From NCBI GenBank assembly GCA_017620375.1, contig JAFZQN010000119.1, positions 1 to 39,579 of the forward strand: 39,579 nucleotides of DNA, written 5' to 3'. The notes beneath the pieces are model-generated. The model did not search any database. It saw nothing but the letters and a program-made list of their open reading frames with translations, and was not told the origin of the DNA. A program made the translations under genes and the position numbers. This document shows, piece after piece, positions 1 to 39,579 of the stretch. Origin of the DNA: Lachnospiraceae bacterium (GTDB lineage: Bacteria; Bacillota; Clostridia; Lachnospirales; Lachnospiraceae). Each line of letters begins with the position of its first letter. Positions within the stretch are counted from its first letter, which is position 1.

Positions 1-141
1 ATTGTTGTTATTATTGTTGTTATTATTGTTGTTCCAGTTATTGTTACCGGTATTATTGTTTCCGTTATTATTTCCGGTATTGTTATTACCCGAGTTATTT
101 CCTCCGGTACTGCCGCTGCTTCCGCTGCCGGATACGCCGCT
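1..141 (-). repeat. Asn/Gly/Ser low-complexity linker coding repeat
   Basis: About 47 codons of the xylanase gene encode a Ser/Gly-rich then Asn-rich linker, mainly AAT/AAC runs (ATT/GTT on the plus strand). The final eleven or so codons at the edge are nearly all Asn. Such slippage-prone linkers join modules in Lachnospiraceae glycanases. The long plus-strand open frame here is only its antisense shadow. Confidence 0.8.
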
Positions 142-1320
142 GCCGCCGATGATAAGTGCATCAGCAAAAGCGTCCCATGTTCCGTCATCCGAAGTAACAA
201 CAAGTTTTACAGTCTGATTGCCTGTTCCGGTTGAAACGTTCTTGATCGTGTATTCAGCTGTATTGGCATCACCAAAATAGAAGGTTCCTTTAGTCTGATT
301 GCCGATCACAAGATCAACCTGAGCAAGATTTGAACCGTCAGAAGCACCTCGGAGTGTAAAATCGTGAGTTCCCGATGAGAAGTTAACTGTGGTAGATAAT
401 GCATCATTATTTGCATATAATGCTACACCACTGAACGGTGAACTGATATTGCCGGTATACTGACCGCTCTTGGTCATGTTTTCACATTCAAAAACTGTAC
501 CGGAATTGGTACCGGGAGCTGAACTGCCAGAACCGTCACTGTTCTGTACACCGTTTGAATTACCGCCGTTATTTCCGCCATTGTAGTTATTCCCACCATT
601 GTAGTTGTTGCCGGAATTACTGCTGCCGCCTACAGTAACGGTATTCTGGTATACATTTGCCCAACCGCTGCTCTGGTAACCTTCGATATTAAGGGATGCT
701 TCATAAAGATTACCCATCTGCATACCCATCTGTTCCCAGGCTTTGAAATGGTCTGTAACCGTAATGGTTCCGCTGGTACGTTTGGAAGTTCTTACGCTCC
801 AGTACTGCTGGAAAGTAGTGTCACCGTCAATCGAAGGCTGATTGTAACGAGTTGTCTCGTATACTTCATAAGTTCCTCCGTCAACTGTGATAGTACCCTT
901 TGAAGTTGCTCCGGGTGGACGCCAGGTTCCCCAGCTCTCTACGATATAGTACTCAACTAACGGATTTCTCGTCCATCCGTACACACACAGATACGAGTTA
1001 CCGTTGGGCTGGTAGTCTACACCGTAATTAATGGAAATGTTACCGATCTGCTGGTATCTCTTTGTGCAGTCAAATTTTACACCTTCGCGGAACAAAGCGT
1101 TTCCGATGTTCTGCCACCAGCATTCAAACTGTCCGTTACCGTTGACGGTCATGCTTGTTTCGCCGTAATCCTTCCACAGCACATATGTGTAAGCCCCGTC
1201 GCTGCCTTCGGTATTGTTGTAGAATACCTGCGCTGCATTAGCTTTCTTTCCCATAAATGAGAATGAAAAAGCCATGATCAGCGATAAAACTACAGCAATT
1301 ATTTTTTTGCTTTTTCTCAT
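1..1320 (-). CDS. Secreted GH11 endo-1,4-beta-xylanase with CBM36 (C-terminus cut by window edge)
   Basis: Hydrolyses internal beta-1,4 bonds of xylan outside the cell. I translated this from the minus strand; 440 codons are visible and the frame is open at base 1. Residues 1-29 form a signal peptide (Lys-rich start, hydrophobic core, ANA-AQ cleavage site). Residues 31-229 are a GH11 jelly roll with both catalytic glutamates: nucleophile E123 in PLVEYY and acid/base E213 in NIEGYQSSG. An Asn/Gly linker (about 230-275) leads to a calcium-dependent xylan-binding CBM36 (about 276-392; [15 protein letters not shown] and [12 protein letters not shown] resemble the Paenibacillus Xyn43A module as I remember it). 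After it comes a Ser/Gly then almost pure Asn tract that runs off the window, so at least one more domain probably follows. RBS AAAGGAGG lies 9 bases before the ATG. GH11 and CBM36 calls are firm; the missing C-terminal domain is inferred. Confidence 0.93.
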
Positions 1321-1357
1321 AGCAAATATCCTCCTTTCGATTATCATCTTAACATAC

Positions 1358-1411
1358 GCAAAAATAAAAAGGGTGTCCAATTGTTAACTTTAATGTTAAC
1401 ATTTGAACACC
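1358..1411 (-). terminator. 40-base near-palindrome: pncB terminator and/or xylanase operator
   Basis: Bases 1372-1411 form a palindrome in which 17 of 20 position pairs match, with two GTTAAC cores. Read on the minus strand it ends in GGACACC followed by CTTTTTATTTTT (1358-1371), so it can act as an intrinsic terminator for pncB. It also lies about 50 bases before the xylanase ATG. A weak promoter (TTGGAC, 18 bases, TATGTT) would put the -35 box inside the right arm, which would make it an operator. The sequence does not decide between the two roles. Confidence 0.6.
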
Positions 1412-1463
1412 AAAATGTTTATTTTTGAGCAGTCTTTCGCAATAACTAAGGAGCGTTCATAAC

Positions 1464-1495
1464 TTTGTTAAAGATACCGCAATATTTGTTAAAGA
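1464..1495 (-). promoter_or_regulatory. Two 11-base direct repeats upstream of the xylanase, 21-base period
   Basis: TCTTTAACAAA (minus strand) occurs twice without mismatch at 1485-1495 and 1464-1474. Centre-to-centre distance is 21 bases, two helical turns, which is the layout used by dimeric response regulators or AraC-type activators. It sits between the pncB stop and the xylanase start. Activator binding is inferred; no regulator gene is adjacent. Confidence 0.45.
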
Positions 1496-1520
1496 CAACA
1501 AAAACTTGCTATCTGTTCAT

Positions 1521-2723
1521 TTATTTTATCTCTTTCTCACGATCGATCCTGAACTGTACAGCACTCTTTAAATACTCTAAGTATGCTTCATCACTGCACA
1601 TCGATTTTCCGGGGCAGTCGGAAAGCTTAGCAACAGGCCTTCCGTTAACATACTGGAGCTTGATAACTATGTTCAGTGCATCTTCATTTGTATCGTTTGA
1701 AACGAAGGTTCCGATACCAAAACTTACCTTGGTTCTGTCCTTAAAATACTGATATATGGCTTCAGCTCTGTCAAAATCCAGACTATCGCTGAAAAGCAGT
1801 ACCTTTGTCTTAGGATCAACACCGTATTTCTTATAATGAGCTATGATCTTCTCGCCCCACTCATAAGGATCACCGCTGTCATGACGTACACCGGTATAGT
1901 TGTTTACCATAGAGCGGTCAAAATCCATCAGGAAAAGATCGGTCGTAATGGTATCCGTAAGAGCTGTTCCGTTATCACCCTTATACTCATCATACCAGTC
2001 CTGCATAGCATAATGATTGGTGTATGCAAGCGGGATGCTGTCTATACCCTGATACATCTGTACAAACTCATGTGCAAATGTACCTATGGGCTTAACATTG
2101 TATTTCATGGCAAGATAAACATTGGAAGTACCAACACACTGCTTAGTCTCAGTGCAAAGTCTTCTTACGGCTTCATCTTCCCACTCTCTTGAAAGTCTTC
2201 TTCTGCAACCAAACTCTGCAAAACTGAAGGTATATTTTCCGCTGTTGAAATCAGCTATCTTCTGAGTCAGACGTTCCTCTGCTGCCCTGCGAAGATTGAT
2301 ATAATCAAAGCTCATGCGGAAATAAACTTCGTTAACGATCTCCAAAAGATATATCTCAAACTGCATGGCCGAGAAAAGAGGTCCGTCAACCTTAAGTATA
2401 AGCTCTCCGTTATCCTTAAGCTCGGTATAAACATAATCTCTTATAGGATGCCAGAGTCTTAAGAACTCCACATAATCCCTCTTGATAAAACGGATTGAGC
2501 GGAGATAATCCAGTTCTTCCTTAGAAAATGAAAGTGTGCAGAGATAATCAATCTGCTCGTTTATCTCATCAAACATCTCCTGTGTGAATACGATATCATT
2601 GTTCCTGCACTTAAACATATATTCACCGATAAGATCGGGATGCTTATGGAACATAACCTGATTCATATTGAATTTGTAAAGGTCGGTATCAAGTAATGAT
2701 ACGATAATAGGATTAAGTCTCAT
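1521..2723 (-). CDS. pncB: Nicotinate phosphoribosyltransferase
   Basis: Converts nicotinate and PRPP, with ATP hydrolysis, to nicotinate mononucleotide in the NAD salvage (Preiss-Handler) pathway; cytosolic. At 400 residues it has the usual length of the bacterial short form. Visible family marks are the N-terminal LLDTDLYKFNM (residues 10-20), FAEFGCRRRLS (168-178), GTSNVYLAMKY (198-208), GTFAHEF (214-220) and TNHYAMQDW (235-243), where H237 matches the autophosphorylated histidine of the family. The start has RBS AAGGAG eight bases upstream. It begins only 14 bases after the GH5 cellulase stop and its RBS almost abuts that stop, so the two genes are probably one transcript. Confidence 0.95.
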   Translation of the reverse strand: MRLNPIIVSLLDTDLYKFNMNQVMFHKHPDLIGEYMFKCRNNDIVFTQEMFDEINEQIDYLCTLSFSKEELDYLRSIRFIKRDYVEFLRLWHPIRDYVYTELKDNGELILKVDGPLFSAMQFEIYLLEIVNEVYFRMSFDYINLRRAAEERLTQKIADFNSGKYTFSFAEFGCRRRLSREWEDEAVRRLCTETKQCVGTSNVYLAMKYNVKPIGTFAHEFVQMYQGIDSIPLAYTNHYAMQDWYDEYKGDNGTALTDTITTDLFLMDFDRSMVNNYTGVRHDSGDPYEWGEKIIAHYKKYGVDPKTKVLLFSDSLDFDRAEAIYQYFKDRTKVSFGIGTFVSNDTNEDALNIVIKLQYVNGRPVAKLSDCPGKSMCSDEAYLEYLKSAVQFRIDREKEIK

Positions 2724-2737
2724 TTTACTCTCCTTCT

Positions 2738-5107
2738 TTAGCTTATACCTTTAGCTGCCTTAAGTGTAATACCGTTTTTACCGAGCGGGATCTCATGGTC
2801 AAGTCCTACGAACTTGCCACCTTCCTGCCAGAGGACTTCTTTTACGAAGTTATACTTTTCAGTATCCCATGTGGTAAAGTCATCCAGCAGCAATCCGCCG
2901 GTATCACCGGAGTTTGCGTTCAGACACCAGAAAGTATGGTTCAGATGATACTTCTTTATGAGCTGTCTCATATAAGTCATCCAGGTAAGATTCGGTTCTC
3001 TCATGAATCCGCCCCACTCACCGATAAGCAGCGGTGCGATATTCTTTTCGTAGATAAAGAACCAGTTATCATGCCAGCAGTCCTTCATAAGAGAATCATA
3101 AGTATACTTTCCCTCAAACCAAGGCTGCTCGTATACGGTAGGACCGTAATCATGAGGTGAATAAACCAGCTTATTCTGGTACTTTCCAAGGTTGATCGGA
3201 TAATCCGCAACACCTCTTAAGTTTCCGCCCCACCAGTTGAAGTAATAATCTTTGTCGTTTGTAGAACTATAATCCGAATTCTTCTTTATGTCAATAGGGT
3301 AAATCTCAATTCCTTCTACCATTATAAGAACATTCGGGTTTTTAGCAAGTATCTTGGCAGCAGCGGTCTCAGCCACATACTTCCAGTTGTTTGCTTTCTT
3401 CGAATCATTCCAGATGGCGGCTCCGTCACCCTCGTAAGGCTTTCCGTGAGGCTCGTTCTTTAAGTCAAATGCGATAATGGTATCGTTATCCTTGTAACGT
3501 TCTGCCATCCATTCAAGTGCATGATAGAAATCATTAACCTTGACCTTATCGGTATACCAGAGGTTAACATTATGTCCGGATGCATTGGTCTCTGCCGAAT
3601 GTATATCGGGCATTACCTTAATACCGTTTTGCTCGGCCAGAGCCAGGAAATAATCAAATATCTCCAGACTGTTCATGCTGTTGAGCTCGGTATTGTATGC
3701 ATTATTATAATTTGCCTTCGGATACTCACCTGCAGCCCACTGATTGATCAGCTGTGCCGAGATCGGTACTCTTATCAGGTTAAATCCATGATCGGCTATA
3801 GCCTTTACAGTAGGAGCAAGCTGACTGTTCCAGAGTCCGTCAAATGTATTGGTACCTGTATTGTATCCAAACCAGTTAAGACCTGTGAGCCATACCTTCT
3901 TACCGTCCTTATCAAGGATATTCTTGCCGTCGGTATGTAGCCAGTCATCACCCTTCTTACCGGTTGTATTCTCTTTTATTTCTTTTATAAGATCCTGTCC
4001 CTTCTTATCGGAACCGCCACCGTTACCGCCATTACCACCATTGCCACCGTTACCGCCATTGCCTCCGTTTCCGCCGTCATTCTTTAAGCCGGGGTCATTC
4101 TGGTCAACCTTGCCGCTCTTTACGGTCATGGGCTTTCCGTTAAGCTTTGCCGATGAGATTGTAACCTTACTTGAAGTAGTGCCCAGGTTACATCCGATCA
4201 CTATGGTTCCGTTGGCATATATATCACTGTTGTATCCGGCATCGGTAACAGTCATGGTGTTTCCGCTTGTTTTAAACGTACCGTTCCAACCGCTGACAGT
4301 ACTTAAACCGTCTATTACCATCTCAAGCTTCCAGCCCTTTACAGCAGTATCGGTACCGTTGGTGATACCAAACTGAACACCGAACATATTGGTAGAACCG
4401 TCCTGCCACGAGTTGTCGGTAGTATATGTAAGTACATACTCTCCCTTGCCACCGTTATCTGTAGATGTAGGGGTAGGTGTTGCCTTTTCTGTAGGAGTAG
4501 GAGTAGTCTTATCCACGTTATCGGGTGTAGGACTGGGAGTAGTATCATCTCCCGCTTTCTCTGTAGGTGTAGGTGTGGTATCATCTCCTGCATCGGGTGT
4601 AGGAGTTACCTTGCTATCGTCAGGAGTCGGTGTCACCTTATCATCTGCCTTAGGTGTAGGCGTTATCTTATCCCCTGTGTCAGGAGTGGGCGTAGCCTTA
4701 CCGTTATCAGGTGTGGGAGTGGCTTTGTCATCGGGTGTAGGGGTAGTGTTATCTGCCACTTCCTGTGTAGGTGTTATATCATCCCCCGTATCAGGAGTAG
4801 GAGTTGTATTATCATCTCCGCCCGGAGTTTCGGTCACATCATTTCCGGTATCTCCGGTATTTGATGTATTGTCACCTGCCTGTGAAGTAGGTGTTGTCTC
4901 TTCACCGGTCTTTGTACCGGAGTTATCACCGGTATTGACAGTTGTCTCACTTCCTGTAACACTTTGACCGGCATCTACGGTTTTATTCTTGTCGTCTTTT
5001 GAACTTCCAAGGAGTACACCGATCAAGATACCTGCTGCAAGTATACATACTGCCGCTATAGCAAAGATTATCAGTTTTTTCTTAGAACCGTTGTTTTCTC
5101 CTGCCAT
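2738..5107 (-). CDS. Membrane-anchored GH5 endoglucanase with CBM2-type module
   Basis: Predicted beta-1,4-glucanase displayed on the cell surface. Domains in order (789 aa): short basic N-terminus, one membrane segment at residues 11-33 without an obvious cleavage site, a Thr/Pro/Asp linker at 34-218 with TPTPD repeats, a CBM2-like cellulose-binding module at about 221-332 (W234, W259 and W274 are candidate surface tryptophans), an (N)GG repeat linker at 344-365, then a GH5 barrel at about 387-765. Catalytic residues are visible: acid/base E552 in DLKNEPHG and nucleophile E697 in LIGEWGG. The start of the barrel (VWLTGLNWFGYNTGT) resembles the Acidothermus E1 type (GH5 subfamily 1); the subfamily is my guess. 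RBS AAAGGCGG precedes the ATG. MATE lies 75 bases upstream and pncB 14 bases downstream. Confidence 0.92.
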   Translation of the reverse strand: MAGENNGSKKKLIIFAIAAVCILAAGILIGVLLGSSKDDKNKTVDAGQSVTGSETTVNTGDNSGTKTGEETTPTSQAGDNTSNTGDTGNDVTETPGGDDNTTPTPDTGDDITPTQEVADNTTPTPDDKATPTPDNGKATPTPDTGDKITPTPKADDKVTPTPDDSKVTPTPDAGDDTTPTPTEKAGDDTTPSPTPDNVDKTTPTPTEKATPTPTSTDNGGKGEYVLTYTTDNSWQDGSTNMFGVQFGITNGTDTAVKGWKLEMVIDGLSTVSGWNGTFKTSGNTMTVTDAGYNSDIYANGTIVIGCNLGTTSSKVTISSAKLNGKPMTVKSGKVDQNDPGLKNDGGNGGNGGNGGNGGNGGNGGGSDKKGQDLIKEIKENTTGKKGDDWLHTDGKNILDKDGKKVWLTGLNWFGYNTGTNTFDGLWNSQLAPTVKAIADHGFNLIRVPISAQLINQWAAGEYPKANYNNAYNTELNSMNSLEIFDYFLALAEQNGIKVMPDIHSAETNASGHNVNLWYTDKVKVNDFYHALEWMAERYKDNDTIIAFDLKNEPHGKPYEGDGAAIWNDSKKANNWKYVAETAAAKILAKNPNVLIMVEGIEIYPIDIKKNSDYSSTNDKDYYFNWWGGNLRGVADYPINLGKYQNKLVYSPHDYGPTVYEQPWFEGKYTYDSLMKDCWHDNWFFIYEKNIAPLLIGEWGGFMREPNLTWMTYMRQLIKKYHLNHTFWCLNANSGDTGGLLLDDFTTWDTEKYNFVKEVLWQEGGKFVGLDHEIPLGKNGITLKAAKGIS
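4013..4078 (-). repeat. Gly-Gly-Asn coding repeat (linker)
   Basis: Seven tandem GGN units (residues 344-365 of the GH5 protein) encoded by a 9-base DNA repeat with third-base variation. It is a flexible spacer between the carbohydrate-binding module and the catalytic barrel. Confidence 0.85.
4466..4810 (-). repeat. TPTPD-type coding repeat (wall-spanning linker)
   Basis: Residues 100-214 of the GH5 protein are built from degenerate repeats of TPTPD/TPTE followed by three to six variable, mostly acidic residues. Given the membrane anchor, the roughly 185-residue linker is long enough in principle to cross the Gram-positive wall. A similar Thr/Pro/Glu stalk occurs in the lipoprotein at 20624-22486. 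Confidence 0.8.
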
Positions 5108-5182
5108 ATGTCCGCCTTTCTGCTGTGCATCCTACCCATTCAGGATACATCAACTATAAACAAAACCATAAAGCTTCTATAA

Positions 5183-6637
5183 TTATCTGGCTTCAAGAGC
5201 CTTTTGCGTACTGCCTTCACCATCAGCAGTTAACATCTTTACATTACTGTTTTTACCGGTTGATATCTTCTTTATCCACTTACCGCTTCGTAGTCTGATC
5301 ACGCACCAGATAGTCTTGGTGACCTGATCGATCTTTAAGAAGAAATATACCCAGAACACATCTAATTTAAACACATATCCTGCAAGATATCCGAGAGGTA
5401 TGGACAATGCCCACAGGAAGATGTTGTCTGCGATCATCAGCATCTTCGTGTCTCCGCCTCCACGTAAAACACCCTTTGTCATGATACTGTTCGTTGCCTG
5501 GAATATAATGATAAAACTTATGGCGGTCATCAGATCCCTGGCTATACTCTTAACCTCTTCAGTTGCTCCGGTATAACTGTTAATGATCGGATTGCATATG
5601 ATCATAAGTATTACGGCGGATACAGCACCGAGTGCAAATCCAAGTCCCAGGAAAAGCCATCCCTGTTCCTGTGTTTTTTCCTTTCCGCCGCTGCCCAGTG
5701 TCTGACCTGTTACTATGGCGCCTGCCTGGCATACACCTTGGATCATAACCGTACTTAACTGCTGAGTGGTCGCCGTGATCGAATTGGCTGCCGCAAACTG
5801 ATCGCTGAGTTTTCCTATAACACTTGCTACGGTACTGTTTCCGATGGCAAGTATACCGTCACTTATAAGAACGGGGATACATATCCTGAAGTACTCTCCG
5901 ATAAGATTACGGGTCTTAAGGAACATATCCTTGATCTTAAATCCGATCCTTTTATCCACTACCAGGAAGTATGTCATTATACATGTTGCTTCAAATATTC
6001 TGGCGATCAGGGTACCAAGTGCTGCACCCTGTTCTTCCATTCTCGGTGCACCGAAATGTCCGAATATGAAGGTATAGTTAGCACCCATATTTACAAAGAA
6101 AGCTCCTATGGATACAAACATTGGAAGTTTAACCTGTCCTACACTCCTGAGAACAATAGTGGTAACAAGTGATGCTCCAAGGAAAAAGTAAGTAGGTATC
6201 GAATACTTAAAATAATTTGCTCCAAATTCCTTTACTACCGGGTTATCCGTGTATATAGACATTATCGTCTTAGGAGCAACAGCCGTAATGATTGCAAATA
6301 TTGCTGCCAGGCCCATCGCAAGTCTGAGCATCAGGGTAACCGTCTGCTTTAATGCGTGTCCTGCTGCCTCTTTGTCACCGGTTTCGGAGTTCTTCATCCC
6401 CCAGTAACGAGACACAAGTACGGATGCTCCCATACCGAGACCCATACATAAAATATGATATATTCCTATAAATACGTTTGCCTGAGCTACTGCTGTTATC
6501 TTTTCGTCCTGCAGCTGACCTACCATGATGTTATCCAGCATATTTACACCGGTGGTGATCAAACTCTGGAAAGCTATAGGCAGTGCCAGCTTAAATACCC
6601 TCTTGTAAAACTCGGGTTCATTCTTATAAAGTTTCAT
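5183..6637 (-). CDS. MATE-family multidrug/sodium antiporter
   Basis: A 484-residue integral membrane protein with about twelve hydrophobic segments in two homologous halves, the MATE architecture. The N-terminal half has ALPIAFQSLITTGVNMLDNIMVGQL (about 18-42 in the protein, the canonical first helix region) and the second half starts near FRICIPVLISDGI. Family role: export of cationic compounds in exchange for Na+ or H+; the substrate here is unknown. RBS GGAGG lies upstream of the ATG and a near-consensus promoter (6670-6698) sits about 30 bases before the start, so it has its own transcript. The GH5 gene follows after 75 bases with no clear terminator, so readthrough is possible. The C-terminal tail after about residue 455 is polar and cytoplasmic. 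Confidence 0.9.
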   Translation of the reverse strand: MKLYKNEPEFYKRVFKLALPIAFQSLITTGVNMLDNIMVGQLQDEKITAVAQANVFIGIYHILCMGLGMGASVLVSRYWGMKNSETGDKEAAGHALKQTVTLMLRLAMGLAAIFAIITAVAPKTIMSIYTDNPVVKEFGANYFKYSIPTYFFLGASLVTTIVLRSVGQVKLPMFVSIGAFFVNMGANYTFIFGHFGAPRMEEQGAALGTLIARIFEATCIMTYFLVVDKRIGFKIKDMFLKTRNLIGEYFRICIPVLISDGILAIGNSTVASVIGKLSDQFAAANSITATTQQLSTVMIQGVCQAGAIVTGQTLGSGGKEKTQEQGWLFLGLGFALGAVSAVILMIICNPIINSYTGATEEVKSIARDLMTAISFIIIFQATNSIMTKGVLRGGGDTKMLMIADNIFLWALSIPLGYLAGYVFKLDVFWVYFFLKIDQVTKTIWCVIRLRSGKWIKKISTGKNSNVKMLTADGEGSTQKALEAR

Positions 6638-6669
6638 TCTTCAAAACCTCCACAAAATACCAATTTATC

Positions 6670-6698
6670 ATTATATCAAATAATTTTGTGTTGGTCAA
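6670..6698 (-). promoter_or_regulatory. MATE promoter (copy A)
   Basis: Minus strand TTGACC, 17-base spacer, TATAAT: near-consensus sigma-A. The spacer holds CAAAATTATTTG, a degenerate version of the palindrome in copy B. Transcription would begin about 25 bases before the MATE ATG. Confidence 0.8.
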
Positions 6699-6708
6699 CA
6701 AAAATAGG
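6671..6708 (-). repeat. Direct repeat copy A (promoter block)
   Basis: 38 bases matching 6866-6903 at 33 positions. The repeat unit includes the T-tract of a terminator, the -35 and -10 boxes and the operator-like spacer. Confidence 0.85.
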
Positions 6709-6731
6709 AGGAATGAAAAATCATTCCTCCT
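6700..6731 (-). terminator. Intrinsic terminator upstream of MATE
   Basis: Perfect 11-base arms (6706-6716 and 6721-6731, AGGAGGAATGA) with a 4-base loop, followed on the minus strand by ATTTTTG. The T-tract runs directly into the -35 box of the MATE promoter. It would end transcription coming from the broken frame at 6747-6842 or from the methionine synthase homologue. Confidence 0.85.
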
Positions 6732-6746
6732 GATATACAGGTTCCC

Positions 6747-6842
6747 TTAAAAGTCATAATCATTATCTGCCGTCCCCGTGGTCTCTTCGTACCTGAGAAT
6801 TGCCTGATATTCATTCTGCCCTCCAAATCGTTTTGGAAATTT
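6747..6842 (-). pseudogene. Probable 3' remnant of a lost gene
   Basis: An open minus-strand frame of 31 codons ends with TAA immediately before the perfect terminator hairpin; its C-terminus reads RYEETTGTADNDYDF. It has no usable start codon and a stop lies directly upstream. A promoter (copy B) lies 25 bases further upstream. The layout promoter, frame end, terminator, promoter, MATE suggests that a gene, perhaps a regulator of the exporter, lost its 5' part. I do not recognise the peptide. An alternative ATG frame with GGAGG (6695-6814, 39 codons) runs through the terminator and is less likely. Confidence 0.4.
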
Positions 6843-6864
6843 TTAAACAAATAAATCCTAAATG

Positions 6865-6893
6865 ATTATATCAAAACGTTTTGTGTAGGTCAA
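6865..6893 (-). promoter_or_regulatory. Second promoter (copy B) with palindromic spacer
   Basis: Minus strand TTGACC, 17 bases, TATAAT. The spacer contains the perfect palindrome CAAAACGTTTTG (6872-6883), with a central CG as in LacI-family operators. A related site, CCAAATCGTTTTGG (plus strand, 6823-6836), lies just downstream. It now drives only the remnant frame. Confidence 0.65.
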
Positions 6894-6903
6894 TAAAAAT
6901 AGG
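6866..6903 (-). repeat. Direct repeat copy B (promoter block)
   Basis: Partner of 6671-6708. It begins four bases after the stop codon of the methionine synthase homologue and retains the CCTATTTTT T-tract but has no hairpin in front of it. Confidence 0.85.
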
Positions 6904-6907
6904 TGGA

Positions 6908-8023
6908 TCAGCCCCAGACTTCCTCTGCTATTTCTTTCACGAGCTTTAGCTTTGCCCACTGCTGTTCCTCGGTGAGCTTATTTCCTATCTCACAGGATGC
7001 AAAACCACACTGAGGACTTAAGTACAGTCTGTCAAGCGGTACATAGTTGGCTGCTTCATGGATCCTTTTTATTATGGTCTCTTTATCTTCCAGTTCGGGT
7101 CTCTTTGTAGTGATAAGTCCGAGCACTACTTTCTTGTCCAACGAAACCTTGCTTAAAGGCTTGAAACCTCCCGAACGCTCATCATCATACTCAAGGAACA
7201 GTGCATCTACATTTTCCTTTGCGAACACGTAGTCAGCTACACTGTCATAAGGTCCGCTGGTGAAGAATGCCGAGTTGTAATTACCTCTGCAGATATGTGA
7301 AGTGATAACCATGTCAGCAGGCTTTCCTTCAAGTGCCAGATTGTTCACCTTAAGCAACTGCTTCTTTACTTCATCTATGTCAACTCCGAGTGCTTTATAT
7401 CTCTGCTTTGCAGCATCCCCCACTATAGCGCCCCATGTACAGTCATCAAGCTGTAAGTTACGGCAGCCGGCATTATAAAACTGCTTTATCACATCCTGAT
7501 ATGCCTTACCGATATCATTTATCAGTTCGTCATTATCCGCATAGAACTTTCTTGTATTTTCAAAGTTCACAGGTATGATCATCTGCTGGAACATCTGTGC
7601 AGGTGCCGGTATAGTATACTTTGCGACAGTATTCTCATCCTCAAACTGCTTTAAAAACTTAAAACCTTCCACAAAAGGATGGGGCTTTGCCTTTATCTTT
7701 CCTACAAGGAAGGTATCATCAAGTACTGCAAGTACTCCGTTAAACTGTACTCCCTTTCCGGTATGTACGTGATCCACTCCTTCAAACCCCCACATGAAGT
7801 CAAGGTGCCAGAAGGTTCTTCTGAACTCTCCGTCCGTTATCACATGGAAACCTAATTCTTTCTGCTTAGCCACAACCTTTGTGACTTCCTCGTCGATCAC
7901 TTTGTTAAGTTCTTCCTCACTGATCTTGCCATCTTTAAAAGCTTCTTTTGCATCCTTTAATCTCTGAGGTCTTAAAAAGCTGCCTACGAAATCATATCTC
8001 TGCGGTGTTGAAATTTTGCTCAT
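6908..8023 (-). CDS. Cobalamin-independent methionine synthase homologue (YxjG/YxjH type)
   Basis: 371 residues corresponding to the catalytic C-terminal half of MetE; the N-terminal half is absent, as in Bacillus YxjG/YxjH and archaeal short forms. The zinc and thiol-activation ligands can be placed: H243 and C245 in TSHICRGN, E278 in LFLEYD, and C339 in SPQCGF. TDGEFRRTFWHLDF (63-76) is the typical YxjG-type N-terminal segment. Such proteins transfer a methyl group to homocysteine or a related thiol; the methyl donor for short forms is uncertain, so I do not assign a substrate. RBS AGGAGG precedes the ATG. A candidate promoter (8104-8132) and a LysR-like dyad (8065-8081) lie upstream, and the neighbouring LysR gene may be its regulator. 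Confidence 0.88.
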   Translation of the reverse strand: MSKISTPQRYDFVGSFLRPQRLKDAKEAFKDGKISEEELNKVIDEEVTKVVAKQKELGFHVITDGEFRRTFWHLDFMWGFEGVDHVHTGKGVQFNGVLAVLDDTFLVGKIKAKPHPFVEGFKFLKQFEDENTVAKYTIPAPAQMFQQMIIPVNFENTRKFYADNDELINDIGKAYQDVIKQFYNAGCRNLQLDDCTWGAIVGDAAKQRYKALGVDIDEVKKQLLKVNNLALEGKPADMVITSHICRGNYNSAFFTSGPYDSVADYVFAKENVDALFLEYDDERSGGFKPLSKVSLDKKVVLGLITTKRPELEDKETIIKRIHEAANYVPLDRLYLSPQCGFASCEIGNKLTEEQQWAKLKLVKEIAEEVWG

Positions 8024-8064
8024 TTTCTCTTTCCTCCTGTTTTTCCGACCAACGCTTTTATTCG

Positions 8065-8081
8065 CCTATCAATCCAATAGG
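8065..8081 (-). promoter_or_regulatory. Dyad in the leader of the methionine synthase homologue
   Basis: CCTAT-N7-ATAGG, a T-N11-A type dyad of the kind LysR-family proteins bind, about 42 bases before the ATG and downstream of the predicted -10 box. The adjacent LysR gene makes it a reasonable operator candidate; it could equally be a small leader hairpin. Confidence 0.35.
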
Positions 8082-8103
8082 TGTCAGCCGATTGAATGAA
8101 AAC

Positions 8104-8132
8104 AGAATACCGCAGAAGGATATATTTGTAAA
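8104..8132 (-). promoter_or_regulatory. Candidate promoter of the methionine synthase homologue
   Basis: Minus strand TTTACA, 17-base spacer, TATTCT, between the LysR terminator and the gene start. It implies a leader of roughly 75 bases. I see no SAM riboswitch or T-box features in it. Confidence 0.55.
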
Positions 8133-8138
8133 ATATAT

Positions 8139-8174
8139 AAAAAAGCAAAAAGTCCATAGTTTTAAACTATGGAC
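8139..8174 (-). terminator. Intrinsic terminator overlapping the LysR stop codon
   Basis: Perfect 11-base arms around one central base (8152-8174); the TAA stop of the LysR gene (8162-8164) lies in the middle of the hairpin. The minus strand then continues with TTTTTGCTTTTTT. Translation to the stop codon would physically cover the hairpin. Confidence 0.9.
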
Positions 8175-9067
8175 AGATGTTTCTTCAGAGCCTCTGTATA
8201 AAACGAGGCATACCTGCTTAATATCAGATTTTTCTTTCTTATTATGCCGATACGCATTTTGCAGTCGATATCCAAAGGTCTTGAAATAATGTGGCTGCCG
8301 TTCAGCTCCCTGTCAATAACACCGGAACTCACGGTAAACCCGTTTAGACCGATCACCAGATTGAACAGAGTAGCCCTGTCTCTCACCTGGATACTTTTTG
8401 GGAAATCCAGCATGCTTATGAATTCCTCGGCAAAATAGAATGAGTTTCTTTCACCCTGTTCAAAAACCAGATATGGGTAAGGTGTAAGCTCTTCAGGTCT
8501 TATTATCTTCTTCTTTGCCAGAGGATGTTTATCGCAAATGAAAACATGGGGTTTTGCAACATATATCTCTTCAAACTCCAGATTGTTTTTTCTGAACAGC
8601 TTTCCCAGTATTTCCTCGTTATGTTCTGACAGGTATATGACTCCTATCTCGCTTTTGCTGTCCGCCACATCATCTATTATCTCTCCCGTCTGGGTCTCAC
8701 GGATTATAAAGCTGTAACTGTCGGCATCATATTCCTTTATCAGATCGACAAAGGCATTTACCGCAAAAGAATAATGCTGGCAGGAGACCGAAAACTTCGG
8801 TGCACTTTTCTCACCGGTACCAAAGTGCTCCTTCATATTATCTGCCTGCTCCAAAAGCTGTCTTGCAAATGACAGGAGTTCTTCGCCTTCCCTGGTGACT
8901 ATGACACCTTTATTGGATCTGGCAAAGGCTTTTACTCCCATTTCCTTTTCAAGATTCTGTATAGCCGCACTTAAACTCGGCTGGGAAATGAAAAGTTTCT
9001 CCGCTGCCTCGGTAATATTACCGCATTCCGCTACTGTGACCAGATATGTAAGCTGCTGTAATGTCAT
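8162..9067 (-). CDS. LysR-family transcriptional regulator
   Basis: 301 residues with the standard LysR layout: N-terminal winged helix-turn-helix (residues about 3-60, MTLQQLTYLVTVAECGNITEAA then SQPSLSAAIQNLE), a linker helix and a periplasmic-binding-protein-like effector domain (about 90-295). The ATG shares one base with the stop of the decarboxylase gene upstream (TAATG), so translation is coupled and both genes are in one transcript. Its own transcript ends in a hairpin that includes its stop codon. Effector unknown; position suggests control of the decarboxylase or of the methionine synthase homologue downstream (inference). Confidence 0.92.
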   Translation of the reverse strand: MTLQQLTYLVTVAECGNITEAAEKLFISQPSLSAAIQNLEKEMGVKAFARSNKGVIVTREGEELLSFARQLLEQADNMKEHFGTGEKSAPKFSVSCQHYSFAVNAFVDLIKEYDADSYSFIIRETQTGEIIDDVADSKSEIGVIYLSEHNEEILGKLFRKNNLEFEEIYVAKPHVFICDKHPLAKKKIIRPEELTPYPYLVFEQGERNSFYFAEEFISMLDFPKSIQVRDRATLFNLVIGLNGFTVSSGVIDRELNGSHIISRPLDIDCKMRIGIIRKKNLILSRYASFYTEALKKHLSIV

Positions 9068-10518
9068 TAGTTTATCCCTTTTTTCACTACCGTTACCTTA
9101 CCCGTACAGTAGTCTTTTATATCTTCTCCTATTACTTCTCCGCACATATATACAGGAACACAGGGCGGACAGTTGAGTACCGGCTGAGCCAGTACACGAC
9201 CTATGCTGTTTTCAACATCCACCTGTTCGGAAGGAGCCATCATAGCATCTTTAAATGACATGGAACGGTTGGGAACCTTTTTTCTTTTGCTGTCGAAACC
9301 TACTGCTTTTTTATCGGCATCACAGTTCAATGCATCCTTGTTTTCATCTGCAAATACGGTCAATACTTTTTGTAATTTCTCATAACCGTCTTCCGAAGTG
9401 TTGCCGGAAAACATCATAACTATATGCGTATTATCATGATATTCAACATATATACCGTTTTCCGAAAGTTTCTTAATTAATCGGTTACATATGTCTGAAG
9501 CCGGTTCCTTCCCCGGCAGACTGATGGTTATCTTTAAAGGTTCATCACCGGTTAATGTATATCCGTTTTCTTTAAGCTTTTTCCTTAATTCTTCAACCTT
9601 ACCTGCACATTTCTTTACAACAGTGTTCCCATCCAAAAATGCATTGCACTTATCAAGTGACTGCAGTATAAGATATGAAGGGCTGGTAGTCGCAAATACT
9701 GAAAGAGCCTGACGTGCATAGTCCGCCAAAAACTTACGTTTATCTTTAATCCCCTGCTCTACGGTATTGTTCTTTGCATCCTCACAAGCTATGTGCAGAT
9801 AAGCTCCCCCGGTAAGTACCGGAAGTGTCTTATGGGCTGAGTCACAGCAGATATCTGCTCCAAGGTCGATGGGATGGATCGATTTCTCAAGGAATTTTAA
9901 ATATGCACCGTGCGCATTATCCACCAATAACAGTATACCGTGTTTATGACAGACATCTGCCAGTTCCCTTATATTTAGCATATTTCCGAGATAATCGGGA
10001 CTTGTAACATACACGGCATCGGGCAGTTTTTTGATCAGGTATTCCGTATTTAAGTATCCTTTTATGACCTTCTCGACATCTTCTCCCGTTATACTGCAGC
10101 TTTCATATGAATCGCTTTCCTTTTGCATTATCCATTCTACATTTATATCGAGCAATGCTGCCGCATTCACGAAAGATGCATGGGCATTCCTGCCTGCCAG
10201 AACGAGCGGTTCGTGTCCTTTTAATTTAGCATATTTTCTGACCAGAAACATCATGGCTCTGATACATAAAGACGAGCCTTCTGTTGAATACAGAGTATGA
10301 CACCCGAAGAGTTTACCTGCATTCTCTTCGCTTTCGGCTATAATACCGCAAGGGGCTGACAGATAATCAGCGCCGTCTATCTCCGTAATATCATATTTTA
10401 CTGCCTGATCAATCCATGAATCCGCACCGCCGTTACTCCCCTTATGTCCCGGCATATGAAGTCTTACAGGATCCTTTGATACGTAATCTTTCACAAAATC
10501 ACAAATCGGTGTATTCAT
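9067..10518 (-). CDS. Orn/Lys/Arg decarboxylase (biosynthetic, PLP fold type I)
   Basis: 483 residues, the short Firmicutes form without the wing domain of inducible enzymes. HMPGHKG (21-27) opens the domain; D200 and H203 (LLVDNAHGAY) and the Schiff-base lysine K230 (DSAHKTLPVLTGG) are the PLP site. The small C-terminal domain is present (APSEQVDVENSIGRVLAQPVLNCPP region). It makes agmatine, cadaverine or putrescine depending on whether Arg, Lys or Orn is used; sequence alone does not settle this. AAGGAGAAGG is the RBS. It overlaps the LysR start by one base. A REP-like palindrome lies between it and the SCIFF maturase gene upstream. Confidence 0.9.
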   Translation of the reverse strand: MNTPICDFVKDYVSKDPVRLHMPGHKGSNGGADSWIDQAVKYDITEIDGADYLSAPCGIIAESEENAGKLFGCHTLYSTEGSSLCIRAMMFLVRKYAKLKGHEPLVLAGRNAHASFVNAAALLDINVEWIMQKESDSYESCSITGEDVEKVIKGYLNTEYLIKKLPDAVYVTSPDYLGNMLNIRELADVCHKHGILLLVDNAHGAYLKFLEKSIHPIDLGADICCDSAHKTLPVLTGGAYLHIACEDAKNNTVEQGIKDKRKFLADYARQALSVFATTSPSYLILQSLDKCNAFLDGNTVVKKCAGKVEELRKKLKENGYTLTGDEPLKITISLPGKEPASDICNRLIKKLSENGIYVEYHDNTHIVMMFSGNTSEDGYEKLQKVLTVFADENKDALNCDADKKAVGFDSKRKKVPNRSMSFKDAMMAPSEQVDVENSIGRVLAQPVLNCPPCVPVYMCGEVIGEDIKDYCTGKVTVVKKGIN

Positions 10519-10543
10519 ATCCTTCTCCTTGTTTTGAAAAACA

Positions 10544-10570
10544 TGACAATAGGGACGGTTCTTTTTGTCA
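10544..10570. repeat. REP-like palindromic element
   Basis: TGACAA at one end and TTGTCA at the other enclose GGGACGGTTC. From memory, this core recurs as an intergenic palindrome in many Clostridia, often near IS200-like (Y1) transposases. One copy is visible, wedged in the 53-base gap between the SCIFF maturase stop and the decarboxylase start. No transposase is nearby. Confidence 0.55.
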
Positions 10571-10571
10571 C

Positions 10572-11957
10572 CTATCTTAGTTCTCTTGCTACCTCAACCA
10601 TTATCGCACATTCAAGTCTCTTCTTGAAAAGTTTACAGCCGGATTCGTATACTCCCCGTACAGAGCCTGTGGCATGATATGCATTTGCTGCGCATCCCCC
10701 CGCACAGTAAAGCCTTGCCCAGCAGGTCTTGCATTCTTCTCTTGCGTATACGTTACATGATGCAAAATCATCCTGTACATCCTTGGCTGTTACGCCGTTC
10801 CAGATATCTCCGAGCTTAAATGCCGCATCACCCACAAACTGATGGCACGGGAACAGATCTCCCCAGGGTGTGACCGCCATGTACTCGGTACCCGAACCGC
10901 AGCCGGAAATCCTCTTATATATACAGGGACCGCCTTTTAGATCTATCATATAATGATAGAAGGTAAAAGGATCACCCTCTTTATCCTTTTGAAGCATCAG
11001 TTCTGCCAGCTTTTCATACTGTTCATACACTATAGGAAGGTCTTCTTCGGTAAGTGCCATCGGATCGCCCTTTGCACATACTACAGGCTCCATACTGAGC
11101 TCCCTGAATCCTAAATCAAGCATTACCTTGATATCTTCCAAAAAGTCGGGATTAAGATGAGTAAAAGTACCGCGCATATAGTAGTTCTTTCCGCCGCGAG
11201 CCTTTACCAGCTTTTGAAACTTGGGTACTATCTTTTCCCAGCTGCCGTTACCCGCATAGTCCACACGGAAGCGGTCATGTACTTCCTTACGGCCGTCCAG
11301 TGAAAGGACTACATTACTCATTTCCTTATTGGCGTACTCTATTACGTCATCATCTATAAGTACTCCGTTAGTAGTAAGTGTAAAACGGAAGTTCTTATTA
11401 TGCTGCTTTTCTATACTTCTGGCGTATTCAACCACTTCTTTGACCACATCAAAATTCATCAACGGTTCACCGCCAAAGAAGTCGACCTCCAGATTATGTC
11501 TGGTACCGGAGTTTTCTACCAGGAAATCCATAGCCCTTTTTCCGACCTCGGCACTCATAAGAGCCCTTTCACCATGGAACTTTCCCTGGCTTGCAAAGCA
11601 GTATGAACAGTTAAGGTTACAGGTATGGGCAACATGAAGACACAGTGCTTTAACCACACCGCTTGTCCTTGCCTTAAGCTCTCCCGCCATATCTTCGTAG
11701 GTATCTTCCACAAAAAGCTTACCTGCATCTTTAAGTTCGGTTATCTCGTCATAGATTTCGGACAGTTCCTCTTTGGACGTACCGTATTTTACATTAAGTT
11801 CAGAAAAAACAGTATCCTTTGTCTTTATAGAAGCTTCATTATTTATATCTTCGTATGCGGCTATCATGTCATATGTCACGTCATCCACTGCATGGACCGA
11901 ACCCGAGCAGACATCGAGCACTATATTCATTCCGCCTGATTTATACTGATGGATCAT
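10572..11957 (-). CDS. scfB: SCIFF peptide radical SAM maturase (SPASM protein)
   Basis: 461 residues. An N-terminal region (about 1-90) fits a precursor-binding RRE-like domain; the radical SAM CxxxCxxC is C113-C117-C120 (CNLNCSYC); the GGEP motif (FFGGEPLMNF) follows; a Cys-rich SPASM region near the C-terminus (SGCGSGTEY, FPCHQF, ECKTCWARLYCAGGC) holds auxiliary [4Fe-4S] clusters. Family members (CteB-type) install thioether links in the SCIFF peptide, whose gene lies just upstream at 12050-12202. An intrinsic terminator separates precursor and maturase and should set a high peptide-to-enzyme ratio. The call rests on the combination with the SCIFF gene and is strong. Confidence 0.95.
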   Translation of the reverse strand: MIHQYKSGGMNIVLDVCSGSVHAVDDVTYDMIAAYEDINNEASIKTKDTVFSELNVKYGTSKEELSEIYDEITELKDAGKLFVEDTYEDMAGELKARTSGVVKALCLHVAHTCNLNCSYCFASQGKFHGERALMSAEVGKRAMDFLVENSGTRHNLEVDFFGGEPLMNFDVVKEVVEYARSIEKQHNKNFRFTLTTNGVLIDDDVIEYANKEMSNVVLSLDGRKEVHDRFRVDYAGNGSWEKIVPKFQKLVKARGGKNYYMRGTFTHLNPDFLEDIKVMLDLGFRELSMEPVVCAKGDPMALTEEDLPIVYEQYEKLAELMLQKDKEGDPFTFYHYMIDLKGGPCIYKRISGCGSGTEYMAVTPWGDLFPCHQFVGDAAFKLGDIWNGVTAKDVQDDFASCNVYAREECKTCWARLYCAGGCAANAYHATGSVRGVYESGCKLFKKRLECAIMVEVARELR

Positions 11958-12006
11958 TTTATACCGTTTCCTTATTATATGATTATTACGCTCAACTTAT
12001 TCTTTA

Positions 12007-12040
12007 CAAAAAAAATACCGCCTCATTTCAGAGGCGATAT
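12007..12040 (-). terminator. Terminator/attenuator between scfA and scfB
   Basis: CGCCTC/GAGGCG arms (12019-12024 and 12031-12036), extended by weaker flanking A-T pairs, followed on the minus strand by TATTTTTTTT. It lies 10 bases after the scfA stop and 50 before the scfB start, so only readthrough transcripts make the maturase unless another promoter exists. Confidence 0.88.
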
Positions 12041-12049
12041 CCTTCAGTT

Positions 12050-12202
12050 TCATTTCTCCTTATCGCTCTTCTCGCACTTCTGATTAGCGATACCGCAGCT
12101 GGTCTTGCATGCTGACTGGCATGAAGTCTGGCACTCGCCGCATCCGCCCTTCTTTGCGCTCTCGCAAAGATTGCGTGTCTCAACAGTCTTAATATGTTTC
12201 AT
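12050..12202 (-). CDS. scfA: SCIFF ribosomal peptide precursor (six-cysteine peptide family)
   Basis: A 50-residue peptide beginning MKHIKTVETRNL. The conserved block GCGECQTSCQSACKTSC gives C21, C24, C28, C32 and C36, with C43 in NQKCE: the six-in-forty-five SCIFF pattern. There is a seventh Cys, C13, in the leader part, and Gly at 37, where I recall Thr in the characterised CteA. RBS AGGAGG lies 8 bases before the ATG. The maturase scfB is directly downstream, which confirms the family. SCIFF peptides are nearly universal in Clostridia and their role is still unclear. The protein is too short for ordinary ORF finding. Confidence 0.95.
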   Translation of the reverse strand: MKHIKTVETRNLCESAKKGGCGECQTSCQSACKTSCGIANQKCEKSDKEK

Positions 12203-12250
12203 AATATCCTCCTAAAAACCTGTTAAATATTCATCTTACTGACTGCTACA

Positions 12251-12279
12251 AGTTTATAGGAAAGTACCCAAAATGTCAA
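12251..12279 (-). promoter_or_regulatory. scfA promoter
   Basis: Minus strand TTGACA (12274-12279) with TAAACT after 17 bases (or TATAAA after 15). About 50 bases upstream of the scfA ATG in the divergent intergenic region 12203-12445. The AT-rich remainder of that region shows no other clear element. Confidence 0.65.
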
Positions 12280-12362
12280 CCATTATTTTTTTGTTTCTAC
12301 CATAAATGCCATATAGTATTATTTGATATTGTTAAATAATTATTAATATACAAAAAATAACA

Positions 12363-12391
12363 TTGACAAATACTGTTTTTTAGCGCAAAAT
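12363..12391 (+). promoter_or_regulatory. Promoter of the ABC/FtsX gene
   Basis: TTGACA, 17-base spacer, CAAAAT on the plus strand, 54 bases before the ATG at 12446. The -35 is perfect and the -10 matches four of six. Confidence 0.6.
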
Positions 12392-12445
12392 AAGGACTGT
12401 TTGATTATTATATAAAGAAAGAATTCATCTTATACAGGAGGCCCC

Positions 12446-15445
12446 ATGCTTGAACTAAAGAACATTACCAAGATCTATCCTGCGGGTGGGGAAGAGGTAC
12501 ACGCATTAAAAGGTGTAAGCCTGCAGTTTAGGGAAAGCGAATTTGTATCGATCCTTGGTCCTTCCGGATGCGGTAAGACTACCATGCTGAATATCATAGG
12601 CGGTCTTGACAAATATACCGACGGAGATCTTGTTATCAACGGAAAAAGTACCAAGGAATACAAAGCCCGTGACTGGGATGCTTACAGAAACCATTCCATC
12701 GGTTTTGTTTTCCAGACCTATAACCTGATACCTCATCAGAACGTACTGACCAACGTAGAGCTTGCTCTTACACTTTCAGGCGTATCTAAGGCAGAACGCC
12801 GTAAGCGTGCCAAAGAAGCTCTTGAAAAAGTAGGTCTTAAGGACCAGATGAAGAAAAGACCTTCAGAAATGTCCGGTGGTCAGATGCAGCGAGTTGCCAT
12901 AGCCCGTGCTATAGTAAACAATCCCGAAATCATCCTTGCGGATGAGCCTACCGGAGCGCTTGATACCGAGACAAGTATCCAGGTTATGGATATCTTAAAG
13001 GAAATAGCCAAAGATCGTCTGGTTATTATGGTTACCCACAATCCGGACCTGGCAAACAAGTACTCAACACGTATAGTAAGGATGCTGGACGGTGTGATCA
13101 CCGATGACTCAGCACCTTTGGATGATAAAGAATACCAAAAAGAGCTTGAAGTCGGTCAAAAGAAAGAGGTTGAGTCTCATAAGACAAAGAAGCCTTCCAT
13201 GTCACTCTGGACCGCCTTCGGTCTTTCACTCAAAAACCTTTTTACAAAGAAAGGACGTACGATCCTTACAAGCTTTGCCGGCTCTATCGGTATTATAGGT
13301 ATAGCTCTCATCTATGCCACATCAAACGGTGCAACAGAATTTATCGATAACGTACAGGAACAGACCCTTTCCGCTTACCCCATAACCATACAGGCATCGA
13401 CCGTTGATATGAGCAGTCTGCTTACGACGTTTATGGGAAAAGCCGAATCAACGCTCCAGCATGAGAATGACGCTATATACCAGAAAAACATGATATATGA
13501 ACTGGTAAATTCTCTGAATACCTTGGAGAGCAGGGAAAACGACCTTGTCTCATTCAAAAAATATATTGAGGCCGAACGTGCAAAGCCTGAATCCGAGTTT
13601 AACAATGCACTTCTGGGTATCCAGTATACTTACAATACTAACCTGAAGATCTACACCAAAAACCTTGAAGGCGATATTATCCAATCCGATGCTTCAAAGA
13701 TAATGTCTGATATGATACAGGATTTCATGGGTATCGATATGAACATGATGATGTCTATCAGCACATCTTCTGCCTTGGGAGCACAGTCGAACGCATTTAT
13801 GGAAAGCAGTACCGCTCTCTGGAAGGAAATGCTTCCCGGTAATGACGGAGCTGTGATCAATCCCGTTCTTAAGGAACAATACGATATCATATACGGAACC
13901 TGGCCTTCGGCTTACGATGAAATAATCCTTTTTGTTGACGAACATAACGAGCTTAACGACCTGACACTTTATGCTCTCGGTTTAAAGAGCAAAGAAGATA
14001 TGGACAGGAATATGGATGCCGTTCTAAAACATGAAGCACTGGAAGTCAAGGAACAGAAATGGAGTTATGAGGATATCTGTAAGCTTGAGTTCAGAACTGT
14101 ACTTCCTTGCGATGCATATATATATGATGAAACCAGCGGTACATATTCCGATTTAAGAGAAACCCCTACAGGTCTTAAGTACCTCTATGATAACGGTCTT
14201 TCATTAAAGGTATGCGGAATCGCAAGAGTTTCGGATAACGCGATAGGGGTACAGGAAAACGGTCATATCGGTTACACCTCGCTTCTTACAGATTATATAA
14301 TCGATCATGCAAAGGAATCCGAGGTTGTAAAAGCTCAGATAGCTTCAAAGGACACCGATGTTCTTACCGGACTTCCTTTCAAGGGTTCCGAAGAACTTAC
14401 CACCGAAGAAAAGGCTAAAAAGTTCCACGAATATGTTGCAGGGCTTGACGAAGAGAAAAAAGCTGCGCTTTATACAAAAATAGCCAGCACACCTTCAGAT
14501 GAGCTTATAAACCAGACTATAGAACAGACTCTTTCACGTCTTGATAAAGATACCATGCTTCAGCAGATGATACAGGGTGCTATAGCACAGACAGGTATGA
14601 AAGAGGAACAGATTACCGGATATCTTTCAAACATGAGCGAAGAAGAACTGACGGAAATGTTCAGGACTTCCATGAAAGAACAGTATCTCGCTCAGTATTC
14701 GGCTCAGGTCAAAGAACAGCTTGCATCAATGAGTAGCGCACAGCTTTCCGCAATGCTTGACATGACTCTTAAAACTTTCAGTGATGATCAGTGTGCTGTC
14801 ATGTTTGATGAAACTACACAGTTCTCACCTTCAGACTATGATTCAATACTGAAAAGCTTATGCCTGGTTGACAGAGACAACCCCTCTTCCATCAACTTAT
14901 ATGCATCATCATTTGCTAACAAGGACATCATCGCAGATACAATTACCGAATACAATAACACTGTTGATGAGATAAAAGAGATCAGATATACCGATATCGT
15001 CGGTATCATGATGTCATCGGTAACTACGATCATCAATGCCATAACTTATGTACTTATCGCATTCGTAGCCGTATCCCTTATCGTTTCATCAATCATGATC
15101 GGTGTTATCACACTTATATCTGTACAGGAAAGAACAAAAGAGATCGGTATCCTGCGTGCTATCGGTGCTTCAAAGAGAAATGTATCGAGCATGTTCAATG
15201 CCGAAACAGTTATTATAGGATTTACATCCGGTATGCTGGGAGTTATAGTTACATATATCCTGTGTATCCCTATCAATGCGATACTGCACTCGGTTACCGG
15301 TATTGAAAACCTTAGTGCAAGGCTCCCGATATATGTTGCAGCCATACTCGTGCTGATCAGTATGCTGCTGACACTCATAGCAGGTATCATTCCTTCAAGA
15401 AGTGCTGCAAAGAAGGATCCCGTAGTTGCACTCAGAACCGAATAA
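12446..15445 (+). CDS. ABC transporter, ATPase fused to FtsX/MacB-type permease
   Basis: 999 residues. N-terminal ATPase (about 1-225) with Walker A GPSGCGKTT (38-46), signature MSGGQMQRVAIARA, Walker B IILADEPTGALD and H-loop VTHN. A charged linker leads to one membrane segment near 270-290 (SFAGSIGIIGIALIYA), then about 570 residues outside the membrane, then three C-terminal segments (about 855-990) with the FtsX signature ERTKEIGILRAIGASKR. This is the MacB/type VII topology, used to drive extracytoplasmic work such as peptide or lipoprotein removal rather than ordinary transport. The external domain is rich in Gln/Glu/Met helices (about 645-780). RBS AGGAGG precedes the ATG. It is divergent from the SCIFF genes; a link in function is possible but unproven. 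Confidence 0.9.
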   Translation: MLELKNITKIYPAGGEEVHALKGVSLQFRESEFVSILGPSGCGKTTMLNIIGGLDKYTDGDLVINGKSTKEYKARDWDAYRNHSIGFVFQTYNLIPHQNVLTNVELALTLSGVSKAERRKRAKEALEKVGLKDQMKKRPSEMSGGQMQRVAIARAIVNNPEIILADEPTGALDTETSIQVMDILKEIAKDRLVIMVTHNPDLANKYSTRIVRMLDGVITDDSAPLDDKEYQKELEVGQKKEVESHKTKKPSMSLWTAFGLSLKNLFTKKGRTILTSFAGSIGIIGIALIYATSNGATEFIDNVQEQTLSAYPITIQASTVDMSSLLTTFMGKAESTLQHENDAIYQKNMIYELVNSLNTLESRENDLVSFKKYIEAERAKPESEFNNALLGIQYTYNTNLKIYTKNLEGDIIQSDASKIMSDMIQDFMGIDMNMMMSISTSSALGAQSNAFMESSTALWKEMLPGNDGAVINPVLKEQYDIIYGTWPSAYDEIILFVDEHNELNDLTLYALGLKSKEDMDRNMDAVLKHEALEVKEQKWSYEDICKLEFRTVLPCDAYIYDETSGTYSDLRETPTGLKYLYDNGLSLKVCGIARVSDNAIGVQENGHIGYTSLLTDYIIDHAKESEVVKAQIASKDTDVLTGLPFKGSEELTTEEKAKKFHEYVAGLDEEKKAALYTKIASTPSDELINQTIEQTLSRLDKDTMLQQMIQGAIAQTGMKEEQITGYLSNMSEEELTEMFRTSMKEQYLAQYSAQVKEQLASMSSAQLSAMLDMTLKTFSDDQCAVMFDETTQFSPSDYDSILKSLCLVDRDNPSSINLYASSFANKDIIADTITEYNNTVDEIKEIRYTDIVGIMMSSVTTIINAITYVLIAFVAVSLIVSSIMIGVITLISVQERTKEIGILRAIGASKRNVSSMFNAETVIIGFTSGMLGVIVTYILCIPINAILHSVTGIENLSARLPIYVAAILVLISMLLTLIAGIIPSRSAAKKDPVVALRTE

Positions 15446-15453
15446 TACATAAC

Positions 15454-15486
15454 AAAAAAGACTTCCCGATGGGAAGTCTTTTTTTA
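15454..15486. terminator. Bidirectional intrinsic terminator
   Basis: AAAAAAGACTTCCC / GGGAAGTCTTTTTT arms with a GAT loop. It closes the ABC/FtsX transcript on the plus strand and the decarboxylase operon on the minus strand (oadA stop at 15505). Confidence 0.93.
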
Positions 15487-15504
15487 TCTTTAATTGTATT
15501 GATA

Positions 15505-16911
15505 TCAAACAGGATATGCCTTGTTAGCTGTATCAGCTGCAGCTACATCAACGCCCTTCTGCTGTGCCTGACGATACTTGAAGAAGTCAGTAGCAACCTG
15601 AGGGAACAGAGCGTATGAAAGAACGTCCTCATCCTGCTGGATCCATTCCTTGCACTCCTCACGATATCCGGGAAGCTGGGGCTTGATAAGATCTGCGGGA
15701 CGGCAGATGATAGGCTTTACATCGCCGATGCACTTCTTCTGAACCTCGGGATTGAAAGGCTTGATGGTCTGTCCGAACTCACCTGAAAGGATCTTCTTGG
15801 ACTCTTTTGTAACCATCTTATATCTCTCACCCTGAAGTACGTTAAGAACTGCCTGAGTACCAACGATCTGGCTTGAAGGTGTAACAAGCGGAGGCTCACC
15901 AAAGTCTTTACGAACACGGGGAACTTCCTCGAGCACTGCCTCGAACTTATCCTCAGCATGTGCTTCCTTAAGCTGTGATACAAGGTTGGAAAGCATACCG
16001 CCGGGAACCTGATACTGTAATGTCTTAATATTAACGCCCATAACCTTGGGATTAAGAAGGCCGTTCTTTAAGCATTCCTCTCTGTAAGGAGCAAAGTAAG
16101 CAGCAATCTCAGCAAGTAAGTTCTGGTCAAGGCCTGTATCGTACTCTGTACCACGGAAGGTCTCTACCATAACTTCTGTAGCGGGCTGTGATGTACCCAT
16201 TGAAAGAGGTGACATAGCTGTATCGATGATATCGCAGCCTGCCTCAACAGCCTTCATGTATGTCATTGAAGCAACACCTGAGGTGTAGTGTGTATGAAGC
16301 TGGATAGGAAGCTTTGAACCAGCCTTAAGAGCCTTAACAAGACGTGTAGCCTCGTAAGGAACTAACAGACCAGCCATATCCTTGATACAGATTGAATCTG
16401 CACCGAGTTCCTCGATCTGCTTAGCAGTCTTCTCCCAGTATTCAAGTGTATAAGCATCACCTAATGTATAAGAAAGAGCGATCTGTGCATGTCCGCCTTC
16501 CTTCTTGGTAGCCTTAACAGCTGTCTCAAGGTTACGAAGGTCATTTAAGCAGTCGAAAATTCTTACGATATCGATACCGTTTGCTACAGACTTCTGTGCG
16601 AAGTACTCAACTACGTCATCTGCATAGTGATTGTAACCTAAGATGTTCTGTCCACGGAAAAGCATCTGAAGCTTTGTCTTTTTAAAGCAGGACTTAAGCT
16701 TTCTAAGTCTCTCCCAAGGGTCTTCCTTTAAGAATCTGAGGCATGCATCAAATGTAGCACCACCCCAGCACTCTACTGAATGATATCCTACCTCATCCAT
16801 CTTAGGAGCGATGGGAAGCATAAGCTCGGTAGGCATTCTGGTAGCTATAAGAGACTGATGAGCATCACGAAGGATGGTCTCAGTAATTTTTACCGGTCTT
16901 TTTTCAGCCAT
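15505..16911 (-). CDS. oadA: Oxaloacetate decarboxylase alpha-type carboxyltransferase (no biotin domain)
   Basis: Moves CO2 between oxaloacetate/pyruvate and carrier-bound biotin. The 468 residues form the TIM-barrel carboxyltransferase and the following helical domain of OadA/PycB/transcarboxylase 5S. Seen: ITETILRDAHQSLIATRM (residues 9-26, metal Asp), CWGGATFDACLRFL, the active-site lysine region CIKDMAGLL and the metal-binding HTHYTSG. The C-terminal biotinyl domain of full-length OadA is missing; it is supplied by the separate gene at 18219-18584, as in the Propionibacterium 5S subunit. Last gene of the cluster, 26 bases after oadB, ending at a strong bidirectional terminator. Confidence 0.93.
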   Translation of the reverse strand: MAEKRPVKITETILRDAHQSLIATRMPTELMLPIAPKMDEVGYHSVECWGGATFDACLRFLKEDPWERLRKLKSCFKKTKLQMLFRGQNILGYNHYADDVVEYFAQKSVANGIDIVRIFDCLNDLRNLETAVKATKKEGGHAQIALSYTLGDAYTLEYWEKTAKQIEELGADSICIKDMAGLLVPYEATRLVKALKAGSKLPIQLHTHYTSGVASMTYMKAVEAGCDIIDTAMSPLSMGTSQPATEVMVETFRGTEYDTGLDQNLLAEIAAYFAPYREECLKNGLLNPKVMGVNIKTLQYQVPGGMLSNLVSQLKEAHAEDKFEAVLEEVPRVRKDFGEPPLVTPSSQIVGTQAVLNVLQGERYKMVTKESKKILSGEFGQTIKPFNPEVQKKCIGDVKPIICRPADLIKPQLPGYREECKEWIQQDEDVLSYALFPQVATDFFKYRQAQQKGVDVAAADTANKAYPV

Positions 16912-16937
16912 TTTAATTATTCCTTTCTAATTATATA

Positions 16938-18137
16938 TTACTTTACTCCATAGATAGCCATGAATACACCGGCTGCAACGGCAGTACCGATAACACCGGC
17001 TACGTTAGGTCCCATAGCATGCATGAGTAGGAAGTTTGTGGGATCATATTCTGAACCAACCTTCTGAGATACACGTGCTGCCATAGGAACTGCGGATACA
17101 CCTGCGGAACCGATCAAAGGATTGATCTTTCCATGTGTAAGTACACACATGAGCTTTCCTAACAGAACACCGCCCATGGTACCGAAAGCGAATGCCATAA
17201 GTCCTAATGCAACAATCTTTAAGGTATCTGCCTTAAGGAATGCTTCAGCACTTGTAGATGCACCTACTGAAGTACCAAGTAAGATAACTACGATGTACAT
17301 AAGTGCATTAGATGCTGTTTCTGTAAGCTGCTTAACAACACCGCACTCTCTGAACAGGTTACCAAGCATCAGCATACCGATAAGAGGTGCTGTGCTGGGA
17401 AGAATAAGAACAACTACTACTGTGATAATAACAGGGAAGAGGATCTTCTCTAACTTCGTAACGGGACGAAGCTGAGTCATCTTGATCTTTCTCTCTTTAT
17501 CAGTTGTAAACAATTTCATGATAGGGGGCTGAATAATGGGAACCAGTGACATATATGAATATGCTGCCACTGCGATAGGTCCCATAAGATTGGTCTGTCC
17601 AAGTTTTCCTGCAAGGAAGATTGAAGTAGGACCATCTGCACCACCGATGATAGAAATAGCTGCTGCTGCTTTTCCGTTGAAACCGAATACGATAGCAAGT
17701 AAGTAAGCAACGAAAATACCAAGCTGTGCAGCTGCTCCCAAAAGGAAGCTTACAGGGTTAGCGATCAGGGGACCGAAGTCCGTACCTGCTCCTACACCCA
17801 TGAATATAAGTGAAGGCATTATGCCCCACTCGTCAAGTGTGAAGAAGTATTGGAGCAAACCAGTACTTTCTGCATATTCCTTCGTTCCGTCAGCAAATTC
17901 CCTTATAACCTGACCCTCTTTGTACATTATTTCAGGATACATGTTAACAAGAAGCATACCGAATGAAATCGGAACGAGCAGGAGCGGCTCAAAGCCTTTA
18001 CCAATGGCGAGATACAAGAAAATGAAGGCTACAAGAATCATGAGAAGATTTCCCCATCCGAGCTTAGCAAAGCCGGTCTGCTCGGCAAGGTTGCCCAACG
18101 TATCAAGTATACCGCCTGATGTTTCTAGAAATACCAT
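16938..18137 (-). CDS. oadB: Sodium-pumping decarboxylase beta subunit
   Basis: 399-residue integral membrane subunit that decarboxylates carboxybiotin and exports Na+. About ten hydrophobic segments. Family marks: GVGAGTDFGPLIANP, with the Asp that corresponds to the essential D203 of Klebsiella OadB; IIGGADGPTSIF; and GSAGVSAVPMAARV with the functional Ser near the C-terminus. Length is slightly below the common 430 because the N-terminus is compact. GGAGA RBS. Two small hairpins lie in the 81-base gap to the biotin carrier gene upstream. The same protein family serves oxaloacetate, methylmalonyl-CoA and glutaconyl-CoA pumps, so it does not fix the substrate. Confidence 0.94.
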   Translation of the reverse strand: MVFLETSGGILDTLGNLAEQTGFAKLGWGNLLMILVAFIFLYLAIGKGFEPLLLVPISFGMLLVNMYPEIMYKEGQVIREFADGTKEYAESTGLLQYFFTLDEWGIMPSLIFMGVGAGTDFGPLIANPVSFLLGAAAQLGIFVAYLLAIVFGFNGKAAAAISIIGGADGPTSIFLAGKLGQTNLMGPIAVAAYSYMSLVPIIQPPIMKLFTTDKERKIKMTQLRPVTKLEKILFPVIITVVVVLILPSTAPLIGMLMLGNLFRECGVVKQLTETASNALMYIVVILLGTSVGASTSAEAFLKADTLKIVALGLMAFAFGTMGGVLLGKLMCVLTHGKINPLIGSAGVSAVPMAARVSQKVGSEYDPTNFLLMHAMGPNVAGVIGTAVAAGVFMAIYGVK

Positions 18138-18157
18138 AATAATCTCCGTTTCTTATT

Positions 18158-18212
18158 GTAAGTTACCTATGCAACTTACTAATTATTTTAGTATCTGGCG
18201 TAATAACTACGC
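18158..18212 (-). other. Two short hairpins between biotin carrier and oadB
   Basis: GTAAGTT/AACTTAC (18158-18179, perfect 7-base arms, 8-base loop) and GCGTA/TACGC (18198-18212, perfect 5-base arms). Neither has a T-tract in the operon direction, so they are more likely mRNA processing or stability elements than terminators. Confidence 0.45.
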
Positions 18213-18218
18213 ACTTTT

Positions 18219-18584
18219 TTAGTTAAGAGTTGCAAGAACATCGCCTGCTTCAACTGCTGCATTAACTGCTACATTAATGCTTGCAACTGTTCCATCCTGT
18301 GTAGCAACGATTTCATTCTCCATCTTCATAGCTTCAAGGATCATGATAACCTGACCCTTCTTTACTGCATCACCAACGTTAGCCTTGATTCCAAGGATCT
18401 TGCCGGGCATGGGTGCCTCGATCTTAACGCTGCCTGCTGCGCCTGTTGCCTTAGGAGCAGCCTTGGGAGCTGCCTTAGGCGAAACTGCCTTGGGAGCTGC
18501 AAGTGCAGGTGCTGCACCGGCGCCGCCTTCTTCTACTGATACTTCATAAACATTTCCGTTTACCGTAATGGTATAATTTTTCAT
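18219..18584 (-). CDS. Biotin carboxyl carrier protein of decarboxylase
   Basis: 121 residues: a short N-terminal strand region, an Ala/Pro/Lys-rich flexible arm (about 24-46, AAPKAAPKA type) and a biotinyl domain (about 50-121) with the biotin-accepting lysine in EAMKMENEI. It corresponds to GcdC/MmdC and to the 1.3S subunit of transcarboxylase. The mobile arm lets the biotin swing between the carboxyltransferase(s) and the OadB pump. AGGAGGT RBS eight bases from the ATG. It is the only biotin carrier in the cluster, so both carboxyltransferases probably share it. Confidence 0.95.
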   Translation of the reverse strand: MKNYTITVNGNVYEVSVEEGGAGAAPALAAPKAVSPKAAPKAAPKATGAAGSVKIEAPMPGKILGIKANVGDAVKKGQVIMILEAMKMENEIVATQDGTVASINVAVNAAVEAGDVLATLN

Positions 18585-18616
18585 GGAATTAACCTCCTAA
18601 ATAATTCAATCTTATA

Positions 18617-19006
18617 TTATCTGGCATAGCCCATACGTCTTATGCTTCTAACAACAAGTCCGTCTGCGGGTACTTCTCCGCCATTTTCTGCTTCATAAGC
18701 ATATATAGCAGCTGTGATAACAGCTACCAGTTCAGTATCATCGCTCTCATCCACTGTTTCCTCTATTGCTGCGGGAGCGGCAACTGCGGGAACCTCGGGA
18801 GTTTTGGGAGCTGCTTTCTTTTTTCCTAAAGAACCGAATATCTTACCTTCAAGTGTGATAATAAGAGAGATAAATGCAAGCGAGCAAAACACGATTCCAA
18901 GTCCTAACACAGTGTTTTCCAGAGCTTTGCCCATTGTAATATCTTCAACCACTTCTTCAGCTGCTGTTTCGGCAAGGAAAACCATATTATTTAACAAATA
19001 TGCCAT
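18617..19006 (-). CDS. oadG: OadG-family small membrane subunit
   Basis: 129 residues with one membrane segment (about 30-52, ENTVLGLGIVFCSLAFISLIITL split over the helix), a Pro/Ala-rich linker and a short soluble tail (DDTELVAVITAAIYAYEAE) typical of the OadG/MmdD gamma/delta subunits. It tethers the carboxyltransferase to the OadB pump and supports assembly. It starts 13 bases after the carboxyltransferase stop; the GAGGTG RBS lies between. Confidence 0.85.
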   Translation of the reverse strand: MAYLLNNMVFLAETAAEEVVEDITMGKALENTVLGLGIVFCSLAFISLIITLEGKIFGSLGKKKAAPKTPEVPAVAAPAAIEETVDESDDTELVAVITAAIYAYEAENGGEVPADGLVVRSIRRMGYAR

Positions 19007-19019
19007 AGCTACACCTCAC

Positions 19020-20453
19020 TTAAATAGTTCCATGCTTCTTATCGGGACGGCCTTCTTCCTTTAAATAGAGCATCTCAAAAGCATAAACGAGGTTCTTTCT
19101 TGCTGAATCAGCTGTGATGATGTTATCAACATAACCACGTCTTGCTGCAGCTTCAACAGAGATCTGAGACTTGATCATAGCTTCAGCATCAGCCTTAGCT
19201 GTCTTATCTCCGTCAGCAGCTACGATCTGAGCTGCGAGCTCGGGCTTCATAGGTCCCACTAAAGCACCATCAAGTGCAAATACCATATCTGCACCGAGTG
19301 CCTTTGAATTCATGATAGTATATGCAGAACCGATAGCCTTGTCTACGATGAGGTTAACCTTCGGTACTGTTGCATTTGCAAATGCAGCTGTAAGCTTTGC
19401 TGCAGCTGTAGCCATTCTCTTCTCTCCGTCGAGACAGCAGTTGCAGAAGCCTTCAGTATTTGTAAGAGTAAGTACAGGTATATTAAATGAATCACAGAAG
19501 TTAACGAATGTAAATGCCTTTCTCATGCCGTTTACGGTAAGAAGTGCATCGAACTTTTCTGATGCCTTTCCGTCATCACCTAAAACTGCAGTTCTGTTGG
19601 CTACTACACCTACTGTAGCGCCGTCCAGCTTGATAAAGCCTGTAACCATTGACTTTGCGAAATCCTTCTTTAACTCGAAGAATGCATTGTCATCACCTAT
19701 GCTTGCCGCTGCCTTGGCACCGTCAACAAGAAGTGATGCAAATTCGGGTGTCTCACGGTTAAGATCATCTGTAGACTCAGCTGCAACAGCTTCATCCTCA
19801 TTGCAGGAAGGAATAAGAGAAACAAGCTCTCTAACTGCATTGATAACGTCTACGTCATCCTTGCCTACATAGTCGATCTCGCCGCACTCTGCCTTAAATG
19901 CTGCAGATGCCGAATCACACTTGCCTTCGTTATTGCCCTTGATAGCATTGGGAGTGTTAACAAAAAGCTTAGCTTCTTCAGTAGCAAATACGAAATCATT
20001 CATATTAGCTGATACACCGAGTCCACCGCCGCACTTTCCAAATACAACAGCTATCTGAGGGATAAGACCTGAAGCCATTGACTGTCTGGCCATGATCTCA
20101 CCGAGACCCTCTAAAGCATCGGTAGCTTCCTCAAGTCTTAAACCTGCACAGTCAATAAGACCGATAACAGGGGTACCGCACTTCATTGCAAGATCATAAA
20201 CATTAGCGATCTTCTTTGCATGCATCTCGCCGATAGTTCCGGCAAGTACTGAAGCATCCTGGCTGTATACATATACAGGTGCTCCGTTTATTACGCCGTA
20301 TCCGGTGATAACACCATCTGAAGGCGCATCTTTTGTCTGTAGATTAAAATCGGTATTTCTCTTTGTAACAAGTGCTCCGATCTCTACAAAACTGTTGTCG
20401 TCCAGCAGCGTGGCAATACGGTCACGAGCGGACAATTTTGTTGAGTTACTCAT
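19020..20453 (-). CDS. MmdA/12S-type CoA carboxyltransferase
   Basis: 477 residues of the acetyl/propionyl/methylmalonyl-CoA carboxyltransferase superfamily (two crotonase-like halves). N-terminal LSARDRIATLLDDNSFVEIGAL (about 7-28) is the usual start; VYVYSQDASVLAGTIGEMHAKKI and FGKCGGGLGVSANMNDFVFA line the CoA pocket; the second half begins near FFELKKDFAKSMVTGFIKLDG. It is about 35 residues shorter than typical MmdA and quite diverged, so the acyl-CoA (methylmalonyl, malonyl or other) cannot be read off. First gene of a five-gene operon behind a strong promoter; GGAGG RBS. Having this and OadA in one operon is unusual for a simple sodium pump (see findings). Confidence 0.85.
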   Translation of the reverse strand: MSNSTKLSARDRIATLLDDNSFVEIGALVTKRNTDFNLQTKDAPSDGVITGYGVINGAPVYVYSQDASVLAGTIGEMHAKKIANVYDLAMKCGTPVIGLIDCAGLRLEEATDALEGLGEIMARQSMASGLIPQIAVVFGKCGGGLGVSANMNDFVFATEEAKLFVNTPNAIKGNNEGKCDSASAAFKAECGEIDYVGKDDVDVINAVRELVSLIPSCNEDEAVAAESTDDLNRETPEFASLLVDGAKAAASIGDDNAFFELKKDFAKSMVTGFIKLDGATVGVVANRTAVLGDDGKASEKFDALLTVNGMRKAFTFVNFCDSFNIPVLTLTNTEGFCNCCLDGEKRMATAAAKLTAAFANATVPKVNLIVDKAIGSAYTIMNSKALGADMVFALDGALVGPMKPELAAQIVAADGDKTAKADAEAMIKSQISVEAAARRGYVDNIITADSARKNLVYAFEMLYLKEEGRPDKKHGTI

Positions 20454-20498
20454 CGTTTACCTCCATGATTAAAATTTTTCCAATTTTCACCAAATACC

Positions 20499-20526
20499 AT
20501 TATACAGATTAAAATTTGTTTTGCAA
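20499..20526 (-). promoter_or_regulatory. Promoter of the decarboxylase operon
   Basis: Minus strand TTGCAA, 16-base spacer, TATAAT, about 45 bases before the carboxyltransferase ATG and directly after the terminator of the lipoprotein gene. Confidence 0.7.
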
Positions 20527-20542
20527 CATCTTTTTTTAAAAA

Positions 20543-20573
20543 CAAAAAAAATGTCCGCATAAAGCGGACATTT
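20543..20573 (-). terminator. Intrinsic terminator of the lipoprotein gene
   Basis: AAATGTCCGC/GCGGACATTT arms with a 5-base loop, then eight T residues on the minus strand. Confidence 0.93.
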
Positions 20574-20623
20574 GTATATAATTAATTATGTGGTTCTATT
20601 GGTAAATCCTTTAAATCTACCGA

Positions 20624-22486
20624 TCAGTCAGCGAAAATAAGACCGTCAAAGAGATCCCATACAGCTGTTCCGTTGATATACATGAAGTTTTCGTCCATCA
20701 TGAACATACCCCATTCTCCGTTATCGGTGGTAAAGAACACAAGTCTGTCACCGTCTGTCTTCTTAGGATATATCTTTTCTCCGGCTGTAAGTTCTACCTC
20801 AATATCAAACTCTCCGGGTGCTGCCGACTCTTCATTAAACATATGCTCCGGATCGATCATACCTGCCTTGAAATCCTGCTTTAAGGTAAGTTCAAATCCG
20901 CTGTTGTAATCCATGTACTTATTTACACGTTCAAACTCTCCGTCATCATTAAGGCGGTATTTTCCGGTTACAAAACTGGTACCGAGCAGATCGGTTCTGG
21001 TGATGGCGTTAAAGCCGTCGGGGTTAAATACTGTCTTATATGAATAGTCATAATCCCATTCTTCTTCACCGTAATTACCTTTGATACCGACAGGAGAAAG
21101 ACCGTATTCGTCCTGGATCTTAACTACAATACCATCATCACCTATAGCAAGAACATACATTTGATCATCCTCACTGTCCTGCAGCAGATGTAAAATGACG
21201 AAGGTAGTCTCATTGATATCATTCCTGTACAGATATATATCATCTTCGTATCCGTAGATAGATTCATCCTCAAAAACAGACTCTCCGTTTATGTCTATTC
21301 CGATACCCTGGAAGTCGCCCCACTCATCATATTCAAGAGCATGTACGTTTAAGGTATCAAACTCTCCGTCATTATCTGTTACCAGGTTTCTGACTTCCAC
21401 TTCATTTCCTAAAGATAAGGTTCTCATGTACTTATCGGGTACTGTACAATACTTTTTCTTAAACAGACCGACAAGTCTGGGTTCACCGTCATCTACAAGT
21501 ATTGATTCATAGAATGAGAAGCTTACAGACAGATTGCCGTCAGCATATGAAGATCCATCAAGTTCAGCAGGTGTGAAATAAAAAGTAACGCCCTCATTAC
21601 TGATCGCAAATTTGATCTTATCAGTTTCGATCTGTTCTTTTATATAAGCTGTAATATTCTCAAAGAATTCAGCGTCGTCTTCTGTCCAGATATGATCGTA
21701 CTTTCCGGTTAATCTGTACACGATCATCTCACCGAGTGAGTCACAGTCGTTACATACATCGGAAATTCTGAGACGTTCTCCGGTAGCGGTGTCAAACGAT
21801 ACGCCACTCTTAGCGGTATAAGGGTGTGCTCCTCCGGCATAACTTGAATTTACGTTCTCAAGACTTACTACATATGAATCAGATCTTAAAACATTATAGC
21901 TGTCATATGTAAAGTATAAGAAATCCTCAGTCTCACCGAATTCTGTAAGCATATCACGGTAATTTCTCATTTCCGACATTACCATTTCTTCATCGGATGC
22001 TCTTAAGTTATCCAGTGTAGCTGCAAGATTGGGATATCTTACTCTGTCTTCTTCGTTGATAAGTAAGGGATTAAAGCTTACTTCGATCGTTTTACGGAAG
22101 TTTTCGGTATCATCTGACCATTCTTCATCCGATTTTTCTGCTATACCTACCGCGATAAACTCGGGTGTGTCATAGTCTATGTCCTCATCCGCATATTTTC
22201 CTGTATTAACTTCAGGATCCTCTGTAGGTGTGGGCTCTTCCGTAACTGTAGGTTCTTCTGTAGGTGTAGCCGTAGGCTCTTCGGTAGGAGTGATCTCTAT
22301 AGTAGGGGTAGGCTCCTCGGTAGGAGTAACCTCTTCGGTAGGTGTAGCGGATACTTCTTCCGTATCATCATTGTTACGACGTCTTCTGCCCTGTGTGTCT
22401 TCTTCCCCGCTGTCACCGGAGCAGGCTGAAAGCACCATGGCCATGATAAGCAGACAAACTGTCAGTAAAACTTTAAGCTTTTTCAT
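20624..22486 (-). CDS. Lipoprotein with RsiV-like DUF3298 domain
   Basis: 620 residues. Signal peptide 1-21 with lipobox LSAC (Cys22), so it is membrane anchored outside the cell. An acidic/basic patch (RRRRNNDD) and a Thr/Pro/Glu stalk with EEPTPT-type repeats (about 45-95) follow. Residues about 105-330 look like the DUF4163/DUF3298 fold seen in RsiV and PdaC (SSYAGGAHPYTAKSGVSFD, then a DxTGE-type segment and a C-terminal strand around TFYFTPAEL). The rest (about 335-620) is beta-rich and unrecognised; it may sense or bind wall components. Own promoter and terminator, so a single-gene unit. Not RsiV itself, since no sigma factor is adjacent. Confidence 0.8.
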   Translation of the reverse strand: MKKLKVLLTVCLLIMAMVLSACSGDSGEEDTQGRRRRNNDDTEEVSATPTEEVTPTEEPTPTIEITPTEEPTATPTEEPTVTEEPTPTEDPEVNTGKYADEDIDYDTPEFIAVGIAEKSDEEWSDDTENFRKTIEVSFNPLLINEEDRVRYPNLAATLDNLRASDEEMVMSEMRNYRDMLTEFGETEDFLYFTYDSYNVLRSDSYVVSLENVNSSYAGGAHPYTAKSGVSFDTATGERLRISDVCNDCDSLGEMIVYRLTGKYDHIWTEDDAEFFENITAYIKEQIETDKIKFAISNEGVTFYFTPAELDGSSYADGNLSVSFSFYESILVDDGEPRLVGLFKKKYCTVPDKYMRTLSLGNEVEVRNLVTDNDGEFDTLNVHALEYDEWGDFQGIGIDINGESVFEDESIYGYEDDIYLYRNDINETTFVILHLLQDSEDDQMYVLAIGDDGIVVKIQDEYGLSPVGIKGNYGEEEWDYDYSYKTVFNPDGFNAITRTDLLGTSFVTGKYRLNDDGEFERVNKYMDYNSGFELTLKQDFKAGMIDPEHMFNEESAAPGEFDIEVELTAGEKIYPKKTDGDRLVFFTTDNGEWGMFMMDENFMYINGTAVWDLFDGLIFAD

Positions 22487-22568
22487 TTTTTTCTCCTTGT
22501 TTCCTATAATAATACATTAATGTCCGATATCTTAGATGCATGATCGGTACATATGATTACAGAATAAG

Positions 22569-22598
22569 ATAATATCACATCAGGTACATAAAAGTAAA
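22569..22598 (-). promoter_or_regulatory. Lipoprotein gene promoter (extended -10)
   Basis: Minus strand TTTACT, 18-base spacer, TATTAT with a TGA extension just upstream of the -10. Confidence 0.6.
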
Positions 22599-22619
22599 CT
22601 GTCATTTTATATAGTTTTA

Positions 22620-23246
22620 TCATGTATCGATCAATAATTTAAGTGCATTTTTTATACTGTCCTGTCTGAAACCCTTTCTGAAGGCTGCCGCCATCAGTTT
22701 CTGCCGTTCTTCATATGTAAGTTCTTCTGTATCTTTACTTCCTAACTTTTTTCTCACAAAGTTAAGCGCAGCCTTGAGTTCCGGATCTTCCGCCTCACCG
22801 TCCTCGGTTATATTATCATATGCCATATCTATGGTCTCGGAGTTTATCCCCTTTTCTTCCAGCTTGTATCTTATCTCCTTTTCACTGGAGTAGTCCATTT
22901 TCGTCCTGATATAGCTTTCCGCGGTCCGAAGCTCATCTATATAATGAAAGCTGTTGACATACTCTAAAGCCGCCTCTCCCGCTCTTTCACCGTATCCGGC
23001 ACTTTTAAGCTTACGTAAAAGCTCAGTCTCTGTCTTATCCGATTTTACCAAGAGGTTCATAGCATATCTTTTTGCTCTCGGGATCAGTGTCTCGGTAAGT
23101 ATCCTTTCTACAGTCTCAGCTGATACATCCGCACCTTCCTCAAGATTATAATTATTTATCTCCCTCGGATACAGAGCCCCTAAAAGCTCTCCGTCAGCGT
23201 ATACGGGAGTCTTTTTCGTATTAGTGTTTCCTAATGTTATCTCCAA
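22620..23246 (-). CDS. recX: RecX, RecA regulator
   Basis: 208 residues. RecX binds RecA filaments and limits their growth. The three-helix repeats are visible (AKRYAMNLLVKSDKTETELLRKLKSAGY, then YIRTKMDYSSEKEIRYKLEEKGI and EERQKLMAAAFRKGF segments), preceded by a Firmicutes-type N-terminal beta region of about 60 residues. Start chosen at the ATG behind AGGAGG. It lies 113 bases after recA in the same direction with a large hairpin between them, and so is probably expressed with recA at a lower level. Confidence 0.93.
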   Translation of the reverse strand: MEITLGNTNTKKTPVYADGELLGALYPREINNYNLEEGADVSAETVERILTETLIPRAKRYAMNLLVKSDKTETELLRKLKSAGYGERAGEAALEYVNSFHYIDELRTAESYIRTKMDYSSEKEIRYKLEEKGINSETIDMAYDNITEDGEAEDPELKAALNFVRKKLGSKDTEELTYEERQKLMAAAFRKGFRQDSIKNALKLLIDT

Positions 23247-23288
23247 TTGTATCCTCCTGTATTTTTCTAACCTATTTAAATAAACTTG

Positions 23289-23335
23289 AAGGGCAGGTAC
23301 ATGGTCTGGTAAAAACAGACTCTATACCCACCCTT
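23289..23335 (-). other. Large hairpin between recA and recX
   Basis: Imperfect stem: AAGGG/CCCTT at the base, GGTA/TACC in the middle and GTCTG/CAGAC at the top. There is no proper T-tract after it, so it may be a leaky terminator or an RNA-processing site that lowers recX relative to recA. Confidence 0.5.
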
Positions 23336-23359
23336 ATATTTCACTGTAAAAAATACTTC

Positions 23360-24439
23360 TTAATCCTCAAGATCCTCGGGAAGCTCCTCATCGGGCTCTT
23401 CCTGTATGTCTTCGGGCTTGATCACGTACTTATCACGTACCTTCTTCTCGATCTCATCGGCTATCTCGGGATGCTCCATAAGGAACTGCTTGGTATTGTC
23501 CCTGCCCTGTCCTATCTTTTCACCGTTATATGAGAACCATGAGCCGCTCTTAACTATGATGTTATCATTTGCAGCAAGGTCGATGATGTCACCGATCTTT
23601 GAAATACCCTTACCGTAGATGATATCAAACTCAGCCTCCTTGAAGGGAGGTGCAATCTTGTTCTTAACTACCTTTACTCTGGTCCTGTTACCTATAACTT
23701 CACCCGCACTCTTGATGCTGTCGATCCTGCGGACATCCATTCTTACGGATGAATAGAACTTTAATGCACGGCCGCCAGTGGTGGTCTCGGGGTTACCGAA
23801 CATAACACCGACCTTCTCACGGAGCTGGTTGATAAATACAACTATACAGTTGGTCCTGCTGACAACGCCTGTAAGCTTTCTTAAAGCCTGTGACATAAGT
23901 CTTGCCTGAAGTCCGACATGGGAATCACCCATATCGCCTTCTATCTCGGCCTTGGGAACAAGTGCTGCTACCGAGTCAATGATGATGATATCGATAGCGC
24001 CGGATCTTACCATGGTCTCAGCTATCTCAAGAGCCTGCTCACCGTTATCGGGCTGGGAAATATATAAATTATCAATGTCTACACCGATATTCTTAGCGTA
24101 TGCGGGATCAAGTGCATGCTCTGCATCGATAAATCCTGCGATACCGTTTCTCTTCTGAACCTCAGCTACCATATGAAGTGCTACTGTGGTCTTACCGCTT
24201 GACTCAGGTCCGTAGATCTCGATGATCCTGCCCTTGGGTACTCCGCCGAGACCCAACGCAAGGTCAAGACTGAGACATCCGGTAGATACCGTCTCGATAT
24301 TCATATGCGCGCTCTTGTCTCCGAGCTTCATAACAGAACCCTTACCAAAGTTCTTTTCGATCTGTGCCAGTGCAGACTCCAATGCTCTCTGTCTGTTGTC
24401 ATCTGCTGCGATAGTTTTGCTCTCTTTTTCTTTAGCCAT
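23360..24439 (-). CDS. recA: Recombinase RecA
   Basis: 359 residues, normal length. ATP-dependent strand exchange protein and co-protease for LexA. Walker A GPESSGKT (77-84), [18 protein letters not shown] (Walker B and loop L1 region), [28 protein letters not shown] (loop L2 region) and an acidic C-terminal tail ([13 protein letters not shown]). The promoter carries a perfect Firmicutes LexA box (24533-24546), so it belongs to the SOS regulon. recX follows downstream and FtsK/SpoIIIE lies upstream on the same strand. Confidence 0.99.
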
Positions 24440-24525
24440 AAATCAGATGCCGTATACACGGCTCCCCTTTCTTTTGTTCACACACTTTTTTTACACACAC
24501 TTTTACACTGAATCTTACGAAATAA

Positions 24526-24554
24526 ATAATAGCAAACTAATGTTCGTTTGTCAA
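24526..24554 (-). promoter_or_regulatory. recA promoter
   Basis: Minus strand TTGACA, 17-base spacer, TATTAT; the leader is about 80 bases. The spacer is almost entirely filled by the LexA box. Confidence 0.85.
24533..24546 (-). promoter_or_regulatory. LexA (SOS) box
   Basis: CGAACATTAGTTTG matches the Bacillus-type CGAACNNNNGTTYG consensus at every fixed position and lies between the -35 and -10 boxes, so LexA would block RNA polymerase. Confidence 0.9.
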
Positions 24555-24588
24555 CATATTTTTCAAAAAATATTTTCGATATCTCCGA

Positions 24589-27500
24589 TCAACCTTTCTG
24601 AGCAAGATATGCTTCAAATTCTTCAAGACTCATAAGTATCTTTCTGGGTTTGGTACCTTCCTCGGGACCTACCACTCCGTCCTCTGCCAGACTGTCCATG
24701 ATCCTGGCCGCACGATTAAAGCCTATCCTGAACTCACGCTGCAGCATACCAACGGATGCCTTTTGCTTCTTTATAATAAGTCTTGCTGCATCCTCGAAGA
24801 ACTCATCATTTGCATCCTGATCCTGCTGTGCTCCGTCATCCTTGGACTGAGATGCTCCCGCTGCTTTCGCTTCAATATGCTGGCTTACTATGTCATTGTA
24901 CTTCATCTCTTTATACTGCTTCTTGATGAAGTCCACAACATCATTAACCTCTTTATCGGATACATATACGCCCTGGAGACGTACAGGTTTTGCATATCCT
25001 CTCGGATAGTAGAGCATATCGCCCTTTCCCAAAAGCTTTTCCGCACCTGCCTGATCGAGGATGGTACGTGAATCCACTATGGATGATACTGAGAAAGCTA
25101 TCCTGGTAGGGATATTTGCCTTAATGGTACCGGTTATGACATTTACGCTCGGACGCTGTGTAGCAAGGATAACATGTATGCCGCAGGCACGTGCGAGCTG
25201 TGTCAGACGTGCTATATCCGACTCGATATCTTTTGAATTTGCAGTCATCATAAGGTCGTTAAGCTCGTCTACGATGATAACGATCTGAGGAAGCTTATCA
25301 GGGCACTCGCCTTCATTGCTCTCCTCCATCCACTTTTCAACCATATGACTGTTGTATGCCGCAAGATCTCTTACTCCGGCATCGGCAAAAAGCTTGTATC
25401 TGTTGTCCATCTCAGCTACAGCCCAGGCCAAAGCTCCGGCGGCCTTCTTAACATCTGTAACTACGGGAACTATCAGGTGAGGTATGCCGTTATATCCGAC
25501 CAGCTCAACTCGTTTGGGGTCGATCATGATCATCTTGACATCGGTAGGCTTTGCCTTATACAGGATACTCATGATAAGTGAATTAATACATACCGATTTA
25601 CCCGAACCGGTAGCACCTGCTATCAGAGCATGGGGCATATCACCTATATCCGATATAATGGATTTTCCGCCGATATCCTTACCTACGGTAAAAGCAAGAT
25701 TTGTCTTACTGTTCCTGAATTCATCGGAATCGATAAGATCTCCGAACAGTACGGCTGCACTTTCTTTATTGGGCACTTCTATACCGACAGCTGCTTTGCC
25801 CGGTATGGGAGCTTCTATTCTTATCTCGGGAGCTGCCAGTGCAAGCTTTATATCATCACTTAATGCGGTGATGGTCTTAACCTTTACGCCCTGATCGGGT
25901 AACAGTTCATATCTTGTGACTGTAGGGCCTACACTTGCATCGGTAACCTTTACTCCTACACCGAAGCTTTCAAATGTGGACTGAAGCTTATTGATGGTAT
26001 TCTCCAGTTCAATCCTCTTTGAAGAATTATTGTTCGATTGATTCTTACTTTTATTAAGAAGCTTAACTGAAGGGAATTTGTATTCCGGCATAACGGGTGC
26101 CTGAGGCTTTGCTGCTTCCTTCGTCATGTCGGTAAACATAGCTGCACCGGCCACCGGAATGTTCTTTTCCTTAAAGCTTTCCTGCTTATCATCGTCAGGG
26201 GCATCCTTATGCTTTTCATTGTATTCCCTGATGACCTGATCAACACTTTCGGCCGTCTTTTTATCTACCGCAGTCCTCTTTTCGGTCTCTTCTTCCGTAT
26301 GTCGGACTCTGTCACTTATATCTGTTATTCTTCTGTCCTCGAAAGGATCTTTGACATCATCCGTCAGGTCATCATCTTCCGACAGATCCACTCTGAAATC
26401 ATCCGTAAAGCTGTCGAAATCATTTATCTTCGGAGCTGTTATATCCACGATCCTTGAAGGATCTTCACCCATAGCTCCCGTACTTCCGGAATGCAGTTTC
26501 TTTATGCCGATCGATGTAACCTTACTGCTGTCCTCAAAAGGATCGCGTTTTCTTGTAGTTTCCTTCTTGTATCCATCCTCGATATCGGAAAAGTCTGTAT
26601 TATTTTCTCCTACTTCCGCAAAGTCAGCATCGGTATAATCCTCTTCCCTGATCTCTTCGGAAGCATCCTTTCCGAGTCTTACATTGCCTACACCCGGAAT
26701 ATACAGGCTGTCCGCACCTTTACGTTTGCTGCTTTCGATAACGTCGGATACCTGTTTTGTATCCTCGGTCTTAATTTCATTCTTCTTGTTTTTATCCTGT
26801 TCGGGTTTTCTCCCTTGCGAAGCAGCCTTTTTACCGTCTTCCCCCTTCTTTCCGAACTCGACATTCATGGTACCCATTCGCTGTCTGGGAAGACGTCTTA
26901 CTCCGTATCTTACCTTGGGATGACTGTACAGCTCATCCTGCGTATCTTCTTCATCCTCATAAAAGCCCTGTTCGGACTTTTCTATGCTTCTTCTCTTCCT
27001 GTAATCATCGATCCTTCTGCTGATCTTTTTGAAAACTGCCATAACGAACGGTTTTCCGGTCATAAGGACAAACAATATCAAAAGCAGAGCGATAAGTACA
27101 AGTACTGTTGCAACTTTTCCGACGAGCGGGCATAAAAGCTTAACAAACATACCGCCTAAAAGTCCGCCGTATGTAGCCTGCTCCCCTTCATAATTAAGAC
27201 TTGAATTGGTGAAATAATCAAACAGGCCTATCTCTTCATTAAATCCGCCTGCAGCAAGCTGGATGAGCGCACCCAGCACTGCACTCAGAAGAACTGCATA
27301 AACGATACCTACGGGACTTACCCCGTTATCCTTATTGGCTATGATAAACAGTGTAAGTATCCAGATGATAAAAGGAAGTATATATCCGAGTCTTCCAAAC
27401 AGACCGAATACAAGTGCGTTTATGCCTGTACCGACTATACCGCAGATACCCACATAGCTTAATACCATGAGTATGCAGACAAGAGAAACGACAATTATGA

Positions 27501-27792
27501 TGATATCATCTTTCTTTGCTTCTGCATTTCTGTCCCTTGGTGCTTCGGGCTTCTTTCTTGATATATATCCTTTTTCTTCCAGCTCGCTCACAGGTGCCTG
27601 CTTCTGGCTCCTGGTTCCCACATTTCTTCTGCCGTTCATATTCTGTGCAAGAAGTGCGGGCTTTTTTCCGGAGTTTCCGCTCTTTGCGGAATTACCCGTA
27701 CTCTTTGCAGCGCTTTTTGTCACAGGCTGGTTCTTTTTACCGTTCTGACTCCGGCTACCTCTGTTAGGTGTCTTTTTACCATTGTCCGACAT
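24589..27792 (-). CDS. ftsK: DNA translocase FtsK/SpoIIIE
   Basis: 1067 residues. Pumps chromosomal DNA through the division or sporulation septum. A basic N-terminus (about 1-90) precedes four membrane segments (about 93-245), a long charged and disordered linker (about 255-570), the alpha/beta motor (about 590-985) with Walker A AGATGSGKS and Walker B IVIIVDELNDLMM, and a C-terminal winged-helix gamma domain (about 1000-1060, KQKASVGMLQREFRIGFNRAARIMD) that reads KOPS/SRS-type DNA sites. The linker is longer than in Bacillus SpoIIIE. The start has AGGA close upstream. The esterase gene ends 21 bases upstream, so the two may share a transcript. Confidence 0.96.
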   Translation of the reverse strand: MSDNGKKTPNRGSRSQNGKKNQPVTKSAAKSTGNSAKSGNSGKKPALLAQNMNGRRNVGTRSQKQAPVSELEEKGYISRKKPEAPRDRNAEAKKDDIIIIVVSLVCILMVLSYVGICGIVGTGINALVFGLFGRLGYILPFIIWILTLFIIANKDNGVSPVGIVYAVLLSAVLGALIQLAAGGFNEEIGLFDYFTNSSLNYEGEQATYGGLLGGMFVKLLCPLVGKVATVLVLIALLLILFVLMTGKPFVMAVFKKISRRIDDYRKRRSIEKSEQGFYEDEEDTQDELYSHPKVRYGVRRLPRQRMGTMNVEFGKKGEDGKKAASQGRKPEQDKNKKNEIKTEDTKQVSDVIESSKRKGADSLYIPGVGNVRLGKDASEEIREEDYTDADFAEVGENNTDFSDIEDGYKKETTRKRDPFEDSSKVTSIGIKKLHSGSTGAMGEDPSRIVDITAPKINDFDSFTDDFRVDLSEDDDLTDDVKDPFEDRRITDISDRVRHTEEETEKRTAVDKKTAESVDQVIREYNEKHKDAPDDDKQESFKEKNIPVAGAAMFTDMTKEAAKPQAPVMPEYKFPSVKLLNKSKNQSNNNSSKRIELENTINKLQSTFESFGVGVKVTDASVGPTVTRYELLPDQGVKVKTITALSDDIKLALAAPEIRIEAPIPGKAAVGIEVPNKESAAVLFGDLIDSDEFRNSKTNLAFTVGKDIGGKSIISDIGDMPHALIAGATGSGKSVCINSLIMSILYKAKPTDVKMIMIDPKRVELVGYNGIPHLIVPVVTDVKKAAGALAWAVAEMDNRYKLFADAGVRDLAAYNSHMVEKWMEESNEGECPDKLPQIVIIVDELNDLMMTANSKDIESDIARLTQLARACGIHVILATQRPSVNVITGTIKANIPTRIAFSVSSIVDSRTILDQAGAEKLLGKGDMLYYPRGYAKPVRLQGVYVSDKEVNDVVDFIKKQYKEMKYNDIVSQHIEAKAAGASQSKDDGAQQDQDANDEFFEDAARLIIKKQKASVGMLQREFRIGFNRAARIMDSLAEDGVVGPEEGTKPRKILMSLEEFEAYLAQKG

Positions 27793-27813
27793 TTATCCTA
27801 TAGTACTCCTTTG

Positions 27814-28824
27814 TTAAATGATCCTTGACATCCATATGTATGCAAGTTCAGGCCACAGGCTTACATCTGCAAAAGGATTTCCCTGCGGCATTTTCGGTCC
27901 CTCTCCTCCTTCATCGTGCTTGGGAGGCTCAGGAGCTTTCTTCTCTCCGAAGAACTGGTCCATCAGCTCAGCCCTACGCTGTTCTGATACATTTATAAGT
28001 GTATTGTTCTTTACATGCTCGAGCACTTTATTAAGCTGTTCTGTTGAATACTCTCCGCCGTGCCATCCGAAGAACTGCTCGGGACTGGCTACGGAAAGTC
28101 CGTGATCTCCGAACGGGAATACATATTGAGCATATCCAACCTTCTTTTCCCTTAAGGCATTTGCGAACAGATAGCTGTTCTCAACAGGTACAAGACTGTC
28201 ACCCAAAGTCTGCCAGATAAAGCAGGGAGGAGTGTTCTCCGTAACATTTTTCTCTGCCGAATAGTAATCAAGTTCTTCCTGAGAAGGATTGGTTCCGAGC
28301 AAAGCCTGGATCGAATAGATATGTGTATACTCACCTGAAGTGATAACGGGATATCCGAGGATAACAGCGTCAGGTCTGCAGGATATATCCGCATATGCGG
28401 GATCGTCATCCTTTATATCATCAAAATGTGTTGCCAGTGTGGCACACAGATGCCCTGCTGCCGAGAAACCGCATATGGCAAGCTTGGCCGGATCGATATT
28501 GTATTCTTCTGCATTCTTTCTGACTACTCTTACCGCTCTTGCGATATCCTTTACCGGCTGATCCTTTAACGGGATCGACATGGTGATATCCGTAGTATAT
28601 GTAAGAACAAATATATTAAAACCTCTCTTGTAAAAATCCATACCTACAAGCTCACCCTCGTGAGGAGCACACATACAGTACCCGCCTCCCGGAGCTACGA
28701 TCATACATCTTCTCTTTTCATTATCTTCGTCATGGAGAAAGGCCATGATATTAGGCATGAAACCATATGCTGCCGCATATGTATACTCTGAATCTTTCCA
28801 TAGATCTACTCTGAATTTTTTCAT
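27814..28824 (-). CDS. Alpha/beta hydrolase (esterase, acetylxylan-esterase-like)
   Basis: 336 residues, no signal peptide, so cytoplasmic. Oxyanion-hole segment IVAPGGGYCMCAP (about 43-55), nucleophile elbow GFSAAGH with catalytic Ser, Asp in TLGDSLVPVENS and His in FPFGDHGLS: a complete triad of the BD-FAE/Axe-like esterase group. Members remove acetyl or small acyl groups from xylo-oligosaccharides, which fits the fibre-degrading neighbourhood, but the substrate is inferred. The tail (about 285-330) is Glu/Pro-rich with an unusual KKAPEPPKHDEGGEGP stretch. Divergent from the DUF362 gene. Confidence 0.85.
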   Translation of the reverse strand: MKKFRVDLWKDSEYTYAAAYGFMPNIMAFLHDEDNEKRRCMIVAPGGGYCMCAPHEGELVGMDFYKRGFNIFVLTYTTDITMSIPLKDQPVKDIARAVRVVRKNAEEYNIDPAKLAICGFSAAGHLCATLATHFDDIKDDDPAYADISCRPDAVILGYPVITSGEYTHIYSIQALLGTNPSQEELDYYSAEKNVTENTPPCFIWQTLGDSLVPVENSYLFANALREKKVGYAQYVFPFGDHGLSVASPEQFFGWHGGEYSTEQLNKVLEHVKNNTLINVSEQRRAELMDQFFGEKKAPEPPKHDEGGEGPKMPQGNPFADVSLWPELAYIWMSRII

Positions 28825-28863
28825 ATATCCCCCTATAACCCATACATTTTTACATACTCTATA

Positions 28864-28892
28864 ATTTTACCCTATTTCAATTTCTTATGCAA
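28864..28892 (-). promoter_or_regulatory. Esterase promoter
   Basis: Minus strand TTGCAT, 17-base spacer, TAAAAT, 40 bases before the ATG. Confidence 0.6.
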
Positions 28893-28914
28893 CACCTTTT
28901 TATTGTATACTACA

Positions 28915-28942
28915 TTGATTTTTACGAAAAAACATATATAAT
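28915..28942 (+). promoter_or_regulatory. Promoter of the DUF362 gene
   Basis: TTGATT, 16-base spacer, TATAAT, 47 bases before the ATG at 28989. It lies inside the upstream open frame that would start at 28887, which argues against that longer start. Confidence 0.7.
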
Positions 28943-28988
28943 CATAAATGTAATCAAACGACCATATATCAGGAAAAAAGGACAGCAT

Positions 28989-30149
28989 ATGAGCCGGAAA
29001 AAATCCACTGTGGTAGTAATACCGTGTGACAGTTATGATGAAGAAAAAGTATATTTAGGCCTTAAAAGCGGACTTGATGAACTTGGAGGCTTTAAAGCAA
29101 TTGTAAAGCCCGAAGAAAAAATACTTGTAAAGCCCAATCTCTTAAGTGCTGCAGTCCCCGAAAAAGCAGTCACCACGCATCCTTCGGTACTCCGTGCAGT
29201 ATTCAGGCTATTAAGCGAGGCCGGCTGCAATAACGTAAAAACAGGAGATTCCCCGGGACACGGCAGCTGTGAAGGTGCCATGAAACTGCTCGGTTTAAAT
29301 GACGAGACCATGTACGGAGCAAAACTTACTCCTATGTCGGAAAGTGTCCATATCGACTTTCCCGAAGGCATGACCTGTAAGGAGTTTGACTTCTGCAAGG
29401 AAGTGGTGGAAAGTGATGCCATCATCAATGTATGTAAGATGAAGACACATGCCTTAGAACGTATCACGGGTGCCGTAAAGAACGTATACGGATTTATTTG
29501 CGGTTTAAAGAAAGCCGCAGGACACGTAAAGTTCCCAAATGATACCGTATTTGCCAGAATGCTGGCTGATATTCACAGATGTACACATCCGAGGCTCCAT
29601 ATCATGGACGGTATCATAGCTATGGAAGGTAACGGTCCCGGAGCCGGTACCCCCACTCCCATGAACGTGCTTCTGGTTTCCACAGATCCCGTAGCACTGG
29701 ACACCGTATACTGCTATCTCATCAACCTCGATCCGGAAGCAGTCCCCACCAATTCACAGGGCTGCAGGATGGGTATAGGTACCGACATAGAGGAAGAGAT
29801 AGACATTATATTAGGTGGGCGCCATATCACCAAAGATGAACTCTTTAAAACTTACGGAAACGGTGCTTTTGATGTCGGAAGAGAAAAGCCTAAAAACACT
29901 TTTCTTATGAAATACTCCGGCTTCATGACCAGGATTGCCAGAAGACCTGCCATCGATAAAGACAAGTGTGTCAAATGCGGTATCTGCGTCGACCATTGTC
30001 CCGTCCCCGGTAAAGCTGTGGAATTTAAAAACGGGAAGACTTCTCCTCCCGTTTATGATTATAAAAAATGTATCCGCTGCTACTGCTGCCAGGAAATGTG
30101 TCCCAAACATGCAATACGTCCGGTAAGAGGACTTTTCAGAAGAAAATAA
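28989..30149 (+). CDS. DUF362 protein with C-terminal 2[4Fe-4S] ferredoxin domain
   Basis: 386 residues from the chosen start, MSRKKSTVVVIPC, which has AAGGA upstream. DUF362 region about 6-295 (VKPNLLSAAVPEKAVTTHPSVLRAV, GDSPGHGS, KMKTHALERITGAVKNVYG, GxGPGAGTPTPMNVLLVS), then a ferredoxin domain with CVKCGICVDHCP and CIRCYCCQEMCP, giving two full sets of cluster cysteines. Function of the family is unsettled; proposed roles are electron transfer or a redox enzyme. Monocistronic, divergent from the esterase and convergent with the ABC cluster. Confidence 0.88.
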   Translation: MSRKKSTVVVIPCDSYDEEKVYLGLKSGLDELGGFKAIVKPEEKILVKPNLLSAAVPEKAVTTHPSVLRAVFRLLSEAGCNNVKTGDSPGHGSCEGAMKLLGLNDETMYGAKLTPMSESVHIDFPEGMTCKEFDFCKEVVESDAIINVCKMKTHALERITGAVKNVYGFICGLKKAAGHVKFPNDTVFARMLADIHRCTHPRLHIMDGIIAMEGNGPGAGTPTPMNVLLVSTDPVALDTVYCYLINLDPEAVPTNSQGCRMGIGTDIEEEIDIILGGRHITKDELFKTYGNGAFDVGREKPKNTFLMKYSGFMTRIARRPAIDKDKCVKCGICVDHCPVPGKAVEFKNGKTSPPVYDYKKCIRCYCCQEMCPKHAIRPVRGLFRRK

Positions 30150-30160
30150 GTTAAAGGCCG

Positions 30161-30183
30161 CCGGGCCGCGTTATGCGGTCCGG
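30161..30183. terminator. GC-rich hairpin shared by convergent genes
   Basis: CCGGGCCGC / GCGGTCCGG arms with a 5-base loop. The stop codon of the minus-strand ABC gene (30171-30173) lies in the loop. T-runs on either side are weak (TAATATTTT on the plus strand), so termination efficiency is uncertain. Confidence 0.6.
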
Positions 30184-32009
30184 TAATATTTTGCCTGTGC
30201 ATTCCAAAGCTGCGCATACTTTCCGTCTTCATCCTTTACAAGACTGTCATGCGTACCCTTCTGTACTATCTCTCCGTTATCAAACACAGTGATCTCATCG
30301 CAGAACCTGCATGATGATAACCTGTGGCTTATATATATGGCGGTTTTATCCTCCGTTATATTATTAAAGTTGCTGTATATCTCTTCCTCTGCTATAGGAT
30401 CGAGTGCGGCTGTGGGCTCATCAAGCACTATAACAGGTGAATCCTTGTACAGGGCTCTGGCCAGAGCAATTTTTTGTGCCTCTCCGCCCGATATCTGTAC
30501 CCCCTTTTCAGACACATCCTTATACAGATATGTATCAAAACCGTTCGGTAAGCTTGTAAATCTCTCAGAAAGAGTGGTTTTTTTAATGCATTCCTCTGCT
30601 TTTTCGATATCCACCTTAGTATCGGCTGCTATATTCTGTCCCAAAGGAAATGCCAGAAGCTTAAAATCCTGAAATACGAATGAAAATACCTTCAGGTACT
30701 CATTATAATCGTACTCCCTGATATCCTTCCCGTTAAGAAGTATCTGTCCTTCCGTCGGATCGTAAAGCCTGCACAACAGCTTAACAAAAGTGGTCTTACC
30801 CGCTCCGTTCGCACCTACAAATGCCTGTTTTCTTCCGATATTAAGCTTGGTATTTATGTTCTTTAATACATAGGTGTCACTGTTGGGGTACTTGAATGAC
30901 ACATTCTTATACTCTATCTCACAGCCGTCCGTAAATATCTTTTCATCTATATGTACATTTCCTGTACTCTTCCTGTGAGGAAGGTCAAGGTACTCATACA
31001 GATGCTCCAGATGCCCGGTATATATCTTGTTCTCCGAGATAACATCCGACAGCTCACCGAAGCTTTCAACCATCTTTATCAAGGCTCCGACATACTGGAC
31101 TATACTGCCTACCGCAAAAGCTCCGAGTCCCGCCTTGGCTACCACCATCAGATAACATAAGCACGTACATATACCTCTGAACAGGACCAGCCTGCTCTGG
31201 CATGAACTCATACTTCTTAGATACACATTGTCCTTCTCATTGTTATCCTGCAGCTTCTGCATCTCCCTCAAGGCAAATCTGTCCTGACGATATATCCTTA
31301 CATCCTTTGCCCTCGCAGGTTCAGCATACAGTTCGTGTCCGTAGAACATAAATGCCCTGTTAAACCATACATTGCTGTCGGTCCACTTTTCAAAGATCTC
31401 CTGTTCCTTTGCTTTAAGCTTCGAGGTAATGAATCCCGAAAGAATAACCACTATAAGAAGCACACCTATCCATACCGGTGAATCCACCAATGCATTACCG
31501 GACTTCGATGTAAAAAACGATACCGTAAGAGCTATAGAAGCTGCTATACCTATAAATACTTCCACCAGACCGGAAGTATCCCATACCAGCTGTCCAAGTC
31601 CGTTTCCGAACATAAAGAGGTTTTCTTCTGCCTTCTGCTTCTGTTTTCTTATATCAGGATCTTCCAGATCGACAAAGTCCATCTCCATCTGCTTATCGGA
31701 AAACACCTTGGAGAAATAATTCCACATTCCGGACTCTTTATCGTTTACCTTTTTCTCCATGGAATTTTTGATCATCGAAAGGATAAAGTTGATGCCTATG
31801 GTGAGAAGCACATATAATATCAGTCTGTCCACATTCCTGTCATTAGTTATCTCGTTTATGATCCTTGCGGAAAACCATATGGTCACAAAGGGAGCGATGG
31901 TCTTAGCTATGCTATGAAGTACTTTCGCCCTGATCAGTCCCGGACAGTATTTTGCCAGTATCCTGTATCCGCGTTTTGTATTCTCTATACGCTTCTTAAA
32001 TCTCATCAC
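30171..32009 (-). CDS. ABC exporter half-transporter, pair 2 second subunit
   Basis: 612 residues: six-helix exporter membrane domain (about 15-340) and ATPase (about 355-610) with Walker A GANGAGKTT, signature ISGGEAQKIALARAL, Walker B VIVLDEPTAALDP (catalytic Glu intact) and H-loop ISHRLSSCRFCD. Overlaps the end of the upstream ABC gene by 14 bases, so they are translated together and probably form a heterodimer. Its closest relative in the window is the gene at 34098-35918: both have the SHRLSSCRFC ending, the EYDYxxY segment and the FxxVFQDF Q-loop. Both are the second member of their pair. Likely exports a drug or peptide; substrate not visible. No peptidase domain. Confidence 0.9.
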   Translation of the reverse strand: MMRFKKRIENTKRGYRILAKYCPGLIRAKVLHSIAKTIAPFVTIWFSARIINEITNDRNVDRLILYVLLTIGINFILSMIKNSMEKKVNDKESGMWNYFSKVFSDKQMEMDFVDLEDPDIRKQKQKAEENLFMFGNGLGQLVWDTSGLVEVFIGIAASIALTVSFFTSKSGNALVDSPVWIGVLLIVVILSGFITSKLKAKEQEIFEKWTDSNVWFNRAFMFYGHELYAEPARAKDVRIYRQDRFALREMQKLQDNNEKDNVYLRSMSSCQSRLVLFRGICTCLCYLMVVAKAGLGAFAVGSIVQYVGALIKMVESFGELSDVISENKIYTGHLEHLYEYLDLPHRKSTGNVHIDEKIFTDGCEIEYKNVSFKYPNSDTYVLKNINTKLNIGRKQAFVGANGAGKTTFVKLLCRLYDPTEGQILLNGKDIREYDYNEYLKVFSFVFQDFKLLAFPLGQNIAADTKVDIEKAEECIKKTTLSERFTSLPNGFDTYLYKDVSEKGVQISGGEAQKIALARALYKDSPVIVLDEPTAALDPIAEEEIYSNFNNITEDKTAIYISHRLSSCRFCDEITVFDNGEIVQKGTHDSLVKDEDGKYAQLWNAQAKYYRTA

Positions 32010-33822
32010 CGCTCACCTCCCCTTCTTCATTATCCCTGTAATACTTGGCCTGAGTCTCATAAAGCTCATAATATCTGCCTTTACTTTTAAGCAGCTCGTC
32101 ATGGGTACCTTCTTCTATGATCCTTCCGGCTTCTATCAGGATTATACGGGTACAGAATCTGGTAGATGCCAGACGGTGTGAAATGAATATGGTAGATTTT
32201 CCCTTCATCATTTCATCATAGGTCTCATAAAGATGATTCTCAGACACCGGATCAAGTGCCGCCGTCGGCTCGTCGAGCACCACTACAGGTGACTGTCTGT
32301 ACAAAGCTCTTGCAAGAAGAAGTTTTTGTATCTCTCCGCCCGAGAAGTTTACACCGTCATCCCAGAAAGTCTTATCGAACTTACTCTTGATCCCTTCGGG
32401 AAGTGATGTGATCTTTTCCGATAATCCCGCAGTTTTTAAGCACTGCCGTACTCTCTCTTCGTCTATATCATCCGGCTGTTCCGATACTATCTCGGCTATG
32501 GTCACGGGCAGGAGTGAGTGATCCTGGAGAACGGCACCGAAAAGCTCATAATACTTATCACGGTTATATTCTCTTATATCTATGCCGTCATATAATACCG
32601 TACCCTCTGTAGGTTCGGTAAGCCCCATAAGCAGTTTTACCATAGTCGTCTTACCGGCTCCGTTAAGACCTACCACTGCCAGATGCTCACCCGGTTCTAT
32701 CGCAAGGTTGAAGTCCTTTATTATATTTTCTCCGTCCTCGGAATACTTGAAGCACACTTTTTTCAGTTCTATCCTGCCGGGTTTCTCTGTATCCTTAATC
32801 TCCGCTCCGCCTTCTCTTTTATACTCTTCCGGGTACTCAAGGTAGGATCTGAAACGGTTCATCGCTATACTCAGCCTGTTGAGGTTATTAATCTGTCCGA
32901 GCAGACTTCCGAGCCATGTCGAAAATCCTGCCACCACGTTAAAGTAGAGCACGAACTCAGCTACCGTGATATTCCCCTTAAAAACAAGGTACAACAGGTA
33001 AGCGTATACAGCGCCTTCTCTTATAAAAGACATTCCGCTGTCCACTGCGGACACTCCAAACAGCTTTGCGGTATATCTTCTGTACCAGCCCTTAAAGCCG
33101 GACATGTACTTTTCATAAAGCTTGTCAAGCCATACCGGCATATTGTAGAGACGTATATCCTTTGCCGCCTGCACATCGTTTGAAACGCCTATTATATACT
33201 GCATACCGTGCTCATAACCGTTCTTCTCATCCATATTGGTATCAACCCATTTTAATACCTTACGGTTAAGAAGGAAACTGACCGTGGTGGTAGCTACCAG
33301 AAACAATATGATCCAGATATTGACCGTAAACAGTATACCTGCAAAAGCTATGAATCCGAGCATGTTTGAAAAGAACATTACAACAGCATCATAGGTCTGC
33401 AGGAAATATGAAAAATTACCGTTGCAGCTGGCAAAGCTCTCGCTCTGCAACTCTCTAAAATGCTCATCTTCCTGATTCTTATAATCGGTCGTAAGGCCCT
33501 TCTTTGATATCTTTCTTAAGAAGTGCACATTCATCTTGAACTTATTCCAATATATCATGCGTTCAAGATATTTCTGTACGGTCTGGAACAAAGCAAGTGC
33601 CAAGGCCAGACCTCCGGTGATAAACAGTAACCTCTTTAAACCTGACTCTATAGTTATCTCCTCTATTATCACCTTCGGTAAAAATGCTGTGATGACGGGT
33701 ACCGCGCAGTTGACAAGTATGATGCCGGCACAAAATATGAGGAGCTTGGGACAGCCTTTTTCGGTCTCCTTTAAGCAGTAGGACAGGTTTTGTAAAATTG
33801 TATATTTCTTATCCTTATCCAT
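31996..33822 (-). CDS. ABC exporter half-transporter, pair 2 first subunit
   Basis: 608 residues from the ATG at 33822 (MDKDKKYTILQ), which has AAAGGA 8 bases upstream; a longer frame would start inside the terminator hairpin and has no RBS. Membrane domain about 25-325 and ATPase about 340-600 with Walker A GLNGAGKTT, signature FSGGEIQKLLLARAL, Walker B VVVLDEPTAALDP and H-loop ISHRLASTRFC. Most similar to the gene at 35921-37777 (SHRLASTRFC type). Preceded by the leader-peptide attenuator at 33841-34086, so transcription into this gene is predicted to need antitermination. Confidence 0.9.
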   Translation of the reverse strand: MDKDKKYTILQNLSYCLKETEKGCPKLLIFCAGIILVNCAVPVITAFLPKVIIEEITIESGLKRLLFITGGLALALALFQTVQKYLERMIYWNKFKMNVHFLRKISKKGLTTDYKNQEDEHFRELQSESFASCNGNFSYFLQTYDAVVMFFSNMLGFIAFAGILFTVNIWIILFLVATTTVSFLLNRKVLKWVDTNMDEKNGYEHGMQYIIGVSNDVQAAKDIRLYNMPVWLDKLYEKYMSGFKGWYRRYTAKLFGVSAVDSGMSFIREGAVYAYLLYLVFKGNITVAEFVLYFNVVAGFSTWLGSLLGQINNLNRLSIAMNRFRSYLEYPEEYKREGGAEIKDTEKPGRIELKKVCFKYSEDGENIIKDFNLAIEPGEHLAVVGLNGAGKTTMVKLLMGLTEPTEGTVLYDGIDIREYNRDKYYELFGAVLQDHSLLPVTIAEIVSEQPDDIDEERVRQCLKTAGLSEKITSLPEGIKSKFDKTFWDDGVNFSGGEIQKLLLARALYRQSPVVVLDEPTAALDPVSENHLYETYDEMMKGKSTIFISHRLASTRFCTRIILIEAGRIIEEGTHDELLKSKGRYYELYETQAKYYRDNEEGEVSGDEI

Positions 33823-33840
33823 TTTTTTCCTTTCATTACC

Positions 33841-33884
33841 AAATAAAAAATCTGTTTTGTATCCAAATGTACACAAAACAGATT
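33841..33884 (-). terminator. Intrinsic terminator of the ABC leader (attenuator)
   Basis: Perfect 12-base arms (33873-33884 and 33849-33860; AATCTGTTTTGT on the minus strand), 12-base loop, then TTTTTTATTT. It ends 18 bases before the ABC start. Its 5' arm, extended by GCG, is complementary to the 3' arm of the leader hairpin. Confidence 0.92.
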
Positions 33885-34013
33885 CGCAAAAAAGCCCTAT
33901 AAAAAATATAAGGAAATACTGTCTGCGAATATTGTTTTAGTGTACACCAAAAGAAACCTGTCTATTAACAGGCTCTTTTGTATTCATCCTAAAACAAATT
34001 ATCTGATTCGCAG
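33874..34013 (-). ncRNA. Leader RNA with mutually exclusive antiterminator/terminator folds
   Basis: Minus-strand RNA. Fold 1: CTGCGAAT (34006-34013) pairs with ATTCGCAG (33923-33930), TTGTTTTAG (33989-33997) with CTAAAACAA (33932-33940), AAAAG (33975-33979) with CTTTT (33949-33953), CCTGT (33968-33972) with ACAGG (33957-33961), making one long nested hairpin. The terminator can then form. Fold 2: the 3' arm CTAAAACAATATTCGCAG (33923-33940) pairs with TGCGAATCTGTTTT (33875-33888), 6 plus 7 base pairs around a small bulge, and removes the terminator's 5' arm. The 5' arm of fold 1 lies inside the codons of the leader peptide, so a stalled ribosome would favour fold 2. Confidence 0.8.
33937..33987 (-). 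CDS. Possible second leader frame (16 codons)
   Basis: ATG to TAA frame inside the leader hairpin, beginning MNTKEPVNRQ. AGG directly abuts the ATG, so the RBS spacing is poor, and the sequence is constrained by base pairing. It may be chance. If translated it would itself disturb the hairpin. Confidence 0.2.
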   Translation of the reverse strand: MNTKEPVNRQVSFGVH

Positions 34014-34022
34014 TACCAGCAT
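33999..34022 (-). CDS. Leader peptide MLVLRIR (predicted ribosome-arrest peptide)
   Basis: Seven codons, ATG CTG GTA CTG CGA ATC AGA, then TAA. Two anti-SD matches precede it: AGGTG 5 bases and AAAGGA 12 bases before the ATG. Codons 4-6 form the 5' arm of the leader hairpin. The ending Arg-Ile-Arg fits the +X+ motif at which macrolide-bound ribosomes are known to arrest, and MLV resembles the start of the ErmB leader (MLVFQMR...). With Ile in the P site the ribosome would cover bases down to about 33991, masking both 5' arm segments. Translation and drug response are inferred. Confidence 0.7.
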   Translation of the reverse strand: MLVLRIR

Positions 34023-34057
34023 TTCCACACCTATTCCTTTACAAATTTTACATTTTT

Positions 34058-34086
34058 ATCCTATCATGGCTGTATGTTTTTGTCAA
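34058..34086 (-). promoter_or_regulatory. Promoter of the attenuator and ABC pair 2
   Basis: Minus strand TTGACA, 17-base spacer, TAGGAT with a TGA extended -10. It lies 11 bases after the stop of the upstream ABC gene. Predicted RNA start near 34051 gives about 30 bases before the leader ATG. Confidence 0.8.
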
Positions 34087-34097
34087 TTACTATTTTA

Positions 34098-35918
34098 TTA
34101 CCTGTAATACTGGGCCTGAGCCTCAAACATCTTGGCATAAATGCCGCCCACTATCTTTATAAGGGCATCATGGTTGCCGTATTCGGCTATCCTGCCGTCC
34201 GAGAATACCGCTATATTATCACAGAACCTGCAGCTTGAAAGCCTGTGTGAAATATAAAAAGCTGTCTTATCGCCGACAAGTGTATGGAACTGGCGATAAA
34301 TCTCGTACTCGGCAATGGGATCCAGTGCCGCTGTAGGCTCATCTAATATCACTACGGGTGACTCTTTGTACAGAGCTCTTGCTATAGCTATCTTTTGCTG
34401 CTCGCCGCCCGAAGGCTCGATACCGCTCTCATCAAAATACTTGAACATAATGGTTTTTTTTCCTTTTTCGAGCTTATCCATCATTTCCTTAAGATTTACA
34501 AGCTCGATTATCTTATCCGCTTTCAGGCTGTCTTCTTCACTATACTGTTCATCTTCCCCATCCGTAAGCATGATGTTTTCTTCTATAGGGAATGCGAAGA
34601 GCCTGAAATCCTGGAATACCGGTGCAAAAAGCGTCATATACTGCTGATAGTCGTATTCCTTGATATTGACTCCGTTTACAAGGATCTCTCCTGATGTGGG
34701 ATCGTACAGTCTGCAGAGAAGTTTTATAAACGTTGTCTTTCCCGCACCGTTAAGGCCTACTATCGACAGATGCTCATGGGCATTGATCTTTATACTGATA
34801 TTATCAAGGATAAGCTTATCGGTACCCGGATACTTAAAGGATACGTTCTTAAACTCTATCTCACGGATCTCCTTATCCACAGGTTTTTCACCCTTTTCCA
34901 AGGCTTCCGGATACTCCATGAAAAGGACAAATTCATATGCATAATTGCAGCGCTTAAGTATTTCCTGGCTGTTATATACCAATCCGCCCAAGGTGTTGTT
35001 TAACCCATCGGCTGCTTCTATCATCTGTACAAGTACGCCTATTGAGATTGCTCCTTTTATCGCAAGAAAACCGGCGTACAGGTATGATACCATCATCCTT
35101 ATGATATTGGCAGCATTACCGATAAGATTATATTTCATGCTTGTCTCGGCCTGCCACTTCCAATGAGCGTTACTTGCATCGGAGTTCCTATCCCAGCAGT
35201 CAACCATCATTTTCCTTGCATCATACAGTCTTATGTCTTTACCGTATCTGAAATCTACTATGTTCCATCCATAATACCCGAAAAGTCGGTTTATCTTTGC
35301 AAGCTTCTTATATACTTCCAAACCGATCTTGTTATTTTTTGCTGAAACAAATCCCATAATGATCACATATGCAAGTATAATCAGTAAAAGCAGCGGTGCA
35401 TTAAGACTTATAATGGTAACGAGTCCGAAAACACGCAGCAGGTTGGATATTCCACCGAATAACTGCTCAGCAATACCATACGCCCCGCCTGAGTACCAAT
35501 CCATACCTGTCCTGGCCTTTTCCACCTGATCCAGTGCTTCCTTGTCTTCAGTCAGCTGAAAGTCAAGTTCCATGGAATGAAGACCGGTAAGTACACTGAA
35601 ATGGTTGTCAAGCCTCTGCTGGTATTTCATCAGTTGGTTATTGATCCTTTCTAAGGTAACAGAAAGGATAAACTCTCCTCCTATCAGAACCGCTGCCAGG
35701 ATAACCAGTGTTTTTACTTCTCTATCGGTGATCAGTTCGTCTATGATCATAGGCGAAACTATAACCGGCAGCAGGGCCGACACTGCAGTAATGATCGTCT
35801 TTAAGGTTTCAAGCGGAAAGAACAGCGGAAACTTTTTTGCCGTCACTGAAAATAACAGCTTGATAACCGGAAAAACTTTATCTTTTGAAGATAATTCTTT
35901 TTTATCTTTTTTCGACAT
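34098..35918 (-). CDS. ABC exporter half-transporter, pair 1 second subunit
   Basis: 606 residues. Membrane domain about 20-330, ATPase about 345-600: Walker A GLNGAGKTT, signature PSGGEQQKIAIARAL, Walker B VVILDEPTAALDP, H-loop ISHRLSSCRFCD. The signature starts with Pro rather than Leu (PSGGE), which may weaken one ATP site. It begins 2 bases after the stop of the previous ABC gene with AAGGAG inside that gene's 3' end, so translation is coupled. Paralogous to the gene at 30171-32009. No terminator of its own before the next promoter; readthrough would meet the attenuator. Confidence 0.9.
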   Translation of the reverse strand: MSKKDKKELSSKDKVFPVIKLLFSVTAKKFPLFFPLETLKTIITAVSALLPVIVSPMIIDELITDREVKTLVILAAVLIGGEFILSVTLERINNQLMKYQQRLDNHFSVLTGLHSMELDFQLTEDKEALDQVEKARTGMDWYSGGAYGIAEQLFGGISNLLRVFGLVTIISLNAPLLLLIILAYVIIMGFVSAKNNKIGLEVYKKLAKINRLFGYYGWNIVDFRYGKDIRLYDARKMMVDCWDRNSDASNAHWKWQAETSMKYNLIGNAANIIRMMVSYLYAGFLAIKGAISIGVLVQMIEAADGLNNTLGGLVYNSQEILKRCNYAYEFVLFMEYPEALEKGEKPVDKEIREIEFKNVSFKYPGTDKLILDNISIKINAHEHLSIVGLNGAGKTTFIKLLCRLYDPTSGEILVNGVNIKEYDYQQYMTLFAPVFQDFRLFAFPIEENIMLTDGEDEQYSEEDSLKADKIIELVNLKEMMDKLEKGKKTIMFKYFDESGIEPSGGEQQKIAIARALYKESPVVILDEPTAALDPIAEYEIYRQFHTLVGDKTAFYISHRLSSCRFCDNIAVFSDGRIAEYGNHDALIKIVGGIYAKMFEAQAQYYR

Positions 35919-35920
35919 TT

Positions 35921-37777
35921 TTAAGCTCCTTTTTGAGGTGTCTCATCCTCATTGTAATACTTCGCCTGGATATTGAACATATTGGCGTATTCCCCGTTCT
36001 TAGACATAAGTTCATCAAATGAACCGTATTCGATCATCTCGCCGTCCTTGAACATCGCTATATTGTCACAGAATCTTGTAGAAGCCAGTCTGTGAGAGAT
36101 ATATACCGCCGACTTCTTTCCGATCATACGGTCAAAGCGTTCATACAGCTGCTGTTCTGCTATAGCATCAAGGGCCGAGGTAGGCTCATCAAGCACCACG
36201 ACATCGGCGTCCTTATACAGAGCCCTTGCCAGTGCAAGCTTCTGCTTCTCACCGCCTGACAGATCTATTCCGTCATCTTCCACTATATTGGTAATGTAAG
36301 TATCGATACCTTTTTTAAGGCCTTCAATCTTTTCTTTAAGTCCGGCCTCATCAAGTGCCTTTACGACTCTGTCCTTATCGGTATCAGCGCCTGTTTTCAT
36401 GGAAACATTTTCTGCTATGGGGAATGCAAAGGTCTCCACATCCTGGAATACAGGTGCAAAAAGCTTGTAATACTCCTCACGGTCATATTTCTTTATATCC
36501 ACACCGTTTAATGTGATCACACCCTCTGTAGGATCGTAAAGACGAAGGAGCAGCTTGATCATAGTCGTCTTACCGGCACCGTTAAGTCCTACCACTGCCA
36601 GTCTTTCGCCTGCATTTATCTTAAGATTCAAGTGCCTTAACGCATACTTTTCAGCCTTAAGATATTTGTAACTTACATCTTTAAACTCGATTACATAAGC
36701 ATCTGCCTTGGGAAGCGGGATCGTATCTTCTTTTTTGATTATATCCAGCTCCATAAATGTTCTCAGATCATCAACTCTTAACGAACATTTCTTATAATCG
36801 CCGAATCTCAAAAGTAAAAAGGGAAGGCTCTGTGAAAATGCGGTGGATAATGCAAGGAACATCGTAAAGTTTCCTATGGTAAGATCCTTCTTTATAACCG
36901 CATAAAAGAGTACCGCATATACCAGTCCTTTGGTGATCATGGTAATTAATGACGCAAAATAAGCATGTCCGGACCACATATTGTAATGTTTGTCCATTTT
37001 TTCTTCTTTTTCACTGAATATCTTTTTCTGCTTTTTTACCAGATACTTGCCAAGTCCAAATAAACGGATATCTTTGGCGTATTCAAAATCCTGTGTAACT
37101 CTTGACATATAGCCGATCTTACGCCATATCGGAGAGAGCTGGTCCCAGACTTCCTCTTTGTCTTTTTTTACTATCCTTCTGTAATACAAAAACTGGATGA
37201 TAGCTAAAAACACCAGACAGATTATAAGTCTATAGTCAAGTACCGTAACAGCTACAAAGGTTACTATGACTGTGAGCAGGTTTTGTCCCAATTCGGGTAT
37301 GATATGCAGCATACCTTCAAAGCCGTTTTGATTATCATTACACGACTCCAGTGCACGTTCATGCATATCCAGTACGTCCGGCCTTTCAAGTATCTCGTAG
37401 TTAAGACTCAGCACACGGCTTACTCTTTCACTGATCACGCGCATACGGATATCGATGTATTTATACCATGTAAGCGAACCCGATACCGTATTGCTTAATA
37501 TAAGAACAGTGGTTATACTTCCCGCTACCAGCAAAAACACAATAAGGTTGTGTCTTTTTACGTCATCATCAACCACGTTTTCTATTATATCAAGTACGTA
37601 CTTTCCAAATACTCCCCAAAAATACTGGAGCATGGATGAAGCTACCATACCTACGGCCGCCAGTCCCAGTGCTGACGGACAGTATTTCTTTGCTTTCCCA
37701 AGTACGTATTTAGTATTGCTCCATAAACCAAATTCTTTATGGAGCGGATTATCTTTGCTTTCTTTATACTCTGCCAT
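35921..37777 (-). CDS. ABC exporter half-transporter, pair 1 first subunit
   Basis: 618 residues. Membrane domain about 30-335, ATPase from about 360: Walker A GLNGAGKTT (397-405), signature LSGGEKQKLALARAL, Walker B VVVLDEPTSALDA, H-loop ISHRLASTRFC. Its ATG lies inside the end of the XRE regulator gene (14-base overlap), so regulator and exporter are translated from one message. Paralogous to the gene at 31996-33822. With the next gene it should form a heterodimeric exporter. Unlike classical heterodimers such as TM287/288 or BmrCD, neither subunit has lost the Walker B glutamate. Confidence 0.9.
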   Translation of the reverse strand: MAEYKESKDNPLHKEFGLWSNTKYVLGKAKKYCPSALGLAAVGMVASSMLQYFWGVFGKYVLDIIENVVDDDVKRHNLIVFLLVAGSITTVLILSNTVSGSLTWYKYIDIRMRVISERVSRVLSLNYEILERPDVLDMHERALESCNDNQNGFEGMLHIIPELGQNLLTVIVTFVAVTVLDYRLIICLVFLAIIQFLYYRRIVKKDKEEVWDQLSPIWRKIGYMSRVTQDFEYAKDIRLFGLGKYLVKKQKKIFSEKEEKMDKHYNMWSGHAYFASLITMITKGLVYAVLFYAVIKKDLTIGNFTMFLALSTAFSQSLPFLLLRFGDYKKCSLRVDDLRTFMELDIIKKEDTIPLPKADAYVIEFKDVSYKYLKAEKYALRHLNLKINAGERLAVVGLNGAGKTTMIKLLLRLYDPTEGVITLNGVDIKKYDREEYYKLFAPVFQDVETFAFPIAENVSMKTGADTDKDRVVKALDEAGLKEKIEGLKKGIDTYITNIVEDDGIDLSGGEKQKLALARALYKDADVVVLDEPTSALDAIAEQQLYERFDRMIGKKSAVYISHRLASTRFCDNIAMFKDGEMIEYGSFDELMSKNGEYANMFNIQAKYYNEDETPQKGA

Positions 37778-38693
37778 TTCTAACCTCTTTTATCATCTTA
37801 ATTACTTTCTCACGGTCAAACCAGGCTTTATCCCTGTTTCCTACCTGCATCGTATAACCGTACGGAGGATTTATAAGGCTGTCCATACTTAACAGCAACA
37901 CTATAAAAGGAACTATACCGCTTGGTTCTATAGAATATGCCGTCTCTGTGTCATCACTCTTTACAACATTAACACACTGTATTACCCTGCCGCCTTTATC
38001 TCCTGCTGTCAACTTATCCATTATATTCTGTATTTTGTCGACATCCATTCCTATGATCTCCGATAAAGTTGAAACAGATACCGCTTCAAACGTTTTTAAA
38101 CTCATAAGGAAGAATAATATCTCAAGAACTCCGGGTTCTCCGAGTCCTCTGAAAAAGCTTCTTAAGTTTTCCGACAGTTTCAGGTGGCTTGAAAAACCGT
38201 CCTCAGGTTCCTTTACAAGAGCATAGTACTGCTTTTCCAGATTAAGGTTGAAATATCCAAAACCTGCATTGTCCGATATAACCGAAGCAGTACGTACCCC
38301 TTCTTCGGGAACAACTTTTTTGTAATAATACTTGTTATTCTTCCAGCAGGCTATCTGACCCGTCCAGGCGATATCAAGCAGTTTTTCAAAGTATTCTTCA
38401 TGTGAGCTTGCGCTTTTTTCATTCTCTTTCTCATGGAGCGAATACAATTCATCCAGTACCATCTGCTCGAAGCTCTTCTTCTCCGTCTCCTGACCGTACA
38501 GATAAGATATCGAAACCTCAAAGTATTCCGATATCTTAGGGAGAAGGTCACCTTCCGGGTAGCTTCCGTTCTCCCACTTGGATACCGCCTGGGGGCTGAC
38601 TCCTAAAAACGAAGCCAGCTGTTCCTGTGTTACCCCCTTTTGTTTTCTTAATGCCTGAAGATTTGAAGCAAATACTGTAGTTTCTTTAGCCAT
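37764..38693 (-). CDS. XRE-family regulator of the ABC exporter operon
   Basis: 309 residues. N-terminal Cro/C1-type helix-turn-helix (about 8-62; LRKQKGVTQEQLASFLGVSP, QAVSKWENGSYPE). The remaining about 240 residues are not a standard XRE partner: a central part with aromatic residues (about 95-160), a helical winged-helix-like stretch (about 190-245, LFFLMSLKTFEAVSVSTLSE) and a C-terminal segment with one hydrophobic patch (IVPFIVLLLSMDSL). The C-terminal part may sense a ligand or the exporter substrate. GGAGG RBS. Cotranscribed with ABC pair 1 (14-base overlap). A CACAA-N7-TTGTG dyad next to its -10 suggests autoregulation. Confidence 0.87.
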   Translation of the reverse strand: MAKETTVFASNLQALRKQKGVTQEQLASFLGVSPQAVSKWENGSYPEGDLLPKISEYFEVSISYLYGQETEKKSFEQMVLDELYSLHEKENEKSASSHEEYFEKLLDIAWTGQIACWKNNKYYYKKVVPEEGVRTASVISDNAGFGYFNLNLEKQYYALVKEPEDGFSSHLKLSENLRSFFRGLGEPGVLEILFFLMSLKTFEAVSVSTLSEIIGMDVDKIQNIMDKLTAGDKGGRVIQCVNVVKSDDTETAYSIEPSGIVPFIVLLLSMDSLINPPYGYTMQVGNRDKAWFDREKVIKMIKEVRNGRV

Positions 38694-38734
38694 GTTTTAC
38701 CTCCGTTCTTTTATGTGATTTACCGGTTGTTGTG

Positions 38735-38746
38735 GAATTCGAATTC
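38735..38746. promoter_or_regulatory. 12-base palindrome in the XRE leader
   Basis: GAATTCGAATTC, a perfect palindrome about 40 bases before the XRE ATG and downstream of the -10. It could be a second operator; chance is possible. Confidence 0.3.
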
Positions 38747-38768
38747 ATCTTTCTTTTGATTTAACTGC

Positions 38769-38792
38769 AGTATAACACAATTTTTAGTTGTG
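38769..38792 (-). promoter_or_regulatory. XRE promoter -10 and adjacent operator dyad
   Basis: Minus strand TATACT (38769-38774) with the inverted repeat CACAA-N7-TTGTG (38776-38792) occupying the spacer directly upstream. No good -35 is visible, which fits a promoter controlled by an activator or repressor bound at the dyad. The rest of the 258-base gap (38694-38951) is AT-rich with no other gene. Confidence 0.5.
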
Positions 38793-38898
38793 CGCCATAG
38801 TTATATTCTACTGTTATTTTATTTTTAATAGAATTTTTGTGATTTTTCCACTTTTAATTGTTTTTATTCTTTACACTCTACTATATGGTATTTTTCAT

Positions 38899-38936
38899 AA
38901 AAAAATCCCGGTAACGTCAATACCGTTACCGGGATT
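38899..38936 (-). terminator. Intrinsic terminator of the small membrane protein gene
   Basis: AATCCCGGTAACG / CGTTACCGGGATT arms (13 perfect pairs), 7-base loop, then TTTTTTT on the minus strand. The flanking A-run on the other side may let it work in both directions. Confidence 0.95.
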
Positions 38937-38951
38937 AAAAATCTTAATCGT

Positions 38952-39359
38952 TTAGTCGTCCGAATCCTTTTCAGTATCTTTTTTTCTTTCACCCATTCTG
39001 CCTCGTATCAGTAAGCCTGCCCCGATACCGATGAGTCCGAGATAGATCAGGAACTGAAGCAGGTTCATTCTCTCGAAGTAGAACTTAAGAGATACAATGA
39101 ATACAATACCGAATACCACAGCCGTACCAAGCATTGATACTTTAAGTATCTTCATCCACGGCTGGATATTGTACAAAGCTACATAGGCTACAACCTCAAA
39201 TACAAGGAGTACTATAAGTACTGCGCCAAGGTTTACCTCTCCCCATCTGACAAATCTGAAACCAAAGGAATTAACCTTAATAGAAAGTGCGAACAATATT
39301 GCTCCGACCAGGACCATTATCGCTCCGACCACCCTGCAGATCATGTTTTGATTTTTCAT
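38952..39359 (-). CDS. Small four-helix membrane protein of unknown function
   Basis: 135 residues from ATG 39359 (MKNQNMICRVV), 9 bases after GGAGG; ATG 39365 is possible but only 3 bases from the RBS. A longer frame to 39422 begins within the promoter and is rejected. Four hydrophobic segments of 18-22 residues (about 8-28, 40-60, 66-88 and 97-115), then a charged tail (RMGERKKDTEKDSDD). I do not recognise the family. Single-gene unit with its own promoter and terminator. Confidence 0.75.
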   Translation of the reverse strand: MKNQNMICRVVGAIMVLVGAILFALSIKVNSFGFRFVRWGEVNLGAVLIVLLVFEVVAYVALYNIQPWMKILKVSMLGTAVVFGIVFIVSLKFYFERMNLLQFLIYLGLIGIGAGLLIRGRMGERKKDTEKDSDD

Positions 39360-39393
39360 ACGCATGTACCTCCATATATCAAGATTATAACCA

Positions 39394-39422
39394 ATTTTAG
39401 CCAAAGTTAACGGAAATGTCAA
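39394..39422 (-). promoter_or_regulatory. Promoter of the small membrane protein gene
   Basis: Minus strand TTGACA, 17-base spacer, TAAAAT; both boxes close to consensus. Its position decides the start codon of the gene downstream. Confidence 0.85.
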
Positions 39423-39479
39423 CTTCCTTTAGGCTCTTGTTACTGTCAAGTAAACGTTGGCATTTTTTCTTTAGTAAGT

Positions 39480-39579
39480 TTATACCCCTATTATACCGAG
39501 AAGTGTCCTGCGTGTGATCCCTGAACAGTTATCCAGTTTTCTTAGATGCCCTGCCATCGGATATCGATAGCCTTTTCCA
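39480..39579 (-). CDS. Possible C-terminal end of an unknown gene (cut by window edge)
   Basis: Open minus-strand frame of 32 codons to the edge, ending RRTLLGIIGV then TAA. Too short to recognise. Bases 39423-39479 after it show no strong terminator. It could be a chance frame; a second frame here is closed by an internal stop. Confidence 0.3.
   Translation of the reverse strand, partial: GKGYRYPMAGHLRKLDNCSGITRRTLLGIIGV

Follow-up and report, generated by a model that had tools for sequence, protein, structure and literature searches.

A putative ribosome-mediated transcription attenuator upstream of an ABC exporter pair in a Lachnospiraceae bacterium, with related leaders before ABC-F genes

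The leader located between 34086 and 33841 on the minus strand of the window (the whole 39,579-nucleotide stretch of Lachnospiraceae DNA that was analysed) is very probably a ribosome-mediated transcription attenuator of the ABC exporter pair that follows it. The RNA switch appears to read the stalling of a ribosome, for which an antibiotic is the most likely cause, and to activate the exporter pair in response. Attenuation by a drug-stalled ribosome is considered the best explanation because the layout resembles that of the vmlR leader, the encoded peptide ends like that of tlrB, and the computed optimum for a stalled ribosome lies at codons 5 to 7. Macrolide-type drugs are the most likely trigger, with a chance judged slightly better than even. 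Related leaders, located before ribosome-protection genes in many relatives, suggest a shared, re-usable drug sensor.

The leader and the exporter genes

The promoter (34058-34086, minus strand) consists of a TTGACA box at 34086-34081, a 17-nt spacer and a TAGGAT box at 34063-34058 that is preceded by TG. Since the second half of an upstream exporter pair (pair A) terminates at 34098 and the -35 box begins at 34086, this promoter is located between two transporter pairs. An AGGTG sequence at 34028-34032 is probably the ribosome-binding site of the upstream open reading frame (uORF) at 33999-34022, ATGCTGGTACTGCGAATCAGATAA, which encodes MLVLRIR in seven codons with an R-X-R motif abutting the stop. 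The uORF is overlapped by segment 1 (34006-34026), the 5' arm of the anti-antiterminator, whose partner is 33912-33930; segment 1b (33989-33997) has its partner at 33932-33940. Enclosed by these arms is an inner hairpin (33948-33980) which, judging from the vmlR and tlrB leaders, is probably an RNA polymerase pause hairpin, and immediately past its core a TTCTTT sequence (33950-33955) fits the NusG pause motif TTNTTT. Segment 2 and its 5' block (33922-33947) form a shared arm, with the uORF region as partner in the off state and 33867-33890 as partner in the on state. The latter stretch is segment 3, comprising the 5' arm and loop of the terminator, which is captured by segment 2 within the antiterminator. 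The intrinsic terminator (33841-33885), like all of these elements on the minus strand, has a 15-bp stem (33885-33848) followed by a U tract, and its end at 33841 is separated from the exporter ATG at 33822 by 18 nt. The promoter, seven-codon frame, nested hairpin and terminator 18 bases before the exporter had been proposed in the initial annotation of this DNA, and each was found at the coordinates given there. The minimum free energy of the leader fold was −73.2 kcal/mol, compared with a mean of −41.2 kcal/mol (sd 4.0) for 200 shuffled sequences (z −8.08), none of which folded as low. No hairpin hiding the Shine-Dalgarno (SD) sequence was found before the exporter, the computed fold having merely a weak A-U hairpin there.

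The two exporter genes, also on the minus strand, encode half-transporters of 608 aa (B1, 31996-33822) and 612 aa (B2, 30171-32009, overlapping B1). The Pfam ATPase domain was found in both, NCBIfam exporter models spanned most of B1 with none of those listed attaining its cut-off, and the B1 sequence was similar to exporters of the P-glycoprotein, Sav1866 and MsbA type. A protein scan with B1 across 84,980 species, with one genome per species, returned 21 loci, of which 20 were kept as exporter homologues; the remaining one (L035) was dropped, as only its ATPase domain matched, at 24%. A B2 homologue was located 3' of B1 in all 20 homologous loci (in two frames in L032, and cut by the contig end in L027), and the seven closest loci were from genomes named 'Lachnospiraceae bacterium' (six) or 'uncultured Lachnospiraceae bacterium' (one). 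No exporter relatives were detected in viral contigs.

The same leader was present at the same place in seven of the 20 homologues (L015, L016, L017, L018, L020, L021 and L022; B1 76-89% identical), two of which (L020 and L021) are copies within one MAG. Sheep rumen and goat omasum were named as sources for two of these seven loci, and an intrinsic terminator upstream of the exporter was read in all of them. For L019 (77%), no terminator was found in the 163 nt of upstream sequence on the contig. In the other 12 homologues (L023-L034, 62-69%), a model built from the eight exporter leaders alone (R1) gave no match above 15.2 bits.

Three minor observations concern these loci. A second ABC exporter pair (A1 and A2, 34098-38693), overlapping an XRE-type regulator gene, is present upstream of the leader in the window; pair A also adjoins the leader locus in L015, and none of the flanks fetched for the remaining loci with the leader showed it, those of L018 and L020 being short. 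In L016, additional sequence was noted between segment 2 and the terminator, with the switching arms retained by eye. L025 has a similar terminator arm and loop directly upstream of the exporter, about 100 nt before position 5001 of that locus; neither R1 nor R2 (described below) detected a uORF leader upstream, and this terminator is possibly a decayed attenuator.

The uORF was conserved. In all eight exporter leaders it reads M[LP]V[LM]RIR-stop, with variation in residue at positions 2 (L/P) and 4 (L/M). Codon usage varied at Arg5 (CGA/CGC/CGT), Ile6 (ATC/ATA/ATT), Arg7 (AGA/CGA) and the stop (TAA/TGA), and because all of the changes within R-I-R are synonymous, R-I-R-stop is taken to be conserved as a peptide. 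The uORF and the helix share bases, so that conservation of the peptide and of the base pairs is not fully separable. The promoter, TTGACA-17-TAxxAT, was found in 8/8 exporter leaders with 10-11 of 12 consensus matches, a level of 10 being reached by 4% of shuffled upstream regions.

Related leaders before ABC-F and other genes

At a threshold of E 0.01 or better, R1 matched 8 of 397 Lachnospiraceae genomes, namely the genome of the window and seven others. In six of these seven the match was located directly 5' of an ABC-F gene, with a four-codon uORF and a terminator, and the seventh (L040) was spurious; about four chance matches were expected at this threshold across the 397 genomes. New R1 matches in 392 order-level genomes comprised a leader before an ABC-F gene (L045), one before an MFS transporter gene (L046, with uORF MSSVVFA; best model TIGR00900, 135 bits against a cut-off of 319.6) and one spurious place.

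A second model (R2) was built from 15 leaders (14 ABC-F and one MFS) with the exporter leaders excluded. It recovered the window leader at E 4.1e-5 and scored the eight exporter leaders at 16 to 33 bits. Among 329 Lachnospiraceae genomes, 49 were matched at E 0.01 or better in 54 rows, and 50 of these rows were inspected (30 in returned loci and 20 fetched), the omitted rows being that of the window, two antisense matches and one other. The inspected places were followed by ABC-F genes (43), GNAT acetyltransferases (2), DJ-1/PfpI genes (2) or a gene of unclear type (1), and two were false; among the ABC-F genes, one frame (L095) was interrupted and one (L118) was judged on its first 26 matched residues. 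Two main kinds of ABC-F were seen behind R2 leaders, Vga/VmlR-like and Lsa-like. R2 matched 11 of 245 class-level genomes; six of the 11 were outside the family, and among these L110 (uORF MRR, Lsa-like) alone appears genuine. Behind leaders of this family are genes for ABC exporters, for ABC-F proteins of three kinds, for an MFS transporter, and for acetyltransferases and DJ-1/PfpI proteins. We know of no role of DJ-1/PfpI, found downstream of family leaders in L119 and L128, as a drug-resistance gene family.

Six ABC-F frames, some of them cut by the locus end, were scored with NCBIfam: against the ribosomal protection ABC-F model, which has a cut-off of 380, five reached 200-355 bits and L109 reached 434. 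The ABC-F of L104, from the genus of the window, scored 529 bits with the Lsa model, whose cut-off is 750. The naming as ABC-F is therefore by similarity, as most of the NCBIfam scores fall below the cut-off. For the ABC-F of L027, the best matches among solved structures were two ABC-F chains named ExpZ, 8buu and 6ha8. We take 6ha8 to be VmlR, and 8buu is the entry of the VmlR2 paper.

Model matches without a uORF or inside coding sequence (L040, L047, L112-L116, L129 and L131) were rejected, and antisense R1 and R2 matches on the same hairpins, attributed to hairpin symmetry, were not counted. At the DNA level, a search of 299 Lachnospiraceae genomes gave short partial matches in five, and a search of the window's own genome found no second copy of the leader and short matches only. 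No match was found in phages, and plasmids gave one chance match, in a cyanobacterial plasmid.

The pause motif was also shared among the relatives. A TTNTTT sequence past the inner hairpin was present at ATG+62 to +67 in 8/8 exporter leaders and at the corresponding place in 12/16 ABC-F/MFS leaders, giving 20/24 leaders compared with 1.9 expected from mononucleotide shuffles. The consensus promoter was mostly absent from the ABC-F/MFS leaders, of which 3/16 reached 10 of 12 matches, two of these being near duplicates. GGTG of the candidate ribosome-binding site was (nearly) invariant across the ABC-F leaders in alignment A2. The uORF endings of related leaders include R-I-R, N-R, I-R and R-R before the stop, and several ABC-F relatives encode MINR. 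R-I-R-stop was found in 11/11 leaders with an exporter pair downstream (eight directly and three via the clusters described below, many being close relatives) and in only 1/49 related leaders (L122).

A bridge between the two groups of leaders was provided by the distant exporter homologues. In five of the 12 (L027, L030, L031, L033 and L034), an ABC-F gene sharing 65-67% identity with the L039 ABC-F was located up to about 1.2 kb upstream of the exporter on the same strand, and in four of these five (not L027) a GNAT acetyltransferase gene was located between the ABC-F gene and the exporter pair. R2 detected a leader 171-282 nt before the cluster ABC-F gene in L030, L033 and L034, with 52-59 bits; R1 gave no match for these three. 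Each of these leaders has the uORF ATGCGTATYAGATAA, which encodes MRIR-stop, and beyond it the arms and terminator recur. The ABC-F, GNAT and exporter pair on one strand form a putative resistance cluster, which would be transcribed as one operon.

These data are consistent with a re-usable ribosome-sensor cassette in Lachnospiraceae, in which the switch is kept and the uORF is exchanged, so that one sensor would have been retuned to drugs of different classes and come to stand before varied genes; we lean towards this reading, with moderate confidence. The pattern is typically M-x-x-R-stop before ABC-F genes and R-I-R-stop wherever an exporter pair is downstream. The cassette reading is strengthened by the detection, with R2, of leaders before ABC-F genes in three distant exporter homologues, and the clusters headed by MRIR may show how the leader reached the exporter pair.

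Competing helices and computed switching

In the computed fold, the leader hairpin is formed by 34013-34006 with 33923-33930 (8 bp) and by 33997-33989 with 33932-33940 (9 bp), exactly reproducing the pairing that had been described from the sequence. The antiterminator contains the six pairs 33938-33933/33875-33880 and the seven pairs 33930-33924/33882-33888 that had also been noted; that description was incomplete, as it missed two pairs at the inner ends and an outer block of eight pairs (33947-33940/33867-33874). In total, 23 pairs join 33947-33922 with 33890-33867. The antiterminator duplex of the window leader had an energy of −23.8 kcal/mol, reached by 2/5000 shuffles of segment 2, and the anti-antiterminator duplex −18.6 kcal/mol, reached by 14/5000. 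A UGUACA repeat shared by the hairpin and the terminator loop was considered as a kissing contact and rejected, since the order of the elements shows nesting, and the repeat extends the antiterminator.

The eight exporter leaders were aligned, and RNAalifold recovered the uORF helices, the middle helix (82.5% paired) and the inner hairpin. For the anti-antiterminator, 95.3% of cells were paired, compared with a maximum of 53.4% when the arms were slid. Thirteen double-change cells were counted compared with 5.5 in shuffles (0/500), and the covariation score was 0.202 compared with 0.155 (1/500). Two of the five measures were within the shuffle range, namely pairs changed on both sides (103/500) and further pair types (486/500). 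In alignment A2, of 15 ABC-F/MFS leaders, 86.7% of cells were paired, with 17 double-change cells compared with 5.2 in shuffles (0/500). An uncompensated loss of the paired arms in relatives had been named as an outcome that would speak against attenuation; the opposite was found, the arms being kept with compensatory changes in the seven relatives.

Alignments A3 and A4 misplace the terminator loop, and pairs on them were left uncounted; an alignment-free swap test was therefore performed with RNAduplex on 21 of the 24 leaders (7 exporter and 14 ABC-F/MFS) with 20,000 permutations, in which the relatedness of the leaders remains. L077, without a clear terminator, and the near duplicates L021 and L050 were omitted. 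Cognate arms paired more strongly than swapped arms in both the antiterminator (mean −20.9 kcal/mol compared with −16.95, sd 0.68; 0/20,000) and the anti-antiterminator (−19.6 compared with −13.8 kcal/mol, sd 0.77; 0/20,000). For the seven exporter leaders only, the values were 231/20,000 and 13/20,000, respectively, and the outer block alone (10857/20,000) and segment 2 alone (1855/20,000) were non-significant. For the 14 ABC-F/MFS leaders, 0/20,000 permutations reached the cognate antiterminator and 1/20,000 the anti-antiterminator, with 18 for the outer block and 14 for segment 2 alone. Duplex and partition-function computations both showed that the antiterminator excludes the anti-antiterminator and the terminator alike, and the idea of one arm with two competing partners was thereby borne out.

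Partition functions were calculated with the last 10 nt hidden in the polymerase, and describe equilibrium and not kinetic folding. Without a ribosome, pairing of the anti-antiterminator was 0.96 and of the antiterminator 0.00 with the polymerase at either 33845 or 33840, and terminator pairing rose from 0.43 to 0.84 between these positions. When a ribosome with Ile6 in the P site was represented by a 32-nt footprint over 34022-33991, the mask put forward in the initial annotation, the fold flipped from terminator to antiterminator: anti-antiterminator pairing was 0, antiterminator pairing was 0.96 at 33845 and 0.88 at 33840, and terminator pairing was 0.00 and 0.08, respectively. Arg7 in the P site resembled Ile6 (antiterminator 0.87, terminator 0.08), and Arg5, with the polymerase at 33840, gave 0.62 and 0.42. 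With Met1 or Leu4 in the P site, antiterminator pairing was 0.96 or 0.91 at 33845, and at 33840 it was 0.32 with terminator pairing of 0.80. In a scan of P-site positions, from which L077, L021, L050 and L046 were omitted, mean antiterminator pairing of the seven exporter leaders peaked at codons 5-7 (0.49-0.55, with 0.26-0.28 at codon 1), and that of 13 ABC-F leaders peaked around codons 4-6. Of 23 leaders (all except L077) folded with the uORF masked, 17 gained more than 0.1 in antiterminator pairing and 14 lost more than 0.1 in terminator pairing; six of the 23 (L051, L053, L061, L066, L068 and L046) failed to switch in this equilibrium calculation. A control mask placed between the arms raised antiterminator pairing by more than 0.1 in 2/23 leaders, the window leader (from 0.04 to 0.17) and L020.

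These calculations bear on the nature of the trigger. The same switch might respond not to a macrolide stall at R-I-R but to an early block of translation by a pleuromutilin, a lincosamide or a streptogramin A, a reading which is plausible and which we regard as the less probable one. The related leaders before ABC-F genes have mostly uORFs of two to four codons, VmlR and CplR confer resistance to those drugs according to PMC9226507 and PMC10201436, and a mask for an initiating ribosome also raises antiterminator pairing. However, with the polymerase at 33840 the Met1 mask is weaker (terminator 0.80, antiterminator 0.32) than the Ile6 mask (0.08 and 0.88), and R-I-R-stop is kept in 8/8 exporter leaders and in the three cluster leaders.

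Proposed mechanism and comparison with known attenuators

For attenuation by a drug-stalled ribosome, the following series of events can be proposed. The strong promoter would give rise to the leader transcript, and RNA polymerase would probably pause at the TTNTTT past the inner hairpin, allowing the ribosome time to begin the uORF. In the absence of drug, the ribosome would complete the uORF and leave, the uORF region would pair with segment 2, the terminator would form and the exporter pair would be off. A drug-bound ribosome would stall near the end of the uORF, on its final codons (Ile6 at the P site and Arg7 at the A site being most likely), and would cover the uORF arm, so that segment 2 would be free. 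The freed segment could then capture the terminator's 5' arm and loop by forming a helix of over 20 bp with them, and the polymerase would read through into the exporter pair. We infer the pausing, the stalling and the response to macrolides or other large-subunit drugs. That a paused ribosome would free the 3' arm and destroy the terminator had been suggested from the sequence alone, and this is supported by the masked folds, the covariation and the ABC-F relatives.

A different signal might be read by the same arginine codons, namely arginine supply or the general speed of translation. Arg-stop closes 41 of 49 distinct related uORFs (37 AGA and 4 CGA; the hand-read uORFs among the 49 are MIQR of L093, which is the same leader as L070, MLSR of L120 and MRK of L136), and the exporter uORF has two Arg codons. 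An amino-acid attenuator of this kind is nevertheless very unlikely, as many relatives have a single Arg codon and the downstream genes encode exporters, ABC-F, MFS, GNAT and DJ-1/PfpI proteins and no arginine functions. Even less credible is a small-molecule riboswitch, with a ligand bound by the nested hairpin and no translation of the short frame: the leader is highly structured and its inner hairpin is conserved, but the uORF is retained in all eight exporter leaders despite synonymous changes and a change of stop from TAA to TGA, one half of the switch consists of the uORF arm, and there is no Rfam match. An ordinary terminator between two transporter operons, with alternative pairings as by-products of repeats, would suit the end of exporter pair A at 34098, some 210 bases before the terminator stem, and the likeness of the terminator 5' arm to the leader arm, by which the shared pairing of segment 2 could stem from duplication; it is equally improbable in view of the consensus promoter before the uORF in 8/8 exporter leaders, the swap tests and the recurrence of the leader before unrelated genes.

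The reading as a ribosome-mediated attenuator can be set beside known systems, as these are described in the cited papers. The vmlR leader of Bacillus subtilis contains a NusG TTNTTT pause motif, a pause hairpin, a uORF in the anti-antiterminator, an antiterminator and a terminator (PMC9226507). The window leader shares with it the short uORF within the anti-antiterminator, the pause hairpin and TTNTTT (at the level of sequence only here), the antiterminator and the intrinsic terminator. The two RNAs are likened by layout; the vmlR uORF has three codons, the target is an ABC-F gene and there is an SD-sequestering hairpin (PMC9226507), for which no counterpart was seen in the window leader. The vmlR uORF, MIN, compares with MINR in several ABC-F relatives of the window leader (PMC9226507). 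The tlrB (yxjB) leader peptide of B. subtilis is MIIQFIRYR, and ribosomes stalled on it by tylosin hold the Y of RYR in the P site and the final Arg in the A site (PMC6851288). That system likewise combines transcription attenuation and NusG-dependent pausing with a peptide ending in R-X-R before the stop, as in the R-I-R-stop of the window uORF. It differs in that an rRNA methyltransferase is regulated and the stalled ribosome itself blocks completion of the terminator hairpin (PMC6851288), whereas a separate antiterminator helix is predicted to do so in the window.

The leader of cplR in Clostridioides difficile is a clostridial case of premature termination that depends on a uORF, with retapamulin and lincomycin as inducers; its uORF is MR[I/M], an ABC-F gene is controlled, and the SD of that gene is additionally masked by the terminator hairpin (PMC10201436). 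In the Listeria rli80-hflXr leader, premature termination is controlled by a short ORF with an R-X-R macrolide motif, RLR, which has been called a hallmark of macrolide-sensing attenuators, but the ORF has 14 codons and the target is a ribosome-splitting factor (PMC6310831). The bmrB-bmrCD system of B. subtilis, named as the analogue in the initial annotation, also has a leader ORF and an intrinsic terminator before an ABC exporter pair, with antibiotic-dependent read-through into bmrCD; however, bmrB spans 162 nt and encloses the terminator (PMC4191407), whereas the seven-codon uORF of the window stops 113 nt short of the terminator stem. The vmlR, tlrB and cplR leaders are therefore the closer analogues. 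According to a genome survey, attenuators can hop from one gene to another, and among the gene families covered there the ABC transporters had the most attenuation candidates (PMC2965389).

Attenuation of the vmlR/tlrB kind is thus known, and the window leader is a variant of that kind for which no description was found in the literature searched. Neither this leader nor such a Lachnospiraceae family was described in the parts of the literature that were available, where most entries were judged by title and the opening of the abstract; many subscription papers are outside this coverage, so absence is unproven. In Rfam 15 no family matched at the gathering score, and a relaxed threshold yielded only matches far below it. 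The earlier remark that no described example was known thus holds with respect to Rfam, but the leader is not unique, as its family is present in many relatives. To our knowledge, there is little work on RNA-level inducible resistance in anaerobic gut and rumen bacteria. If the proposed reading is right, this recurring attenuator family flags unannotated genes that answer to ribosome drugs, the uORF endings (R-I-R, N-R, I-R and R-R) are a natural series for how the peptide sets drug specificity, and an uncharacterised ABC exporter pair is linked to ribosome-acting drugs.

Variation within and beside the family was also observed. A leader sub-type whose uORF is MRR, MKR or MIR and whose conserved 3' arm ends in CATAACCTCTCT was seen in L123, L124, L127, L130, L132 and L133, followed by an Lsa-like ABC-F gene five times and by an acetyltransferase gene once. 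In L076 and L122 the inner hairpin contains inserted sequence, with the switching arms retained by eye, and on contig C68 of genome G227 (L050 and L081) the ABC-F gene behind an intact-looking leader has one in-frame TGA. A different leader type was noted by eye before the same ABC-F family in L058 (contig C73 of the window's own genome), L059, L060, L062 and L031. It has a longer uORF after GGAGG, a CCTCC that could pair with the SD, and a terminator close to CCCTGATACC...GGTATCGGGG; its uORF contains K-I-R in L031 and begins MIIIIRK in L058.
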